From NCBI RefSeq assembly GCF_000425585.1, contig NZ_AUDS01000009.1, positions 151,708 through 215,707 of the forward strand: a DNA stretch of 64,000 nucleotides, in the 5' to 3' direction. Below are positions 1 to 64,000 of the stretch, piece by piece. This DNA is from Terrimonas ferruginea DSM 30193. Lineage in GTDB: Bacteria > Bacteroidota > Bacteroidia > Chitinophagales > Chitinophagaceae. Every line of letters starts with the position of its first letter. Position 1 is the first letter of the stretch. Both the position numbers and the translations under genes were made by a program. The notes under the pieces are model-generated. The model was not told where the DNA came from. It saw only the letters and a program-made list of their open reading frames with translations, and did no database searches.

Positions 1-1
1 A

Positions 2-67
2 AGAATGGAGTTGAAAAAATACAACGCTATTCTGAAGAAAGTGACTGTTCACAAAGAAATCAAGTAA
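2..67 (+). CDS. rpmG: 50S ribosomal protein L33, 3' end
   Basis: Only the last 21 codons are in the window; the start lies upstream. The readable tail (RMELKKYNAILKKVTVHKEIK) matches the C-terminus of bacterial L33, a small protein of the large ribosomal subunit. The next gene is the DUF4295 protein that commonly follows rpmG in Bacteroidota, which supports the call. Confidence 0.85.
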   Translation, partial: RMELKKYNAILKKVTVHKEIK

Positions 68-126
68 TGATACCATTCAAAGCCGGCAGCACATCCTGCT
101 GGTTATGAATATAAACTAATAAGATC

Positions 127-300
127 ATGGCAAAAGCAGCTTCTAAAAACGCGAAAGTAAAGGACCTGAAAGCTTCTGCAGAAGCAAAGAACTGGACCAA
201 GGTGATCAAAGCCGTAAGAAGCCCTAAAACAGGCGCTTACACTTTCAAAGAGCAGATCATCCACAAGGATAAAGTAAAGGATTTTCTGGCCCAGAAATAA
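127..300 (+). CDS. DUF4295 family small basic protein
   Basis: A 57-residue lysine-rich protein starting MAKAASKNAKVKDLK and ending VKDFLAQK. It is rich in K, A and S with no membrane segment or signal peptide. Size, composition and position between rpmG and ftsY match the DUF4295 family, found in Bacteroidota next to L33. Its place after a ribosomal protein gene and its basic charge suggest, by inference only, a ribosome- or RNA-associated role. It lies 59 bases after rpmG and is probably co-transcribed with it. No function is established from the sequence. Confidence 0.8.
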   Translation: MAKAASKNAKVKDLKASAEAKNWTKVIKAVRSPKTGAYTFKEQIIHKDKVKDFLAQK

Positions 301-410
301 TCCGGGTACTTCATGTATATCCAGAAAGCTGTTCGTTGCCACGGATGGCTTTTGTTGTTTTAGGTTGACCAGCCGGTCAGCATTTTGTTCACCGTTCAGC
401 ATCTCTTCAT

Positions 411-1379
411 ATGGGTTTTTTCAATAAGCTATTCGGAAAAAAAGAAAAGGAAAGTCTCGATCAGGGCCTTCAGAAAACCAAAGAAGGTTTCTTTGCCAAG
501 ATCAGCAAAGCCATTGCCGGCAAAAGCACGGTTGACGAAGAAGTTCTCGACAACCTGGAAGAAGCACTCGTAGGTGCTGACGTCGGTATCGAAACCACCG
601 TTCGTATCATCGAGCGCATCGAGAAACGGGTGGCCAAAGACAAATACCTTAATACAGGCGAATTGAATAAAATGCTTCAGGAGGAAATTGAACAAATTCT
701 TGTAGATGCTCCTGAATCAAATAGTTATGCATTTGACTCCAATCTCCCGAAGAAGCCTTATATCATTCTCGTTGTAGGTGTGAATGGTGTGGGCAAAACT
801 ACCACCATCGGCAAACTCGCCTATAACTTTAAAAAAGCGGGCAAGGAAGTGTTGCTCGGCGCCGCCGATACTTTCCGTGCCGCTGCAGTGGACCAACTCA
901 CCATCTGGAGCGAGCGCGTAGGTGTTCCCATTGTCAAGCAGGACATGGGCAGCGATCCCGCCGCCGTTGCCTTCGATACCGCACAGAGCGCCGTGGCCCG
1001 CCAGTCAGATGTGGTTTTAATCGACACCGCCGGCCGCCTTCATAACAAGGCCCACCTGATGGATGAACTCAGCAAGATCAAACGCGTTATCCAGAAAGTA
1101 TTACCCGACGCACCGCACGAAGTACTCCTGGTGCTGGACGGTAGCACGGGGCAGAACGCCGTAGAACAGGCCCGCCAGTTTACCGCCGCTACCGATGTGA
1201 GCGCCCTCGCCATCACAAAACTGGATGGCACAGCCAAAGGCGGCGTAGTGCTGGCCATTGCCAATCAATTCCGCATTCCCGTGAAGTTTATCGGCGTGGG
1301 GGAGAAAATGGAAGACCTGCTGGTTTTCGATAAACATGAATTTGTTGACAGCCTTTTCAGCTTGAATACGAACGAATAA
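411..1379 (+). CDS. ftsY: Signal recognition particle receptor FtsY
   Basis: A 322-residue SRP-type GTPase that docks the SRP-ribosome complex at the inner membrane for co-translational insertion. It has a helical N domain (about residues 20-95) and a G domain with the P-loop GVNGVGKT at 123-130, the insertion-box DTFRAAA near 153, DTAGR at 205-209 and the guanine-specificity TKLDG at 269-273. The long acidic A domain of E. coli FtsY is absent; the protein starts MGFFNKLFGKKEKE, a short amphipathic basic segment. It is followed 23 bases later by rimO in the same direction, so the two probably share a transcript. Confidence 0.96.
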   Translation: MGFFNKLFGKKEKESLDQGLQKTKEGFFAKISKAIAGKSTVDEEVLDNLEEALVGADVGIETTVRIIERIEKRVAKDKYLNTGELNKMLQEEIEQILVDAPESNSYAFDSNLPKKPYIILVVGVNGVGKTTTIGKLAYNFKKAGKEVLLGAADTFRAAAVDQLTIWSERVGVPIVKQDMGSDPAAVAFDTAQSAVARQSDVVLIDTAGRLHNKAHLMDELSKIKRVIQKVLPDAPHEVLLVLDGSTGQNAVEQARQFTAATDVSALAITKLDGTAKGGVVLAIANQFRIPVKFIGVGEKMEDLLVFDKHEFVDSLFSLNTNE

Positions 1380-1402
1380 GAAAGGCTTACTGAATATTTT
1401 TT

Positions 1403-2716
1403 ATGAAGACAAAAACGCTCCGCAGAGACAAGGTGAACATCATCACCCTGGGATGCAGCAAGAACATGGTAGACAGCGAGGTATTGAGCGGACAGCTCCT
1501 TGCCAATGATATCGCCGTGGTACATGAGAACAAAAAACTCGATCACAATATCGTAGTGGTAAACACCTGCGGTTTTATCGATAAGGCCAAAGAGGAAAGC
1601 ATCAACACCATTCTCGACCAGGTAGAACTGAAGAGAAAAGGAAAGCTCGATAAAGTATATGTAACCGGTTGCCTGAGCGAACGCTATAAAAACAATCTCG
1701 AAGACGAGATCCCCGAAGTGGATGCCTTTTTCGGCACCATGGAACTTCCCCTCATCCTGAAACAATTCGAGGCCGATTATAAAACCGAGCTGGTGGGCGA
1801 GCGTCTGCTGGCTACACCGCAACATTACGCCTACCTCAAGATTTCCGAAGGCTGCAACCGAACCTGTTCATTCTGCGCCATTCCTTTGATGCGTGGCAAA
1901 CACCAGAGCCGCTCCATCGACGACCTGGTGCGCGAAGCCGAAGGCCTGGTACGCAAAGGCGTGAAAGAAGTAATGCTCATTGCACAGGAACTGACCTACT
2001 ACGGCCTCGATATTTATAAAAAACGCGCCCTTCCCGAGCTGTTGCATCGCCTCGCCGACGTGCAGGGATTGGAATGGATCCGCCTGCATTATGCTTACCC
2101 GTCCAAATTTCCGCTGGAAATCCTGGACGTAATGCGTGAACGCGACAACATCTGCAACTATCTCGATATGCCGCTTCAGCATGCCTCCAACAATATGCTG
2201 AAAGCGATGAAACGCCAGATCACCCGCGAGGAAATGGAAGAACTTGTTGCTTCCATCCGCGAACGTGTTCCCGGCATCTGTCTCCGCACCACACTGATCG
2301 CCGGTTTCCCTGGCGAGACACAGGAAGATGTGGAAGAACTCAAAGGTTTCCTCGAACGTATGCGCTTCGACCGCGTGGGCATTTTCACCTATTCACACGA
2401 AGAAGGTACTTCTGCTCACGATCTCGTTGACGACGTGCCTGCTGAGGAAAAGGAACGCCGCGCACAGGAGATCATGGAAGTGCAGCAGGAAATCTCTTAC
2501 GAAAAGAACCAGGAAAAAATCGGCCAGGTATTTAAAGTGCTGGTCGATAAAAAAGAAGCCGGCCGCTACCTTGGCCGCACCGAGTTCGATAGCGTAGAGG
2601 TTGACAACGAAGTGGTTGTTCATTCCGACCGCAAGCTGCTGCCCGGCAATTTCTACCATGTAAAAATCACCAAAGCGTACGACTACGATCTTGAAGGAGA
2701 AGTGGTGGAGGTTTGA
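1403..2716 (+). CDS. rimO: Ribosomal protein S12 methylthiotransferase RimO
   Basis: A radical-SAM methylthiotransferase of 437 residues that adds a methylthio group to the conserved aspartate of ribosomal protein S12. The N-terminal UPF0004 domain has the three cluster cysteines C18 (in LGCSKNMVDSE), C56 and C90. The radical SAM motif CNRTCSFC is at 151-158 and a TRAM-like domain occupies the last 65 residues. LGCSKNMVDSE is characteristic of RimO rather than MiaB. It sits 23 bases after ftsY. The gene ends in GTGGAGGTTTGA and a palindromic repeat module begins within about 10 bases. Confidence 0.95.
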   Translation: MKTKTLRRDKVNIITLGCSKNMVDSEVLSGQLLANDIAVVHENKKLDHNIVVVNTCGFIDKAKEESINTILDQVELKRKGKLDKVYVTGCLSERYKNNLEDEIPEVDAFFGTMELPLILKQFEADYKTELVGERLLATPQHYAYLKISEGCNRTCSFCAIPLMRGKHQSRSIDDLVREAEGLVRKGVKEVMLIAQELTYYGLDIYKKRALPELLHRLADVQGLEWIRLHYAYPSKFPLEILDVMRERDNICNYLDMPLQHASNNMLKAMKRQITREEMEELVASIRERVPGICLRTTLIAGFPGETQEDVEELKGFLERMRFDRVGIFTYSHEEGTSAHDLVDDVPAEEKERRAQEIMEVQQEISYEKNQEKIGQVFKVLVDKKEAGRYLGRTEFDSVEVDNEVVVHSDRKLLPGNFYHVKITKAYDYDLEGEVVEV

Positions 2717-2945
2717 GGTGCAAGGCCCGACACTTCGGGCCGAAGTGTCGGCCTAAGGCGTAAGGTTTAGGGTGTAGGGAAATAATTAAATCTTTGCGGC
2801 TTTGTGCCTTATGCAGCTTTGCGTGAACCGACGTTGTTTTTCCCGCAAAGGCGCAAAGTAATTGAGTCGCAAAGATGGCTTCGGGAGGCCGAAGCATCGG
2901 CCTCAGCCACCATTCACTTATTAACTTATTCACTCATTCACCCTT
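2717..2945. repeat. Mosaic heptamer-repeat locus A (convergent spacer)
   Basis: The spacer between convergent rimO and the DUF5916 gene holds several modules. A near-perfect palindrome with 12-bp arms lies at 2727-2751 (CCGACACTTCGG, one base, then its complement). An NNNTAAG array follows at about 2753-2777, then the TTTGC module and its inverse (about 2790-2874), a GGCCGAAGCATCGGCC hairpin near 2890, a GTGAATN-type array in minus-strand sense at about 2906-2942, and a DTCAAAA array that runs into the DUF5916 coding end. The hairpins could act as terminators for both genes, although no run of T follows directly. Confidence 0.8.
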
Positions 2946-5388
2946 TGGAATTTTGACTTTTGATTTTTGAATTTTTCCTCCATTCCTGGTAATCCAAAAA
3001 ATAAATCAGTCTCAACGAAATACTGTTGAACATCGGGTTGTCTAATGTATTCCGCAGATTACGATAATACGAATCGCGGACAAGCTGATTGCTAAGTTGC
3101 CCCGCATTTTTCCAGCCAATATTTAAAAAACTACCCGGCGCAAACTGCCATGTATACACCATATCGATGTTAAAAAAGTTGATGTTGTAGTCAGGATTCG
3201 GAGTAGTGGTAACCACTTCCGTCGTATGGCCATCCGCTGACAGATCAAACAATTGAGTGAAGTGTACCTTACTCCAGTAATGCCGCAGACGAACGGTAAT
3301 GCCCATGCGGTTGGTGAAGCTGTACTTCATGTCCAGCGTATTCGAAATCGTCCGGCGGTCGCGTAAGCCGATTACCACACCGGGCACAGCGGTCAGGTAA
3401 GCAAAGCCATAATCATTCCGCTGAAGCTCCACATAGTTGTTCAGGCCAATATTCAATTTATCACTGAAACGGTAATTGTTACCCAGGCTTATTTCGGAGA
3501 AATTACCATTGAACCGCGGCGCCAGGCGATGATAGAATTCCGCAGACAGCGTGTATTTTTTTGCTTTATTGCTTCTCAGCCAGATGCCTTTCATCCAGGA
3601 TGCGGGTCTGCGCAGTACATAACCGTCGAGCCGCGCATCATAATAATCGTTACTACGCGCCCGGTAGTCGAGTTCGAATCCCACATTCCAGAGATTTTTC
3701 ATTTGCCCGTTTACGTTACCGCTGAGCACAAGATCCTGGTAGAGCCGTGGCTCTTGCAATTGCGAATAATTGCCATTGATGTTGATGTAAATATTGTTGT
3801 AAAAACTTTTTGGTTTTACCCATTTATAACCGGCGTAAAAGCCGTGCGTGAGATAATTGTTATTGGTGAAATAGCCCATATCAGACTGATTATACCGGCT
3901 ATCCACGTACCAGCGATGAATGTCGAAATTGAAACGGCCTTTGAATTTTCCAAAGAATAATTCATATTGATTGCCGCTGTAGGTTTTTCCCGGAGCTTCA
4001 TACCCGATCAGGCGGCTATGGGCAACTTTACCCCACACATTCCATTTGATATTTTTATCATAAAGGTCCCAGTCGAGAGCGGTGACGTTGGCGTCATAGT
4101 CATTCCCGCTTCTCCATACATTCGTGTTGATCAATGTTACCCTGGAGTTGTGCGGAAGTGCCTGATCGAGCACGGCTATATTATAGTTGGTCAGTGGTGA
4201 TGTCTGCACTTTATAAGTTTGCTTGTCGGCTTTTTCCACTGTTGCATATTCGCTTCTGGTAATTGCATTGAATAATCCTATTCCCAGTTTACTTTTTGTG
4301 CGCCCGCTGATTTTGGTGGCATTCAGCAGTTTTGTTTGTGCAGGATTTTTGCGGATTGTTTCGCCTCCGGCACGATCGTAATCAACATCGTAATAATGCA
4401 ATGGCTGCCCGCCGATACGCCGGCTGTAAAACAAATCTCCCTGGGAGAATAGCTCCGTTCCTTCATTGAAGAACGGCCTGTTCTCATTGAATTTTACTTC
4501 AAATGGCGACAGGTTCAACACCTGGTTGTCGCTTTGTACTTGTCCGAAGTCGGGAATCAGTGTCATGTCCATGGTAAATGCGTCCGAGATACCGTACTTC
4601 ACATCCATGCCACCGCTGAGTGTGGAACGCCATTGATTCTCCGTTGAAGCATCTTTGGTGAGATAAGAAGACAGATAAGGAGAAAAAGACAAACGCAATG
4701 GGGGACGTATATCCTGAAGGCCAGACCAGGTACCAAATTGATTGACGAAACCGAAGTGCGTGGGGTCTACAGGACTCCAGGAATATTGCTGCCCCGTGCG
4801 TGAACGGCGGCGAAGCACCTGTATGTTCCAGTCCTGCAGTTTGCCTTTGCTGAACCGCACCGCTGCATAAGGAATTTTCATTTCAAAACTCCAGCCATTA
4901 TCATGAATCTTTGCACGTGTTTCATATACCGCATTCCAGCTGCCGTCTTCACTACCGGTACCATATTTGATGTCAAATTGCTCGTTGAGTGGCGTAACGA
5001 AGAAGGAGAGGGCATTGATTTTATCCTGATAGGTGTCGAGGATCAACCCGGCGAAGTCGTTGATGCCGATTTCATCACGCCCCGCCAGTTGGGTGGTAAC
5101 GCTGTCGCGGGTTGATTCGCGGCAGAACCCGGCAAAGTAGATGGCTTCGTCATCGTACAGCAAATAAAAAGTGGATCGTGTAGCCTCCATTTCCGGTCTG
5201 CCAAAGGTCGGTCGCATTTCGGTGAGTGTGCCGGGCATCAGCCCTTTTTTCCAGGCTTCTTCATCCGGCATGCCATCCATTACAATGGGCAGGTCGCGCC
5301 GGACGGCTGGAAATTGTTTTTGTGTATTTTGCGTGTGGGCACAAAAGTGTAAGGCCAGAATGAAAAATAACAGCAGGGTGTGACGCAT
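2938..5388 (-). CDS. DUF5916 family outer-membrane protein with CBM9-like domain
   Basis: An 816-residue secreted protein. A signal peptide (about 1-20, MRHTLLLFFILALHFCAHTQ) precedes a CBM9-like beta-sandwich domain at about 28-230 that opens with PIVMDGMPDEEAW. The remaining roughly 550 residues are rich in aromatic and alternating polar/hydrophobic strands, as expected for an outer-membrane barrel (DUF5916). Family members occur widely in Bacteroidota; no substrate is established. The C-terminus is odd: the last nine residues, KIKSQNSKG, are encoded by an intergenic DTCAAAA repeat, and the TGA stop belongs to the adjoining GTGAATN array. The gene is divergent from the aldehyde dehydrogenase. 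Confidence 0.88.
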   Translation of the reverse strand: MRHTLLLFFILALHFCAHTQNTQKQFPAVRRDLPIVMDGMPDEEAWKKGLMPGTLTEMRPTFGRPEMEATRSTFYLLYDDEAIYFAGFCRESTRDSVTTQLAGRDEIGINDFAGLILDTYQDKINALSFFVTPLNEQFDIKYGTGSEDGSWNAVYETRAKIHDNGWSFEMKIPYAAVRFSKGKLQDWNIQVLRRRSRTGQQYSWSPVDPTHFGFVNQFGTWSGLQDIRPPLRLSFSPYLSSYLTKDASTENQWRSTLSGGMDVKYGISDAFTMDMTLIPDFGQVQSDNQVLNLSPFEVKFNENRPFFNEGTELFSQGDLFYSRRIGGQPLHYYDVDYDRAGGETIRKNPAQTKLLNATKISGRTKSKLGIGLFNAITRSEYATVEKADKQTYKVQTSPLTNYNIAVLDQALPHNSRVTLINTNVWRSGNDYDANVTALDWDLYDKNIKWNVWGKVAHSRLIGYEAPGKTYSGNQYELFFGKFKGRFNFDIHRWYVDSRYNQSDMGYFTNNNYLTHGFYAGYKWVKPKSFYNNIYININGNYSQLQEPRLYQDLVLSGNVNGQMKNLWNVGFELDYRARSNDYYDARLDGYVLRRPASWMKGIWLRSNKAKKYTLSAEFYHRLAPRFNGNFSEISLGNNYRFSDKLNIGLNNYVELQRNDYGFAYLTAVPGVVIGLRDRRTISNTLDMKYSFTNRMGITVRLRHYWSKVHFTQLFDLSADGHTTEVVTTTPNPDYNINFFNIDMVYTWQFAPGSFLNIGWKNAGQLSNQLVRDSYYRNLRNTLDNPMFNSISLRLIYFLDYQEWRKNSKIKSQNSKG

Positions 5389-5541
5389 AAACAGTGATGT
5401 GATAAGAAAGCTTTCGTAAAGAAACGAACAGCGCGTATTACAGTTACAGCCGGCAAAAAATATTTATAAAAATCCTGACAAGTGGTAACCTTACTCCACG
5501 GACGGAGTGAAATCCGGCAGGACCTTAACAAATAAACGATC

Positions 5542-7032
5542 ATGGAATACAAAGACGCTACGACCGAAGAAATTGAACTGATCATACAGCAATCATGGGC
5601 CGCATTCGAGGTATACCGCAATTTCAGTTTACAACAACGCGCCGCTTTTATGCGCGCCATTGCTGACGAACTCGATAAAACCGGTGATGCGTTGCTGGAA
5701 GCGGCTGCTGCGGAAACACATCTGCCCTTGCCCCGTTTGCGCAACGAACGCGCCCGCACGATGTTTCAGTTGACGAGTTATGCCGCTGCCTGTGAAGCCG
5801 GCAACTGGCTCGAAGCGCGGATCGATACGGCAGTTGCCGATAAAAATCCGCCGAAGCCGGATCTGCGTAAAATGCTGGTGCCGCTTGGGCCCGTAGTGGT
5901 TTTTGGCGCGGCCAATTTTCCTTTTGCCTATTCCACCGCCGGAGGCGATACGGCCTGCGCGCTGGCAGCCGGTTGCCCCGTGATTGTAAAGGCGCACCCC
6001 GGGCATGCCCATACCAGCCAGTTAGTAGCGGATGCCATCACACGTGCCGCACGTGCCACCGGCATTCCGGATGGTGTATTTGCACATATCCATGGTGCGT
6101 CATTCGAGGTGGGCAAAGCGCTCATAGAACATCCGTTGATCAGGGCAGCCGGCTTCACGGGATCATTTGCCGGAGGCAAACAATTATTCGACTGGGCCAA
6201 CCAGCGTAAAGAACCTATACCTGTATTTGCGGAAATGAGCAGCGTGAATCCTGTATATCTTTTACCCGGAAAACTAAAAGAGGCCGCTGAAGAAACGGCG
6301 CGTCTTTATGCCGGATCCATCACCCTGGGTGTGGGACAATTTTGCACCAATCCCGGTATACTCGTAGCCGTGGAAGGTGAAGCGCTGGATCGTTTCAAAA
6401 ATGTATTAACGGAAGAAATTAAAAAGACAGCGCCGGGCGACATGCTTAACATCGGCATCTTTAAAAACTATGTGGAGAAACGCGCCAACGCACTGGCGCA
6501 GGAAGGCGTGGAGATGACTGCAGTACCCGAAGCCGATCCGCAATTGGAACAGGGACTGCCTACGATCGCAACTACTACGGCGGCCGTTTTCCTCGAAAAT
6601 CCGTTGCTGCAAAAAGAAGTGTTCGGTCCGTATTCGTTGCTGGTTGTTTGCCGCAGCGAAGCCGAAATGCTGGAAGTGGCCCGGCACATCGAAGGGCAGT
6701 TAACGTCAACGTTGATGGCCACGCAGGAAGATCTTGCACGCAACCGCTACCTGATCGATATAGTGAAAAATCAATGCGGGCGTTTGATCCTGAACGGGGT
6801 GCCCACCGGCGTGGAAGTGTGTCTGAGTATGCAGCACGGCGGACCTTATCCGTCTACCACGGATGCGCGTTTTACCTCCGTTGGAGCCGATGGCATCAAA
6901 CGCTTTGCACGTCCTGTGGCTTTTCAAAACTGGAACGATGAATGGCTGCCTGCGGAATTGCAGAACAGCAATCCGCTTGATATCTGGCGTACGGTGAATG
7001 ATGAGCTGACGAAACAGCCGGTGAATGGGTGA
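5542..7032 (+). CDS. Aldehyde dehydrogenase, alpha-ketoglutaric-semialdehyde type
   Basis: A 496-residue NAD(P)-dependent aldehyde dehydrogenase. The sequence FGAANFPFAYSTAGGDTACA (121-140), the general base E231 (FAEMSSVNPV) and the nucleophile C268 (GVGQFCTNPG) match the branch that oxidises 2,5-dioxopentanoate (alpha-ketoglutaric semialdehyde) to 2-oxoglutarate in sugar-acid or hydroxyproline breakdown. No other gene of those pathways is adjacent, so the substrate is an assignment by family. The last residues, PVNG, and the TGA stop lie in the first units of a GTGAATN repeat array. Confidence 0.88.
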   Translation: MEYKDATTEEIELIIQQSWAAFEVYRNFSLQQRAAFMRAIADELDKTGDALLEAAAAETHLPLPRLRNERARTMFQLTSYAAACEAGNWLEARIDTAVADKNPPKPDLRKMLVPLGPVVVFGAANFPFAYSTAGGDTACALAAGCPVIVKAHPGHAHTSQLVADAITRAARATGIPDGVFAHIHGASFEVGKALIEHPLIRAAGFTGSFAGGKQLFDWANQRKEPIPVFAEMSSVNPVYLLPGKLKEAAEETARLYAGSITLGVGQFCTNPGILVAVEGEALDRFKNVLTEEIKKTAPGDMLNIGIFKNYVEKRANALAQEGVEMTAVPEADPQLEQGLPTIATTTAAVFLENPLLQKEVFGPYSLLVVCRSEAEMLEVARHIEGQLTSTLMATQEDLARNRYLIDIVKNQCGRLILNGVPTGVEVCLSMQHGGPYPSTTDARFTSVGADGIKRFARPVAFQNWNDEWLPAELQNSNPLDIWRTVNDELTKQPVNG

Positions 7033-7250
7033 ATGGTGAATCGTGAATCGTCAATGGTGAATGGTGAGTAAGTCAATGGTGAATAGTGAATGGTGAATAG
7101 TGAATGGTGAATGCGTCAAATCTCCCCTGGTTCGTGTTTTCACGAACACGGGTGAATGGATCAAATTCCCTTGGCTCGTTCGCTGAGGCCAATACGTCGG
7201 CTTCACGAAGGGCACAAAACTTATTACTTAGTACTTAAAACTTACTACTT
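7021..7250. repeat. Mosaic heptamer-repeat locus B with composite element
   Basis: A GTGAATN array (about 12 units, 7021-7113) starts inside the dehydrogenase stop region. It is followed by a composite block at 7101-7240 with a CTGGTTCGTGTTTTCACGAA hairpin (around 7128-7147), a GGCC..CGGC segment and a minus-strand NTAAGTA array. The NTAAGTA array supplies the TAG stop of the hydroxylase gene on the other strand. The whole 7101-7240 block occurs again, inverted, at about 24337-24486 with few differences apart from one 21-bp insertion. Confidence 0.85.
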
Positions 7251-8492
7251 CCTGCGGCTCCACACAACCGTGCCTGTCAACGAAAGCAATAAATAACCGC
7301 CAACAAGATAACCACTCATGGGTAGCCAGTCAGAGAGCCCGAACCAATCGGGTTGCAGGTAGAGGAGATAAGCGCCAAAACCGGCTTTTACCAGCTCCGC
7401 TGCCCATGCATAAGGATGGCGGTCCATCAGTTCGGTCAATGCATAAACACTGACGAATATAAACAGACCATACAGGTAGATATAAGCGTGATCGAGTTGA
7501 TTGATATGCGCGAGGCGCGCAAAGAAGTAGCTGATAAAGCCAAGTAAGATCACCAGTTGAATCCAGCACCAGGCCTTTAATCCGGCAGAAGCGGGCGGAT
7601 CATACTTTTCCATACTATAAGGATCATCGATTTTGTACACGGGGAAACGTTCGTTTACATCATCCGGCCGCCAGCCGGTCGGCATCATCCAGAGGCGTAA
7701 TTTGTCTTTCCATTTTTTCGTATACCAGGCATCGCGGAACAGCAACCCTACATGTTGAAAATTGATGCGAACCGGATTCCAGGTACGTACGGGGCGGGTA
7801 ATGCCATACACCGGTGACACTTCTTTCAATTCTTCCTGGAACGTACCAAACCATTTGTCCCAGACAATGAATATCTGCGAAAAGTTTTTATCGATGTATT
7901 CTTTGTTGAGTGCATGATGCACGCGATGATGCGAAGGCGTAACAATGATTTTTTCCAGGAAACCCATTTTATTGATATGCCGGGTATGATACCAGAATTG
8001 AGCAAACAACTGGATAGGTGCCACCACTGCAATTACTTTGGCAGGAACGCCGAGCAAAGCCGCCGGCAACAGGAAAATCACAAACAGTTTTACAAACTCG
8101 GAAATGCTTTGCCGCAAGGCGCAGGCAAGATTGAACTCTTCGCTGCTGTGGTGGATGATATGATTATTCCAGAAAAGATTATAAACGTGGTTGAGCCGGT
8201 GGCTCCAGTAACCCATGAAGTCGAGTGCGATAAAAGCGATCACGTAGGTCCAGACCGTAGTAGGCATGTGTACCAAAGCTAGATGTGCGACCAGCCATTC
8301 ATAAGAAATAAGGGCGATGCTGATGCCCAGTACATCTTTGGTGACGTTGGTGATGCCGCTGCTAAGGCTGCTGATCATGTCCATGTGCCGGACGGTATCA
8401 TTTCCTTTCCGCCAGCCATACCATTTTTCCAATAAGACCAGGAGCAGGAAAGCGGGCATTGCAATGAGCAGGATCTTTCCGTACGTTTCCAT
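7245..8492 (-). CDS. Sterol desaturase / fatty acid hydroxylase family membrane protein
   Basis: A 415-residue integral membrane di-iron enzyme. The histidine clusters of the family are visible: HRLNH at 98-102, HIIHHSSEE at 111-118, HTRHI near 169, and SHHRVHH at 187-193. Hydrophobic helices lie before and between them. An extra C-terminal portion from about 300 has several more membrane helices (ending GGYLLLSLTGTVVWSRRK), longer than minimal family members. Members hydroxylate or desaturate lipids; the substrate cannot be read from the sequence. It is divergent from bshC, and its stop codon lies in an NTAAGTA repeat. Confidence 0.88.
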   Translation of the reverse strand: METYGKILLIAMPAFLLLVLLEKWYGWRKGNDTVRHMDMISSLSSGITNVTKDVLGISIALISYEWLVAHLALVHMPTTVWTYVIAFIALDFMGYWSHRLNHVYNLFWNNHIIHHSSEEFNLACALRQSISEFVKLFVIFLLPAALLGVPAKVIAVVAPIQLFAQFWYHTRHINKMGFLEKIIVTPSHHRVHHALNKEYIDKNFSQIFIVWDKWFGTFQEELKEVSPVYGITRPVRTWNPVRINFQHVGLLFRDAWYTKKWKDKLRLWMMPTGWRPDDVNERFPVYKIDDPYSMEKYDPPASAGLKAWCWIQLVILLGFISYFFARLAHINQLDHAYIYLYGLFIFVSVYALTELMDRHPYAWAAELVKAGFGAYLLYLQPDWFGLSDWLPMSGYLVGGYLLLSLTGTVVWSRRK

Positions 8493-8622
8493 ACCGCTAC
8501 AATCGTTTCCCGAATTTACAGAAAAGCCATGATTTGACGTAAAGACTGCCTCCGAACCATTTAGTTAAAAAATTGTTGATAGGTCGAATCGCCAACCAGT
8601 TGTTTCTTATTTTTACGTTTTT

Positions 8623-10224
8623 ATGGACTGCAGCGCTACCCGCATACCTTATTCCAAGACCGGCTATTTCAGCAACCTGGTAAAAGATTACCTGGAAGAT
8701 CACCCGTCGTTGCGGGAGTTTTATGCGTACAGACCCGATGTGGAAGGTCTGCGGCAGTCGATTGCCGACCGGGCAAAACGACCCATCAACCGCAAAGCCC
8801 TGACAGATGCGCTCAAGGCACAATACGCCGGCGTGCGGCAAACAACCGCTACCGAAAAAAATATCGAAGCCCTTGCTTCGCCACAAACATTTACGATTAC
8901 AACCGCGCATCAGCCCAATCTTTTCACCGGACCCTTATATTTTTTATATAAAATATTGCATGTGATCCGGCTGGCTGATAGTTGTAAAACATTATTCCCC
9001 GATCACGATTTTGTGCCTGTTTATTATATGGGCAGCGAAGATGCCGACCTCGATGAGCTCGGCTATTTTGTTGTAAAAGGTACCCGCCATACCTGGCATA
9101 CCCAACAAACCGGCGCCGTCGGCCGTATGAAAGTAGACGACGAATTGCTACGCCTCATCGACGAACTACGCGGTGAAATAAGCGTATTGCCATACGGCGA
9201 AGAAGTACTCACACTTTTACAAGCCGCTTACACAAAAGGCACTTCCATCCAGGACGCAACATTCCAGCTGGTCAATGCATTATTTGGTGTATACGGACTG
9301 GTGGTATTGATCCCGGATAATCCGTTGCTTAAAAAAGAAGGCATTACCATATTCCGCCGCGAACTGGAACAGCAAACAGCCGTACAGTTAGTGGAGAAAA
9401 CAGCGCAGGCCATTGAAAAAGCCGGATACAAAGTGCAGGCCCATGCGCGCGAGATCAATCTTTTTTACCTGGAAGAACAAAGTCGTCAGCGTATAGAATA
9501 TGCGGATGGTGTATATAGTGTTCATGGAACAGACCGCCGTTTTTCCAAAGAAGAAATAGAAAAAGAACTGGACCAACATCCGGAAAGGTTCAGTCCCAAC
9601 GTGATCCTTCGTGGTGTATTCCAGGAAACCATATTACCCAACATCGCTTTTGTCGGTGGAGGAGGGGAGCTGGCCTATTGGTTGCAACTCCGTGCTGTGT
9701 TCGAAGATCATCAGGCTCATTATCCCATATTGATCCTGCGCAATTCATTTCTCATCATGGATCAGGTCTGGCAGGAAAAAGCCGCCCAGCTCGGTATCGA
9801 TGATGCGGCCACACTTTTTGCACCGGAAGAACAATTACTCAATTCGCTCGTACATGATAACAGTACCAATGCCCTGCATCTCGGTGCGGAACGCGAAGCA
9901 TTGAATCGTTTATACGATGAAATGGAAGCGAAGGCTGTTGCGATCGATGCCACATTGAAAGGACATGTTGAAGCATTGCGCACACGTGCGCTTTACCGCG
10001 TAGATGAATTGGAAAAGAAAATGCTGCGCGCCGAGAAGCGTAAATTCGTTGATCACCGCCGCCAGCTTCATGCATTGAAAGCAGCCTTGTTCCCCGGAGG
10101 CAGTCTGCAGGAACGCGTTGAAAATTTCTCTTCGTTTTATGCGCTTTACGGGAAGGAATTTTTACACGAGCTACACAAGGAATCTCCCGCGCTCGATCAG
10201 GAGTTTGTTATTGTGAAGGTGTAA
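8623..10224 (+). CDS. bshC: Bacillithiol biosynthesis cysteine-adding enzyme BshC
   Basis: A 533-residue putative cysteine ligase for the last step of bacillithiol synthesis (Cys added to GlcN-malate). The nucleotidyl-transferase-like core contains HQPNLFTGP at 96-104 and YMGSEDADLDEL at 135-146, both characteristic of BshC. A C-terminal helical coiled-coil segment (about 430-500) is followed by a short tail ending FVIVKV. BshA and BshB are not in the window, but a BstA/YfiT-type transferase (26.4 kb) and a bacilliredoxin (39.5 kb) are. The stop TAA is followed at once by an NNNTAAG array. Confidence 0.95.
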   Translation: MDCSATRIPYSKTGYFSNLVKDYLEDHPSLREFYAYRPDVEGLRQSIADRAKRPINRKALTDALKAQYAGVRQTTATEKNIEALASPQTFTITTAHQPNLFTGPLYFLYKILHVIRLADSCKTLFPDHDFVPVYYMGSEDADLDELGYFVVKGTRHTWHTQQTGAVGRMKVDDELLRLIDELRGEISVLPYGEEVLTLLQAAYTKGTSIQDATFQLVNALFGVYGLVVLIPDNPLLKKEGITIFRRELEQQTAVQLVEKTAQAIEKAGYKVQAHAREINLFYLEEQSRQRIEYADGVYSVHGTDRRFSKEEIEKELDQHPERFSPNVILRGVFQETILPNIAFVGGGGELAYWLQLRAVFEDHQAHYPILILRNSFLIMDQVWQEKAAQLGIDDAATLFAPEEQLLNSLVHDNSTNALHLGAEREALNRLYDEMEAKAVAIDATLKGHVEALRTRALYRVDELEKKMLRAEKRKFVDHRRQLHALKAALFPGGSLQERVENFSSFYALYGKEFLHELHKESPALDQEFVIVKV

Positions 10225-10440
10225 AGCGTAAGGAGTGAGGCGTAAGGTATAAGCGAGATGGCCGTTTTTTATTCACCATTGACGATTCACGACTCACGCT
10301 CCCTGAGGCACTCGAAGGGACGCAAATCACTCTATTCACAATTGCCAATTGACAATTCACAAAAAAGCCTCCCATAAAGGAAGGCTGCTATTTTTGACTT
10401 TCGTTCACTGAGCGTGTCGAAGGGTTACTTTTGAATTAAT
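10222..10440. repeat. Mosaic heptamer-repeat locus C
   Basis: The convergent spacer between bshC and the nuclease gene starts with an NNNTAAG array (GCGTAAG, GAGTGAG, GCGTAAG, GTATAAG) directly after the bshC stop. Minus-sense GTGAATN units follow at about 10270-10300 and 10322-10360. A rho-independent terminator lies at 10366-10395, and a DTCAAAA fragment abuts the nuclease stop on the other strand. Confidence 0.75.
10366..10395. terminator. Bidirectional terminator between bshC and the nuclease gene
   Basis: AGCCT at 10366-10370 pairs with AGGCT at 10382-10386, and CC/GG pairs extend the stem past a bulged A. It is flanked by six A on the left and GCTATTTTT on the right, so it could serve both convergent genes. 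Confidence 0.7.
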
Positions 10441-11350
10441 TGTACAGTTTCTCCTTCAACACTCCGCGCACGTTCTCGGGAATTTCTTTGAACAAGTTAA
10501 GCGGTATACCGGCAGCATTTGCCTGCAATTCAAGATCGGATACTGTCACTACATAATTGCGCCAGGCATTTTTGCCGGCAGTGTTCGTTGAGTAAAGCTG
10601 GTTATTATTCGGCATGTTCACCGCCAACACGGTTGTACTGGCATCGATGCGTGCCAGGTCGCCGTTGCCTTTCGGCATCACCACCACTACCTTCCAGATA
10701 TAAGCCGGCACATTTACACGACCTGCATTGATGGTATTGGCTACACCATTGGAACCGGTGCCTCCCTGGCCATAGTTACCCATGAAAATATAAGCTTCAT
10801 TGTTACCGGCCACCAGGTTGTTGCGCACAAAGTCTTCCAGCCCTTCCCATGGTCCCTGGTTCATCAGCGGTGCCTGCGGAATAATGTTGGTCATTAAAAA
10901 GGTAGACGAGTTTGCAGTGGTCGTAGTGGTACGATCCGCCGAAGGACAATTGTGTCCACGGTCAAAACCACTGTTGCTGTAACTGGCATTGTCTACATGG
11001 TACCAATCAACAGGCAGACCCGGATCGGGACGGAAATCATCCTGCCGTGAAGCCGTGCCCACGTCTTCGCGCTGCAGGTGCCAGGCCACCCATACCGGTG
11101 TGCCTTTGCTGCGGCTGTAAGCGAGTTTATAAAACAAATTGTCCTTGAGGTAATTTTCAGGATAACCTGTACTGGTTACTGCATTCGTCGGATTGCCCAA
11201 CAGTATGGCATCATTGTCTGTTACGGGCGTCGGTGGCACCACAACCGGAGGTTCCGGTACGGGATCCGTAAGGTCTTCCGTATTTTTTGAACAGGCGGCA
11301 AGCGTCAGGACCGTAAAAAGGATCCAGGTACGTGGAAGGAGACTTTTCAT
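10436..11350 (-). CDS. DNA/RNA non-specific endonuclease, lipoprotein
   Basis: A 304-residue predicted lipoprotein with lipobox LAAC (C20), a proline/valine-rich linker (30-45), and a beta-beta-alpha metal nuclease domain. The catalytic DRGHNCPSADR is at 130-140 with H133, followed by the conserved metal-site asparagines near N155 and N164 (LMNQGPWEGLE). This is the NUC1/Serratia nuclease family, which cleaves DNA and RNA; the lipoprotein signal places it on the envelope. It lies 66 bases after purE on the same strand. The TAA stop is immediately followed, in sense, by a TTCAAAA repeat fragment. Confidence 0.92.
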   Translation of the reverse strand: MKSLLPRTWILFTVLTLAACSKNTEDLTDPVPEPPVVVPPTPVTDNDAILLGNPTNAVTSTGYPENYLKDNLFYKLAYSRSKGTPVWVAWHLQREDVGTASRQDDFRPDPGLPVDWYHVDNASYSNSGFDRGHNCPSADRTTTTTANSSTFLMTNIIPQAPLMNQGPWEGLEDFVRNNLVAGNNEAYIFMGNYGQGGTGSNGVANTINAGRVNVPAYIWKVVVVMPKGNGDLARIDASTTVLAVNMPNNNQLYSTNTAGKNAWRNYVVTVSDLELQANAAGIPLNLFKEIPENVRGVLKEKLYN

Positions 11351-11416
11351 GGCGGCAAGATATGCCAGATGTCCGGCCTGGCAAAGCCGTACAATAATTT
11401 AATACAGGAAGATGTC

Positions 11417-11947
11417 TTACTGATTGGTATCAAATGAGTTGGGGAGGCCATTTGCCTGGAGACGCGCTGCTTTTGCCAGCACTTCTTCGTTCATTTCTGC
11501 CTTGAATGCATCCAGTTTTTCCGCCACTGATGTGTCAGATGATCCGATGATCTGCGCCGCAAGGATGCCCGCATTTTTAGCCGCATTCAATGCTACGGTC
11601 GCCACGGGCACGCCGTTCGGCATTTGCAGAATCGATAATACGGAATCCCAGCCGTCGATGGAGTTGGATGATTTTACGGGTACGCCAATCACCGGCAGCG
11701 AGGTGAGTGAGGCTACCATACCCGGCAAATGTGCGGCACCGCCGGCGCCGGCTATGATCACTTTCAACCCGCGCTTTCTTGCCTGCGTTGCATAGTCCAC
11801 CATGCGCAAAGGTGTGCGGTGTGCCGACACAACGGTCACCTCAGCACTGATACCTATACTATCAAGAAAGTTTTTGGCATCCTGCATCACAGGAAGATCG
11901 CTGTCACTGCCCATGATGATACCTACTACCGGATTGGATGTTTGCAT
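11417..11947 (-). CDS. purE: N5-carboxyaminoimidazole ribonucleotide mutase PurE
   Basis: A 176-residue class I PurE that converts N5-CAIR to CAIR in purine synthesis. Conserved features are GSDSDLPVM (13-21), SAHRTP (41-46, H43) and GAGGAAHLPGM (67-77). Its partner purK lies 5.9 kb upstream on the same strand, separated by a complete RND efflux operon; the two are adjacent in many bacteria. It starts 38 bases after the tolC-like stop, so read-through from the efflux operon is possible. The nuclease gene follows after 66 bases. Confidence 0.96.
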   Translation of the reverse strand: MQTSNPVVGIIMGSDSDLPVMQDAKNFLDSIGISAEVTVVSAHRTPLRMVDYATQARKRGLKVIIAGAGGAAHLPGMVASLTSLPVIGVPVKSSNSIDGWDSVLSILQMPNGVPVATVALNAAKNAGILAAQIIGSSDTSVAEKLDAFKAEMNEEVLAKAARLQANGLPNSFDTNQ

Positions 11948-11985
11948 GCGGTTGAATTGATTGGTCGCGCCAAAACTACCACAAA

Positions 11986-13305
11986 CTAGCGAATGATGTC
12001 GCCCCGCAGGCGGAGAAGTTCTGTTTCCGCCACTTTTGCAGCATAACGTGCCGCGATCAGGCGGTTGCTGGCCGCTTCAAGGCTGTTCTGCGCTTCACGC
12101 AATTGGATCAGTGTGGCGGCATTCAGGCGATAAGTCTGCCGTACAATGTCCACGTTCTCGCGTGCCAGTTCAATGTTCTCTTCTTCGAGTGCCAGTGATT
12201 TTTTAGCCAGCTCGTAATTTTTAAAAGCCGTGATCACATTCAGGTTAAGCAATGAACGCTGGTTCTCATATACCAGTTGCTGGTACGTGAGATCGAGTTT
12301 GGCCTGGCGGTACAAACGGCGTGTGGCAAATCCATTGAAGATGGGAATATTGGCGGTAAAACCATAGTTCAGTCCGTTGGACTGGTTAAAGAGCGGAGAA
12401 AAGGGATTGATCACCGTTTTGTTATCTGTACGGCTGTAGTTATAAGCAGAGTTGAATGATACTACCGGGAAAAAGTCACCTTTCCTTTCTTTGATCGTTA
12501 ACTCGGCTATGTCGATATTTTTTTGTGCGATCAGCAGATCCGGATTGCCGGTTTCAGCTTTATTGCGGATGTCGCCGAGGCCGAGTTCCATATCGATGGG
12601 AATGGAATCGCTTACTTCAAATTGTGCATCGGACCTCACGTTCATCGCCTGGTTTAACCGTTCCTTCAGTTGATCGATGAGGGTAAGTTGTTCCAGTTTC
12701 AATGCTTTCTGTGCATTCAGGTCCACTTTGCTTTGCAACACATCGGGTTTGATGCCGGTGCCGATATCGAGTTTATATTGCGCGAGCTTCACTCTTTCTT
12801 CGTTCAGTAATATCTGTTCATCAGTAGCCCTTACCTGTTGTTTTTGCCGCACGATATCATAGTAGGTGGTTACCACATCTGCCACGGTATTTGTCATTTG
12901 GCGCTTGATAGTATAACTGCCAAGATGAATGAGTTGTTCTGCCTTTTCACGGGTGGCAAACATGCGTAATCCATCAAACAATACCCAATCGAGTTGTATG
13001 CTGCCGGCAATATTATGTGAACGGATGCCTTTTTGTTCGCGTTTGCTGTTGTCGGCCAATGTCTGGCGCTGGTTATTATTGTTCCAGGTGGTGCTCATCA
13101 GGCCGTTCAGTGTTGGAAAGAATACGGCATTGCGGTAGGAATAATCCAATGCAGCGACCATGGAATCGTTGCGTGACAATTGTATATCGTAATTGTTTTG
13201 CAAGGCCGTGGCAATGGCCTCCTCCAGTGTGAGCATACGTTGCGCTGTGCTGCGCCCGCAGATGGTCGCCAGTAGGATGATTAAGAAAAATCGATTCAGC
13301 TTCAT
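11986..13305 (-). CDS. TolC family outer-membrane efflux protein (RND system 1)
   Basis: A 439-residue outer-membrane factor with signal peptide MKLNRFFLIILLATICGRSTAQ and two OEP repeats of long helices (for example the region around EEENIELARENVDIVRQTYR near 370-390). It forms the exit duct for the adjacent adaptor and pump. Its start overlaps the pump stop by 4 bases (ATGA), indicating translational coupling and a single transcript in the order adaptor, pump, TolC. The substrate is unknown. Confidence 0.93.
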   Translation of the reverse strand: MKLNRFFLIILLATICGRSTAQRMLTLEEAIATALQNNYDIQLSRNDSMVAALDYSYRNAVFFPTLNGLMSTTWNNNNQRQTLADNSKREQKGIRSHNIAGSIQLDWVLFDGLRMFATREKAEQLIHLGSYTIKRQMTNTVADVVTTYYDIVRQKQQVRATDEQILLNEERVKLAQYKLDIGTGIKPDVLQSKVDLNAQKALKLEQLTLIDQLKERLNQAMNVRSDAQFEVSDSIPIDMELGLGDIRNKAETGNPDLLIAQKNIDIAELTIKERKGDFFPVVSFNSAYNYSRTDNKTVINPFSPLFNQSNGLNYGFTANIPIFNGFATRRLYRQAKLDLTYQQLVYENQRSLLNLNVITAFKNYELAKKSLALEEENIELARENVDIVRQTYRLNAATLIQLREAQNSLEAASNRLIAARYAAKVAETELLRLRGDIIR

Positions 13306-16300
13306 GATGCAGTATTTTGAACTTCTGATGCGGGTGTTTCAGGTGGCAGGTTATCCATCTCGTTTTTCTTTTTCGAAGAAGAAAGGAATGAATACACGGC
13401 AGGCACTACAAAAAGGGTAAAGATCAGCGAGAAGGAGATGCCACCAACGATCACCACACCGAGTGGTATACGGCTGGTAGCCGCCGCGCCCAGCGATAAG
13501 GCAAGCGGCAATGCACCCAAGGCCATCGCCAGACTGGTCATGAGGATGGGACGCAAACGTTGTGAGGCCGCATAGATGGCTGCTTCTTTCTTCTCCATGC
13601 CTTTTGAACGGCGGCTCTGGTTGGCAAATTCCACGATCAGGATACCGTTTTTCGTTACCAGGCCTATCAACATGATCATACCGATCTGCGAAAAGATATT
13701 CCACGTGTGTCCGAAGATCCACAGTGACAATACCGCACCCGCCATCGCAAGGATGATGGTGATCATGATGATGATGGGGTCAATGAAACTTTCGAATTGT
13801 GCAGCCAGGATCAGGAAGATCAATCCCAGCGCCAGCAGGAAGGCAAAGCTGGTGTTGCTGCCGCTTTCCGCATAGTCGCGGGAAGAGCCGGTGAGTGAAG
13901 TGGCAAATGTATCGTCGAGCAATGGCTGGGCAATGCGTTGCATTTCCTTTACACCATCACCGATGGTATAACCTGCAGCAAGGCCGGTTGAAATGGTGGC
14001 CGATTTATAACGGTTGAAGTGATAGATCGTCGGCGGCGTGGTCGATTCGGTCATCGTTACCAGGTTGTCGAGACTGATCATCACCCCGTTTTTATTTCTT
14101 ACAAAAATGCCTTTCAGATCGCTGGGGTCATCGCGGTCGGCGCGACTCATTTGTCCCATCACCTGGTATTGCTTACCGTCTTTGGTAAAGTAACCGAGAC
14201 GGCCATTACTCAGCGCCAGTTGTAATGTCTGCGATACGTCGGCCACCGTTACGCCGAGTTCACTCGCCTTGAGACGATCGATTTCGATCCGCAGTTCCGG
14301 TTTGTTGAATTTCAGATCCGCATCCACTACCTGTCCGCGGAATACCGGACTTTTCGATGCTTCGTCGATGAACTTCGGAAGTACTTCCGTTAATTTTTCG
14401 AAGTTGTTATTCTGTATAACGAATTGTACGGGTTGTCCGCCACGGCGGTTTACCTGGATCGTCTGGTCCTGGATGGCAGAGCCGCGGGCTTCGTTGAACC
14501 GCGGCATATTGCGGTTCACCATGTTTACGATATCCTGTTGCGAGCGGTCACGTTCACCGGCATCGCTCAGAGTAACGCGTACCATACCGGAGTTGGCCGA
14601 ACCGCCGGAGAAACCCGGGCTGGTGATCGTCAGCACCACCTGTTTTTCAGGAATGGAATCCAGCATGAACTGCGTTACGTTGGTCATGTATTTATCCATG
14701 GCGTCGAACGACGTGCCTTCGGGAGCAGTCACCTGCAAACGGAACTGGCTGCGGTCCTCCATCGGTGCCAGCTCTGATTTCAGGTTGGAGAAAATGAGAT
14801 AGGTTAATACGAGGCAGCCGCCAAGAATAAGCCAGGCCGTCCAGCGTACACGCATGAATGCCCGCAGCATTTTCTCATAACCGTTTTCCATGCCCTGGAA
14901 GAAAGGTTCGGTTTTGGTATAAAACCAGGAATGTTTATGCTTGTTGCCTTTCGTCAGTTTTACGTTGAGCACCGGCGTTAGTGTAAGTGATACGAATGCC
15001 GAGATCAACACGGCGCCGGCCACCACTACACCAAATTCGCGAAAGAGGCGTCCCACAAAACCTTCGAGGAAGATGATCGGAAGAAATACAACCGCCAGTG
15101 TGATGGAAGTGGAGATAACCGCGAAGTAAATTTCTTTTGAACCATCGCGCGCCGCCTGCCACTTGTTCATGCCGGCTTCCATTTTTTTATAAATGTTTTC
15201 CGTTACCACAATACCATCGTCCACTACCAAACCGGTGGCCATTACAATCGCCAGCAATGACAATACATTGATGGTAAAACCGGCAAGGTACATGATAAAG
15301 AAGGCGCCGATCAGGGAAACGGGAATATCGATCAGCGGACGGAAAGCGATGGCCGCATCACGGAAGAAGAGATAGATGATAAGGATAACGAGAATCAATG
15401 CAATCAGCAATGTTTCTTCCACTTCGGAAATTGATTTCTTGATGAAACGTGTCTGATCGAGTGCGATGTTGAGTTTGATGTCGTCTGGCACTTCTGCTTT
15501 CAGTTGCTCGACGCGTTTATAAAACTCATTGGAAATTTCAACATAGTTGGCACCGGGTTGCGGGATTACCGCGAGTGCGATCATGGGAATACCACTTTCA
15601 CGCAAAGCACTTTCTTCGTTCTCCGGACCTAATACGGCCGAGCCGATATCTTTTACTTTAACATCACTGCCGTTGATATTTTTTACAATGATTGCATTGA
15701 ATTCCTCTTCGGTATTGAGCCGGCCGAAAGTTCGTACGGTTAATTCGGTGGCATCTCCATAAATTTTTCCGGAGGGAAGTTCTACGTTTTGCGCGGCGAG
15801 TGCCTGCGCAACGTCGGCAGGTGTGACGCTGAAAGCCGACAGCTTTGCGGGGTCCATCCAGATACGCATGGCGTAACGTTTTTCTCCCCATATCTGTATG
15901 CCGCTCACGCCCGGAATGGTCTGCAATCTTTCGAGTAAAACGTTGTTGGCGTATTCGGTTATCTGCAGGGGATTGCGCGTGTCGCTCTGCACGGTCATGG
16001 ACAAAATGGGATCACTGGATGCGTCTGCTTTGGTCACAACAGGTGGTGCATCGAGGTCATTGGGTAATTGACGGCTGGCCTGCGATACTTTATCGCGCAC
16101 GTCGTTGGCGGCGGTCTCAAGGTCGGAGCCCAGCTCAAATTCCACGTTGATATTGCTGCTTCCCTGGCTGCTGCTGGAAGTGATGTTCTTGATACCGGCA
16201 ATGCCATTGATGGCTTTTTCCAGGGGCTCGGTGATCTGCGATTCGATGATATCGGCGTTGGCACCTGCATACGAGGTGCGCACGTTGATATTGGGCGGAT

Positions 16301-16421
16301 CGATGGCGGGATAGTCGCGGACACCGAGAAAGGTATAGCCAATAATACCAAACACAATGATGATGATATTCATCACAATGGCAAATACCGGCCGGCGTAA
16401 GCTTAATTCAGAAATATTCAT
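13302..16421 (-). CDS. RND efflux transporter permease, HAE1/AcrB type (system 1)
   Basis: A 1039-residue proton-driven inner-membrane pump. It starts MNISELSLRRPVFAIVMNII, has 12 predicted membrane helices in two halves and two large periplasmic porter loops. The proton-relay region in helix 4 reads ATGLVVDDGIVVTENI, with the paired aspartates of the family. The C-terminus ends with a polar tail after VVPAVYSFLSSSKKKNE. It lies 24 bases downstream of the adaptor gene and overlaps tolC by 4 bases. The drug or lipid substrate is not predictable from sequence alone. Confidence 0.95.
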   Translation of the reverse strand: MNISELSLRRPVFAIVMNIIIIVFGIIGYTFLGVRDYPAIDPPNINVRTSYAGANADIIESQITEPLEKAINGIAGIKNITSSSSQGSSNINVEFELGSDLETAANDVRDKVSQASRQLPNDLDAPPVVTKADASSDPILSMTVQSDTRNPLQITEYANNVLLERLQTIPGVSGIQIWGEKRYAMRIWMDPAKLSAFSVTPADVAQALAAQNVELPSGKIYGDATELTVRTFGRLNTEEEFNAIIVKNINGSDVKVKDIGSAVLGPENEESALRESGIPMIALAVIPQPGANYVEISNEFYKRVEQLKAEVPDDIKLNIALDQTRFIKKSISEVEETLLIALILVILIIYLFFRDAAIAFRPLIDIPVSLIGAFFIMYLAGFTINVLSLLAIVMATGLVVDDGIVVTENIYKKMEAGMNKWQAARDGSKEIYFAVISTSITLAVVFLPIIFLEGFVGRLFREFGVVVAGAVLISAFVSLTLTPVLNVKLTKGNKHKHSWFYTKTEPFFQGMENGYEKMLRAFMRVRWTAWLILGGCLVLTYLIFSNLKSELAPMEDRSQFRLQVTAPEGTSFDAMDKYMTNVTQFMLDSIPEKQVVLTITSPGFSGGSANSGMVRVTLSDAGERDRSQQDIVNMVNRNMPRFNEARGSAIQDQTIQVNRRGGQPVQFVIQNNNFEKLTEVLPKFIDEASKSPVFRGQVVDADLKFNKPELRIEIDRLKASELGVTVADVSQTLQLALSNGRLGYFTKDGKQYQVMGQMSRADRDDPSDLKGIFVRNKNGVMISLDNLVTMTESTTPPTIYHFNRYKSATISTGLAAGYTIGDGVKEMQRIAQPLLDDTFATSLTGSSRDYAESGSNTSFAFLLALGLIFLILAAQFESFIDPIIIMITIILAMAGAVLSLWIFGHTWNIFSQIGMIMLIGLVTKNGILIVEFANQSRRSKGMEKKEAAIYAASQRLRPILMTSLAMALGALPLALSLGAAATSRIPLGVVIVGGISFSLIFTLFVVPAVYSFLSSSKKKNEMDNLPPETPASEVQNTAS

Positions 16422-16445
16422 CGCGATCGTTGTATAAAGCCGGTA

Positions 16446-17558
16446 TTATTTCGCCGGCTGTTGTGTTTTGACAGTTGTGTCTTTCGTGACGGTTGTGGTG
16501 GTGCCGTCGGCATTGGCGATCTTGCCGATCTTCATCTGCGTACCGGGTTTGGTGCTCATGAGACCGGAGATGACAATGGTGTCGCCGGCTTTCACACCGG
16601 AGGTGATCTGCACGGATGCCGAATCGCGGAGACCGGTGGTGACATCGACAAATTTCGCACTGCCGCCGTTGAAAAGAATGACCTGTTTGCCCCTGGCTTG
16701 TGGTACGATGGCCTGTGAGGGCACCATGATGGCATCGGGTATGGGGTCGAAATCAAGTTTGACCTTGGCAAAACTGCCGGGCACGAGTTGCGGATCTTTT
16801 TCCTGTACGATGCAACGCGCGGACAAGCTGCGGGTATCGAGTGTAACCCCCGATTCCGTAGCCATCACTTTAGCCGTATAAGTTTTGTTGGTACTCTCTG
16901 TGGTAAAGTACACCAACTGTCCCACTTTAATGCGGGACGTATATTTTTCCGGTACGGTGAAGTCGAGTTTGAGTGTGGTTGTCTGCTGGATCGAAGCGAT
17001 AACAGTGGCGGGGGAAACATAAGCGCCCGGGCTGATGTTTTTCAAACCAACCCTGCCTGTAAAGGGAGCGCGGATTTCGGTTTTGGTGATATTGGCCCGC
17101 GTAATGGCGATATCGGCCTGGATATTATTTACGTTGAGCGCGGCGATATCGTAATCTGCCTTGCTGATGCCCTGAATTTTCAGCAGTTGAGCGGAACGTT
17201 CTTCGTTTTGTTTGGCTATTTCCAACTGCACCTGGAGTTTGCGAAGCGTAGCCTGCAGATCGCCGTCAAAAAGTTTAACGAGTAATGCGCCCTGCGTTAC
17301 CTGTTTGCCTTCGGCGATGTTCAGTTGTGTGACACGGCCGGCAGTTTCGGGATAGATATCGGTGGATTCGTTGGCGATAAGGGTGCCGGGGACTTCCACG
17401 GTTTCGCTCAGGGGAGAGGTTTTCAGCACAAATACATTGACGGCGGCTGGTCCGCGGCCTGCACCTGCAGGTGCGGTTTTTTGTTTATCCTTTCCTCCGC
17501 AGGCCGCCAGCATAACAAGGCTGAGGGCTGGCAAGAGGCGGTACTTGGTCACGAGCAT
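16446..17558 (-). CDS. RND efflux periplasmic adaptor (HlyD/MFP family, system 1)
   Basis: A 370-residue membrane-fusion protein. I place the start at 17558 because MLVTKYRLLPALSLVMLAACGG is a typical lipoprotein signal with lipobox LAAC (C20); an in-frame ATG 14 codons upstream would bury it. The order is a biotin/lipoyl-like hairpin opening (VEVPGTLIANESTDIYPETAG), a coiled coil around 100-150, the second lipoyl half, a beta-barrel and a membrane-proximal domain. It is the first gene of the efflux operon. No regulator gene is adjacent, and the upstream spacer is filled by repeats up to purK. Confidence 0.92.
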   Translation of the reverse strand: MLVTKYRLLPALSLVMLAACGGKDKQKTAPAGAGRGPAAVNVFVLKTSPLSETVEVPGTLIANESTDIYPETAGRVTQLNIAEGKQVTQGALLVKLFDGDLQATLRKLQVQLEIAKQNEERSAQLLKIQGISKADYDIAALNVNNIQADIAITRANITKTEIRAPFTGRVGLKNISPGAYVSPATVIASIQQTTTLKLDFTVPEKYTSRIKVGQLVYFTTESTNKTYTAKVMATESGVTLDTRSLSARCIVQEKDPQLVPGSFAKVKLDFDPIPDAIMVPSQAIVPQARGKQVILFNGGSAKFVDVTTGLRDSASVQITSGVKAGDTIVISGLMSTKPGTQMKIGKIANADGTTTTVTKDTTVKTQQPAK

Positions 17559-17684
17559 ACAGCTAAGGGCTGGTTTAGGTTGAATGAGTGATTTTTCCAC
17601 AAAAGATTAAAGATAGATTAAAAACCAGCAAGGTTTAGACGACTATCCCGCTGATTTCCTGCGCTGTTCGGGAAGGTTTAAGGG

Positions 17685-17878
17685 AAAAGGTGTAAGGCGT
17701 AAGGTGAAACAGCCGTAGTAAGTACTAAGTAATAAGTTTTAGGTATTTTTTTGGCTTCTTTGTTTGGGATCGATATTACTTTAAATAACGCGCAAGTTCA
17801 CAATTGACTATTGACTATTCACTATTCACGATTGACGATTCACGATTGACGATTCACGATTGACGATTCACGATTGAC
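17685..17878. repeat. Mosaic heptamer-repeat locus D, running into purK
   Basis: Between purK and the adaptor gene are an NNNTAAG stretch (about 17689-17706), AAACAGCCG at about 17707, an NTAAGTA array (about 17713-17745), and a minus-sense GTGAATN/GTCAATN array (about 17800-17878). The array crosses the purK stop codon, so the last codons of purK are part of it. The spacer also has to hold the efflux operon promoter, for which I see no clear TAnnTTTG box. Confidence 0.8.
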
Positions 17879-18993
17879 GTGACTTTCATCAGGTTCTTCA
17901 CTTTATTCGCATTGAACAACAAATCCTGTTTTGTGGGGGCAATCACCGTCACATGCCCCATCTTACGGCCGGGTTTCGTTTCTTTTTTACCATAAATGTG
18001 CACAAATGCGCTGTCGATCTTCAACACTTCTTCCAACCCTTCGTATACTGCCGGGCCGCTGAATCCTTCCGCACCTACCAGGTTGATCATTGCCGAAGGC
18101 AAAATCGGATCGGTATTGCCCAACGGATAACCGAGGATGATCCGCCAGAGCATGTCGAACTGCGAGCTGTAATGCGCTTCAATGGTATGATGCCCACTGT
18201 TGTGCACACGCGGGGCGGTCTCATTGACCAGCACATCACCTTCGGTATTTACGAATAATTCCACTGCATAGATGCCGGGTGATTTAAAATTCCGCACCAC
18301 GGAAAGAGCGATGGCTTCGGCTTTCCAGAGCGTGCGCTGATCCAGATCGGCGGGGCAGAGCTGGTAATCGAGCAGGTTGAGCACCGGATCGAAGATCATT
18401 TCAACGGGCGGATAGAGCGCCGTTTCGCCTTCTTTATTCATCGCCACCATCACCGCAATTTCCTTGCGGATATTCACCATTTTTTCCAGTACGGATGGCA
18501 CATCAAAGCCTTTATCGAGGTCGGCTTTTTCACGGATCAGTTGCACGCCTTTGCCATCATATCCGCCTTCACCCATTTTGTGAACGGCAGGGATCAGCTC
18601 TGTATGTTGCGCGAGTTCGCTTTTCGACTGCGTGATCACAAACGCAGGGGACGGAATCTCGTTTTCTTTATAATACTGTTTCTGCAGAATTTTGTTTTTG
18701 ATCGTGCGCAGAACGGAAGGGCGCGGATAAATGGCCAATCCTTCTTTTTCCAGTTGCTCCAGGGCTTCCACATTCACGTTTTCGATCTCGATCGTAAGGG
18801 CGTCCACCATTTTTCCGAAGGCGTAAACATCATCGTAATTGCGTATATCACCTTTTACAAAGTGGTCGCAGAGATGCGCAGAGGGGCAGTGGGCGTCGTT
18901 TTCCAGCACAAACGTTTCAACCGGATAATTAGCTGCGGCCTGCAGCAGCATGCGGCCCAACTGGCCGCCACCAAGAATACCTGCTTTTAACAT
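17854..18993 (-). CDS. purK: 5-(carboxyamino)imidazole ribonucleotide synthase PurK
   Basis: A 379-residue ATP-grasp enzyme that makes N5-CAIR from AIR, bicarbonate and ATP. It starts MLKAGILGGGQLGRMLLQAA with the N-terminal glycine loop, and contains KMGEGGYDGKGVQLI and the ATP-grasp metal site ETAPRVHNSGHHTIEA. The last seven residues, SIVNRQS, and the TGA stop are encoded by units of the intergenic GTGAATN/GTCAATN array, so the C-terminus has been overwritten or extended by repeats. The normal neighbour purE is displaced by an efflux operon. Confidence 0.96.
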   Translation of the reverse strand: MLKAGILGGGQLGRMLLQAAANYPVETFVLENDAHCPSAHLCDHFVKGDIRNYDDVYAFGKMVDALTIEIENVNVEALEQLEKEGLAIYPRPSVLRTIKNKILQKQYYKENEIPSPAFVITQSKSELAQHTELIPAVHKMGEGGYDGKGVQLIREKADLDKGFDVPSVLEKMVNIRKEIAVMVAMNKEGETALYPPVEMIFDPVLNLLDYQLCPADLDQRTLWKAEAIALSVVRNFKSPGIYAVELFVNTEGDVLVNETAPRVHNSGHHTIEAHYSSQFDMLWRIILGYPLGNTDPILPSAMINLVGAEGFSGPAVYEGLEEVLKIDSAFVHIYGKKETKPGRKMGHVTVIAPTKQDLLFNANKVKNLMKVTSIVNRQS

Positions 18994-19021
18994 GGCGCAA
19001 AGATAAGTTGCCGGACTTCAG

Positions 19022-19053
19022 TTTGCTCATTCACGCCGGGAGTTCTAAATTTG
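19022..19053 (+). promoter_or_regulatory. Bacteroidota-type promoter upstream of hpd
   Basis: TTTG at 19022-19025, 20 bases, then TAAATTTG at 19046-19053: a full match to the -33/-7 pattern TTTG..TAnnTTTG. The expected transcript start falls near 19058-19062, at the ATG of a 33-codon open frame and about 170 bases before hpd. Confidence 0.7.
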
Positions 19054-19057
19054 TGTC

Positions 19058-19159
19058 ATGCAGCCTGATTATCCACATAAATTGTTTGCGGACCTGCGCG
19101 GGGACTTCAGCCTCCTGATGCAGACCCTCGCCATGGACACGGCCCTTTTCTCCTCCTGA
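19058..19159 (+). CDS. Possible 33-residue leader peptide upstream of hpd
   Basis: A short open frame, MQPDYPHKLF... ending ALFSS, whose ATG is 5 bases after a canonical -7 box, so a transcript would be leaderless or nearly so. It ends 70 bases before hpd. I recognise no family. It could be a real small protein, a leader peptide controlling hpd, or a chance frame. Aromatic residues are F, F, F and Y only, with no run that would suggest classical attenuation. Confidence 0.3.
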   Translation: MQPDYPHKLFADLRGDFSLLMQTLAMDTALFSS

Positions 19160-19229
19160 TCTTTCCCGATAGTATTCTATTATTCCGGTACACCACCGTT
19201 ATCTCATTTTCAAAAATCGATCAACCGAT

Positions 19230-20360
19230 ATGTCTACGCTTACCGCCGGCAGTGCTACTGCCCTGGAAACCGATTTCCTTCCGTTGGAAGGCACCGATTA
19301 CGTTGAATTTTATGTGGGCAATGCCAAACAGGCCGCTCACTATTACATGAGTGCGTTCGGCTTTCAGGCGCTCGCTTATGCGGGCCCCGAAACCGGTCAG
19401 CGCGACCGCGCCAGCTATGCGGTCCGTCAGCACAAACTCACTTTTGTACTCACCACACCGTTATACCCCGACAATGCCATCGCCGACCATATTTATAAAC
19501 ACGGTGACGGAGTAAAAGCCCTTTCACTCCGTGTGCCTGATGCACGCAAAGCCTGGGAAGAAACCACCAAACGCGGCGCAAAAAGCTTCATGGAACCTGT
19601 TGTACTCACCGATAAAGATGGGGAAGTGGTGATGAGTGGCATTCATACGTACGGAGAAACGGTTCACCTTTTTATCGAAAGAAAAAATTATAACGGCGCA
19701 TTCATGCCTGGTTACAAAAGCTGGAGCAATCCGCATTTTCAACCGGCCGATACAGGGCTGCTTTACGTGGATCATTGCGTAGGCAACGTTGACTGGAACC
19801 AGATGAATCCCTGGGTGAAATTTTACGAAGAAGTAATGGGCTTCCGCAATATTTTATCCTTTGACGATGAGGATATCTCGACTGAATATTCTGCACTCAT
19901 GAGTAAGGTAATGAGCAGCGGCAACGGTTTTGTGAAGTTCCCGATCAACGAACCTGCAGAAGGTAAGAAGAAATCACAGGTGGAAGAGTACCTCGAGTTT
20001 TATCGTGGTGAAGGCGTGCAACACGTTGCATTGGCCACCAATGATATCGTGCGGACGGTAAAAGACCTGATGAGCCGCGGGGTGGAGTTCCTCAAAGTAC
20101 CCAATACTTATTACGACGATCTGCTGGACCGCGTTGGTCATATCGACGAAGACCTGGAACCATTGAAAGAACTCGGCATTCTCGTTGACCGCGATAACGA
20201 AGGATACCTGTTGCAATTGTTTTCAAAACCGGTAGAAGACCGTCCCACACTTTTCTTCGAGATCATCCAGCGCAAAGGTGCCAAGAGCTTTGGTAAGGGA
20301 AACTTTAAAGCTCTCTTCGAAGCGATTGAGCGTGAGCAGGAAGCGAGAGGCAATTTGTGA
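19230..20360 (+). CDS. hpd: 4-hydroxyphenylpyruvate dioxygenase
   Basis: A 376-residue Fe(II) dioxygenase that converts 4-hydroxyphenylpyruvate to homogentisate in tyrosine breakdown. It has two vicinal-oxygen-chelate halves. The 2-His-1-Glu metal site is visible as H182 (VDHCVGNV), H265 (GVQHVALATND) and E344 (LFFEIIQRKG). The C-terminal helix is GNFKALFEAIEREQ. No homogentisate dioxygenase or fumarylacetoacetase lies in the window. The stop is followed after a few bases by an NTAAGTA array that passes into a GTGAATN array. Confidence 0.97.
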   Translation: MSTLTAGSATALETDFLPLEGTDYVEFYVGNAKQAAHYYMSAFGFQALAYAGPETGQRDRASYAVRQHKLTFVLTTPLYPDNAIADHIYKHGDGVKALSLRVPDARKAWEETTKRGAKSFMEPVVLTDKDGEVVMSGIHTYGETVHLFIERKNYNGAFMPGYKSWSNPHFQPADTGLLYVDHCVGNVDWNQMNPWVKFYEEVMGFRNILSFDDEDISTEYSALMSKVMSSGNGFVKFPINEPAEGKKKSQVEEYLEFYRGEGVQHVALATNDIVRTVKDLMSRGVEFLKVPNTYYDDLLDRVGHIDEDLEPLKELGILVDRDNEGYLLQLFSKPVEDRPTLFFEIIQRKGAKSFGKGNFKALFEAIEREQEARGNL

Positions 20361-20524
20361 TAAAGTATTAAGTAGTAAGTTTTAAGTAATAAGTGAATGA
20401 GTGAATAAGTGAATAGGTGATTTGCGATTCTGAATGTCCTCTGTTTTCCTGGTTCGTTCCCTGAGATCCCGAAGGGCACGAACCACGCAAATACTTAAAA
20501 CTTATCACTTATAACTCATAACTC
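20361..20524. repeat. Mosaic heptamer-repeat locus E
   Basis: Right after hpd: an NTAAGTA array in sense (20363-20392) fused to GTGAATN-like units (TGAATGAG, TGAATAAG, TGAATAGG, to about 20418). A central GGTTCGTTCCCTGAG block follows, then an inverted NTAAGTA array (about 20490-20524) leading into a strong terminator. The sense and antisense arrays can pair with each other. Confidence 0.8.
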
Positions 20525-20549
20525 AAAAGGGCGCAATCGGCGCCCTTTT
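20525..20549 (+). terminator. Terminator after hpd
   Basis: A perfect 10-bp stem, AAAAGGGCGC (20525-20534) and GCGCCCTTTT (20540-20549), with a 5-base loop AATCG; the stem ends in four T. Confidence 0.85.
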
Positions 20550-20627
20550 GGAATTTTAAGGCTATTTTTGCATATAGTATACGAACTTGCTGAAAATAAA
20601 ATCTCAGATGCTCCGTTTAGTTAATTA

Positions 20628-21836
20628 ATGACTGGTATGAAAAACCTCTGTGTAGCAATCCTTTTCATTTTTTCCCTGATCGCGGAAGCCGCAGCTCAGC
20701 CTCCCGGCTCATCCCGTAAGGCAATTTCTTCCGGGTCTAATTCCATGTCATTCATCGACATGCAGAAAACATTTCAGCGTCCCGATGAATCCTTCAAACG
20801 CAAAGAGGATACGCTGCGCAAACAATTCGAAGCAAAAGGCCTTGCCTGGCCGGCGAAATATCTTTACATACGTTCGTTCAAATACGACAGCCAGCTCGAG
20901 GTCTGGGTAAAAAACGATGCAGCTGAACAATACAAACTTTTCAAAACCTTCAAGGTTTGTGCGCTCGCAGGCACACTCGGCCCCAAACGCATGGAGGGCG
21001 ACTACCAGGTGCCGGAAGGATTTTATTATATCAATGAATTCAACCCGCGCAGCCAGTATTATTTATCACTCGGCATCAATTACCCCAACGCATCCGACAA
21101 AGTATTGAGCGACTCTCTGCGTCCGGGAAGCGCGATCTATATTCACGGAAGTTGCGTAACAGTAGGTTGTATTCCTATCCTCGATACGCAGATCGACGAA
21201 CTTTATATTCTGGCCGCACATGCCAAGAACCAGGGGCAGGATTTTATCCCGGTTCACATTTTCCCGATCCGTTACAATGTTCCGAGAAGCGTGGCCTTCC
21301 TCTCTAATCTTACCAAAGACGATCCCTACCTGAAAAAATTTGCCGATCGCCTGGAAGATGCTTTTGAATATTTTGAACAGAAAAAACAGGTGCCCGTGGT
21401 GATGATCAGCGACAAAGGCGAATACTCAATAGCCAGCGCCGTTGCCAGGAAAGTGCCCGAAGATAAAAAAGCACCCAAGCCCAAACGTGAACCGGTTAAA
21501 CACCGCACGCGCCAGATCGCTGCGGTGGCGGATGTGGTGCATCAATGGCCACAGTTTCCGGGTGGCGGCAATGCATTCATGAAATACCTCGATGACCTGG
21601 GACATGACATGGTGCCATTCCTGCCAGAGAATGTAAAGAAAGCCTTTGTACAGGTGGAATTCATTGTAGATACAGACGGTGTGCCTGTTAACATCAAAGT
21701 ACTCAAAGGCAGTACCGACCAGGACTTCATCGACGAACTGATCACGCGCCTCGAGAAAATGCCGACCTGGACGCCGGCAATGTTGCATGATAAGGCCGTT
21801 GCCAAAAAAATGATCCAGACAATTACCGTCGATTAA
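20628..21836 (+). CDS. L,D-transpeptidase (YafK type) with C-terminal TonB-like domain
   Basis: A 402-residue exported protein with signal peptide MTGMKNLCVAILFIFSLIAEAAAQ; the second ATG (codon 4) is an equally good start. The YkuD-type catalytic motif YIHGSCVTVGCIPI lies at 171-184, with H173 and nucleophile C181; the spacing and surrounding sequence match the YafK/DpaA branch, which acts on peptidoglycan-linked crosslinks. A basic linker (about 260-290) leads to a C-terminal domain (300-402: FPGGGNAFMKYL, QVEFIVDTDGVPVNIKVLKG, MPTWTPA) that looks like the TonB C-terminal fold. A -7 box TATTTTTG lies at 20563-20570. The stop directly abuts that of lysC. Confidence 0.85.
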   Translation: MTGMKNLCVAILFIFSLIAEAAAQPPGSSRKAISSGSNSMSFIDMQKTFQRPDESFKRKEDTLRKQFEAKGLAWPAKYLYIRSFKYDSQLEVWVKNDAAEQYKLFKTFKVCALAGTLGPKRMEGDYQVPEGFYYINEFNPRSQYYLSLGINYPNASDKVLSDSLRPGSAIYIHGSCVTVGCIPILDTQIDELYILAAHAKNQGQDFIPVHIFPIRYNVPRSVAFLSNLTKDDPYLKKFADRLEDAFEYFEQKKQVPVVMISDKGEYSIASAVARKVPEDKKAPKPKREPVKHRTRQIAAVADVVHQWPQFPGGGNAFMKYLDDLGHDMVPFLPENVKKAFVQVEFIVDTDGVPVNIKVLKGSTDQDFIDELITRLEKMPTWTPAMLHDKAVAKKMIQTITVD

Positions 21837-23096
21837 TTAACGCACCAGCACCTGTATCGTATCAGGTGTCTGCTGACGAAGGATCACCGTTTTGTCTTTG
21901 AGCAGTTGTTCCAGGGAAGCAGGTGTATAATGACGAACTGTTAGCAGGGAAAGATCACGGATCACCTGTACATCAAATAACTGGCTGGCCTCCAGGGCCA
22001 GCTTTTCTATTTTTTCAGCATGATCATCCACTACGCATAAAAAACTGATCGCTGCATTCTGCGTAAGATTCGGTTTGATCAGCAATGACTCCAGCATATG
22101 ATATAATGTACCGGCATGTTGTTCAGCTACAAAAGAGAAATCACGCGAGCGTAATTCCAGCAGCACCTGTTGCTCCTTTACCACAATGATCGGCGGCAAC
22201 CCTTTCACGGCTTCATCGTGTATGATCGTGCCGGGCAAGGAAGGATCGAGAAAACATTTTACCTGCAAAGGAATATCCTTGTTCTGCAGCGGCTTGATGG
22301 TTTTCGGGTGAATGACCTGCGCACCGTAATATGCCATTTCAATCACCTCGGCATAATTCAATTCCGGTAATGGCTGGGCTTCGGGGTAATGACGTGGATC
22401 GGCATTCATTACACTCGGTACATCCTTCCAGATCGTCTGGTTTTCGGCGTCAAGCAGGTTGGCAAACACGGCAGCGGTATAATCACTTCCTTCACGGCCG
22501 AGCGTGGTGCTTTCGTTTTCATCGGTGGAGCCGATAAAACCCTGTGTCAATAAAATGCGTTCGGTGGCAAACAGTTCTTTCATCTTCGCCACTTTTTGCG
22601 CGGTGAAATCCCAATCGATGACCGCTTCGCGGAAATGGTCGTCTGTGCGGATGATGTCACGCACGTCGAGCCATTTGTTGCGGTAACCGGCTTCGTTTAG
22701 GTAATGACTAACGATAGCGGTCGACAGCAGTTCGCCTATGCAAACGATCTGATCGTAGTAATAATCAAACTCGCGTACGGGCTGGTCATGCAGCAACCAT
22801 TCTGCTTCCGTAAAAAAATCAGCCAATTGCGCTTCACAGGCGAGGGCCTGGGTTACAAGTAAATATTTCGCCGTGGTGAGATGTTGGTCCTTCACTACTT
22901 TAAAGAGGGAGAGTGCCTCTTCCTGTTTTCCGGCAAAAAAAGCTTCGGCTACTTTTTCCAGCGCATTGGTCGTTTTGCCCATGGCCGACACGACAATAAG
23001 CAATTGCTCATCGGGATAATGAGACAAAATTTCTCCCAGTTTCTGTACTCGTTCCACGCTGTTGACGGAAGCTCCGCCGAATTTAAAAACCTTCAT
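21837..23096 (-). CDS. lysC: Aspartate kinase
   Basis: A 419-residue monofunctional aspartokinase for lysine, threonine and methionine synthesis. It starts at 23096 with MKVFKFGGASV, the substrate/ATP motif; an upstream in-frame ATG would add 14 unrelated residues. TLGREGSDYTAA and the ACT regulatory domains after about 290 are present. ACT domains suggest amino-acid feedback, but which one is not readable. A minus-strand -7 box TATCTTTG lies at 23123-23116. Its stop codon touches the stop of the convergent transpeptidase gene with no base between. Confidence 0.92.
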   Translation of the reverse strand: MKVFKFGGASVNSVERVQKLGEILSHYPDEQLLIVVSAMGKTTNALEKVAEAFFAGKQEEALSLFKVVKDQHLTTAKYLLVTQALACEAQLADFFTEAEWLLHDQPVREFDYYYDQIVCIGELLSTAIVSHYLNEAGYRNKWLDVRDIIRTDDHFREAVIDWDFTAQKVAKMKELFATERILLTQGFIGSTDENESTTLGREGSDYTAAVFANLLDAENQTIWKDVPSVMNADPRHYPEAQPLPELNYAEVIEMAYYGAQVIHPKTIKPLQNKDIPLQVKCFLDPSLPGTIIHDEAVKGLPPIIVVKEQQVLLELRSRDFSFVAEQHAGTLYHMLESLLIKPNLTQNAAISFLCVVDDHAEKIEKLALEASQLFDVQVIRDLSLLTVRHYTPASLEQLLKDKTVILRQQTPDTIQVLVR

Positions 23097-23209
23097 GCTG
23101 TTGAAATGATTGGAGCAAAGATAATCTGTGCAATGCATCCTGTCATCACATACAACTATTTGATTTGTGTACCTTATACATAACTCCGGTTTCTCATGTC
23201 TTTATCGCT

Positions 23210-23217
23210 TACTTTTG
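23210..23217 (+). promoter_or_regulatory. -7 box for fbp
   Basis: TACTTTTG, matching TAnnTTTG, 20 bases before the fbp ATG. I see no good -33 element at the usual distance. Confidence 0.5.
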
Positions 23218-23237
23218 CTCCATATTAAAAAAATGTT

Positions 23238-24245
23238 ATGCTGCCTGTCAACCGGAAAGTTCTGACCCTCGACGAGTTTACGATCCAGCAATTGCGCGAC
23301 GTGCCCAACGCCACCGGCGAATTGAGCTCGCTGCTCCGCGACATTGGTCTTGCGGCCAAACGTGTGAACGTGGAAGTGAACAAAGCGGGGTTGGTAGATA
23401 TCCTCGGTGATGCCGGCAGTGTCAACATCCAGGGGGAAGACGTCAAGAAACTGGACATATTCGCCAATGACCAGTTTACCGGCGTATTGCAGCACGGGAT
23501 CAGTTGTGCGGGTATTGCCAGTGAAGAACTCGATGAGTACATCGCGTTTGATGATCCGATCAGCCGTAATTCAAAATATGTTTGTCTGTTCGATCCGCTC
23601 GATGGCAGTGGTAATATCGATGTGAACATCTCCATCGGTACTATTTTCGGTGTATACCGCCGCGTAACGGAGAAAGGGCAACTGGCTAACCAGGACGATT
23701 TCCTGCAACCCGGCACGCAGCAGGTAGCCGCAGGTTACATCATCTACGGTTCCAGCACCATGATGGTCTATGCCACACGCCGCGGCGTGAATGGCTTTAC
23801 CCTGGATCAATCCATTGGTGAATTTACCCTAAGTCATCCCGATATCAAATGTCCCGACTTCGGCAATATCTATTCGGTGAACCACGGTAATTTCTACCGG
23901 TACGGGCAGGGAGTAAAAGAATACATCACTGCCTGTCAGAAAAAAGACAAGAGCAATGGCGGTCCTTATACGCAACGTTATATCGGCAGCATGGTGGCCG
24001 ACGTACACCGCAACCTGATCAAGGGTGGCATCTTCATGTATCCCGGTACCACTGACAAGCCGAAAGGCAAATTGCGCTTACTGTATGAGTGCAATCCATT
24101 CGCCTTCATCCTCGCCGTCGCGGGCGGCCGCGCCACCGATGGTCATCAGCGCATCCTCGATATCAAACCTACTGAACTTCATCAGCGTACGCCGATGTTT
24201 ATCGGCAGCAAAGGGATGATGGACGAACTGGAGACGTATTTATAA
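23238..24245 (+). CDS. fbp: Fructose-1,6-bisphosphatase class I
   Basis: A 335-residue class I FBPase (gluconeogenesis, fructose-1,6-bisphosphate to fructose 6-phosphate). The metal-binding signature FDPLDGSGNIDVNISIGTIF is intact, as is YIGSMVADVHRNLIKGGIFMYP near the active site. Start MLPVNRKVLTLDEF. It is divergent from lysC. The TAA stop is immediately followed by a DTCAAAA array (ATCAAAA GTCAAAA TTCAAAA). Confidence 0.97.
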   Translation: MLPVNRKVLTLDEFTIQQLRDVPNATGELSSLLRDIGLAAKRVNVEVNKAGLVDILGDAGSVNIQGEDVKKLDIFANDQFTGVLQHGISCAGIASEELDEYIAFDDPISRNSKYVCLFDPLDGSGNIDVNISIGTIFGVYRRVTEKGQLANQDDFLQPGTQQVAAGYIIYGSSTMMVYATRRGVNGFTLDQSIGEFTLSHPDIKCPDFGNIYSVNHGNFYRYGQGVKEYITACQKKDKSNGGPYTQRYIGSMVADVHRNLIKGGIFMYPGTTDKPKGKLRLLYECNPFAFILAVAGGRATDGHQRILDIKPTELHQRTPMFIGSKGMMDELETYL

Positions 24246-24565
24246 ATCAAAAGTCAAAATTCAAAAGCGGTGCACTGAGCTTGCCGAAGTGTCAAAAGAG
24301 AACAGCCGTTATAAGTATTAAGTAGTAAGTTTTAAGTAGTAAGTAATAAGTTTTGTGCCCTTCATGAAGCCGAAGTATCGGCCTCAGCGAACGAATCAAG
24401 GGAATTTGATGCATTCACCCGCGTTCGTGAATACACAATACTGGTTCGTGAAAACACGAACCAGGGGAGATTTGACGCATTCACTATTCACCATTGACAA
24501 TTCACTATTCACCATTGACTTATTCACCATTCACCATTGACGATTGACGATTCACCATTCACGCT
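24244..24565. repeat. Mosaic heptamer-repeat locus F with composite element
   Basis: The 380-base gap between fbp and the CAP gene is almost wholly repeats: a DTCAAAA array (24246-24268), a partial CACTGAGCTTGCCGAAGTGT segment, AACAGCCG (24301), an NTAAGTA array (about 24310-24353), the composite block 24337-24486 that mirrors 7101-7240, and a minus-sense GTGAATN array (about 24477-24563). No reading frame in it looks genuine. Confidence 0.85.
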
Positions 24566-24625
24566 TTTAACAGGACCTTGCTGTCTTTCCACCTCAAATG
24601 GTATAAAACTTGCGCAGGTAGTTGC

Positions 24626-25069
24626 ATGAGCCGTATTCTACTTCCATTCTTCCTCCTAACGCTGCTCGTGAGCCAATCCGCCTGGGCGCCGCAGACCGAT
24701 ATCGTTTCCGACATATTGAAGGAAACCAATGCCTTCCGGAAAAGCAACAGACTGCCGCCGCTTGAATTGAATTCAGACCTCAACCGTTTGGCCGAAACGC
24801 ACAGCGCCAACATGGCGAAAGGGCGTGTAGGGTTTGGGCATGGCGGCTTCAACAGCCGTGATGCCGAAGCCCGCCGCAAAATCTCCGGTATCCGTCGCTT
24901 TGCCGAAAACGTAGCGCAGGGCGCCGAATCAGGCCGCGATGCCGTCACCCTCTGGAAAAACTCCTCCGGTCACCGCCGCAATATGCTCGGCAATTACAAA
25001 TACATAGGCATCGGCACCGCCCGCGACCGCAAAGGCAGGATATACTTTACACAGGTGTTTGCCGGCTAG
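24626..25069 (+). CDS. CAP (SCP/PR-1-like) domain secreted protein
   Basis: A 147-residue exported protein. I start it at 24626 because MSRILLPFFLLTLLVSQSAWA is a clear signal peptide; an in-frame start 16 codons upstream is less likely. The CAP domain is nearly complete: LKETNAFRKSNRLPPLELN, LNRLAETHSANMAK, the metal-site GHGGF, ENVAQG and WKNSSGHRRNML. Bacterial CAP proteins are extracellular and mostly of unknown activity. The stop is followed within 5 bases by a four-arm inverted-repeat element. Confidence 0.88.
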   Translation: MSRILLPFFLLTLLVSQSAWAPQTDIVSDILKETNAFRKSNRLPPLELNSDLNRLAETHSANMAKGRVGFGHGGFNSRDAEARRKISGIRRFAENVAQGAESGRDAVTLWKNSSGHRRNMLGNYKYIGIGTARDRKGRIYFTQVFAG

Positions 25070-25074
25070 AAAGC

Positions 25075-25190
25075 AATGTGAAAATGTGCAGATGTGCCCT
25101 TCCTGCGGAAGGGGCCGTGTGAAAATGAATTATCTAATTTCATTTTCACATTTCCATATCCCGCCAAAGGCGGGCACATTTACACATTTG
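25075..25190. repeat. Four-arm inverted-repeat element, copy 1
   Basis: The outer arm AATGTGAAAATGTG starts at 25075 and pairs with CACATTTACACATT at 25175-25188. Hairpin 1 is CCCTTCC/GGAAGGG (25097-25113, loop TGC). The inner stem TGTGAAAATGAA (25118-25129) pairs perfectly with 25139-25150. Hairpin 2 is CCCGCC/GGCGGG (25160-25174, loop AAA). Together this predicts a cloverleaf-like or cruciform fold. An 8-base CAGATGTG insertion distinguishes this copy. Confidence 0.85.
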
Positions 25191-25209
25191 TTATGTAAAT
25201 TGCCCCCAC

Positions 25210-25974
25210 ATGGCAACTCAACCTATTATCCGGGTAGAAAACCTGGTCAAGAATTACGGCAACTTCGAAGCGGTGAAGGATATTTCTTTTGACGTATACG
25301 AAAATGAAGTATTCGGATTGCTCGGACCTAACGGAGCAGGAAAGTCTACCACACTGGAAATAATCGAAACGCTGCGCAAAAAGACCAGCGGACGCATTAC
25401 GGTTGATGGGTATGATCTCGATAAAAATCCGGACGACATCAAGCAGATCATCGGCGTGCAATTGCAGGCAAGTGGTTATTACCCCGGACTCAACCTGTTG
25501 CAACTGATCGAACTTTTCAGCGGGTTGTATAACCGCAATGTGGATCCGATGGAATTGCTGCAGCGCGTAAACCTCACGGAAAAAGCCAAAGCAAAATTCA
25601 AAGACCTGAGTGGAGGACAGAAACAACGTTTCTCTGTCGCTACCACGCTGATCAATGAACCACGCATCATCTTCCTCGACGAACCTACTACAGGCCTCGA
25701 TCCGCAGGCTCGTCGCAGCCTTTGGGAACTGATCCGCGATATCCGCGCGAAAGGCACAACCGTTATTATCACTACCCATTACATGGACGAGGCGGAATAT
25801 CTCTGCGACCGCATTGCCATCATCGACAGCGGCAGGATCGCGGCCATGGCCACACCCGATCAACTGATCGACGACCTCGTGTCAGGAGGATTTGAAAGAC
25901 CCAAAGAAGTAAAGAAGGCCAACCTGGAAGATGTATTTATTCATCTCACCGGCCGCAGCCTCCGCGAAGACTGA
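25210..25974 (+). CDS. ABC transporter ATP-binding protein
   Basis: A 254-residue ABC ATPase with Walker A GPNGAGKST at 39-47, Q-loop region GVQLQASGYYPGLN, signature LSGGQKQRF near 138, Walker B IIFLDEPTTGLD near 153 and the switch histidine in TTHYMDEAEYL. It resembles the drug/lipid exporter (DrrA-like) ATPases. Unusually, no membrane permease gene is adjacent; FKBP follows 26 bases later. The permease may lie elsewhere, or the protein may work with a shared partner. Confidence 0.9.
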   Translation: MATQPIIRVENLVKNYGNFEAVKDISFDVYENEVFGLLGPNGAGKSTTLEIIETLRKKTSGRITVDGYDLDKNPDDIKQIIGVQLQASGYYPGLNLLQLIELFSGLYNRNVDPMELLQRVNLTEKAKAKFKDLSGGQKQRFSVATTLINEPRIIFLDEPTTGLDPQARRSLWELIRDIRAKGTTVIITTHYMDEAEYLCDRIAIIDSGRIAAMATPDQLIDDLVSGGFERPKEVKKANLEDVFIHLTGRSLRED

Positions 25975-26000
25975 TTTTTCATTGTATTAAAAAGATAAAC

Positions 26001-26438
26001 GTGAGTATTCAAAATAAACTGCGTGAATTTATGAACGGTAAAATCGAAGCCCAGAAAGAAGCAGGTGCCGCATTCCTGAAAGAGAACCGCGAAAAGCCCG
26101 GTGTAACAGAACTGCCCGAAGGCATCCAGTACGAAGTGATCAAAGAAGGTAACGGCAGGCAACCGGTGCTGCAGGATACCGTGAAGGCCCATTACCGTGG
26201 CGCATTGCTCGATGGCAAAGAGTTCGACAGCTCCTTCCGCCGCAATCAGCCTTTCAGTGCCCCGCTGACCGCCCTGATCAAAGGATGGCAGATCGCTATT
26301 CCCCTGATGAAGGAAGGCAGTCACTGGCGTTTATGGATCCCGTCTCACCTCGCATACGGAGACAGAGGCGCAGGCAGCGATATTCCCGGAGGTGCTACAC
26401 TCTTGTTTGAAGTAGAGTTACTGGAAATTGTAAAATAA
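26001..26438 (+). CDS. FKBP-type peptidyl-prolyl cis-trans isomerase
   Basis: A 145-residue PPIase that begins with GTG (SIQNKLREFM). A short helical segment is followed by the FKBP domain: GIQYEVIKEGNG, VKAHYRGALLDGKEFDSSF, LIKGWQIAIPLMKEGSHWRLWIPSHLAYGDRGAG and IPGGATLLFEVELLEI. There is no signal peptide, so it is probably cytoplasmic, unlike most Mip/FkpA relatives. It lies between the ABC ATPase and the bacillithiol transferase gene (7 bases downstream), probably in one operon. Confidence 0.93.
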   Translation: MSIQNKLREFMNGKIEAQKEAGAAFLKENREKPGVTELPEGIQYEVIKEGNGRQPVLQDTVKAHYRGALLDGKEFDSSFRRNQPFSAPLTALIKGWQIAIPLMKEGSHWRLWIPSHLAYGDRGAGSDIPGGATLLFEVELLEIVK

Positions 26439-26445
26439 CTATAGC

Positions 26446-26976
26446 ATGGCAGCAGATCCTCGTTATCCGGTTGGACAGTACGAACCGAAACCATTTTCCA
26501 TTGAAACAAAAGTGGAATGGCTGGCCGATATCAAGTTTCTTCCGCAGGCACTTGAATATGCCCTGCTCAATCTGAACGAAGATCAATTGCATACGCCTTA
26601 CCGCGAAGGAGGGTGGACCATTCATCAGCTGGTGCATCACGTTGCGGATAGCCATATCAATGCCTATTGCCGCTTCAAACTCGGTTTGACGGAAGATAAT
26701 CCGACCATCAAACCCTATGAAGAAAAGCTCTGGGTCACTTTGCATGACGTGGAAAAATTACCGGTCAATGTATCGATAACATTATTGCACGCATTACATC
26801 TCCGCTGGTATGAAACGCTGAAATATGTGACGGATGATGAATGGAACAATCGCACGGTGTTTCATCCGGAACAGAAAAAAACAATGCGTTTGTGGTACCT
26901 GTTGGGATTGTATGCCTGGCATTGCCGTCACCACGTGGCGCACATCAATGCGCTGCGTGAACAAAAAGGGTGGTAA
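26446..26976 (+). CDS. BstA/YfiT-type bacillithiol S-transferase (DinB fold)
   Basis: A 176-residue four-helix protein of the DinB/YfiT family. It begins DPRYPVGQYEPKP and carries the metal-binding histidines in WTIHQLVHHVADSH (60-70) and in HCRHHVAHI (159-167). In Firmicutes this family transfers bacillithiol to electrophiles; YfiT was first described as a putative metal hydrolase. The presence of bshC and a bacilliredoxin in the same window supports the bacillithiol role, but activity is inferred. It lies 7 bases after the FKBP gene and overlaps or abuts the NUDIX gene region. Confidence 0.88.
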   Translation: MAADPRYPVGQYEPKPFSIETKVEWLADIKFLPQALEYALLNLNEDQLHTPYREGGWTIHQLVHHVADSHINAYCRFKLGLTEDNPTIKPYEEKLWVTLHDVEKLPVNVSITLLHALHLRWYETLKYVTDDEWNNRTVFHPEQKKTMRLWYLLGLYAWHCRHHVAHINALREQKGW

Positions 26977-26981
26977 GTACT

Positions 26982-27524
26982 ATGAAATGGCGAATCCTTT
27001 CTTCTGAATATCTCTTTCACGATCTGTGGTTCAAGGTTCGCAAGGACCGCTGCGAAACACCTTCCGGAAAGATCATTGACCCTTATTACGTCTATGAATT
27101 TCCCACCTGGGTAGCGGCTGTTCCCATTACGGAAGACGGCCGTGTGATCATGGTGAAGCAATACCGCCATGCGCTTGGTGAAGTCTGCGTCGAAATCCCC
27201 GGCGGCTGTATGGATGATACGGATAAAGACCACCAATCGGCCATTGCCAGGGAGCTGCTCGAAGAGACCGGCTACGAATTTTCACAATTCGATTACCTGG
27301 GAAGAATATCTGCCAACCCATCCACCAATAATAACCTGCTGCACATGTTTCTCGCCCGCGGCGGCAAAAAAGTTGCCGAGCAACATCTCGACCCCAACGA
27401 AGAAATAGAAGTGGAGTTCTGGACCATCGATCAGTTGAAAGCAGCGGTCCGCAACAACGAGATTGTGCAGGCGATGCACGTGACCTGTATTATGTATGCG
27501 CTGGAGAAACTAAGGCAAAAGTGA
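26982..27524 (+). CDS. NUDIX hydrolase, ADP-ribose pyrophosphatase-like
   Basis: A 180-residue NUDIX protein starting at 26982 (MKWRILSSEYLFHD), 5 bases after the transferase stop; a GTG start four codons upstream would overlap it. The Nudix box GGCMDDTDKDHQSAIARELL is followed by EETGYEF: the REL and EETG parts are intact, but the usual early glutamate is replaced by aspartate and the spacing is one residue longer. Overall layout (WVAAVPITEDGRVIMVKQYRH) fits the ADP-ribose/sugar nucleotide branch. The TGA stop is the TGA of the first GTGAATG repeat unit. Confidence 0.88.
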   Translation: MKWRILSSEYLFHDLWFKVRKDRCETPSGKIIDPYYVYEFPTWVAAVPITEDGRVIMVKQYRHALGEVCVEIPGGCMDDTDKDHQSAIARELLEETGYEFSQFDYLGRISANPSTNNNLLHMFLARGGKKVAEQHLDPNEEIEVEFWTIDQLKAAVRNNEIVQAMHVTCIMYALEKLRQK

Positions 27525-27790
27525 ATGGTGAATGGTGAATAGTGAATGGTGAATCGTCAATCGTGAATCGTGAATAGTCAATAGTCAATTGTCATCCCGA
27601 AGTTTCGGGAGTGAATGAACAGCCATAAGCTTACATTTTGCGCCTTAATTACTTTGCGCCTTCGCGTGAAAAGCAGCTTCGATATCAAGCAAAGCTGCAT
27701 AAGGAGCAGAGAGGCAAAGAATTACTAGAAACCAATGCCCGAAGCATCGGGTGGCTGTTTAACCCTACGCCTTACGCCTTATTCCTTCTA
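27521..27790. repeat. Mosaic heptamer-repeat locus G
   Basis: A GTGAATN/GTCAATN array (27522-27586) starts at the NUDIX stop codon. It is followed by the hairpin CCCGAAGTTTCGGG (27597-27610), AACAGCC, an inverted TTTGC module pair (about 27650-27718), the hairpin CCCGAAGCATCGGG (27739-27752) joined to GGCTGTTT, and a minus-sense NNNTAAG array (about 27763-27785) that meets the folC stop. Confidence 0.8.
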
Positions 27791-29074
27791 CCTCACTTCT
27801 CCCACTAGAAACACACTGCCGCAAACGAGGATAAGATCATCAGCATGCGCGGCGGCTTTGGCCGTGTTCATTGCATCGTTTACGTTGGCATAAATTTTCC
27901 CCTCAAGATTGTATTTGGAAGCTATGGCCTGTAACTCCCCGGCCGGCAGGGCACGTGGCAATGCAGCCTGCGTAAAATAGTATGTTGCCGTTGCCGGCAA
28001 CAATGCCACTACGGCATCAATGCTTTTGTCCTGCACCATACCGAGAATGATATGCAATTGATGATACGTGGTTACTTCCAGTTGCTCAACGATCTGCCGC
28101 ATGCCGTCTTCATTGTGTGCCACATCAAGGATAACGGAAGGATGTTCGCTGATGCGTTCCCAACGGCCGTGCAGTCCTGTGAGCCGGCGTACATGTTTCA
28201 GTGCTTTGCGAATAACACCCTGTTCGATCTGCCAGCCTTTTTCCCGCAAGGCAGATAAGGCTGTAAGCACGGTCAGCAGATTTTTTACCTGGTAAATACC
28301 GGAGAGGTCGAGATGATAACGTTGCGCATCGTTATGGTGGGCTTCTTCTACATTGACTACGAGTTCATGATTTTCCCAGAACCATTCAGTTGCCCGGAAT
28401 TTATCACCCGCCAGCAATAACGGGGCAACTTTTTCGGTTGCCTGTTGCAGGAAGACCGGTAAGGTTTCGGGTGTTGTTTCACCAATTACTACCGGTACAT
28501 GCTGTTTGATGATGCCTGCTTTTTCCCCGGCGATTTCAGCAAGTGTATTACCTAAGAGGTATTGATGATCGAGACCGATCTGCGTAATAACGGATAGCTC
28601 CGGAGTAATGATGTTGGTACTGTCGAGTCGTCCGCCGAGGCCGGTTTCTATTATGGCAATGTCTACCTGTTCATCTGCAAAATACTCGAAGGCCATGGCT
28701 ACGGTCAATTCAAAGAAGGAAGGCTCGATGGCATCGATCAGCGGCGCTGCTCTTTTTACAAAATCAACCACCCGATGTTCGGGAATCATTTCACCATCGA
28801 TGCGTATGCGTTCGCGGAAGTCGTGCAGATGGGGAGAGGTGTAAAGTGCCGTACGGTATCCGGCTTTTTGCAATACGGCTGCCAGCATATGACTCACCGA
28901 TCCCTTGCCGTTTGTTCCGGCCACATGTATGCTGCGGAACCGCGTGTGCGGATCACCAAGTTCATGACAAAGTTTGATCGTATTGGTGAGATCGGGCTTG
29001 AGCGCTGCCGCACCGATACGGCTGAACATCGGCAGACGGGTATAGAGGTAGTCAACTGTTTGTTGATAGTTCAT
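27788..29074 (-). CDS. folC: Folylpolyglutamate synthase / dihydrofolate synthase
   Basis: A 428-residue Mur-ligase-fold enzyme that adds glutamate to dihydropteroate and folates. Start at 29074, MNYQQTVDYLYTRLPMF, as in the family; the frame stays open upstream only because it runs through a repeat element. The P-loop GTNGKGSVSHML, the omega-loop-region TSPHLHDFRERI, IIETGLGGRLDSTN and DVAHNEDG are all present. The TAG stop is followed in sense by an NNNTAAG array. It lies downstream of the tonB-like gene. Confidence 0.95.
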   Translation of the reverse strand: MNYQQTVDYLYTRLPMFSRIGAAALKPDLTNTIKLCHELGDPHTRFRSIHVAGTNGKGSVSHMLAAVLQKAGYRTALYTSPHLHDFRERIRIDGEMIPEHRVVDFVKRAAPLIDAIEPSFFELTVAMAFEYFADEQVDIAIIETGLGGRLDSTNIITPELSVITQIGLDHQYLLGNTLAEIAGEKAGIIKQHVPVVIGETTPETLPVFLQQATEKVAPLLLAGDKFRATEWFWENHELVVNVEEAHHNDAQRYHLDLSGIYQVKNLLTVLTALSALREKGWQIEQGVIRKALKHVRRLTGLHGRWERISEHPSVILDVAHNEDGMRQIVEQLEVTTYHQLHIILGMVQDKSIDAVVALLPATATYYFTQAALPRALPAGELQAIASKYNLEGKIYANVNDAMNTAKAAAHADDLILVCGSVFLVGEVR

Positions 29075-29078
29075 GCGG

Positions 29079-29177
29079 AATGTGTAAATGTGCCCGATGA
29101 TATCGGGGCCATGTGTAAATGTGAAATTATGAAATCTCATTTTCACATTCCGCCGAAGGCGGACATATTTACACATT
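29079..29177. repeat. Four-arm inverted-repeat element, copy 2
   Basis: The outer arm AATGTGTAAATGTG (29079-29092) pairs with CATATTTACACATT (29164-29177) with one G-T wobble. Hairpin 1 is CCCGAT/ATCGGG (29093-29107, loop GAT). The inner stem starts at AATGTGAAA (about 29118) and closes with TTTCACATT near 29141-29149. Hairpin 2 is TCCGCC/GGCGGA (29149-29163, loop GAA). It fills the spacer between the tonB-like gene and folC. Confidence 0.87.
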
Positions 29178-29191
29178 TTTACATTTTGTCT

Positions 29192-30103
29192 CTATCCACC
29201 CAGGAGGAAATTAAACTCATACACCACTACCGACTCATTGTCGGATTTGTTGAAACGGTTGCGGCGGAGCCATTCGCGGACGATATCGATAGCCTGGCCA
29301 CTGCTGAGGGTAGAACCTCTTTCGGCACCCATATATGTGCCAACGCCGTCAGGAGATACTTTGATTTTTGCCAATACTTTACCGCGGAGGTTTTCACCGG
29401 CGTCCATCTTGCTGCCACCGCCGATTACGGTACGGTTACCGCTCACCATGCGCGGACCAGCTCCACGTCCGCCACCACTTCCGCGTCCACCACCTGCACC
29501 GGTACCTGAACCGCCACCCTGGCCGCTGCCATTGCCTACACCTGATCCTGTACCAGCACCACCGGGACGGGTATATACTGCGGCTTCATTGCCACCGGTG
29601 CCATTGCCATTGGTAGTAGCGCCTGTATAAGTTGGCTTACGCACAGGCTGCGGCGCTGTTGTTACAGGCGGAGCCGGCGTTTTATTGGGGGAAGTATTTT
29701 TATTGACCTCTTTTGCCTCGGGGCGCGGAACTTCAGGTTTTATGACGGGCGGGCTTGTTTTTTCCGGAGGAAATTCGTCTACGTCCTTCGATAATTCATC
29801 TTCTCCGGGCTGAGGAGGCGTATAAGGTGCCGTACCGGCTTTACCGGGCGCTTCAACGGGGTTACCACCACCGCCGCCGCCGCTTACGGGGCCGGGAGGC
29901 AGCACGGGCTCTGCTTCCGGGGGAAGCTGCAGATCCACCGTAATGCCTTCCTCCATCGGGGGAGGCTGCATAACCACAACGGGATGCTTCCACAGGATCA
30001 TGATCAGCAACAACAACCCGGCAATGCCCAGGGTCATCAATGCTGCCTGCGTATTCTTTCTGTTTTCAAATGTTGCTGCGGTCATGGTCAGTACGTTACT
30101 CAT
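29192..30103 (-). CDS. TonB-like energy transducer, Gly/Pro-rich
   Basis: A 303-residue protein with one N-terminal membrane helix (about 20-40, LMTLGIAGLLLLIMIL), a long proline/glutamate then glycine-rich periplasmic linker (55-235), and a C-terminal TonB-like domain (VLAKIKVSPDG, IVREWLRRNRFNKSD, VVYEFNFLL). It would transmit proton-motive force to outer-membrane receptors, but exbB/exbD are not adjacent. A minus-strand -7 box TACATTTG at 30112-30105 touches the first ATG, so translation may instead begin at the ATG at 30085 (MTAATFENRKN). Confidence 0.82.
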   Translation of the reverse strand: MSNVLTMTAATFENRKNTQAALMTLGIAGLLLLIMILWKHPVVVMQPPPMEEGITVDLQLPPEAEPVLPPGPVSGGGGGGNPVEAPGKAGTAPYTPPQPGEDELSKDVDEFPPEKTSPPVIKPEVPRPEAKEVNKNTSPNKTPAPPVTTAPQPVRKPTYTGATTNGNGTGGNEAAVYTRPGGAGTGSGVGNGSGQGGGSGTGAGGGRGSGGGRGAGPRMVSGNRTVIGGGSKMDAGENLRGKVLAKIKVSPDGVGTYMGAERGSTLSSGQAIDIVREWLRRNRFNKSDNESVVVYEFNFLLGG

Positions 30104-30182
30104 ACAAATGTATCTTTTGTTCGGCGATTATAATACCCGCAGGTTTTCCACACCTGTTATTAAACGACGCAAAGGGCGTACG

Positions 30183-30200
30183 CATTTCATATATGAAATG
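30183..30200. promoter_or_regulatory. 18-bp perfect palindrome between tonB-like gene and ispD
   Basis: CATTTCATA followed by its exact complement TATGAAATG, in the 200-base divergent spacer. Its size and symmetry suit a dimeric regulator. A small hairpin AAGCCC/GGGCTT follows at 30228-30244, and a weak -7-like TAATTTCG precedes ispD. Confidence 0.45.
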
Positions 30201-30303
30201 TTAAAAAGTTTTGTTAAGACAATACACAAGCCCATTCAGGGCTTTTCCCCGCATTTTCAGGTCTTGGTTGGCAAAAGTGTTAATTTCGTGTTTTAGTTCC
30301 CTT

Positions 30304-30981
30304 ATGAAGAAATACGCAATCATCGTAGCCGGCGGCACAGGTTCCAGAATGGGTAGCCAGACTCCTAAACAATTCCTGTTGCTTCGCGACAAACCGGTGC
30401 TTTATTATACGCTCAAAACATTTTTCGATGCTTACGACGATCTGCAGGTGATCCTCGTGTTGCCCGTAGATTATACGGACATGGGCCAGGAAATCATCGA
30501 TGCCTGGTTCGATCAGGACCGGATCCGTATTACGGCTGGCGGTGATACCCGTTTCCAATCGGTTAAAAACGGATTGGAGCTTGTGGAAGACGAATCCATC
30601 GTTTTTGTACACGATGCCGTGCGTTGCCTGCTCTCCACCAATCTTATTCATCGTTGTTATGAACAGACACTGGAAACAGGTTCTGCTATTCCCGCGCTCG
30701 CCAGCCGCGACAGCGTACGCATCGTAAGCGAAGACAACAGCGATGCCATCGACCGCAACACGGTGATGTTGATACAGACACCCCAGACATTCCACAGCAA
30801 GCTCATCGTGCCTGCCTTCCAGATCGATTACAAAGACAAATTCACCGATGAAGCCACGGTTGTCGAAGCATTTGGTATGAAAGTAACATTGGTAGAAGGC
30901 GAGGAGCAAAATATCAAACTCACACGCCCGATCGATATGTTTATTGCGGAGCGGCTTTTAGAGCAGTCAGTGAATGCCTAG
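30304..30981 (+). CDS. ispD: 2-C-methyl-D-erythritol 4-phosphate cytidylyltransferase
   Basis: A 225-residue nucleotidyltransferase of the MEP isoprenoid pathway (MEP + CTP to CDP-ME). I start at 30304, MKKYAIIVAGGTGSRMG, because the glycine-rich CTP-binding loop must be N-terminal; the frame is open 31 codons further upstream through non-coding spacer. HDAVRCLLS and the conserved DEATVVEAFGMKVTLVEGEEQNIKLTRPID (in two parts, around 180-210) confirm the family. The gene is divergent from the tonB-like gene and followed by a four-arm repeat element. Confidence 0.94.
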   Translation: MKKYAIIVAGGTGSRMGSQTPKQFLLLRDKPVLYYTLKTFFDAYDDLQVILVLPVDYTDMGQEIIDAWFDQDRIRITAGGDTRFQSVKNGLELVEDESIVFVHDAVRCLLSTNLIHRCYEQTLETGSAIPALASRDSVRIVSEDNSDAIDRNTVMLIQTPQTFHSKLIVPAFQIDYKDKFTDEATVVEAFGMKVTLVEGEEQNIKLTRPIDMFIAERLLEQSVNA

Positions 30982-30990
30982 ATGCTGCGG

Positions 30991-31099
30991 AATGTGTAAA
31001 TGTGCCCGCCCGTGGCGGGGCCATGTGAAAATGTTTTTTTGCTACTAATCATTTTCATATTTACACATTTACTCATTTTCACATTGCGCCAAAGGCGCA
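30991..31099. repeat. Four-arm inverted-repeat element, copy 3 (rearranged)
   Basis: The outer arm AATGTGTAAATGTG (30991-31004) and hairpin 1 CCCGCC/GGCGGG (31005-31019, loop CGT) are intact. The inner arm CATGTGAAAATG (31022-31033) pairs with CATTTTCACAT at 31074-31084. The outer return arm CATATTTACACATT lies at 31057-31070, inside the inner loop rather than after hairpin 2. Hairpin 2 is TGCGCC/GGCGCA (31085-31099) and directly abuts the stop of the minus-strand GNAT-like gene. Confidence 0.85.
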
Positions 31100-31999
31100 T
31101 TACTTCTTCAGCCATTTCAAATAAAACGGCAGCCGGTTGATCCGGATCGCGGGATACCATTCGGGTTGTGCACCGAAACCTTCATAAAAGAAGGCAAGAC
31201 TATTTATATCGGACCCTTCAAAGTCGAGCAATAACGACTGTCCCGCATGGGTGGTAATAAAATGATCGATCAAAAGATGGGAAGCGCCAACCGTTTTGCC
31301 GGCGGGATCATTTCCCACTAAAATATAATAGGCACGTTTACTATCACGAAAGAACACGGCTGATGCCAGCAATTGTTGTTGCGGACCATACACACCGATC
31401 GTTTCCGCATTGCCTTGTTCGCGAAGAGCGGTAAACAATTGTCCGAAACGCAAATAATCTTCTTCCTTCGCTGGCGCAATGCTTAATTTGCTCAACGCAA
31501 TAATATCCTTCAGCGGTATATCCTTTTTTACCACACATCCGAGCTGGATCGCTTTGCGCAGGTTGCGGCGATGCGATTCACGATACACTTTTTTTAGTTC
31601 ATCCGCGGACCGCGAAAGATCGAGGAGGTAATTTCTGCGCATAATGCCCGGCACATTTTCTCCGCGAAGATCATTGCTGCTATTGAGCGATATTTCCGTC
31701 AGCTTGAATTTGGCCGGAATAGCGTTGATAAAATCTTTTACAGACACCGGCGAAGTTGCAAACACGCCAAGCATCGGCGTAAAAGCAGGCTGATACAGGT
31801 AATGAATACCGTATTTCTTATTCCAGGTTAGCGGCATCACCGCTTCGTAGTCACCAAGCACCAGGGCATCCCATTGCGGCGCCATGCAGTCAAGATAAAA
31901 AGAATGCGCATACAACAAACCGGAAGAACATTTTTCCAAACATTCATCCCATTTCGCCTTGTCCAGGTCTGCGTGCTTGATATATCGGATGGCCGGCAT
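31100..31999 (-). CDS. GNAT/FemAB-like acyltransferase
   Basis: A 299-residue cytoplasmic protein beginning MPAIRYIKHADLDKAKWDECL. The pattern of a first GNAT-like half (HSFYLDCMAPQWDALVLGDY, VMPLTWNKKYGI) followed by a helical insertion and a second half with SHRRNLRKA and RAYYILVGNDPAGKTVGAS resembles FemAB-type double GNAT folds used in Bacteroidota surface-polysaccharide or peptidyl transfer. The substrate is unknown. The next gene on the strand, the M1 peptidase, lies 9 bases upstream, so the two likely share a transcript. The stop is adjacent to a repeat hairpin. Confidence 0.7.
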   Translation of the reverse strand: MPAIRYIKHADLDKAKWDECLEKCSSGLLYAHSFYLDCMAPQWDALVLGDYEAVMPLTWNKKYGIHYLYQPAFTPMLGVFATSPVSVKDFINAIPAKFKLTEISLNSSNDLRGENVPGIMRRNYLLDLSRSADELKKVYRESHRRNLRKAIQLGCVVKKDIPLKDIIALSKLSIAPAKEEDYLRFGQLFTALREQGNAETIGVYGPQQQLLASAVFFRDSKRAYYILVGNDPAGKTVGASHLLIDHFITTHAGQSLLLDFEGSDINSLAFFYEGFGAQPEWYPAIRINRLPFYLKWLKK

Positions 32000-32008
32000 G
32001 CAGCTATA

Positions 32009-34825
32009 TTACAGTTCGAGTTCGCGCTGGATTTTCCGCGGACTGAAATTCGATATGTCAATGGAAAAGGAGATCGTTTTCGCCAACCGGGGTAAACCTT
32101 TTTTCGCCGATACGGTCGATTGGATATAGTCTTTATACACGCGGCTGTATACCAGCGGTACATAAATATTGATGGTTTCTTTCAGCAACGAGAATTGCAG
32201 TCCCGCATCAAAAAGGAAACGGTCCGTATTGGCATTCCGTTCCCATGCGCCGGCGTAGGTGCCGATGTCCGCAAACACCCGTACAGGAAAAGGAAACGGC
32301 AACACCGTTGAATGCAGGTTGATCGCGGTCAGCCAGTCATCGGTTTTTCCGATCTTGTTGGCCAACAGATCTGTCCTTACTTTGAATCCGCCATCGCGCA
32401 CCATGATCTGCTGACTGGCAAAGCCCTGGAATTTGTTGCGGCCGATAAAATAATCGCTGTAGGTATAGTCTTCATAACCATTGGCGCCGGTCATGTTGAG
32501 GTGGTAACGGTCGGTGGCAAATTGTTTGGTAAACGTAGCTGCTCCGCTGTAAAAGAATTTTCCTGCAAACACGCGCACCTGCAGTCCGCCATGTTTGGGA
32601 TAGTTGAAGAAATAATTACCGGTGAATGCGGCGCGGACAAAATCTTTTGCCTGTTCTATTTGCAGTTCGGTTTTGAAGGGGTACAACTTGCGGTTGTTCT
32701 CGATTACAAACTTCAGTTGGTTCAACACACGGTTGCCGTCGTTGACACGATAACGGTTTACAAGCGTAGTATCATTACCATTTACCACCGTATCACGGTA
32801 AAACTGTAAAGCTTCTTCGTTGATCAGGAATGATTTGAATTGTATGTAACGGTACAACGGACTACGCGCTGATTTTTCCTTAAATACCAGTCGCGCAAAA
32901 GGTACGATCTTCCGGAAGCCAAGGCGGGTTTTCGCTCCTTCGGGATCGTTGTATTGATCCATCGTGTAAGCGGCGCCGTTGACACCGATATGCACCTGGC
33001 GGAATATTTTTTCGGGGAAAAATGAATAGTTCACAGTACCGGTGCCTGTTAGCCTTTTACTACCGGTTGCCACCATCGGCGCTATAAAAAAACGTAAACG
33101 GTTGTCCGAACGCAGATAATTGGTAGCGAGGAACCCGAACATGAACTTGTCATAACTATTAAAGCCCAATGCCGGTGCGATCAGCAAAAGATTGCGGCGT
33201 TGGGTCTTACCCATTAATACATCCCCGGTCAGGCCGACGCCGAGATTGAACCCTTTGCGTTTTTGTCCCGGTAAAAATCCTTTCTCATTCAGCAATGCGA
33301 AAGGTTGTTCGTTGGATTGTGCGCTGACTGAATCCACTATCTGCCGGAAAGCTTCCGGTGAAGGATGTTTGTGTTGCCATTGCTGGTAGTAGGCCTGCAT
33401 GGCGCGGCTCAGCGTGCCGGAAGGCAAGGTGGTATCGAGATAATTCAACCAGTCGGCCGTTTTGCCGTAGGCGATCAATCCGTAATTAAGCGTTCCGAAC
33501 TCGTTGGCAGGCGTATTGACGGGCTGATCAATGCGGCGAAACTGCTTGCCATGGAGCAGGTCTTCACCGATGTCGTTGCCCATTTTCTTTCCATATCTTT
33601 CTTTGGTATAAAGACGCTCGTAATAAGCGTTGATGCCTTCGTCGAGCCAGGGATATTGCCGTTCGTTGCTGCCGAGCGCGCTGTAAAACCAATTGTGCCC
33701 GATCTCATGCGCGATTACCTGGTCAAGCTCTTTGCCCGAAGTGCCGGGTGCAATGATCGTGATGCCGGGATATTCCATACCGCCGCCCGCACTCAGCGGG
33801 CCTTCCACCACGCTTACCTGGTCGTAAGGATATTCACCGACCTCGCGGCTGTAAAAACGCACGCCTGCTTTTGCGAAAGCCAATGCCTCCTGCCAGCTTT
33901 TTTTAGAAGCAGGCGCATAATAACTACTTACCGTAATGATCTTGCCGGAAGGCAGCCGGCAGGTATCCTGCTCCACCACAAAACGTTTGTCGGCAAACCA
34001 GGCAAAGTCGTGCACATTTTTTTGAGAAAAATATAAAGTCTTGAAGCTGGCAGCTGCGGGCGGATAAAGATTACGTATCGTTTTTACCTGGCCGTATTTA
34101 TTTTTCTCTTTGCGCGACACGGGCGACCATTCAAAGTTGCGGCGTGTTTTGAGCCATTCTTTTTCCTTGTCGTTCTGCAGGTTGCCGGTGGCGGCCACTA
34201 CATAGTTTTCAGGTACGTTGATGCGCACATCGTAATTACCGAATTCGCTGTAAAATTCTCCCTGATCGAGGTAGGGCATCGGATGCCAGCCCTGGTGGTC
34301 GTACACGGCTGGTTTCGGATACCATTGTGTGACCTGGAATGTTTCGCCCACGTAACCACCTCGGGATACATTGTAAGGAAGTTTGACATGAAAAGGAGTG
34401 GTGATATTGGCCGTTGCACCGGGAGCCAGCGGCTCGGGCAGTTCGAGGCGGATGATATCGATATGTTGCGGGTGATCTGAAGTTTCGGCTACTTTTCCGT
34501 TTACTTTAAAATCGAGCCGGTTGATGTATCCTTTTTGGTCAGCGTCTGAAAAGTAGAATTGTGTTTTATCGTTTTCCAGCATTTGATCACTGAAAGCGGT
34601 GCGGTCATTTTTGTAAGCATTGGGCCATACATGAAACCAGATAAAGTGTAAAGTGTCGGGAGAATGATTGATGTATTCGATGGAGCTGAAACCGTCGAGT
34701 GTGCGGTTCTTTTCATTCAGCGTTACTTCGATGGAATGATTAACCTGCTGCTGCCAGTAAGCGCGCTGGGCCCGTGCGCTGAGCAAAGTTGTCAGGAAGC
34801 CTATCAGGAGTAGAAAATTTCTCAA
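32009..34825 (-). CDS. M1 family zinc aminopeptidase with long C-terminal domain
   Basis: A 938-residue exported metallopeptidase: signal peptide MRNFLLLIGFLTTLLSARAQ, an N-terminal beta domain, and the catalytic zinc site HEIGHNW at 373-379 with the third ligand E396 (WLDEGINAYYE), the HExxH-x18-E pattern of M1. From about 520 to the end (nearly 420 residues) the sequence turns to alternating aromatic/polar strands ending ISNFSPRKIQRELEL, suggesting an outer-membrane barrel in place of the usual helical domain; this is inference. An NTAAGTA repeat lies just upstream of its start. Confidence 0.88.
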   Translation of the reverse strand: MRNFLLLIGFLTTLLSARAQRAYWQQQVNHSIEVTLNEKNRTLDGFSSIEYINHSPDTLHFIWFHVWPNAYKNDRTAFSDQMLENDKTQFYFSDADQKGYINRLDFKVNGKVAETSDHPQHIDIIRLELPEPLAPGATANITTPFHVKLPYNVSRGGYVGETFQVTQWYPKPAVYDHQGWHPMPYLDQGEFYSEFGNYDVRINVPENYVVAATGNLQNDKEKEWLKTRRNFEWSPVSRKEKNKYGQVKTIRNLYPPAAASFKTLYFSQKNVHDFAWFADKRFVVEQDTCRLPSGKIITVSSYYAPASKKSWQEALAFAKAGVRFYSREVGEYPYDQVSVVEGPLSAGGGMEYPGITIIAPGTSGKELDQVIAHEIGHNWFYSALGSNERQYPWLDEGINAYYERLYTKERYGKKMGNDIGEDLLHGKQFRRIDQPVNTPANEFGTLNYGLIAYGKTADWLNYLDTTLPSGTLSRAMQAYYQQWQHKHPSPEAFRQIVDSVSAQSNEQPFALLNEKGFLPGQKRKGFNLGVGLTGDVLMGKTQRRNLLLIAPALGFNSYDKFMFGFLATNYLRSDNRLRFFIAPMVATGSKRLTGTGTVNYSFFPEKIFRQVHIGVNGAAYTMDQYNDPEGAKTRLGFRKIVPFARLVFKEKSARSPLYRYIQFKSFLINEEALQFYRDTVVNGNDTTLVNRYRVNDGNRVLNQLKFVIENNRKLYPFKTELQIEQAKDFVRAAFTGNYFFNYPKHGGLQVRVFAGKFFYSGAATFTKQFATDRYHLNMTGANGYEDYTYSDYFIGRNKFQGFASQQIMVRDGGFKVRTDLLANKIGKTDDWLTAINLHSTVLPFPFPVRVFADIGTYAGAWERNANTDRFLFDAGLQFSLLKETINIYVPLVYSRVYKDYIQSTVSAKKGLPRLAKTISFSIDISNFSPRKIQRELEL

Positions 34826-35014
34826 AGTAGTTAAGTATAAGTTTTAAGTAAATCTTCTTTACGTCTTTGCTCCTTGTGCATCTTTGCGTGAATTTTTCAC
34901 GCGGAGTCGCAAAGTAATGAAGGCGCAAAGAGTTCACGGATTGACCAGTCCACCAAAAATAAGCATCCTCCAGCTTTGTACCCTTTTTGACTTTTTACTT
35001 TTGAATTTTAACTT
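34826..35014. repeat. Mosaic heptamer-repeat locus I
   Basis: The spacer upstream of the M1 gene and downstream (in sense) of the sugar transferase contains an NTAAGTA-like stretch (34826-34850), the TTTGC module with its inverse around a TTTTTCACGC turn (34860-34930), and a DTCAAAA array in minus sense (34992-35012) that begins right at the sugar transferase stop. Confidence 0.75.
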
Positions 35015-36410
35015 ATTTCCCTTTCCCCTTTAAGATGATCCGCAATGTATGGATCATGATCTTAAAGTCGAGGGCCAGCGAAACATTTTCCAGGTACAAC
35101 AGGTCGAACTTGCTGCGTTCCACCATCTGCTCTACATTTTCGGCGTAGCCAAATTGCACCATTCCCCAACTGGTGAGGCCGGGTTTTACGCGCAGCAGGT
35201 ATTTATAATAAGGAAATGCTTTGGTCAGTTGATCGATATAGTAGCGCCTTTCCGGGCGCGGACCCACGAGGCTCATATCGCCCAGCAGGATGTTCCAGAG
35301 TTGTGGTAATTCATCCAGCCGCCATTTACGCATAACGCGGCCCCAGGGCGTGATGCGGGGATCGTTGTCCGAAGAAAGTTTTGGACCGCTCTCTTCGGCG
35401 TTGCTGATCATGGAGCGGAACTTATACATGAAAAAAGGCTTGCCTTTGAAACCGATCCGTTCCTGTACATAGATCACGGGACCTTTCGAGGAGAAGCGGA
35501 CACGCAATGCTACATAGAGCATCAAAGGCCATAGCAGCAACAACCCCGTCAATGAAGCGAGAATATCGATCAGCCGTTTCACCGGTTGTTGCCATTCAGG
35601 CATGAGGTTGGTCTTGAGATCGATCAGCACCGTACCGAGTACATTGCTTGTTTTTACTGAGCCGGAAAGGATATCGAGTGTATCGGGACGGATTTTGATC
35701 TCTACATCTTTTTCACTGAGCCGGTTAACAAGATCTTCCAGCAGGGAATGCTCGGTTTTATTCAAGGCCAGCACCACCAGGTGTATACGATGTTCGGCAA
35801 TGATCTGTTCCAGATCGCTGACACTTCCCAACTGAGGCAACTTAACGGTGGCATTATCGTGATCGGTGGGAATAAAACCAACATAATGATAACCGCTGCC
35901 GGAAAGATTACGATGCGTTTGACGATAAATAGCGGCAGCCTGTTCGCGGTTGCCAATCATCAGCGTGGGAAACTTGATGCGCTGGGAGAGGATTTGTTTT
36001 TTAATGCGGTTGAGCAGAAGCGCTCTTCCGCCAAATGTGAGCAGGAAATGGATCAGTACCAGCCAGCCCGTGCTGCGATAATAATAACTATAGTTGCCGG
36101 ATGAGTCATTAAGCAGGGTGGCAAAAAACAATACGCTGCATCCAACGAGTGTGCATACAAGCGTATAAGTCAGTTCGGCCAGCCGTGACTTACTGTACAA
36201 AGAGCGGTAAGTACCGGCAATCGTATACAGGCTGAGCCATGCCGCCGGTATTACAAAAAGGATAAAGAACCAGTTGCGGGATGATAGGGGAAATAAGGGT
36301 TGTTGCAGCAGGTTGCTGCGGATCAGGCAAAAGAAAAACCAGGCTAATGCGGCCGTGCAGTAATCAGCCAGTACATACCAGCCGGGGGATATTTGTTTGG
36401 TTTCCCTCAT
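35013..36410 (-). CDS. Undecaprenyl-phosphate sugar phosphotransferase (WcaJ/WbaP type)
   Basis: A 465-residue polyprenol phosphate hexose-1-phosphate transferase that starts exopolysaccharide repeat units. Four or five N-terminal membrane helices (about 15-135), a cytosolic nucleotide-binding-like domain (about 145-260), a hydrophobic re-entrant helix near 290, and the catalytic bacterial sugar transferase domain with [22 protein letters not shown] and [22 protein letters not shown] are seen. Its start overlaps the upstream Gfo/Idh stop by one base (TAATG). No other capsule genes follow, so it is an isolated initiator with one oxidoreductase. Confidence 0.93.
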
Positions 36411-37387
36411 TAACGGGTGATCACGTTGTTGCCGATCTTGCTCAGGATTTGATGTGCCACATCCATTGCCATCAGTCCATCGATCTCGGACACCACCGTG
36501 CGTGTATTATTGAGAATGGCATCTCTGAATTCTTCGAGTTCCCGCTTGATGGCATTGACTTCCGGTACTTCCGGATTGGCCACCGCGATGGTTTTCCTGC
36601 CGCCGTTGGGCGTGTCGATATCAAAGGCAAATACGTTGGTATCTGAAGGCTCTTTGAGCTTGATGATCTCGGTTTTTTTATTGAGAAAATCTACGCCGAT
36701 GTAAGCGTCCTTCTGGAAGATACGCATCTTACGCATTTTTTTCATGGAAATGCGGCTGCTGGTGAGGTTGGCCACACATCCGTTATCGAACTCGATGCGT
36801 ACGTTAGCGATATCGGGTGTATCGGTGAGCACTGCCACACCGCTTGCGGAAATATGTTTTACATCACTGTTGACAATGCTCAGGATGATGTCGATGTCGT
36901 GGATCATGAGATCGAGGATCACACTTACTTCGGTGCCACGCGGATTGAACTGTGCCAGGCGATGCACTTCGATAAACATCGGTGACAACGTTACGTCTTT
37001 CAACGCAAGGAAGGCCGGATTGAAACGCTCCACATGACCTACCTGCATCTTGATGTTGGATTCCTTGGCCAGTTTTACGAGCTGACGGGCTTCCTCCATG
37101 GTATGCGCCAGTGGTTTTTCTACGAAAACGTGTTTGCCCATCCGGATCGCTTTCTCACACCATACAAAATGATGATTGGTTGGCGCTACCACGTCGATGG
37201 CATCTACTGCCCCCAGCAAAGTATCGGCATCCAGAAAACGGGGAAGCTGGTATTTGTCTGATACGGCTTTGGCATTGTCGTCATCCGGATCATAGAAACC
37301 GACAACTTCCACGCCGCTGATCTCTCTCCAGTTATTGAGATGAAATTTTCCTAAATGGCCTACGCCGATTATCCCGATCCGTAGCAT
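36410..37387 (-). CDS. Gfo/Idh/MocA family oxidoreductase
   Basis: A 325-residue NAD(P)-dependent sugar-type oxidoreductase: Rossmann [13 protein letters not shown] (8-20), the conserved [11 protein letters not shown] near 95 with the catalytic-region lysine, and [12 protein letters not shown]. It lies directly upstream of, and overlaps by one base, the sugar transferase, so a role in nucleotide-sugar or glycan precursor modification is likely. It is preceded 20 bases upstream by the unknown periplasmic protein gene. The exact substrate cannot be read. Confidence 0.9.
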
Positions 37388-37407
37388 AGTAATAGTTTTG
37401 GCAGTCG

Positions 37408-38664
37408 TCAGCGTTTCATCCGGTATTTGCGGTTAACCTTCGGACTGTTGAAATAGTCATTGAGTTCTTTTTCGGACATGGTCATGGCTGCGTCAATAGG
37501 CACGTCGACCAATTGTACCTGCACCTGGCGGAGTTCTTCGCGGAGCTTGGCTGTTTTTTTGGCAACGTCGGGATCTTTTTCACCGATGAGCATATTGTCG
37601 TTGCGCATATACTGCAGGCGTTTAATAGCTGCGCGGATGATGGTAGCCTGGTTTTGCTCAACACTTTTTTGCGGCGAAGTGGCTTCTTTGATAGGCGTGA
37701 GCGCCACACCTACGCTTGGCAACACCTTGCCTGTATTCTGTGAAGACTTATTGGCCGATGTATTGAGGATGGTACCGGTGAGCGCGGTTGACGCTGCGGT
37801 AAGATCGAAACCGGTGCGGGCTCCTTTTGTTTTCTTCACCTTGCGGTCGAGCTGGAAGAACACATATTGCAAACGCAATACATAATCTTTAATGGTGCTG
37901 TCCACTGCCGCATGCTCCTGCACCGCTCTGGGATAATTGAGCGCATCCCTGACGACAATTTTGATAGTAGCTGTATCACGCACTTTGGTACGGGTAGAGC
38001 CGATAAAGGTCAGGATCACGGTTTTCTGTTTGCCTTCATCGTCCTGCGAAACGAAATCATACGGCACATCCCAACTGAATTTTTCATCGCAATGTTTCAC
38101 CAGTTTGTAATTGCTGATGGGAATGCTGGAAGAAAATAAAATGTCTTCGATAGGAAAGTTGCCGCTTTCGCAGAGCACGTCGAAATTCACGTTCGACCCT
38201 TCGTCTACAATGAGGCTGTTGGAAACGGTGAATTTGACTTTGGGCTGAATGACTTCCGTGTTATAGAAAATGAGGATGAAACTGGTGTCTACACGGTCGG
38301 TGGGGTCGGAGAGGTTCTGCACGCCGACCTTGACAGAATATTCCACGTCGTACTTCAACTTGCCCGAAAGGAAATAGGAGCGGTCGGGTTTGAAAGAAAG
38401 TAAGCCGTTGTCCTTGTTGATCTTCAGGCCAAAGGGTGAACTCTTCAGGTACCAGTAATATTTGGTTGCCTCCTTATTGATCTGCAACTGGTAGGACAGG
38501 GCCGAGTCCACGTGCAGGGTAATAAAGGGGTTAAGGTTTTTTATCCGGAGCGGCGTATCGATTTTTACCGGCACTACAGGGGTAGGCAAGGTGTCGACCT
38601 GCGCAAAAGCCGGACGGGCGGCCATGACCAGTATAAAGAGACCAACGATCCTGAAGACCCTCAT
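37408..38664 (-). CDS. Exported protein of unknown function
   Basis: A 418-residue protein with signal peptide MRVFRIVGLFILVMAARPAFAQ. The middle (about 45-270) is beta-rich and reads like one or two cadherin/Ig-like modules (GLLSFKPDRSYFLSGKLKYD, FTVSNSLIVDEGSNVNF, RDTATIKIVVRD). The C-terminal part (270-418) is basic and helical with heptad-like stretches (KKTAKLREELRQVQVQLVD) and ends PKVNRKYRMKR. I do not recognise a named family. It is the first gene of a group leading into the oxidoreductase and sugar transferase, so an envelope or glycan-related structural role is possible. Confidence 0.7.
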   Translation of the reverse strand: MRVFRIVGLFILVMAARPAFAQVDTLPTPVVPVKIDTPLRIKNLNPFITLHVDSALSYQLQINKEATKYYWYLKSSPFGLKINKDNGLLSFKPDRSYFLSGKLKYDVEYSVKVGVQNLSDPTDRVDTSFILIFYNTEVIQPKVKFTVSNSLIVDEGSNVNFDVLCESGNFPIEDILFSSSIPISNYKLVKHCDEKFSWDVPYDFVSQDDEGKQKTVILTFIGSTRTKVRDTATIKIVVRDALNYPRAVQEHAAVDSTIKDYVLRLQYVFFQLDRKVKKTKGARTGFDLTAASTALTGTILNTSANKSSQNTGKVLPSVGVALTPIKEATSPQKSVEQNQATIIRAAIKRLQYMRNDNMLIGEKDPDVAKKTAKLREELRQVQVQLVDVPIDAAMTMSEKELNDYFNSPKVNRKYRMKR

Positions 38665-38692
38665 GTGTCTGTTGTTTTTGATTGAATGAGGG

Positions 38693-38700
38693 CAAATTTA
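38693..38700 (-). promoter_or_regulatory. -7 box upstream of the 37.4-38.7 kb operon
   Basis: TAAATTTG on the minus strand, 28 bases before the ATG at 38664. No convincing TTTG at the -33 distance. Confidence 0.45.
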
Positions 38701-38756
38701 ATTCATTTGCCTGTAAAATAATCTTTTGCATACTTTATAAACAGGGTAAAAAGAAA

Positions 38757-38780
38757 CCCCGGCGTAGAAACACCGGGGGT
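38757..38780 (-). terminator. Terminator after hsp20
   Basis: On the minus strand CCCCGGTG pairs with CGCCGGGG (one G-T pair) around a TTTCTA loop, followed by TTTCTTTTT. It lies about 60 bases downstream of the hsp20 stop. Confidence 0.75.
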
Positions 38781-38838
38781 AAACCAAAACCAACTGCTTA
38801 TGAGAAAAACTTGATAGTATTTTTAAAAGCACCTGTTA

Positions 38839-39285
38839 TTACAGGATGCTTATTTCTTTAGACGCTGTTTTTTGTTCTTCCTTTTTAGGCAAATTCAACG
38901 TTAGCACTCCGTTAACATATTTAGCCTCGATCTGATCGGATGCAATTTTTTCATCCAGTGTAAAAGATCTTTTGAAAGAACGGAACCGGTATTCATTCCG
39001 GATCGTCTTGCTTTTTTCGTCTTTTGTTTCATCTTCCTTGCGTTCGGCAGAAATGGTGAGGATCTGCTGATCCAGGTTCACCTTGAAATCTGCTTTGTCA
39101 AATCCGGGAGCGACGATGTCCAGGGAGTAGCTCTTCTCCGTTTCGGTGATATTCACCGGTACAAATCCTTTCCACTGGGAGGGAGCGTCGTTCTTAAACA
39201 AGACGGGCATTTCTGAGAAAAGGTCGTTTACGAAATTGTTAAAGCTTCCATCAAAGCCGCGGCGTCCAAATTTTGCATGTGTCAT
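38839..39285 (-). CDS. Hsp20 / alpha-crystallin family small heat-shock protein
   Basis: A 148-residue holdase chaperone. The alpha-crystallin domain covers about 38-140: VPVNITETEKSYSLDIVAPGFDKADF, the conserved FxRSF-like RFRSFKRSFTLDEKI, and the GVLTLNLPKKEE signature near 130; a C-terminal SKEISIL provides the I-x-I/L-like oligomerisation tail. It is transcribed alone with its own terminator. An A/T-rich promoter with GTTTGACAAG and TAATCTTA lies just upstream on the minus strand, resembling but not clearly matching the housekeeping pattern. Confidence 0.94.
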   Translation of the reverse strand: MTHAKFGRRGFDGSFNNFVNDLFSEMPVLFKNDAPSQWKGFVPVNITETEKSYSLDIVAPGFDKADFKVNLDQQILTISAERKEDETKDEKSKTIRNEYRFRSFKRSFTLDEKIASDQIEAKYVNGVLTLNLPKKEEQKTASKEISIL

Positions 39286-39456
39286 ACAGGTATCGTTTTA
39301 TTTTTGTTTGATAAGATTAACGACTTTCTCTTGTCAAACCACGGACCATTGCCATTTTTCAGGACATTATGACTGTATTGCGCAATTTTTAGTGCCATAA
39401 TTTCCGGAATGTTTGATGCTTCTATGACTATATACGTAAGAGAGGCGTGGCAGGGG

Positions 39457-39489
39457 TTGCAAAACGGCGAACTTTTCTGCGTACATTTG
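39457..39489 (+). promoter_or_regulatory. Promoter for bacilliredoxin gene
   Basis: TTG at 39457-39459, 22 bases, then TACATTTG at 39482-39489 (TAnnTTTG). The ATG at 39530 follows after 40 bases. Confidence 0.6.
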
Positions 39490-39529
39490 TGTTCCTTATA
39501 TATTCACGTTATATCAAACTAAATACCGT

Positions 39530-39946
39530 ATGTATCCTGAAGAAATTGTAGTTCCGATGAAAGAGGAGCTGACCGATAATGGTTTTGCTGAATTGCTGAC
39601 CGCCGGTGAAGTGGATGCCCAGCTCGCTAAAGCGGGTACCACCCTTGTAATGATCAACTCCGTATGTGGTTGTTCGGCCGGATCTGCACGTCCCGGCGTG
39701 TTGATCGCTGTAGCCAATGCCAAGCAAAAACCTGATTTCCTGACCACTGTTTTTGCCGGTTTCGATGTGGAAGCGGTAAACAAACTGCGTCAGCACCTGC
39801 TGCCTTATCCTCCGTCTTCACCAGCTATTGCGCTGTTTAAGGATGGCAAACTTGTTCATTTTATCGAGCGTCACCAGATCGAAGGCCGTTCAGCCCAGAT
39901 CATCGCCCACAATCTGCTGGGTGCGTTTGAAGAATATTGCAATTAA
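39530..39946 (+). CDS. Bacilliredoxin, BrxA/BrxB family
   Basis: A 138-residue thioredoxin-fold protein starting MYPEEIVVPMKEEL. The active-site CGC motif is at 46-48 (NSVCGCSAGSARPG), and SSPAIALFKDGKLVHFIERHQIEG matches the YphP/YqiW family that removes bacillithiol from mixed disulfides. Bacteroidota members are common. It stands alone with its own promoter and terminator. Together with bshC and the BstA-like gene it supports bacillithiol redox chemistry. Confidence 0.93.
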   Translation: MYPEEIVVPMKEELTDNGFAELLTAGEVDAQLAKAGTTLVMINSVCGCSAGSARPGVLIAVANAKQKPDFLTTVFAGFDVEAVNKLRQHLLPYPPSSPAIALFKDGKLVHFIERHQIEGRSAQIIAHNLLGAFEEYCN

Positions 39947-39968
39947 TTATACAGATCATTGCTGCAGG

Positions 39969-40004
39969 AACCGGGTTACGTTTTCGTACCCGGTTTCTGT
40001 TTTT
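39969..40004 (+). terminator. Terminator after bacilliredoxin gene
   Basis: AACCGGGT (39969-39976) pairs with ACCCGGTT (39988-39995); ACG/CGT extends the stem past a bulged T to a TTTT loop. TCTGTTTTT follows. Confidence 0.85.
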
Positions 40005-40054
40005 AGTCAAAGGTTTCCTGTATTTTCGCCCTTACACCATAATTCAACAGCTAC

Positions 40055-41359
40055 ATGTATCCCAACCTGTACTACGCGTTCAAAGATTTGTTTGGAGTGG
40101 AATGGAGTTTCTTGCGGATTGTTAATTCCTTCGGTTTTTTTGTAGCCATATCTTTTATACTTGCGGCTGTCATTCTCACCAAAGAATTAAAGCGCAAGAG
40201 CAAAGAAGGATTATTGCATCCTACAGATATGCAGGTGATGGTTGGGCAGCCTGCAACGGCGGGTGAGATCCTGCTCAATTTCCTGTTTGGTTTCCTTTTC
40301 GGTTATAAATTACTTGGTTTCTTTTTCATGGATAAATCCGCTACGGAAGATCCGCAGCAGTTTATCTTTTCCAGTATTGGAAGCTGGCCGGCGGGTATCG
40401 GGCTCGGGCTGTTGTTCGCCTTTCTCAAATGGTATGATAAGAACAAACAAAAGCTTCCCAGGCCGGAAAAGCGTACCGTGCGCATCTGGCCGCACGACCG
40501 GGTGGGAGAGATCACTATCATTGCATTGGTATTTGGCCTGATCGGTGCCAAAGTATTTGATACACTGGAAAACTGGGATCGTTTTGTAAAGGATCCGTCA
40601 ACGATATTATCTGTATCAGGTCTTACTTTTTATGGCGGGTTGATCTGTGCGGCAGCGGCCATCTGGTTTTATGCCCGCAAGCACAAAATCGGCTTCTGGC
40701 ACCTGAACGATGCCGCGGCGCCGGCCTTGATGCTGTCGTACGGCACAGGCCGTATCGGCTGCCAGGTTTCCGGCGATGGCGACTGGGGGATTTTCAATGC
40801 CGCCTATCGTTCGCTACCGGAAGGTGGTGTAGCCACCGGGACACCGGAGCAATTCAACCAGGCCCTGCAAACGCACGCTGCCTTTTTCAGCAGTGGCAGT
40901 CATGGTACGGAGCATGCCTATTTCACCAAGCCGGGCTGGCTCAATTTCCTGCCCGACTGGATGTTTGCCTACGACTTTCCTCACAACGTCAACGACACCG
41001 GTGTGCCGCTGGCCAACTGTGTGGATGCTAAATATTGCAATCATCTGCCGGTACCGGTTTTCCCCACTTCTTTTTATGAAACCCTGCTGTGCCTGGCCTT
41101 ATTTGGATTGCTTTGGGCTTTCCGCAAGAAGCTGACCATCCCTGGCACGTTGTTCGCGCTGTATTTAATGGTAAATGGTCTTGAGCGTTTTGTGATCGAA
41201 AAGATCCGGGTAAACGAGCAGATCAGCTTCCTCGGCTTCCGGCCCACACAGGCGGAAGTGATTTCTTCGCTGCTATTCCTTTCTGGTCTCGGTCTTTGGA
41301 TCTATCTCCGGAAAACGTACAAAGGGCCACGTAATCCACAGCCTGTAAAACAGGAATAG
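40055..41359 (+). CDS. lgt: Prolipoprotein diacylglyceryl transferase
   Basis: A 434-residue integral membrane enzyme that transfers diacylglycerol to the lipobox cysteine of prolipoproteins. The signature GTGRIGCQVSGDGDWGIFN lies near 229-247, inside multiple helices. Compared with about 290 residues in E. coli it carries an extra N-terminal region and a long insertion after the signature (about 248-340, including GTEHAYFTKPGWLNFLPDW), as is usual in Bacteroidota. A -7-like TATTTTCG lies at 40021-40028. Substrates in this window include both efflux adaptors and the nuclease. Confidence 0.93.
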   Translation: MYPNLYYAFKDLFGVEWSFLRIVNSFGFFVAISFILAAVILTKELKRKSKEGLLHPTDMQVMVGQPATAGEILLNFLFGFLFGYKLLGFFFMDKSATEDPQQFIFSSIGSWPAGIGLGLLFAFLKWYDKNKQKLPRPEKRTVRIWPHDRVGEITIIALVFGLIGAKVFDTLENWDRFVKDPSTILSVSGLTFYGGLICAAAAIWFYARKHKIGFWHLNDAAAPALMLSYGTGRIGCQVSGDGDWGIFNAAYRSLPEGGVATGTPEQFNQALQTHAAFFSSGSHGTEHAYFTKPGWLNFLPDWMFAYDFPHNVNDTGVPLANCVDAKYCNHLPVPVFPTSFYETLLCLALFGLLWAFRKKLTIPGTLFALYLMVNGLERFVIEKIRVNEQISFLGFRPTQAEVISSLLFLSGLGLWIYLRKTYKGPRNPQPVKQE

Positions 41360-41516
41360 ATGACGGAAAAGCGGTTTAATGCGGGAATGCGGTTATCGAA
41401 AGCGTTGTTACTCGGGAGTTTGTAACGGAGGAATAGCGGTTGTACAATAATCGTACCGAATTGTTTTTCAGTAATTTATTCACAAGGGCTATGAGAATCG
41501 GCGTTTGCGGTGTATT

Positions 41517-41548
41517 TTTGCAGACGGTTCGGGACGGTTTTACTTTAG
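41517..41548 (+). promoter_or_regulatory. Candidate promoter for rpoD
   Basis: TTTG at 41517-41520, 20 bases, then TACTTTAG at 41541-41548 (one mismatch to TAnnTTTG). A second possible -7 box, TATTTTTG, lies at 41513-41520. The 262-base spacer from lgt to rpoD otherwise shows nothing I can name. Confidence 0.5.
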
Positions 41549-41621
41549 CACTCCATTTGCAACATTCTGCAAACAAAGACTGTCTACTATTCGTTGTTAT
41601 TAAAACAGACACAAATTACCT

Positions 41622-42479
41622 ATGCGGCAGTTAAAAATTGCAACTCAGATTACCAACAGGGACTCCCAGGCGGTAGAAAAGTACCTCCAGGAGATCTCTA
41701 AAATTTCGATGATCACCCCGGAAGAAGAGACCACGCTGGCTCAGCGTATCAAGATGGGTGATCAGCGGGCTCTGGACAAACTGGTTCAGGCCAACCTTCG
41801 TTTCGTGGTGTCTGTGGCTAAACAGTATCAACATCAGGGCTTGTCGCTCAGTGACCTTATCAATGAGGGCAACCTGGGTCTGATCAAAGCTGCTCAGCGT
41901 TTCGATGAAACCAAAGGTTTCAAATTCATTTCTTATGCGGTATGGTGGATTCGTCAATCCATCCTCCAGGCTTTGGCTGAACAAGGCCGTCTGGTGCGCC
42001 TGCCACAAAACAAAATCGGCACTTATAATAAAGCCAACAAAGCCTATATGGCATTCGAGCAGGAGCATGAGCGCGAACCTTCAACTGAAGAACTGGCCGA
42101 GCTGCTGGAAATGAGCGAGACGGAAATCAACAACATTTTCCAAAGCAATACCCGTCACACATCCCTCGATGCTCCGGTACACGAAGCGGAGGACGTAGCC
42201 ATGGGTGACCTGCTGGAAGGTGGCGATGATACCGATGATGACGTAATGAAAGATTCGCTGCGCAACGAGATCCGCCGGGTACTGAAGTCACTTTCTCCCC
42301 GTGAAGCGGAAATTGTAAACGCTTATTTCGGTCTGGATGGCGAACAGGGAGTTACCATCGAACAGATCGGACAGAAATACGATCTTACCAAAGAACGTAT
42401 CCGCCAGATCAAAGAACGGGCGATCAAACGCCTGCAAAAGGCCCGGTACAGCAGTGCACTGAAAGCTTACCTCGGCTAA
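41622..42479 (+). CDS. rpoD: Primary RNA polymerase sigma factor RpoD/SigA
   Basis: A 285-residue sigma-70 without the long N-terminal 1.1 region, typical of Bacteroidota. Region 1.2 (about 10-33, SQAVEKYLQEISKI), region 2 with NEGNLGLIKAAQRFDETKGFKF in two parts and YAVWWIRQSILQAL (about 80-125), region 3 with DAPVHEAED, and region 4 with SPREAEIVNAYFGLDG and LTKERIRQIKERAIKRLQ (about 225-275) are seen. It should recognise the TAnnTTTG promoters found through the window. It is followed by a strong terminator. Confidence 0.97.
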   Translation: MRQLKIATQITNRDSQAVEKYLQEISKISMITPEEETTLAQRIKMGDQRALDKLVQANLRFVVSVAKQYQHQGLSLSDLINEGNLGLIKAAQRFDETKGFKFISYAVWWIRQSILQALAEQGRLVRLPQNKIGTYNKANKAYMAFEQEHEREPSTEELAELLEMSETEINNIFQSNTRHTSLDAPVHEAEDVAMGDLLEGGDDTDDDVMKDSLRNEIRRVLKSLSPREAEIVNAYFGLDGEQGVTIEQIGQKYDLTKERIRQIKERAIKRLQKARYSSALKAYLG

Positions 42480-42523
42480 AAATATGGTTTCCACCGGGTT
42501 AATTCCCGTTGGGTTTATAGAGA

Positions 42524-42559
42524 AACAGCGCTGGTCATTGATCAGCGCTGTTGTTTTTT
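42524..42559 (+). terminator. Terminator after rpoD
   Basis: A perfect 10-bp stem AACAGCGCTG (42524-42533) and CAGCGCTGTT (42543-42552) with a 9-base loop, followed by GTTTTTT. Confidence 0.92.
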
Positions 42560-42564
42560 GGGCA

Positions 42565-42960
42565 ATGAGTGAATGAGTGAATGGGTGAATGGGTGAATGG
42601 GTGAATGGTGAATGGGTGAATGGTGAATAGTGAATGGTGAATGGTGAATAGTGAATAGTGAATAGTGAATAATGAATTAGGATATATGGCTGTACCTATT
42701 ACTATTACCTATAAACGGCTGTTTTCATCACGCCACCGTTGGTCTCCAGACCAACGGACCCGCTCATCCTTAAGTTATGTACGAAGTTGACCTTAACCTG
42801 TCAAAGAAGCATGACGCTTGCTTGTCGGTCGGGAGACCAACAAGGGTACTAATTGCTTTTTTGGGACAACAGGTCAATAAGTGAATGGTGAATGGTGAAT
42901 AGTGAATAGGTGAAACGAGCCTGGTCGGCTGTTTACTTACAACTTATAACTTATAACGGC
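42565..42960. repeat. Mosaic heptamer-repeat locus J
   Basis: The largest gene-free stretch (42480-43141). After the rpoD terminator come about 14 GTGAATN units of 7 or 8 bp (42565-42675), then ACGGCTGTTT (about 42715). A 22-base palindrome at 42736-42757 has arms CCGTTGGTCT around CC, and a degenerate partner lies near 42818-42842. More GTGAATN units (42879-42915), GGTCGGCTGTTT and an inverted NTAAGTA-like stretch (to 42955) end in another ACGGCTGTTT. No convincing gene. Confidence 0.85.
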
Positions 42961-42989
42961 TGTTTTTACCTGAATATAAATTTTTTCTA

Positions 42990-43012
42990 AATAGTAAACT
43001 TAGTTGTCTATT
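42990..43012. promoter_or_regulatory. Candidate operator for efflux operon 2
   Basis: A 23-bp interrupted palindrome with half-sites AATAGNNAACT and AGTTNNCTATT around a central T at 43001. It covers the -33 position of the promoter whose -7 box is at 43020-43027. The geometry fits TetR- or MarR-type repressors, which often control RND operons; no such regulator gene is adjacent. Confidence 0.55.
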
Positions 43013-43019
43013 CTCTCCC

Positions 43020-43027
43020 TATATTTG
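43020..43027 (+). promoter_or_regulatory. -7 box for efflux operon 2
   Basis: TATATTTG, an exact TAnnTTTG match, 114 bases before the tolC-like ATG and 7 bases after the palindromic operator. Confidence 0.6.
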
Positions 43028-43141
43028 CATCTTGTTTTTACTGCCTTGTAAAACAAAGCGATGGCAACGCTGTTATTCAGCTTTATCATCCGGACAGATT
43101 TCTTGCCTTTACGCTCATCAAGTTTATACGAAAGACGACTC

Positions 43142-44455
43142 ATGAACCGACTAGTTTTGTTATTCCTCTTACTGGCAGGCGGAGCAGCCTACGGACAACA
43201 GCCAACCGGCGACAGTCTGTTACAGGACGCCTCACTGCCCAATGTGATCCGCTATGCGATCAAAAACCAGCCCCGCGTGCAACAGGCACTCGTTGATGAA
43301 AAGATCACCGATCTGCAAATCAAATCACGGCTCGCCGACTGGTATCCACAGGTAAATTTTAATTACATCTATCAGCACAATTTCCAGGTGCAGACAAATA
43401 TCATTGGTGGCAACCCGGTGCGTCTCGGTGTGGCTAACACCTCGGCATTCCAGTTTGGTGCCACGCAAACGATCTTCAACCGGGATGTGTTGCTCGCCAA
43501 CCGCACACGCAATGAAGTGCGCCTGCAGGCCCGCCAGCAGTCGGAAAACACACGCATCGACATTGCATCAGATGTATCCAAGGCTTTCTACGATGTGCTC
43601 GCCACCCAGCAGCAGATCAGGGTTTCGGATGAAAATATCGTGCGCCTGGAACGCAGCCTTCGCGATGCACGCGCACAATACGATGCCGGTGTGGTGGATA
43701 AAACCGACTACAAAAGAGCTACCATCGCGCTCAACAATGCACGCGCACTGCGCAAGTCCAACGAAGAAGCACTGAAAGCAAAAACCGAATACCTCAAAGC
43801 GCTGATGAACTATCCCGAGACCGGCGAACTGAAGATCGTCTACGACAGTGCCACACTCGAACACGAGATTCCTGTGGATACTATGCAGGGTGTTGATTAT
43901 TCACGCCGCATCGAATACCAGTTGCTCGAAACACAACGCCGCCTGCAGGAGGCCAATGTGCAATACAACCGCTGGAGCTACCTGCCCTCGCTCAGTGCCA
44001 ATGGCGCTTACAACCTGAACTACCTCAATGATCAGTTCAGCAAATTGTACAACAATTCTTTCCCGGCTTCTTATGCGGGATTGACACTGGCCTTCCCGAT
44101 TTTCCAGGGAGGTAAACGGAAGTACAACCTGGAACAGTCGAAATGGCAACTCAAACGCACCGATCTCGAGATCACCAATCTGAAGAATTCGGTAAATGCA
44201 GAGTATGCCAGTGCACTGGCCGCTTATAAATCAGCATTGGTAAACTACCTCGCCGTCCGCGACAACGTGGAGCTGGCGCAGGAAGTATACGATGTGATCA
44301 ACCTTCAGTATCGCTCCGGTATCAAAACCTACCTGGAAGTAATCACTTCAGAAACCGATCTGCGCACGGCACAGATCAATTATTTCAACGCGCTTTACCA
44401 GGTGCTGAGCAGCAAGATCGATGTGCAACGCACCAAAGGCGACCTGAAATACTAA
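43142..44455 (+). CDS. TolC family outer-membrane efflux protein (RND system 2)
   Basis: A 437-residue outer-membrane factor. I choose the ATG at 43142 because MNRLVLLFLLLAGGAAYGQQ is a signal peptide; a frame starting 27 codons upstream lacks one. Two OEP repeats are seen, with helix pairs around 150-215 (ASDVSKAFYDVLATQQQIRVS) and 365-425 (NSVNAEYASALAAYKSALVN). It is the first gene of an operon tolC-adaptor-pump, the reverse of the system 1 order. It is likely controlled through the palindrome at 42990-43012. Confidence 0.93.
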   Translation: MNRLVLLFLLLAGGAAYGQQPTGDSLLQDASLPNVIRYAIKNQPRVQQALVDEKITDLQIKSRLADWYPQVNFNYIYQHNFQVQTNIIGGNPVRLGVANTSAFQFGATQTIFNRDVLLANRTRNEVRLQARQQSENTRIDIASDVSKAFYDVLATQQQIRVSDENIVRLERSLRDARAQYDAGVVDKTDYKRATIALNNARALRKSNEEALKAKTEYLKALMNYPETGELKIVYDSATLEHEIPVDTMQGVDYSRRIEYQLLETQRRLQEANVQYNRWSYLPSLSANGAYNLNYLNDQFSKLYNNSFPASYAGLTLAFPIFQGGKRKYNLEQSKWQLKRTDLEITNLKNSVNAEYASALAAYKSALVNYLAVRDNVELAQEVYDVINLQYRSGIKTYLEVITSETDLRTAQINYFNALYQVLSSKIDVQRTKGDLKY

Positions 44456-44491
44456 ACCATCATCATATCATTTATCCGGAATAAACACATT

Positions 44492-45634
44492 ATGAACACT
44501 AGATTTTATTCTTTACTGGGTCTTCTTTTCGTTTTGGCTTCCTGCGGCAACAAACAGCAGCAACAGCAGGGGCCGCCACCCGCGGTGCCCGTTACCGTTG
44601 AAGAAGTGACCACCACAGATGCCCGGTATTTCGACGAATATCCCGCTACCGTAGTGGCACTCAACCAAACAGAACTGCGTCCGCAGGTGACCGGTTATAT
44701 CACCGGCATTTATTTCAAAGACGGACAAAAAGTAGTGAAAGGCCAAAAGCTTTACTCTATTGATCAGCAGCTCTACTCAGCCAACTACCAACAGGCATTG
44801 GCAAATGTGGCGGTACAGGAAACCAACCTGCTGAAAGCGCAGAAGGACGCCGACCGTTATCATGAGCTCGATAAAAAAGATGCGATCGCCAAACAGCAGG
44901 TTGACTATGCCGATGCCGCACTGGCCGCCGCCCGGAAACAACTCGACGCTTCCAAAGCCGCTGCCAATGCCGTTCGTGCTAATGTGAGTTTTGCTACTAT
45001 CTATGCTCCTTTCACCGGTACCATCGGCATCTCACAGGTGCGTACAGGTACTTCGGTAGTCGCCGGCCAGACGATCCTGAACACGGTTTCCGCAGATAAT
45101 CCCATTGCCGTTGACTTTGCGGTTGATCAGAAAGAAATCTTCCGTTTTGCGCAGTTGCAGGAGAAAGGGCAGGCGGCCAACGATTCAACATTTACTGTTG
45201 CATTCGGCACCGACGTTTATCCCTTCCCCGGCAAAATCACTGCTATCGACCGCGCAGTGGATCCGCAGACCGGAACCATCCGCACGCGCCTCAGTTTTCC
45301 CAATGACAAAAACATGCTGAAGGCCGGTATGACGGCCACCGTGCGCGTGATTGCCAGTGCCAAAGAGGCGACAGTACAAATTCCCTTCAAAGCAGTTACC
45401 GAGCAACTGGGCGACTTCTTCGTTTATGTAGTAGGCGACAGCAGCAAGGTGACGCAGCGTAAAGTGGTGATGGGCCGCCAACTGGGCGACCGTGTGATGA
45501 TCCGCGAAGGCCTGAAGCCCGGAGAAAAAATTGTGGTACAGGGTGTGCAGAACCTCCGTGAAGGTGCCGTGATCACCACCGCTGCTCCTCAGCAGCCCGG
45601 TGCTCCCGGTGGTGCAGCTGCCCCGAAGAAATAA
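44492..45634 (+). CDS. RND efflux periplasmic adaptor (MFP family, system 2)
   Basis: A 380-residue lipoprotein adaptor with lipobox LASC (C18, MNTRFYSLLGLLFVLASC) followed by a glutamine-rich linker. EYPATVVALNQTELRPQVTGYITGI opens the lipoyl half, a helical hairpin spans about 95-155 (ALANVAVQETNLLKAQKDADR), and TIYAPFTGTIGISQVRTG closes it; barrel and membrane-proximal domains follow. The tail is proline/glycine-rich (PQQPGAPGGAAAPKK). It lies 36 bases after the tolC-like gene and 93 before the pump start. Confidence 0.94.
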   Translation: MNTRFYSLLGLLFVLASCGNKQQQQQGPPPAVPVTVEEVTTTDARYFDEYPATVVALNQTELRPQVTGYITGIYFKDGQKVVKGQKLYSIDQQLYSANYQQALANVAVQETNLLKAQKDADRYHELDKKDAIAKQQVDYADAALAAARKQLDASKAAANAVRANVSFATIYAPFTGTIGISQVRTGTSVVAGQTILNTVSADNPIAVDFAVDQKEIFRFAQLQEKGQAANDSTFTVAFGTDVYPFPGKITAIDRAVDPQTGTIRTRLSFPNDKNMLKAGMTATVRVIASAKEATVQIPFKAVTEQLGDFFVYVVGDSSKVTQRKVVMGRQLGDRVMIREGLKPGEKIVVQGVQNLREGAVITTAAPQQPGAPGGAAAPKK

Positions 45635-45727
45635 TTGTCCGCCGGAGGCTGACAAAAGACGATATTAAATACCTAACCGGGTGTCCCGAAGGTGCATACC
45701 TTTTTTACATCCTTTTCCGACAGAAAG

Positions 45728-48700
45728 ATGATAGCAGACGTTTTTATAAAAAGACCGGTTACCGCCATCGTGATATCTATCGTACTCGTACTGGTAGGTA
45801 TCATTTCCCTGATGAATCTCCCGATTGCCCAATACCCCGAGATTTCACCGCCCACGGTGTCCATCTCCGGTAACTTTACGGGAGCCGATGCACAAACCGT
45901 AGAACAAACCACCACCACCGCCATCGAAACACAGGTGAACGGTACACCGGGCATGACCTACATGACCAGTAACAGTACCAGCAGCGGCCAGGCCAGCATC
46001 ACCGTGAACTTCGAGGTGGGTACGGATATCAATATTGCCACACTCGACGTACAGAACCGCGTGAGTGTAGCAGAACCTTCGTTACCCGATGCCGTAAAAC
46101 GACTGGGACTTACCGTACGTAAACGGAACCCCAGTATCATGATGGCGCTTGCATTCTATTCTCCGAATGGTACACGCGACGCAACGTTTATCGGTAACTA
46201 TGTAAACCTCTATGTGAAGGATGCCTTGCTGCGTGTAAAGGGTGTGGGTGATATCTTCTCCCGTGCCGACGACTTCAGTATGCGTATCTGGCTCAATCCT
46301 GAAAAACTTGCGGCCTTAGGCATGACGCCTGCCGAAGTAAATGCGGCCTTGCAGGAGCAAAACCTGCAGAGTGCAGCCGGTACCATTGGTGGCAACCCTC
46401 AGCCCAACCAGCAGACATTTGAATACAGCGTACTGACCAATAGCCGGATCAGTACAAAAGAACAATTCGAGAGTATCATCGTCCGCTCACGTCCGCAGGA
46501 CGGAAGTGTGGTGTACCTGCGCGATGTGGCACGGGTTGAACTCGGTAAATTCGATTACAACGCCAACGCACTCGTAAATGGTAAACCTGCAGCCTTCGTG
46601 CTGATCTACCAGGCGCCCGGTGCCAACGCACTCGATACCTACGAAGGCATCAACAAGACTTTGGCTGAGCTTCGCAAAACATTCCCCAAAGACGTAGACT
46701 ACCTTGTGCCGCTGGAAACAGCTACCGTGGTAGACGTATCCATCGACGAAGTGGTACACACCCTGGTGGAAGCGCTGGTGCTGGTGGTATTGGTGGTGTT
46801 CCTCTTCCTGCAAAGCTGGAGAGCCACATTGATCCCGATCCTTGCGATTCCGGTGTCACTGATCGGTACGTTTATTTTCTTCGGACCCTTGGGCTTTACC
46901 ATCAACACGCTTACATTATTTGCATTCGTACTGGCTATCGGTATTGTGGTGGATGATGCCATCGTAGTGGTGGAAGCGGTACAGCATAATATCGACCACG
47001 AAAAGATGTCGCCGAAAGAAGCCACGCGCAAGGCGATGAAAGAAATCTCCGGACCCGTAATCGCCATTGCCCTGATCCTTGCGGCGGTATTCGTACCGGT
47101 TGGATTTATTCCCGGCATTGTGGGGCGGCTCTACCAGCAGTTTGCGATCACCATTGCGGTATCCGTACTGATCTCCGCATTTGTGGCACTGTCGCTGACG
47201 CCAGCCCTTTGTACATTGATGCTGAAACCTTCCAAACCGGAAGGAGCCAAGCTCAACCTGCTGGAGAAATTCTTTGCCTGGTTCAACCGCGTATTCGGCC
47301 GGCTGACCAATAGTTATACCCGTGGAGTAGGTGGGTGGATCCGCCGCACGCCGCTGGTGCTGGTGATGATGGTGGCGCTCTTCGTGGGGCTGTTCTTCCT
47401 TTTCAAGAATAAACCGGGCGGATTCATTCCTACCGAAGACGAAGGCCGTCTTTATGTGACGTATGAAATGCCGGAAGCCACTTCAACCACGCGGAGTATT
47501 ACTATGATAAAAGATATCATGAGACGTGTGAAAGAAATCCCTGAAGTAGATGTGGTGGGAGGTCTTGCCGGTTTGAATATTATCAACTTTTCCAACAAGT
47601 CCAATGTAGGTACAATGTTCGTGAAGCTGCATCCCTGGTCGCAACGGAAAGGCAGCGAACACCACGTGCAGGCGGTGATCAATAAGATACGTGCTGCAAC
47701 GGCCGATATCAAGGAAGCACGGGTAATGCCCATTGCGCCGCCGGCCATCCCTGGCCTCGGTGCCACTGCCGGTTTTACTTTTGAGTTGCAACAGATAGGC
47801 AGCACGGATAATGTTCAGCAGTTTGAGCAGGTGGCCAAAGACTTCCTCGCCAAACTCAACCAGCGTCCGGAAGCATTTGGTTATACCTTCTTCAATGCCC
47901 GTACCCCGAGCTACCAGGTCGATGTGGACAAGGAGCAGGCGAAGAAAATGGGCGTGCTGGTTTCCGATGTGTATTCAACCTTGTCCAATTATCTCGGTAG
48001 TAGTTATGTAAATGACTTCAACCTGTACGGAAGAAACTTCCGTGTGATGTCGCAGGCCGACAGTGCCTATCGCGGAAGCCTCGATAAGATCCAGAAATTC
48101 TATGTGCGCAACAACCAGGGCAATATGATCCCGCTGGGATCGCTGATCACGGAGAAGATCGTGGAGGCGCCTTCGGTTATTTCGCATTACAACGTATATC
48201 GCGCTATCGAAATCAACGGTCAGCCGAAGCCCGGATTCAGTAGCGGACAGGCCATTGAAGCGCTGAAAGAGGTGGCTAAAACATTGCCCGCGGGTTATGG
48301 ATATGAGTTTTCAGGTATGAGCCGTGAGGAAATCGCCGCGGGTAACCAGCAGGCGGTGATCTTTGCCATCTCTATCGTATTCGTGTTCCTGTTCCTTGCA
48401 GCGCTCTATGAAAGCTGGTCGGTACCGTTCTCCGTATTGTTTGCCGTACCGATCGGCGCCTTCGGTTCGATCCTGACACTCACATTGCTGCCAAGCCTGA
48501 GCAACAACATCTACGCGCAGATCGGTCTGATTACACTGATCGGTCTCGCTGCCAAAAACGCGATCCTGATCGTGGAGTTTGCGAAGGAAAGGGTAGACCG
48601 CGGTATCGATATTATTCATGCCACGCTGCAGGCCGTGCGGTTGCGCCTGCGTCCGATCGTGATGACCTCACTGGCGTTTATCCTCGGTGTAGTGCCGCTG

Positions 48701-48913
48701 ATGATCGCAAGCGGTGCGGCCGCTGAAAGCCGTAAGACCATCGGCTGGACCGTATTCGGCGGTATGCTGGCAGCTACCACACTCGCGATCTTCGTGGTGC
48801 CTGTATTGTTTGCGCTTATCACCAAACTGGCTTATGGCAAAAAGCTGAAGCAGTTGCAGGAAGAGCAGCGTAAACAGGCCGAAGTGGACAGGAAGATAGC
48901 AGGGGAGTTATAA
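45728..48913 (+). CDS. RND efflux transporter permease, HAE1/AcrB type (system 2)
   Basis: A 1061-residue AcrB-type proton-driven pump. I use the ATG at 45728 (MIADVFIKRPVTAIVISIVL), as RND pumps begin with this segment; an in-frame ATG 12 codons earlier is less likely. The helix-4 relay reads LAIGIVVDDAIVVVEAV. Closer in sequence to classical AcrB/MexB than the system 1 pump (for example IAQYPEISPPTVSISGNFTGADAQTVEQT in two parts). The C-terminus is charged (LKQLQEEQRKQAEVDRKIAGEL), and the TAA stop lies in the first unit of an NTAAGTA-like array. Confidence 0.95.
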   Translation: MIADVFIKRPVTAIVISIVLVLVGIISLMNLPIAQYPEISPPTVSISGNFTGADAQTVEQTTTTAIETQVNGTPGMTYMTSNSTSSGQASITVNFEVGTDINIATLDVQNRVSVAEPSLPDAVKRLGLTVRKRNPSIMMALAFYSPNGTRDATFIGNYVNLYVKDALLRVKGVGDIFSRADDFSMRIWLNPEKLAALGMTPAEVNAALQEQNLQSAAGTIGGNPQPNQQTFEYSVLTNSRISTKEQFESIIVRSRPQDGSVVYLRDVARVELGKFDYNANALVNGKPAAFVLIYQAPGANALDTYEGINKTLAELRKTFPKDVDYLVPLETATVVDVSIDEVVHTLVEALVLVVLVVFLFLQSWRATLIPILAIPVSLIGTFIFFGPLGFTINTLTLFAFVLAIGIVVDDAIVVVEAVQHNIDHEKMSPKEATRKAMKEISGPVIAIALILAAVFVPVGFIPGIVGRLYQQFAITIAVSVLISAFVALSLTPALCTLMLKPSKPEGAKLNLLEKFFAWFNRVFGRLTNSYTRGVGGWIRRTPLVLVMMVALFVGLFFLFKNKPGGFIPTEDEGRLYVTYEMPEATSTTRSITMIKDIMRRVKEIPEVDVVGGLAGLNIINFSNKSNVGTMFVKLHPWSQRKGSEHHVQAVINKIRAATADIKEARVMPIAPPAIPGLGATAGFTFELQQIGSTDNVQQFEQVAKDFLAKLNQRPEAFGYTFFNARTPSYQVDVDKEQAKKMGVLVSDVYSTLSNYLGSSYVNDFNLYGRNFRVMSQADSAYRGSLDKIQKFYVRNNQGNMIPLGSLITEKIVEAPSVISHYNVYRAIEINGQPKPGFSSGQAIEALKEVAKTLPAGYGYEFSGMSREEIAAGNQQAVIFAISIVFVFLFLAALYESWSVPFSVLFAVPIGAFGSILTLTLLPSLSNNIYAQIGLITLIGLAAKNAILIVEFAKERVDRGIDIIHATLQAVRLRLRPIVMTSLAFILGVVPLMIASGAAAESRKTIGWTVFGGMLAATTLAIFVVPVLFALITKLAYGKKLKQLQEEQRKQAEVDRKIAGEL

Positions 48914-49075
48914 GTTTTAAGTTATAAGTTAACAGCCATGGCTCGTGCATACACGAGCCATGGCTGTTTTTTCACGAAATGGTTGATCTGTCGCTGACGG
49001 CAGTGCTCTTTGGCCTTGCGCCGGCTATTTAACTTAATACTTATACTTACTACTTACTACTTATAACTTAAAACG
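48908..49075. repeat. Mosaic heptamer-repeat locus K
   Basis: NTAAGTT/NTAAGTA-like units in sense (48908-48930) run from the pump stop into a long perfect terminator hairpin. After a non-repeat segment an inverted NTAAGTA array follows (about 49028-49070), ending in ACGGCTGTTT. The two arrays share 16 bases in inverted orientation (GTTTTAAGTTATAAGT). Confidence 0.8.
48931..48972 (+). terminator. Terminator after efflux operon 2
   Basis: A perfect 17-bp stem AACAGCCATGGCTCGTG (48931-48947) and its complement (48952-48968) around CATA, followed by T to 48972. The stem ends are the AACAGCC/GGCTGTT motif that recurs at many repeat loci. Confidence 0.93.
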
Positions 49076-49159
49076 GCTGTTTAACCTCGCTAAAACTTTC
49101 TCACCTGCAATCTGTTATTTATAAAACACTTATTTTTGCCGATTAAATTATTGGACGAA

Positions 49160-50110
49160 ATGGAATCTACCACCGTAAGTGAAAAAGTGAACGTATTGAT
49201 CATCGGCAGCGGACCAGCCGGTTATACTGCTGCTATTTATGCTTCCCGTGCCAACCTGAAGCCCGTTTTGTACCAGGGTATCCAGCCCGGTGGCCAGTTG
49301 ACGATCACCACCGAAGTGGAGAACTATCCCGGTTATGCCGAAGGAGTGCAGGGGCCGCAGATGATGGTAGACTTCGAAAAACAGGCTGCCCGCATGGGGG
49401 CGGATATCCGCTTCGGCCTGGCAACAAAAGTTGATTTTTCCGCACAACCCTATAAAGTACAGATCGATGAGGAAAAATGGATCGAAGCCGATTCGGTCAT
49501 CATCGCCACCGGTGCTTCAGCCAAATGGCTGGGACTGCCAAGCGAGGAACGCCTGAATGGTTTTGGTGTAAGTGCCTGCGCTGTGTGCGACGGATTTTTC
49601 TTCCGGGGAAAAGAGGTAGCCATTGTGGGAGCAGGAGACACTGCCGCGGAAGAAGCATTGTATTTATCCAAACTCTGCACAACGGTGCACATGTTTATCC
49701 GCCGCAGCGAAATGCGCGCCAGCAAGGTGATGCAGGACCGTGTGGTCGAAACGCCCAATATCAAAGTATATTGGAACACCGAGACCGAAGAAATCCTGGG
49801 CGATAAAACGGTAACCGGTGTAAGGATACGCAATAACCTCACACAGGAAATACAGGAAGTGCCGGTAAACGGGTTCTTCGTGGCCATCGGTCACCAGCCC
49901 AACTCCGATATCTTCAAAGGATGGCTGGATATGGACGAGGCCGGTTACCTGAAAACCGTACCCGGTTCCACACGCACCAATGTCGAAGGCGTGTTTGCGG
50001 CCGGCGATGTGCAGGATAAAATCTATCGTCAGGCCGTTACGGCTGCAGGCAGCGGATGTATGGCCGCGCTGGATGCCGAGCGTTACCTGAGTGCCAAAGG
50101 ACTTCATTAA
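49160..50110 (+). CDS. trxB: Thioredoxin-disulfide reductase
   Basis: A 316-residue low-molecular-weight FAD/NADPH enzyme that reduces thioredoxin. FAD motif IIGSGPAGYTAA (14-25), redox-active CAVC at 140-143 and NADPH motif VGAGDTAAEEA near 156 are intact; GVFAAGDVQDKIYRQAVTAAGSG closes the FAD domain. I start at 49160 (MESTTVSEKVNV). A TTG start at 49136 is ruled out by a -7 box TATTTTTG at 49131-49138, which would place the transcript start downstream of it. folB follows after 18 bases. Confidence 0.96.
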   Translation: MESTTVSEKVNVLIIGSGPAGYTAAIYASRANLKPVLYQGIQPGGQLTITTEVENYPGYAEGVQGPQMMVDFEKQAARMGADIRFGLATKVDFSAQPYKVQIDEEKWIEADSVIIATGASAKWLGLPSEERLNGFGVSACAVCDGFFFRGKEVAIVGAGDTAAEEALYLSKLCTTVHMFIRRSEMRASKVMQDRVVETPNIKVYWNTETEEILGDKTVTGVRIRNNLTQEIQEVPVNGFFVAIGHQPNSDIFKGWLDMDEAGYLKTVPGSTRTNVEGVFAAGDVQDKIYRQAVTAAGSGCMAALDAERYLSAKGLH

Positions 50111-50128
50111 TCGAGATAAATCTGTTAC

Positions 50129-50488
50129 ATGAACATGTTGACCATTTCCCTGAACAATGTCCGCTTCCGCGCTTATCACGGATTGTACCCGGAAGAGAGA
50201 CAGAAGGGAAATGATTTTGTCGTCAACCTGAAAGTGAAGTATACACCTTCCGCCGGTGTCATTCAATCACTTGATGAAACGATCGACTATGCCGAGCTGT
50301 TTGCCGTGATCAACGAAACCATGCAACAACCCGTCGATCTGCTGGAAACCCTTGTACAGACGATCGCCGTTGCGGTCCATCGCCGCTTTCCCGTGATCCG
50401 CGAGGCAGAAGTATCCGTGGAAAAACTCAATCCCCCAATTGATCAGTTTGAAGGTAGTGCGATGGTGAGCTATCGTGCGGTGTTTTAA
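50129..50488 (+). CDS. folB: Dihydroneopterin aldolase
   Basis: A 119-residue FolB-type aldolase/epimerase of folate synthesis. It starts MNMLTISLNNVRFRAYHGLYPEERQKGNDF, given here in two recognisable halves: the strand RFRAYHG and the catalytic glutamate of YPEER. ETIDYAELFAVIN and VEKLNPPI, with the late-family active-site lysine, are conserved. It probably shares a transcript with trxB. Folate genes folC and the 5-formyl-THF cyclo-ligase lie elsewhere in the window. Confidence 0.94.
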   Translation: MNMLTISLNNVRFRAYHGLYPEERQKGNDFVVNLKVKYTPSAGVIQSLDETIDYAELFAVINETMQQPVDLLETLVQTIAVAVHRRFPVIREAEVSVEKLNPPIDQFEGSAMVSYRAVF

Positions 50489-50504
50489 GTTGCAGATCGT
50501 GAGA

Positions 50505-50652
50505 CAATAAGTCAATAAGTGAATAAGGCAATCATTTTAAAGACGATTCACTTAATCACTGATTTGCTCCTTCGAGAGGCCGAAGGATAGGCCTCAGGGA
50601 GCACATACCTTTTATTCACCATTCACGATTGACCATTCACTATTCACAATTG
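50505..50652. repeat. Mosaic heptamer-repeat locus L
   Basis: Between folB and the DUF3822 gene: GTCAATA/GTGAATA units (50508-50529), an inverted part (to 50545), a hairpin TGCTCC..GGAGCA containing GGCCGAAGGATAGGCC (about 50565-50603), and a minus-sense GTGAATN array (50610-50652) that runs up to the -7 box of the next gene. Confidence 0.75.
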
Positions 50653-50662
50653 CCTATTTTTG
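50629..50662 (+). promoter_or_regulatory. Promoter for the DUF3822-rsmD operon, -33 inside a repeat
   Basis: TATTTTTG at 50655-50662 is an exact -7 box, 5 bases before the ATG at 50668. The best upstream TTG (50629-50631) belongs to a CGATTGAC unit of the repeat array, 23 bases away. The transcript would be nearly leaderless. Confidence 0.5.
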
Positions 50663-50667
50663 CAGCA

Positions 50668-51498
50668 ATGAAACAACCCGTCAAAGAACTCTTTACACTT
50701 ACTGGCGATGAGTCGACTCCGGCAGCCGACGGGCGCTTGTCCATCAGCGTCAGTGACACGCATGTCAGCTATGCCATCAGCAACGCGGCAGGTGATACCC
50801 TGTATTCGCTGAAGTGGTTCAGCCTGCCGGAACTGACAGTCGAAGCACTCGACACCTTGCGCCAATCCAATTCCGCCTTTTCCGGATCTTACCATCATAT
50901 CCACATCGCTTACCTGTATCCCCAGACCTTACTGACGCCGGCTGCGGATGTTTCGGCAGCGTCGGGCGGACGTTTACTGAACCTCGTTCATGGTAAACCC
51001 GATACCGATGTGGTACTGGATGAAGTACTCGCAGGTGGACATATCCGGCAGGTATATAGCGTTCCCAAAGACGTACACGAATGGTTGCAGCAATATTTCC
51101 CCCAGGCAGTTTTCCATCACGGTTATGCACTTTTCGTTAATCGCATGATCGATGCTACGGAAAACGGAATACTGGCCGTTGATTTCCGCAACGAAGAATG
51201 GTCGGTCGTCGCCGGCGCCTCAGGCAAACCTTTGCTGGCGCAGACTTTCCCTTATCATACACCTGCAGACGTATTATTTTACCTGTTGAAAATATGCCAG
51301 GAACTGGGGTTGAAACAGGATTCCGTGCAATTGCAACTATCCGGACTGGTGGCAGAAAAATCTGCTTTATACAAAGAATTGTCGCAGTACTTCCGGGAAC
51401 TTGCTTTCCACGAAGCTACCTGGGGCAGCATCGGCAACGGCGAAACACCTTCGCATTTTTTCACCTCATTGAATGAATTGAGCCTATGCGGATCATAG
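50668..51498 (+). CDS. DUF3822 family protein
   Basis: A 276-residue cytoplasmic protein starting MKQPVKELFTLTGDE; the choice of 50668 follows from the -7 box immediately upstream, which excludes an in-frame start 13 codons earlier. It contains LSISVSDTHVSYAISN, GILAVDFRNEEWSVVAGASGKPLLAQ (in pieces near 170-195) and a C-terminal LYKELSQYFRELAFHE. DUF3822 proteins are found in Bacteroidota next to rsmD; the repeated ILAVDF/LSISV strands recall an actin/ASKHA-like fold, by inference. It overlaps rsmD by 13 bases. Confidence 0.82.
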   Translation: MKQPVKELFTLTGDESTPAADGRLSISVSDTHVSYAISNAAGDTLYSLKWFSLPELTVEALDTLRQSNSAFSGSYHHIHIAYLYPQTLLTPAADVSAASGGRLLNLVHGKPDTDVVLDEVLAGGHIRQVYSVPKDVHEWLQQYFPQAVFHHGYALFVNRMIDATENGILAVDFRNEEWSVVAGASGKPLLAQTFPYHTPADVLFYLLKICQELGLKQDSVQLQLSGLVAEKSALYKELSQYFRELAFHEATWGSIGNGETPSHFFTSLNELSLCGS

Positions 51499-52046
51499 GA
51501 GGCGAACACGGCGGAAGAAAATTCAATCCGCCGGCCAAAATGCCGTACACACGGCCAACGACAGACATCGCCAAGGAAGGTCTGTTCAACGTATTGCAAC
51601 ATAAGATCGATATTCCTTCACTCGAAACGCTCGATTTGTTTGGCGGCACCGGCAGCATCAGCTACGAACTCGCTTCCCGCGGCGCGCAACAACTCACCAT
51701 CGTAGAGAAAGATCCCGCTATGTTCGAGTTTATAAAAAAAACAGCGGCCTCGCTCCATATCGATAACCTGCACATGGTGAAGATGGATGTGTTCAAATTC
51801 ATCGATCAGTGCAAATCTTCTTTTGATTTTATTTTTGCAGGTCCGCCATATGCACTTACGAACATCGACGATTTACCCCGGTTGATTTTTGAAAAAGGAT
51901 TGCTCAAACCAGGCGGATGGTTTGTATTGGAGCACACACCACGCAACGATTATAAAACGTTTACCGGTTATAAAATGGAAAAGAATTACGGCACCACCAT
52001 CTTTTCTGTTTTTGTACGGGAACCTAATCCTCCAGATCCTGCTTAA
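51486..52046 (+). CDS. rsmD: 16S rRNA (guanine966-N2)-methyltransferase RsmD
   Basis: A 186-residue SAM-dependent rRNA methyltransferase. It starts MRIIGGEHGGRKF and shows RPTTDIAKEGLFNVL, SAM motif I LDLFGGTGS (49-57) and motif IV at 118-122. Motif IV reads AGPPY where the family norm is (D/N)PPY, so the catalytic-site acidic residue is glycine (G119). The gene overlaps DUF3822 by 13 bases and shares the A of TAATG with the cyclo-ligase start, indicating translational coupling. Confidence 0.9.
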   Translation: MRIIGGEHGGRKFNPPAKMPYTRPTTDIAKEGLFNVLQHKIDIPSLETLDLFGGTGSISYELASRGAQQLTIVEKDPAMFEFIKKTAASLHIDNLHMVKMDVFKFIDQCKSSFDFIFAGPPYALTNIDDLPRLIFEKGLLKPGGWFVLEHTPRNDYKTFTGYKMEKNYGTTIFSVFVREPNPPDPA

Positions 52047-52615
52047 TGAATAAACAAGCGGCACGCAGACATTTCCGGTCGTTACGCCAGTCGCTGACCT
52101 CCGCTGAGCGCAACCGGTTCGACGATCTGTTGCTGATCGGGTTTCAGTCACTCGACCTGCCTTTCATTCAATCGGTGCTGACCTACGCAGCGATAGATGC
52201 GCATGGCGAACCGCCAACCGGGCTCATTACCCGTTACCTGCAATTCCTGAATCCCGAACTGCAGATCGCCTATCCCCGCACCAATTGGACCGAAAACAGT
52301 TTTGATGCCATTGCCACCGGCGACGATCCCGTGTTTCAACTGTCGGAGCGTGGCATCCCCGAGCCCCCGGAGGGAGAGATCGTAGCTCCTGAAGAACTGG
52401 ACATGGTAATTGTGCCACTGCTGGCGTTCGACCGGCACGGTTATCGCGTAGGATATGGTAAAGGATTTTATGACCGCTACCTGGCTCAGTGCAGCAGCCA
52501 TTGCCTTTTGGCCGGAATAAGCTATTTTGAACCCCTGGACAAGATCACGGACGCCGGCGAATTTGATGTACCTTTAGATATTTGTATTACACCGCAAAAC
52601 GTGTATGTTTTCTAA
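52046..52615 (+). CDS. 5-formyltetrahydrofolate cyclo-ligase
   Basis: A 189-residue enzyme that converts 5-formyl-THF to 5,10-methenyl-THF with ATP. RRHFRSLRQSLTSAERN at the N-terminus, VPLLAFDRHGYRVGYGKGFYDRYL near 131-154 (substrate and ATP site) and a C-terminal FDVPLDICITPQNV match the family. It overlaps rsmD by one base upstream and lpxK by 11 bases downstream, within a tightly coupled cluster. Confidence 0.93.
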   Translation: MNKQAARRHFRSLRQSLTSAERNRFDDLLLIGFQSLDLPFIQSVLTYAAIDAHGEPPTGLITRYLQFLNPELQIAYPRTNWTENSFDAIATGDDPVFQLSERGIPEPPEGEIVAPEELDMVIVPLLAFDRHGYRVGYGKGFYDRYLAQCSSHCLLAGISYFEPLDKITDAGEFDVPLDICITPQNVYVF

Positions 52616-53699
52616 TCTTTTTCTGAAATCCTTCCGCATACTGCTGCTGCCTTTTTCTATTTTGTATTGGGCAGGTATTGCTATCCGCAATTGGTTTTAC
52701 GACCGCGGCTATTCCAAATCAGCTACTTTTGGTCTGCCCCTGATCTGTGTCGGCAATCTTTCCGTAGGCGGCACCGGCAAATCTCCGATGGTGGAATACC
52801 TCGTACGGCTGTTGCACGAACAATTTAAAACCGCCACACTCAGCCGCGGATACAAGCGCAAAACCAAAGGATATGCTTTGGCTGATGCACAAAGCACCGC
52901 GCTCGAGATCGGCGACGAACCGATGCAGTTTCACCTGAAGTTTCCCGAAGTGCCCGTGGCCGTCGGAGAAGAACGTATCGTAGCCATTCCGCAGTTGCTG
53001 CACGACCGGCCGGATACGCAGGTGATCGTACTCGACGACGCCTTTCAACACCGCGCAGTAAAAGCCGGACTCAATATTTTGCTGACGGATTACAGCAATT
53101 TATACACCCGTGATTTCTATTTGCCAACCGGCGACCTGCGCGACCTGAAGTCGGGAGCGCGGCGCGCCCAGATCATCATCGTTACCAAATGTCCGCCCGA
53201 CCTCGATACCAAAAAACGGAATGCGATCATTGCTGAGTTGAAGCCACTCCCGGAACAGGAAGTTTTTTTTACCACGATCGAATACGGACAACTTTACCAG
53301 ATCATGGGACAAAAGGTGCCGCCACCTTCATTGGATACGGAAGTGCTGCTGGTAACCGGTATCGCCAACCCGAAACCGCTGGAAAAATACCTCCTGCAAT
53401 ACTGCAAGTCCTACAACCTGCAGTCGTATGCAGATCATCATATTTTTACAATAGACGACCTCAAAGACATCCGCCGGAAATTCGATGACCTCGATGCACC
53501 CGGCAAAATCATTTTAACCACCGAAAAGGACGCCGTCCGGCTTTCGAAATTCAGTAACGAAATTGCCGACTGGCCATTCTTTGTTATCCCTGTGCGTCAC
53601 CGCTTTTTATTTCAACAGGAAGCGCAATTCAACGCAAGGGTCATTAATTTTATTAAGGAGTTTACTCCTCAAACATCAACCTATGGGAAGAAAAAATAA
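52605..53699 (+). CDS. lpxK: Tetraacyldisaccharide 4'-kinase LpxK
   Basis: A 364-residue inner-membrane lipid A kinase. One N-terminal membrane helix (about 10-28, RILLLPFSILYWAGIAI) is followed by the P-loop GNLSVGGTGKSPMVEYL near 45-61, LSRGYKRKTKGY, and VIVLDDAFQHRAV, the Walker B-like region of LpxK. It shows that the organism makes lipid A. It overlaps the cyclo-ligase by 11 bases and rnr by 17 bases. Confidence 0.95.
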   Translation: MFSNLFLKSFRILLLPFSILYWAGIAIRNWFYDRGYSKSATFGLPLICVGNLSVGGTGKSPMVEYLVRLLHEQFKTATLSRGYKRKTKGYALADAQSTALEIGDEPMQFHLKFPEVPVAVGEERIVAIPQLLHDRPDTQVIVLDDAFQHRAVKAGLNILLTDYSNLYTRDFYLPTGDLRDLKSGARRAQIIIVTKCPPDLDTKKRNAIIAELKPLPEQEVFFTTIEYGQLYQIMGQKVPPPSLDTEVLLVTGIANPKPLEKYLLQYCKSYNLQSYADHHIFTIDDLKDIRRKFDDLDAPGKIILTTEKDAVRLSKFSNEIADWPFFVIPVRHRFLFQQEAQFNARVINFIKEFTPQTSTYGKKK

Positions 53700-55692
53700 C
53701 AGCACCCGAAAAAAACAAAAATCTCAATCACAGAATGCAGGCAAATCCTTCAAAGGAACCCTTGATATTACCCGCTCGGGTATGGGGTTCGTGATCGTGC
53801 CTGACAACGATACCGATATCCTGATCCGGCCAAACGATTTTCATACCGCCATGCATGGCGATACCGTTTTGGTTAAAATCAAAGGTGATGGCGGAAGTGG
53901 CCGCCGCATGCAGGGCGAAGTAGTGAAGATCCTCGAACGCAAACGCACCGAGTTTATCGGACAAATTCAACTCAACGAAAATTTCGCCTTCTTCATACCC
54001 GAATCGGATAAACCGATGCCGGACTTTTTTATCCCGCTTGCCAATTTACAAAAAGCCAAAAATGACGACCGGGTGGTAGCCAAATTGGTGAAATGGGAGA
54101 TGGGCGACAAACGCCCCGTTGGAGAAGTGGTCAGCATCCTTGACGCAGAAAATACCAATGATGCCGCCATGAAGGAAATATTGCTGGAAAATGGCTTCCC
54201 GCTTGAGTTTCCGGAGGACGCGCTCGAAGTGGCCGCCCGTATTCCCGATGCCATCAGCAAAAGTGAGATTGAAAACCGCCGCGACGTCCGCGATATCCTC
54301 ACTTTCACCATCGACCCGGCGGACGCAAAAGATTTTGACGATGCCATTTCTTTCCGCAAACTGAAAGCCGGCATTTTTGAGATCGGCGTACACATTGCCG
54401 ATGTGAGTCACTACGTCGAACCCGATAATGCGCTCGATAAAGCAGCCTACCAGAAAGCCACTTCGGTTTATTTACCCGATCGTGTGAACCCGATGTTGCC
54501 GGAACATATTTCGAATGTGCTGTGCAGTCTTCGCCCTAATGAAGACAAACTCACGTTCTCTGCTATTTTTCAGCTCAATGCCAAAGCAGAAGTGAAACAG
54601 GTATGGTTTGGCCGTACCGTTATTCATTCCGACAGAAGATTTACTTATGAAGAAGCGCAGGAAATTATCGAGTCCAAAGAAGGCGATCATGCCGAAGTGA
54701 TCCTGACGCTGAACGACCTGGCGCAGAAAATGCGCAAGCGGCGTTTTGCCAAAGGCGCGATCAATTTCTCTTCGCAGGAAGTACGCTTCCGTCTCGATGA
54801 AAAAGGCGATCCGATTGGCATCATGATCAAGGAAAGCAAGGAGGCACATCAACTGATCGAAGAGTTCATGCTGCTGGCCAACAGATACGTGGCCGAGCAC
54901 ATTGCGAAGATCAAGGTGAAGAACAAACCGCTGCCATTTCCCTACCGTATCCACGATACACCCGACGAAGAAAAGCTGCTGCCCTTTATTGCATTTGCCA
55001 ATAAATTCGGACACAAGTTTGACAACTCTTCACCCGAAGCCATCGCCGCATCTTTCAATACGTTGTTGAAAGACGTACACGGCAAACCGGAACAACACGT
55101 TCTCGAGCAACTCGGCATCCGTACCATGGCAAAGGCCAAGTATACGATAGAAAATGTCGGTCACTATGGTCTTGGCTTTGAACATTACTGTCATTTTACC
55201 TCACCCATCCGCCGTTATCCGGACGTGATGGTGCACCGCATACTCGCCGAAGTACTTGATGATAAATTCATCGTCGATAAAAAACTGGAAGACCGTTGCA
55301 AACATTGCAGTGAACGCGAACGTGCCGCGATGGAAGCAGAACGTGCCGCCAACAAATACAAGCAGGTGCAATACATGCGCAATTTCGTCGGCGAAGATTT
55401 CGATGGCGTGATCAGCGGTGTGGCCAGTTTTGGTTTCTGGGTGGAAACGGTCGAGCACAAATGCGAAGGCCTCGTGAGCGTCAGCAGCCTGCTGGAATAC
55501 GACGAGTTCCGCCATGTGGAAAGCGACTATGCGCTGGTCGGCATGCGGAGCGGAAAGAAATTCCGGATGGGCGATAAAGTCCGCATTAAAGTGGTGGCTG
55601 CCAATCTCGCCAAACGCCAGTTGGATTACGATTGGGTAGTGGGCGTGGAGGATGAGCGTCCCGAGCCGCGGTCCAAAAAAAGAAAAAAGTAG
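53683..55692 (+). CDS. rnr: Ribonuclease R
   Basis: A 669-residue 3'-5' exoribonuclease. I start at 53683 (MGRKNNSTRKKQKSQ), a basic Asn/Lys/Gln-rich lead-in; the frame is open 40 codons further into lpxK but this is unlikely to be used. Cold-shock domains (about 25-180), the RNB catalytic domain with TIDPADAKDFDDAISF (four conserved aspartates) and HYGLGFEHYCHFTSPIRRYPD (in halves), and a C-terminal S1 domain (EDFDGVISGVASFGFWVE) are present. It ends in a basic tail PRSKKRKK. Confidence 0.96.
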   Translation: MGRKNNSTRKKQKSQSQNAGKSFKGTLDITRSGMGFVIVPDNDTDILIRPNDFHTAMHGDTVLVKIKGDGGSGRRMQGEVVKILERKRTEFIGQIQLNENFAFFIPESDKPMPDFFIPLANLQKAKNDDRVVAKLVKWEMGDKRPVGEVVSILDAENTNDAAMKEILLENGFPLEFPEDALEVAARIPDAISKSEIENRRDVRDILTFTIDPADAKDFDDAISFRKLKAGIFEIGVHIADVSHYVEPDNALDKAAYQKATSVYLPDRVNPMLPEHISNVLCSLRPNEDKLTFSAIFQLNAKAEVKQVWFGRTVIHSDRRFTYEEAQEIIESKEGDHAEVILTLNDLAQKMRKRRFAKGAINFSSQEVRFRLDEKGDPIGIMIKESKEAHQLIEEFMLLANRYVAEHIAKIKVKNKPLPFPYRIHDTPDEEKLLPFIAFANKFGHKFDNSSPEAIAASFNTLLKDVHGKPEQHVLEQLGIRTMAKAKYTIENVGHYGLGFEHYCHFTSPIRRYPDVMVHRILAEVLDDKFIVDKKLEDRCKHCSERERAAMEAERAANKYKQVQYMRNFVGEDFDGVISGVASFGFWVETVEHKCEGLVSVSSLLEYDEFRHVESDYALVGMRSGKKFRMGDKVRIKVVAANLAKRQLDYDWVVGVEDERPEPRSKKRKK

Positions 55693-55758
55693 GTTCGGGC
55701 CCGGAAAAAGCCCGGTTCTCATTATCTTTCCGGCTTAGTGCTAACGAATTAACTGCTG

Positions 55759-56724
55759 ATGCATTCATTTGAAGAATTGTCGGGACTGTTTGCTACCCGT
55801 TTCAAACAAAGCCATTTTCCGGAGCAGCCGGCTACGCTTTATGAACCGAACAACTATTTCCTTCAGTTGGGAGGAAAGCGTGTGCGTCCTGTTCTGTGCG
55901 TAATGGGCAGCGAATTGTTCGGCGATATCAATCCCGAAGCATGGGAGGTAGCGACGGCTATCGAGCTGTTCCACAATTTTACCCTCATACATGACGATAT
56001 CATGGACAAGGCACCGCTTCGCCGCGGTATGCAAACCGTCCATACCAAATACAACGAGAGCACGGCTATTCTCGCCGGTGATGTAATGCTGGTAACGGCA
56101 TACGATTATATCAATCGCATCGGCACGGAGCACCTGCCTGCGGTGCTTGGACTGTTCAACCGTACTGCCCGCGAAGTATGCGAGGGACAACAGATGGACA
56201 TGGATTTTGAGAACCGGTCCGAAGTAACCCTTGAGGCTTACCTGCACATGATCGAACTGAAAACATCGGTATTGATCGCGGCGGCGTTGAAAATGGGCGC
56301 CATTCTCAGTGGTGCCGGTGAACGTAACCTGGAGCTGATCTACTCATTTGGTCTTAAACTCGGCCTGGCCTTCCAGGTGCAGGACGATTACCTCGATGCG
56401 TTTGGCGACCCATCGAAATTCGGCAAGCAGGTTGGCGGAGATATATTGGCCAATAAGAAAACATTTTTACTCATACATGCGCTTGAAGCCTGCAATGAGC
56501 AGCAGCGCCTGGAACTGGATCGCTGGCTGGCGGGAAATGAACCCGGCAAAGTGGAAGGCGTATTGAAATTATTCCGCGAATGCGGCGTGGATGCATGGGC
56601 ACTGGAACTAAAAAACAAATTCCTCGACGAAGCGTGGAAACATCTTGATGATATCGCGGTGCAATCGCAACGCAAAGAACCATTAACCAAACTGGCGCAG
56701 TTCCTGGTACAGCGCGATTACTGA
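55759..56724 (+). CDS. Polyprenyl synthetase family protein (trans-prenyl diphosphate synthase)
   Basis: A 321-residue all-helical prenyl diphosphate synthase. The first Asp-rich motif IHDDIMD (near 73-79, short D-D-x-x-D form) and the second, VQDDYLD (near 209-215), are intact, with GGKRVRPVLC and FGKQVGGDILANKK. The chain length (for example octaprenyl for quinones) is not readable. It follows rnr after 66 bases with a weak GC hairpin between them (55696-55714), and uses IPP from the MEP pathway that includes ispD. Confidence 0.93.
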   Translation: MHSFEELSGLFATRFKQSHFPEQPATLYEPNNYFLQLGGKRVRPVLCVMGSELFGDINPEAWEVATAIELFHNFTLIHDDIMDKAPLRRGMQTVHTKYNESTAILAGDVMLVTAYDYINRIGTEHLPAVLGLFNRTAREVCEGQQMDMDFENRSEVTLEAYLHMIELKTSVLIAAALKMGAILSGAGERNLELIYSFGLKLGLAFQVQDDYLDAFGDPSKFGKQVGGDILANKKTFLLIHALEACNEQQRLELDRWLAGNEPGKVEGVLKLFRECGVDAWALELKNKFLDEAWKHLDDIAVQSQRKEPLTKLAQFLVQRDY

Positions 56725-56767
56725 TAGCCGGGAAACGCTCACCTAAACCTCAAAAAAAGCAGAGCCG

Positions 56768-58516
56768 ATGGCAAACTCTATTTTTAGAAAAAAATCCATT
56801 GCAACGATTGTACGTGAGGCGGAAAGCGGAATAACAGACGGACACGGTACAGGACTAAAAAAAGTATTGGGTGTAAGAGACCTTACCGCGCTGGGTGTGG
56901 CTGCGGTGATCGGTGCGGGTATCTTCAGTAGTATTGGCAAAGCGTCTGCGGACGGCGGTCCCGGCGTTGTGTTTCTTTATATTTTTACAGCCATTGCCTG
57001 CGGATTTGCCGCGCTTTGCTATGCACAATTTGCCTCGACCGTACCGGTTGCAGGCAGTGCGTATACTTATTCTTATGTCGCCTTCGGCGAAATTTTTGCC
57101 TGGATCATCGGATGGGATCTGTTAATGGAATACGCCATCGGCAACATTGCGGTAGCCATTTCCTGGAGCGATTATTTTACCAACCTCATGACCAAGGCCG
57201 GGATGCACATACCGGATTGGCTTACGATGGACTATGTAACGGCCCGGAATGGTTTTGCGGAAGTAAGTGACTTAGTTGCCAACGGATCGAAGCTGTCAGG
57301 CCTCGATGCCGGCATGGTAGAAAGGTACAATGCCTGGCAATATGCGCCACAGATCGGCGGACTTCGCCTGATCATGGATTTGCCGGCCTTGCTCATCGTG
57401 GCATTGATCACTTACATTGTATTCCGCGGCGTAAAGGAAAGCCGCAACGCAAGCAACCTGATGGTATTGCTCAAACTGGCGGTCATCTTCTTTGTAATAG
57501 TATTGGGTGCATTTTATATCAATCCTGATAACTGGACTCCCTTTACACCTACAGGCATCAGTGGCATTCTTAAAGGGGTATCGGCGGTATTCTTTGCCTA
57601 TATTGGTTTTGACGCGATATCGACCACGGCGGAAGAATGCAAGGACCCTCAACGCGACCTGCCGCGCGGAATGATTTATTCATTGATCATCTGTACGATC
57701 TTATATGTAATCCTCGCGCTGGTATTGACGGGCATGGTGCCCTACACCACACTGAATGTGGGCGATCCGCTGGCGTCGGTATTCGATGCCAAGAACCTGA
57801 AATTCGTTTCCGCTATCGTAGCCGTAAGTGCGATCGTTGCCACGGCGAGCGTATTGCTGGTATTCCAGATGGGCCAGCCACGTATCTGGATGAGCATGAG
57901 CCGCGACGGACTTTTGCCCAAAATATTCTCCCGCATTCACCCGATCTATAAAACGCCTTCCTTCTCTACGATCGTTACGGGGCTGGTAGTAGCCATTCCA
58001 GCGCTTTTCCTGAACCTGGAAGTAGTGCTGGCACTGACCAGTATCGGAACCTTGTTCGCATTCGTGCTGGTTTGCGGAGGTATTCTGGTACTGGATGCGC
58101 GCAAGGATACACCGAAATCCAAATTCAAAGTGCCGTATATCAACAGCCAATATATCGTTCCGGGGCTGTTCCTGCTGGCGATTGCGCTGATCATCGCCAA
58201 CCATCCCACCCATTTCCAGGAAATATTAACGGTGGAATCTTTCCCGATGATCCTCTTCTGGCTGGTTGTGACCATAATGAGCGTTTTGAGTTTTACGAGG
58301 AAACTATCCCTGCTTCCGGTATTGGGGATGATCAGCTGTTTTTACCTGATGGCACAGGAACATCATTCCAACTGGCTGCGGTTCCTGATCTGGCTGGGGC
58401 TTGGTCTGGTGATCTATTTCCTGTACAGTCGCCGCCATAGCAAGCTGAATCCGGCAAATACTACCTTGAAACAGCCGCCGCCCGATACTTCGGGCCGAAG
58501 CTTCGGCCATAAGTAG
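56768..58516 (+). CDS. APC family amino acid permease with repeat-derived C-terminus
   Basis: A 582-residue transporter of the APC superfamily (cationic amino-acid transporter-like). About 12-14 helices follow a cytosolic N-terminus; GVAAVIGAGIFSSIGKA is the helix-1 substrate loop and AYIGFDAISTTAEECKDPQRDLP the conserved post-helix-6 segment. The cytosolic C-terminus is odd: the last 15 residues, QPPPDTSGRSFGHK with the preceding K, are encoded by the intergenic module AAACAGCCG..CCCGATACTT..CTTCGGCCATAAGTA, which recurs as non-coding DNA at 61.73-61.78 kb. The TAG stop lies in the NTAAGTA array. Confidence 0.93.
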   Translation: MANSIFRKKSIATIVREAESGITDGHGTGLKKVLGVRDLTALGVAAVIGAGIFSSIGKASADGGPGVVFLYIFTAIACGFAALCYAQFASTVPVAGSAYTYSYVAFGEIFAWIIGWDLLMEYAIGNIAVAISWSDYFTNLMTKAGMHIPDWLTMDYVTARNGFAEVSDLVANGSKLSGLDAGMVERYNAWQYAPQIGGLRLIMDLPALLIVALITYIVFRGVKESRNASNLMVLLKLAVIFFVIVLGAFYINPDNWTPFTPTGISGILKGVSAVFFAYIGFDAISTTAEECKDPQRDLPRGMIYSLIICTILYVILALVLTGMVPYTTLNVGDPLASVFDAKNLKFVSAIVAVSAIVATASVLLVFQMGQPRIWMSMSRDGLLPKIFSRIHPIYKTPSFSTIVTGLVVAIPALFLNLEVVLALTSIGTLFAFVLVCGGILVLDARKDTPKSKFKVPYINSQYIVPGLFLLAIALIIANHPTHFQEILTVESFPMILFWLVVTIMSVLSFTRKLSLLPVLGMISCFYLMAQEHHSNWLRFLIWLGLGLVIYFLYSRRHSKLNPANTTLKQPPPDTSGRSFGHK

Positions 58517-58700
58517 TAAGTATTAAGTAATAAGTACTAAGTAGCGGTGTTATAAAGTCTTTGCGCCTTTGATTCTTAAGCGCCTTTGCGTGAAACGGGC
58601 TCTTCGAGGGGAAGATGACCGGCTGTTTACCCCCCATTGAAGATTGACCAATCATGTTCCCGCTTTTTGAATTTTGGCTTTTTACTTTTGAATTAATCCC
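58469..58700. repeat. Mosaic heptamer-repeat locus M, running into the permease gene
   Basis: Starts inside the permease gene with AAACAGCCG and the hairpin CCCGATACTTCGGG plus GGCCGAAGCTTCGGCC (58480-58509). An NTAAGTA array (58509-58545), the TTTGC module (58557-58594), CGGCTGTTT (58620), GTGAATN-related remnants (58636-58655) and a minus-sense DTCAAAA stretch (58661-58695) follow. Confidence 0.85.
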
Positions 58701-58720
58701 ACAGTCTGGTTTTATCTTTG
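58687..58720 (+). promoter_or_regulatory. Promoter for DUF2027-Smr gene, -33 inside a repeat
   Basis: TTTG at 58687-58690, within the DTCAAAA repeat read on the other strand (ACTTTTGAATT), then 22 bases and an exact -7 box TATCTTTG at 58713-58720. A 7-bp hairpin ATTCGCC/GGCGAAT (58728-58744, loop GAA) follows in the 5' untranslated region. Confidence 0.55.
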
Positions 58721-58757
58721 CGGTATAATTCGCCGAAGGCGAATGCTATAAAAGATT

Positions 58758-59810
58758 ATGAAGTACCAGATAGGAGATAAAGTGCTGATCCTGCACTCAG
58801 ACGAAGAGGGAGAGATCATTGATTTCATCAACGATAAAATGGTGATGGTAGAGGTACGTGGTGTTAAATTCCCCGTTTACCTCGACCAGATCGATTTTCC
58901 TTATTTCAAACGTTTTTCCCAGCAAAAAAATAAACCCGGCAGTAAACCCAAACCGCAGCGGCAGTTTGTGGATGATCTGAAAAAAGAAAAAGCCCCCGCT
59001 GCTCCCCGCGTGGAAGATGGCGTATGGCTGACCTTTCTACCCGTGATACATACCGATGAGTTTGGCGACGATGTGGTGGAAGAATTGAAACTGCACCTCG
59101 TTAACCGCACGAAGGTCCCTTACAACTATCACTATAAACTATTGTTTTTCGGGGAAAAGGATTTTGAGCTGAAAGGAGCGATTGCGCCTTTCGAAGACAT
59201 CTACCTGCACGATGTGCAATTCTCCGATCTCAACGACAGCCCGGTTTTCGATTTCGAATTCACTTTGCAACAGCCCGATAAAACCAGGGCGCCGCACTAT
59301 GAATCATCCGTTAAACTGAAACCGAAACAGTTGTTTGAAAAAATAGCGAAGCTGCAGGAGAGCAACGAAGCTACCTTCTCACAGCAATTGTTTGTAAAAT
59401 ATCCTTACGCCAATGCCGATGAACCGGAAAAGCCGGAAGATAAATTGGGATTGGGAAAACTGGCAGCGCTGGGTTATAAAGTGTACAATGCAAAAGAAGC
59501 GCGTAATCATCTCGAGCCTGCACGCAGTGTAGTAGACCTGCACATCGAAAAGCTGGCCAACGACTGGCTGCACATGAGCAATTTTGAAATCCTCACCTTG
59601 CAGTTGCGCACCTTTGAAAAATATTACGACCTGGCACTCGCGCACCGGCAACCGTCGCTGGTGATTATTCATGGAGTAGGAGAAGGGAAGTTGCGGGACG
59701 AAATCCATGAAATACTGCGCATGAAAAAAGAAGTTAAATCCTTTGTGAACCAATACGACCCGCGCTTCGGTTATGGAGCAACGGAAATCTGGTTTCAATA
59801 CAAAAAATAA
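58758..59810 (+). CDS. DUF2027 and Smr domain protein
   Basis: A 350-residue cytoplasmic protein. The N-terminal DUF2027 region starts MKYQIGDKVLILHSDEEGEI and has a KOW-like beta segment, then a basic linker (about 50-80), a beta-rich middle, and a C-terminal Smr (MutS2-related) nuclease-like domain (about 255-350) with VVDLHIEKL, VIIHGVGEGKLRDEI and FGYGATEIWF. Smr domains bind or nick nucleic acid, in MutS2 on stalled ribosomes; here MutS2 ATPase domains are absent. The role is inferred. Confidence 0.88.
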   Translation: MKYQIGDKVLILHSDEEGEIIDFINDKMVMVEVRGVKFPVYLDQIDFPYFKRFSQQKNKPGSKPKPQRQFVDDLKKEKAPAAPRVEDGVWLTFLPVIHTDEFGDDVVEELKLHLVNRTKVPYNYHYKLLFFGEKDFELKGAIAPFEDIYLHDVQFSDLNDSPVFDFEFTLQQPDKTRAPHYESSVKLKPKQLFEKIAKLQESNEATFSQQLFVKYPYANADEPEKPEDKLGLGKLAALGYKVYNAKEARNHLEPARSVVDLHIEKLANDWLHMSNFEILTLQLRTFEKYYDLALAHRQPSLVIIHGVGEGKLRDEIHEILRMKKEVKSFVNQYDPRFGYGATEIWFQYKK

Positions 59811-59821
59811 TTGATAGGAAT

Positions 59822-60697
59822 ATGGAACTGGTAACGATCCGTACCGAAGACATAACGGTGAAAATAAATCCGCAGGGAGCGGAACTGACTTCTTTGATAA
59901 AGAATAAAGACGGACAGGAATATATGTGGAGCGCCGACCCCGCGTTCTGGAGCAAACGCTCTCCCGTATTGTTTCCGGTTGTTGGCACGTTGAAAGAAAA
60001 CTGTTATTACTATAAAGGCGAACGCTATGAACTGGGGCGTCATGGTTTTGCACGTGACCGCCGTTTTGAAACGGAAGAACAAAGTGAGAAGGAAGTGGTG
60101 TTTTTGCTGAAGAGTGATGAAGAAAGTTTGGCGATTTATCCGTTTCACTTCAGCTTCCGCATCCGTTATCGTGTGGAAGGAGAATCGTTGCAGGTGAGCT
60201 ACGAAGTATTGAATACAGGATCGGAAGAAATGTATTTCTCCGTAGGAGGACATCCGGCTTTTCGCGTGCCGGTTAAAGAGGGAGAGGAGTATAGCGACTA
60301 TTACCTGGAATTTGAAAAAGCGGAAACAGTTGGCCGCTGGCCAATATCCGCCGAAGGACTGATAGAAGAATTTACGATGCCGTTGCTGGACAACAGCAAC
60401 GAACTGCCGCTGGCCAAAGAACTGTTTGCACGCGATGCCATTGTATTAAAAGACCTGCAGTCGGAATCGGTAAAATTGTTGTCCCGCAAATCCGCTGCAG
60501 GACTGGATTTCAGCTTTAAGGGATTTCCTTACCTGGGAATCTGGGCGGCGAAAGGTGCTGACTTTGTGTGTATCGAACCCTGGTGTGGCATAGCCGATAC
60601 GGTGAACGCCGATCAGCAATTACCGCACAAAGAAGGGATCAATAGTTTGTTTCCCGGAGATGTGTTCCGGCGCAGTTGGTCGGTGAGTGTGAAATAG
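59822..60697 (+). CDS. Aldose 1-epimerase family protein
   Basis: A 291-residue galactose-mutarotase-fold protein of the LacX/YihR branch. GRHGFARDR carries the first catalytic-type histidine, GGHPAFRVP the second, and CIEPWCGIAD supplies the conserved glutamate region. There is no signal peptide. It lies 11 bases after the Smr gene and probably shares its transcript. The sugar substrate is unknown. Its TAG stop is followed by an NNNTAAG-like stretch. Confidence 0.9.
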   Translation: MELVTIRTEDITVKINPQGAELTSLIKNKDGQEYMWSADPAFWSKRSPVLFPVVGTLKENCYYYKGERYELGRHGFARDRRFETEEQSEKEVVFLLKSDEESLAIYPFHFSFRIRYRVEGESLQVSYEVLNTGSEEMYFSVGGHPAFRVPVKEGEEYSDYYLEFEKAETVGRWPISAEGLIEEFTMPLLDNSNELPLAKELFARDAIVLKDLQSESVKLLSRKSAAGLDFSFKGFPYLGIWAAKGADFVCIEPWCGIADTVNADQQLPHKEGINSLFPGDVFRRSWSVSVK

Positions 60698-60915
60698 AAG
60701 GTGCAAGGTTTAAGGCCCGACACTTCGGGCTAAGGGTAGAAGGTTAAACAGCCGTATTAAGTATTAAGTAATAAGTATTAAGTAGTAAGTAGTAAGTAGG
60801 GATGTTGTAAAGTCTTTGCGCCTTTGCTCCTTATGCGTCTTTGCGTGAAGGCGGGTGTTCTTTTTCACGTACGCTACTCACAATTTTGAATTTTTACTTT
60901 TGAATTTTGACTTTA
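60698..60915. repeat. Mosaic heptamer-repeat locus N
   Basis: From the epimerase stop: an NNNTAAG-like stretch with the hairpin GCCCGACACTTCGGGC (60715-60730), TAAACAGCCG (60744), an NTAAGTA array of about seven units (60752-60799), the TTTGC module (60812-60849), and a DTCAAAA stretch in minus sense (60881-60915) that contains the possible TTG start of the next gene. Confidence 0.82.
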
Positions 60916-61671
60916 ACACCTTTTGTTCCTCCGCAATCCATCGTGCGCCGCATCTGGGGCCACAGCGATACAATACTCTTTGTGTTCGCCGGCGCTTCTG
61001 CGGAATTTGCTTTAAACAAAGCGGTTGACTGGTTATATTTTACAGGAAAATTGCCCGGTGATCCGCTGGGAAGGCTTTTCTCCACCGTGCTTTATGCCCG
61101 TCGTATTGTATTTGCAGAGAAAGAAGCGGCCCATAATACCATCGATCAGATCACACATATTCATCGCGCTGTTGAGAAAAGCCGCGGCGACGTGATCCCC
61201 GACTGGGCTTACCGGGATGTTTTGTATATGCTCATTCATTATTCCATCGCGGCCTTCGAAGTGTTGCACCGCCGACTAAAAGACGAAGAAAAGGATGATG
61301 TCTACGATGTTTTCTACCGCATGGGACAACGCATGCAACTCAAACAATTGCCAGCAACCTACCGCGAATGGCTGATCGACCGGGACAGGCATATGGAAGC
61401 CGATCTTGTACACTCACCACTGACAGATGATCTGTTCAAACAATACCGTAAACATCTTGGCGGTTTCCGTTACCGTCTATTGCTGGAGGTGCAAAAAACA
61501 GTAGTGCCTGATAAGGTAAGACGGCAACTTCATTTCAATAAACCGGGTTGGATCTTCGGCCTGCTGGGCATTTACAAATTTCTTCGTGCAATAGGATTGG
61601 GATGGTTTGCCAAATCATTGTTGCTGCCGAAAGAATATAAGCGGCAGGTGCGGGAGCTGGACAACAGGTGA
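60907..61671 (+). CDS. DUF2236 / MpaB-like oxygenase family protein
   Basis: Up to 254 residues from a TTG at 60907; a GTG at 60943 (VRRIWGHSDT) is an alternative start because the TTG lies in repeat DNA. ILFVFAGASAEFALNKAVDWLYF, RIVFAEKEAAHNTIDQITHIH (in parts), a His-containing helix VLYMLIHYSIAAFE, and LPATYREWLIDRDRHME resemble the DUF2236 fold of latex-clearing/MpaB heme oxygenases. The heme-ligand assignment is uncertain. The TGA stop is the TGA of a GTGAATG repeat unit. Confidence 0.65.
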   Translation: MTLTPFVPPQSIVRRIWGHSDTILFVFAGASAEFALNKAVDWLYFTGKLPGDPLGRLFSTVLYARRIVFAEKEAAHNTIDQITHIHRAVEKSRGDVIPDWAYRDVLYMLIHYSIAAFEVLHRRLKDEEKDDVYDVFYRMGQRMQLKQLPATYREWLIDRDRHMEADLVHSPLTDDLFKQYRKHLGGFRYRLLLEVQKTVVPDKVRRQLHFNKPGWIFGLLGIYKFLRAIGLGWFAKSLLLPKEYKRQVRELDNR

Positions 61672-61841
61672 ATGGTGAATGGTCAATAGTGAATGGCTGT
61701 TTACTTACTACTTATTACTTAATACTTAATACTTATGGCCGAAGCTTCGGCCATAAGTATCGGGCGGCTGTTTCACCTTAACCCTTACGCCTTAGGCCGA
61801 AGTTTCGGCCCGAAGTGTCGGGCCTTAAGCCTTAAGCCTTC
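61669..61841. repeat. Mosaic heptamer-repeat locus O
   Basis: GTGAATN units (61669-61690) begin at the stop of the MpaB-like gene and lead to GGCTGTTT. An inverted NTAAGTA array (61697-61733) follows, then a perfect 32-bp palindrome (61729-61760), CGGGCGGCTGTTT, a minus-sense NNNTAAG stretch, hairpins GGCCGAAGTTTCGGCC and CCCGAAGTGTCGGG (about 61796-61820), and GCTTAAG units that supply the stop of gap. Confidence 0.87.
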
Positions 61842-62821
61842 CTCCAGTATTCCAGCCAATCAATCATACGGCTGGTAAAACCGTATTCATTATCAAACCA
61901 GGCCACCACTTTCAACTGCCGGCCTATTACGGAAGTGAGGGTGCCATCGATAATGCAGGAATGGGTATTGCCTTTGATGTCGAGCGAAACGAGTTCTTCT
62001 TCGGTGTAATCAATAATGCCCTTGTATTCTTCGCCGGCCGCACGGCGGAACAATTCATTGATCTGCGCTGCGGTTACGTCTTCTTTCATTTGTATGGAAA
62101 AATCGGCGAGCGCTCCGTTGGCCACCGGTACGCGGATCGATACGGCGGCAAAACGGTCTTTCAGCCCGGGCAGCAGCCGTCCCACCGATTGCGGCAGATC
62201 TATTTCCACCGGAATGATGGATTCAGCAGCGGCACGTCCGCGGCGGAATTGTTTGTGTGGGGTATCTACCAGTTCCTGGCGTGATGTGTACGAATGCAGG
62301 ATGGTTGCCTGGGCACTTTCGATGCCGATGGTCTGCAGGATGTACAGGATATGTGTGCTGCAGTTGGTCATACAACCTCCGGGTGACACGATCGCGGGAT
62401 CGTTCTCCAGTTGCTTGTGGTTGTGGCCAAAGATCATCAGCGGTATATCGGGTGAACCGGTTGTCGATAACAATACGCGGCCGGCACCGGCTTTGAGGTG
62501 TTGCGAGGCTGCGTCGAGACTGGAAAAAAGACCCGCGCATTCCAGCACCACATCTACGTTGAGCTGTTTCCATGGCAGGTTGAGCGGCTGGGCTTCCTGC
62601 AGTACTTTTACCCGTTTACCCCCGGCGATCAGTTCCTGTTCCGCCGCCACATATTCAATACCCGCAAAGGCACCGTAAACCGAATCATACTTGATCAGGT
62701 AACCGAGATTGGCCGGCGGCATGATGTCATTGACCGCTACGATTTCTATGTCCGGATGGCCGGTAAGACGGCGGAAAAGCAAGCGCCCGATCCGTCCCAT
62801 TCCATTGATTGCAATACGCAT
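61832..62821 (-). CDS. gap: Glyceraldehyde-3-phosphate dehydrogenase, divergent type I
   Basis: A 329-residue GAPDH-fold enzyme. NAD motif INGMGRIGRLLFRRL (5-19), VNDIMPPANLGYLIKYDSVYG in two parts, catalytic C150 and C154 in SPGGCMTNC, H176 in LHSYTSRQ, RRGRAAAESIIP and WFDNEYGFTSRM are present. The catalytic loop reads PGGCMTNC rather than the usual ASCTTNC, so this is a divergent paralogue that may prefer another cofactor or substrate. A minus-strand -7 box TACTTTTG lies at 62836-62829. The last codon and TAA stop are within GCTTAAG repeat units. Confidence 0.9.
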   Translation of the reverse strand: MRIAINGMGRIGRLLFRRLTGHPDIEIVAVNDIMPPANLGYLIKYDSVYGAFAGIEYVAAEQELIAGGKRVKVLQEAQPLNLPWKQLNVDVVLECAGLFSSLDAASQHLKAGAGRVLLSTTGSPDIPLMIFGHNHKQLENDPAIVSPGGCMTNCSTHILYILQTIGIESAQATILHSYTSRQELVDTPHKQFRRGRAAAESIIPVEIDLPQSVGRLLPGLKDRFAAVSIRVPVANGALADFSIQMKEDVTAAQINELFRRAAGEEYKGIIDYTEEELVSLDIKGNTHSCIIDGTLTSVIGRQLKVVAWFDNEYGFTSRMIDWLEYWRKA

Positions 62822-62828
62822 AAGGATG

Positions 62829-62957
62829 CAAAAGTAATAATAAGTAGTAAGTAATAAGTTATAAGTAGTAAGGATAGGCGGGAGGTATAGATAGGACGAC
62901 TTAATACTTAAAACTTATTACTTACTACTTAAAACTCTTTTTTATTTTTGAATTTTT
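62829..62957. repeat. Inverted NTAAGTA arrays in the divergent gap spacer (locus P)
   Basis: TAAGTAGTAAGTAATAAGTT at 62841-62860 has a perfect 20-bp inverted copy at 62912-62931; with three mismatches the arms extend to about 33 bp (62841-62873 and 62899-62931). The loop is about 25-50 bases. Both divergent promoters flank it: TACTTTTG (minus, 62836-62829) and TATTTTTG (plus, 62943-62950). Confidence 0.85.
62943..62950 (+). promoter_or_regulatory. -7 box for the 62.96 kb gene
   Basis: TATTTTTG, 7 bases before the ATG at 62958, so the transcript would be nearly leaderless. Confidence 0.5.
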
Positions 62958-63440
62958 ATGAAATCCGCAACAGTACAGGAGTTAAAAGAAGAATTGAGCG
63001 AACTGAAGCCGAAGGAGCTGGTAAACCTCTGCCTTCGGCTGGCCAGGTTCAAAAAAGAGAACAAGGAGTTGCTCACCTACCTGCTGTATGAGGCGGGCGA
63101 TGAAGCCGGATTCATCCGCAGCGTACAGATCGAAGTGGACGAACTCTTCCAGGAGATCAACCAATCCCATCTTTATTTTGCCAAAAAAAGCCTTCGTAAG
63201 ATTGTCCGGATCATCAGCAAATACTGCCGGTATAGCGGGCAGAAGGCAACGGAAGTGGACCTGCGGATTTATTTCTGCCAGAAACTGCATGATTCCGGCA
63301 TTCCCGTAGTACCCAATCCGGTGATCAGGAATCTTTACCAGGGACAGTTGAAGAAGGCCCGCACATTGCTGAAAGCCCTGCACGAAGACATTCAATACGA
63401 CTACGAGCGGCAACTCGAAAAACTGGAGAAAACTTATTAG
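62958..63440 (+). CDS. Small helical protein of unknown function
   Basis: A 160-residue, strongly helical, charged cytoplasmic protein: VQELKEELSELKPKELVNLCLRL at the start (in parts), RFKKENKELLTYLLYEAGD, and a C-terminal LLKALHEDIQYDYERQLEKLEKTY (in parts). It has four cysteines but no paired CxxC motif and no membrane helix. It resembles small Bacteroidota proteins annotated only as domains of unknown function (possibly DUF6155-like; not certain). Its stop overlaps that of the convergent terC gene by 2 bases. Confidence 0.75.
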   Translation: MKSATVQELKEELSELKPKELVNLCLRLARFKKENKELLTYLLYEAGDEAGFIRSVQIEVDELFQEINQSHLYFAKKSLRKIVRIISKYCRYSGQKATEVDLRIYFCQKLHDSGIPVVPNPVIRNLYQGQLKKARTLLKALHEDIQYDYERQLEKLEKTY

Positions 63441-64000
63441 TCAACCGGCCGCTGGTCATTCAGCTCAACCGGATCGTTTTGTTTACGCATACGCATGTTG
63501 AGCAATTCCACTACCAGCGAAAACGCGATCATCGAATAGATATAACTTTTGGCGATCTTTTGATGAAAGGCTTCGGCCACCAGCATCACACCGATCACGA
63601 TCAGGAACGACAACGCTAACATCTGCAGTGTCGGATTTTTATTGATAAACCGGCTGATCGCTCCGGCAAAGACCATCATGATAATGATCGATATCACCAC
63701 CGCCACGATCATGATAAACACTTCATCCACCAATCCGATGGCCGTCAGGATAGAATCAAAGGAGAATACCGCATCCACCAACACAATCTGGAACACTACC
63801 GAACTCATCGACGAGTAGATCTTTTTGGAAGATTCCGTATGTTTTGGTTTTTCAAGTTTGTGGTGTATTTCCAGCGTGCTTTTGATAACGAGGAACAAAC
63901 CGCCCGCCAGCAGGATAATATCTTTCCAGCTCATATCCAGCGGAACACCTTCGTTTTTGATAAATGGTATGGTGAATACGGGATCTTTCAACTTCATGAT
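63437..64000 (-). CDS. TerC family membrane protein, 5' part beyond window
   Basis: At least 186 residues of a TerC-type integral membrane protein; the frame may begin upstream of the window end, since full TerC proteins are about 50-130 residues longer. Helices with IILLAGGLFLVIKSTLEI, the conserved acidic QIVLVDAVFSFDSILTAIG (metal-coordinating Asp residues), FIMIVAVVISIIIMMVFAGAI and MLALSFLIVIGVMLVAEAFH are seen. TerC/Alx proteins are linked to manganese or tellurite homeostasis. It ends convergent to, and 2 bases into, the small gene. Confidence 0.88.
   Translation of the reverse strand: MMKLKDPVFTIPFIKNEGVPLDMSWKDIILLAGGLFLVIKSTLEIHHKLEKPKHTESSKKIYSSMSSVVFQIVLVDAVFSFDSILTAIGLVDEVFIMIVAVVISIIIMMVFAGAISRFINKNPTLQMLALSFLIVIGVMLVAEAFHQKIAKSYIYSMIAFSLVVELLNMRMRKQNDPVELNDQRPVD

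Follow-up and report, generated by a model that had tools for sequence, protein, structure and literature searches.

The C-terminal tail of an APC-family amino-acid permease is lineage-specific, translated dispersed-repeat (spacer) DNA. The gene lies in a stretch of 64,000 nucleotides from Terrimonas ferruginea DSM 30193 (contig NZ_AUDS01000009.1, positions 151,708 to 215,707), called the window here and numbered from its first base. The first-pass annotation had read the end of this permease as a translated intergenic module, and this holds: 48 bp match a non-coding copy on the opposite strand, and the tail is carried by none of 83 orthologues. As to its origin, we infer, with a probability of roughly 65%, that the permease lost its stop codon by a point change or a one-base indel and was extended into an abutting repeat that supplies stops.

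The permease and its C-terminal tail

The ORF ends in ...SRRHSKLNPANTTLKQPPPDTSGRSFGHK before its stop codon, and positions 58469-58516 (AAACAGCCGCCGCCCGATACTTCGGGCCGAAGCTTCGGCCATAAGTAG) code for the last 15 codons and the stop (KQPPPDTSGRSFGHK-stop). The dispersed repeat at this end has a fixed order, running from the box AAACAGCCG through two GC-rich palindromes into a TAAGTAN heptad array. The features are as follows.

56768..58516, + strand: APC-family amino-acid permease ORF, 582 aa, with AA_permease_2 at 34-499 and AA_permease_C at 515-558
58448..58513, + strand: 22-aa tail (NPANTTLKQPPPDTSGRSFGHK) past conserved ...SKL, its final 15-16 aa being repeat; in 0/83 orthologues
58469..58477, + strand: AAACAGCCG box, start of the repeat homology, with TTG just before it and a +1-frame TGA at 58467-58469
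58481..58494, + strand: palindrome CCCGATACTTCGGG, translated
58493..58508, + strand: perfect palindrome GGCCGAAGCTTCGGCC, translated
58510..58544, + strand: TAAGTAN heptad array of 5 units, carrying the repeat on beyond the permease stop
58514..58516, + strand: TAG stop codon, contributed by the heptad array in its first TAAGTAG unit

Orthologous permeases

In the 83 orthologues with a readable end, the stop lies on average 6.4 residues past the conserved SK motif (SD 3.1, median 6, maximum 17), whereas the window permease ends 23 residues past it, and its extension matches spacer repeats elsewhere in the genome. The peptides KQP, PPPD, SGRSF and FGHK are absent from all 83. Since the tail is found in no orthologue and the permease ends far past all of theirs, the tail is lineage-specific and consists of translated spacer DNA. 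Presence of the ending in all orthologues had been named beforehand as the observation that would speak against this reading; it was seen in 0/83.

The closest ortholog in the whole-genome set (G017) is 71% identical and ends in ...SHLNKEPA and a stop. The gene order prenyl synthetase-permease-Smr protein is kept in this genome, and GTGAATC-like heptads lie directly 3' of the permease stop. Judged from these two genomes, the heptads of the permease 3' spacer seem to be replaced over time but to keep their place after the stop. The single other genome from the same genus lacks the palindrome module and encodes a permease of 57% identity; it is too diverged to give the ancestral state within the genus.

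Copies of the repeat in the window

Three stretches nearby, the first two of them untranslated, share parts of the unit with the permease end.

60746..60860, + strand: direct partner with AAACAGCCG, a TAAGTAN array and a CTTTGCGCC box; 84% over 96 nt against 58510-58605
61702..61773, - strand: inverted copy of the box-palindrome-array unit; 94% over 67 nt, with a 15-bp perfect hairpin
61795..61823, - strand: second, diverged double-palindrome copy; 93% over 29 nt

With 61702-61785 read in reverse complement, the 48 bp align with one 3-bp gap and three substitutions, of which two are neighbouring bases (CG/AT) and the third is the last base (TAG/TAT). In the window the 48-mer reaches a best local alignment score of 35; dinucleotide shuffles (n=100) average 13.1 and do not exceed 16. 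The partner had been placed at 61729-61778; the match itself is sound, and its far end falls about 5 bp short of that, giving an extent of about 61729-61773. The homology crosses the permease stop codon into the downstream heptad array with no boundary, and two neighbouring spacers hold box, array and CTTTGCGCC box in common order.

Repeat families across the genome

Genome-wide counts were made in a sample of 1.92 Mb (41% of the genome), in which a home-made hexamer-score gene finder called about 1,500 genes (1,497 in the counts). The spacers of this Bacteroidota genome, whose permease relatives mark it as Chitinophagaceae-like, are built in good part from a few short dispersed repeat families, namely heptad arrays, a AAACAGCC box and CCGAA/TTCGG palindromes. 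The unit families of the heptad arrays are TAAGTAN, GTSAATN, TTTTGAN and TAAGGNN, seen for instance at 17797-17879, 24472-24564 and 42564-42670 of the window. Arrays of 7-bp units make up 4.9% of non-coding DNA versus 0.03% of coding DNA, and period-7 self-similarity in the first two contigs is 9.6 per 1,000 positions in spacers versus 0.011 in genes. In a search of the genome as a whole, the palindromic unit has about 45-50 matching places and the heptads have many more. The box-plus-palindrome unit occurs at 27 places in the 1.92 Mb, 25 of them non-coding and two coding, both at gene 3' ends.

Among 150 genomes sampled from the family, the palindromic unit has matches in its own genome only, and TAAGTAN arrays occur in 29, own genome counted. 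Heptad richness as a general trait of the genus or family was considered and set aside, as arrays amount to only 0.8-0.9% of non-coding DNA in the samples of G001 and G068; the density here, about 6 times higher, is peculiar to this genome among those examined. Papers on intergenic heptad repeats in Chitinophagaceae were looked for, and none on this topic turned up.

In 15/302 cases the best-matching spacer is no more than 10 kb away, versus 3.7 expected, about 4 times as many, with reciprocal pairs counted twice. This excess of nearby matches, together with the ordered shared blocks, which recur in both orientations, indicates that units are copied as blocks, partly locally, in agreement with the earlier proposal that the modules move as multi-part units.

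Repeats at gene 3' ends

Repeats in this genome are strongly tied to gene 3' ends. In spacers of at least 200 nt, all spacer repeats pooled, repeats cover 25-31% of the 30 nt that follow stops, a share that drops to 19% by 100 nt, compared with 3-6% for the 20 nt just upstream of starts. Convergent spacers carry arrays most often (30%), followed by codirectional (17%) and divergent ones (9%).

When repeat words are taken from the spacers, 23 of 1,497 genes show 14 or more repeat bases among their final 60, and at least 14 contiguous repeat bases stand at the 3' end of 14/1,497 genes versus one at the 5' end. The permease tail is thus not a singular capture; other genes also end in repeats. The second gene ending in the box-palindrome module, C4:156690-158327, reads it in a frame that differs from that of the permease and ends in ...VVDYGVSSNSRPMLRA, while its four orthologues all stop within a few residues of a shared point (...VVDYQVKK, ...VVDYHYQR, ...VINYNASR and ...VIVAYK). 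Tail checks of three further genes showed short extensions at most; for the C5:169561 gene, the best orthologues match to residues 369-376 of 379.

A gene on the minus strand (G000:C5:122322-123260) ends in RRRVKQP, encoded by GTGAAACAGCCGTAA; this is the box of the permease, read in the same frame, with the stop at the junction of box and array.

Origin of the tail

Under the stop-loss reading, an ordered unit of box, double palindrome and TAAGTAN array would have lain directly 3' of the permease gene. The native stop, about 5-6 residues past the conserved SKL end, would then have been lost by a substitution or a one-base indel, and translation would now run through the palindromes to the first in-frame stop of the heptad array, adding a cytoplasmic tail that is probably neutral. 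A one-base indel is an attractive guess because the +1-frame TGA at the edge of the box would end the permease 6 residues beyond SKL, as in the orthologues. Since 7 is not divisible by 3, each unit shifts the frame, and an array with a stop triplet in its unit on the strand read supplies a stop within a few units whichever frame is used. Gene 3' ends have repeats next to them genome-wide, and ordinary stop-codon loss or frameshift therefore suffices. That the permease and the non-coding copy differ by 3 bp, which keeps the frame, would agree with reading-frame selection; it is counted against stop loss, yet it is a single event.

The nearest rival, a true capture in which a multi-part module was copied or transposed into or beside the permease end and replaced its stop codon, is rather unlikely. 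The occurrence of the unit as an ordered block in both orientations and the fourfold excess of similar spacers within 10 kb would agree with insertion, and in-frame inserts of palindromic elements are known from the RPEs of Rickettsia (PMC10969869). However, only 2/27 modules are coding, both at the very 3' end of a gene, which is what read-out into a neighbouring spacer would give, and a dedicated transposase was not found. The "mobile" module of the first-pass annotation is accordingly not borne out, since the palindrome that flanks the only Y1_Tnp gene found is a different one, and neither is active capture by insertion required. RAYT-driven REP mobility was dropped on the same ground. This Y1_Tnp (RAYT-like) gene (L160:1162-2065; G000:C3 around 153,700) has TTGTTGGTCTCC..GACCAACAA palindromes on both sides, which make up a REP-like family of their own (12 word hits in two contigs).

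A bolder reading, which we regard as distinctly improbable, is that an actively copied, ordered 3'-end cassette of box, double hairpin and all-frame-stop array spreads between gene ends and continually resets C-termini. If so, spacer repeats would be a regular source of new C-terminal sequence.

That the tail or module is functional and selected, through permease trafficking or through hairpins acting on mRNA 3' stability or termination, is very improbable. Repeats are concentrated at gene 3' ends and the non-coding copy folds into a strong 15-bp hairpin (-27.1 kcal/mol, z -5.2), but the permease copy folds weakly (z -1.4 to -1.6), the tail is in 0/83 orthologues, and a terminator-like U-tract site was looked for at the module and not found. 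An intrinsic terminator was likewise discarded, there being no such site at the module and no excess over shuffles, as was a known structured RNA, the only match being a sub-threshold one to a Brucella sRNA (E 0.5). Selection on the orientation of arrays as stop suppliers also fails, because heptad arrays lack sense/antisense bias in codirectional spacers (23/25 and 49/53).

An assembly or sequencing error, in which one wrong base after SKL moves the frame past the true stop (the +1-frame TGA), is hardly credible: removing one base between SKL and 58467 does give a short, orthologue-like end, but the site has no long homopolymer, and at least 13 other genes end in repeats too, which makes an error unneeded.

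Comparison with known repeat systems

REP elements of the GTAG/CGTC type are short dispersed palindromes that lie mainly 3' of genes and in codirectional or convergent spacers; the flanking ORF often takes its stop codon from them, and in some cases they are translated at its COOH terminus (PMC3733652). The present module resembles them in its short dispersed palindromes, its position at gene 3' ends, the stop that it supplies and its translation at a C-terminus, and the pooled repeats likewise lie predominantly downstream of genes (25-31% after stops versus 3-6% before starts). It differs in that its palindromes are combined with a box and heptad arrays in one unit, and that no RAYT gene adjoins it; the only PF01797 hit has the TTGTTGGTCTCC..GACCAACAA flanks, not the module palindrome that a GTAG-class gene would have. 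A GTAG/CGTC tag was not found at the foot of the hairpin, and the flanks of the CCGAA/TTCGG palindromes vary (CATAAGTA, CCTAAGG, GGCAT...). The GTAG at 58513 is part of a heptad variant.

TAACTGA heptamer direct repeats were described in Beggiatoaceae, Cyanobacteria and some Bacteroidetes, where forward arrays provide stops in all three frames and, in one genome, overlap the ends of 14 upstream ORFs (PMC4679880). The arrays described here are likewise intergenic 7-bp tandem units confined to spacers (4.9% of non-coding versus 0.03% of coding DNA), but they have other unit sequences, with several families in this one genome, and lie against gene 3' ends, whereas TAACTGA heptamers lie rather at start codons.

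Rickettsia palindromic elements are in-frame inserts of about 150 bp that are translated within genes (PMC10969869). They share with the permease case the translation of repeat DNA within host proteins, whereas the permease carries an extension of roughly 48 bp at the gene end. An in-frame ORF insert with a conserved peptide, as in RPEs, was not found among the 27 module copies, of which 25 are non-coding and the two translated ones are read in different frames.

The permease tail is hence a fresh example of a known phenomenon, REP and TAACTGA repeats having already been published as stop suppliers. It offers a clear, countable case of gene-adjacent non-coding repeats turning into protein sequence when stop codons move, and annotators should not take such C-terminal tails for functional domains.

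Further repeats in the spacers

The presence of several heptad families and a palindromic unit at gene ends may merit a survey of its own. Another dispersed palindrome, CCATGGTTCGTGTATACACGAACCA, has core words counted 26-28 times on both strands in the spacers of contigs C4 and C5, where the CCTTCGAGAACCTCAGGG family is likewise recurrent. In the convergent spacers of the 1.92 Mb, array orientation is skewed relative to the contig, with TAAGTAN at 3 versus 15 reverse and GTSAATN at 26 versus 11, which is possibly a replichore effect.
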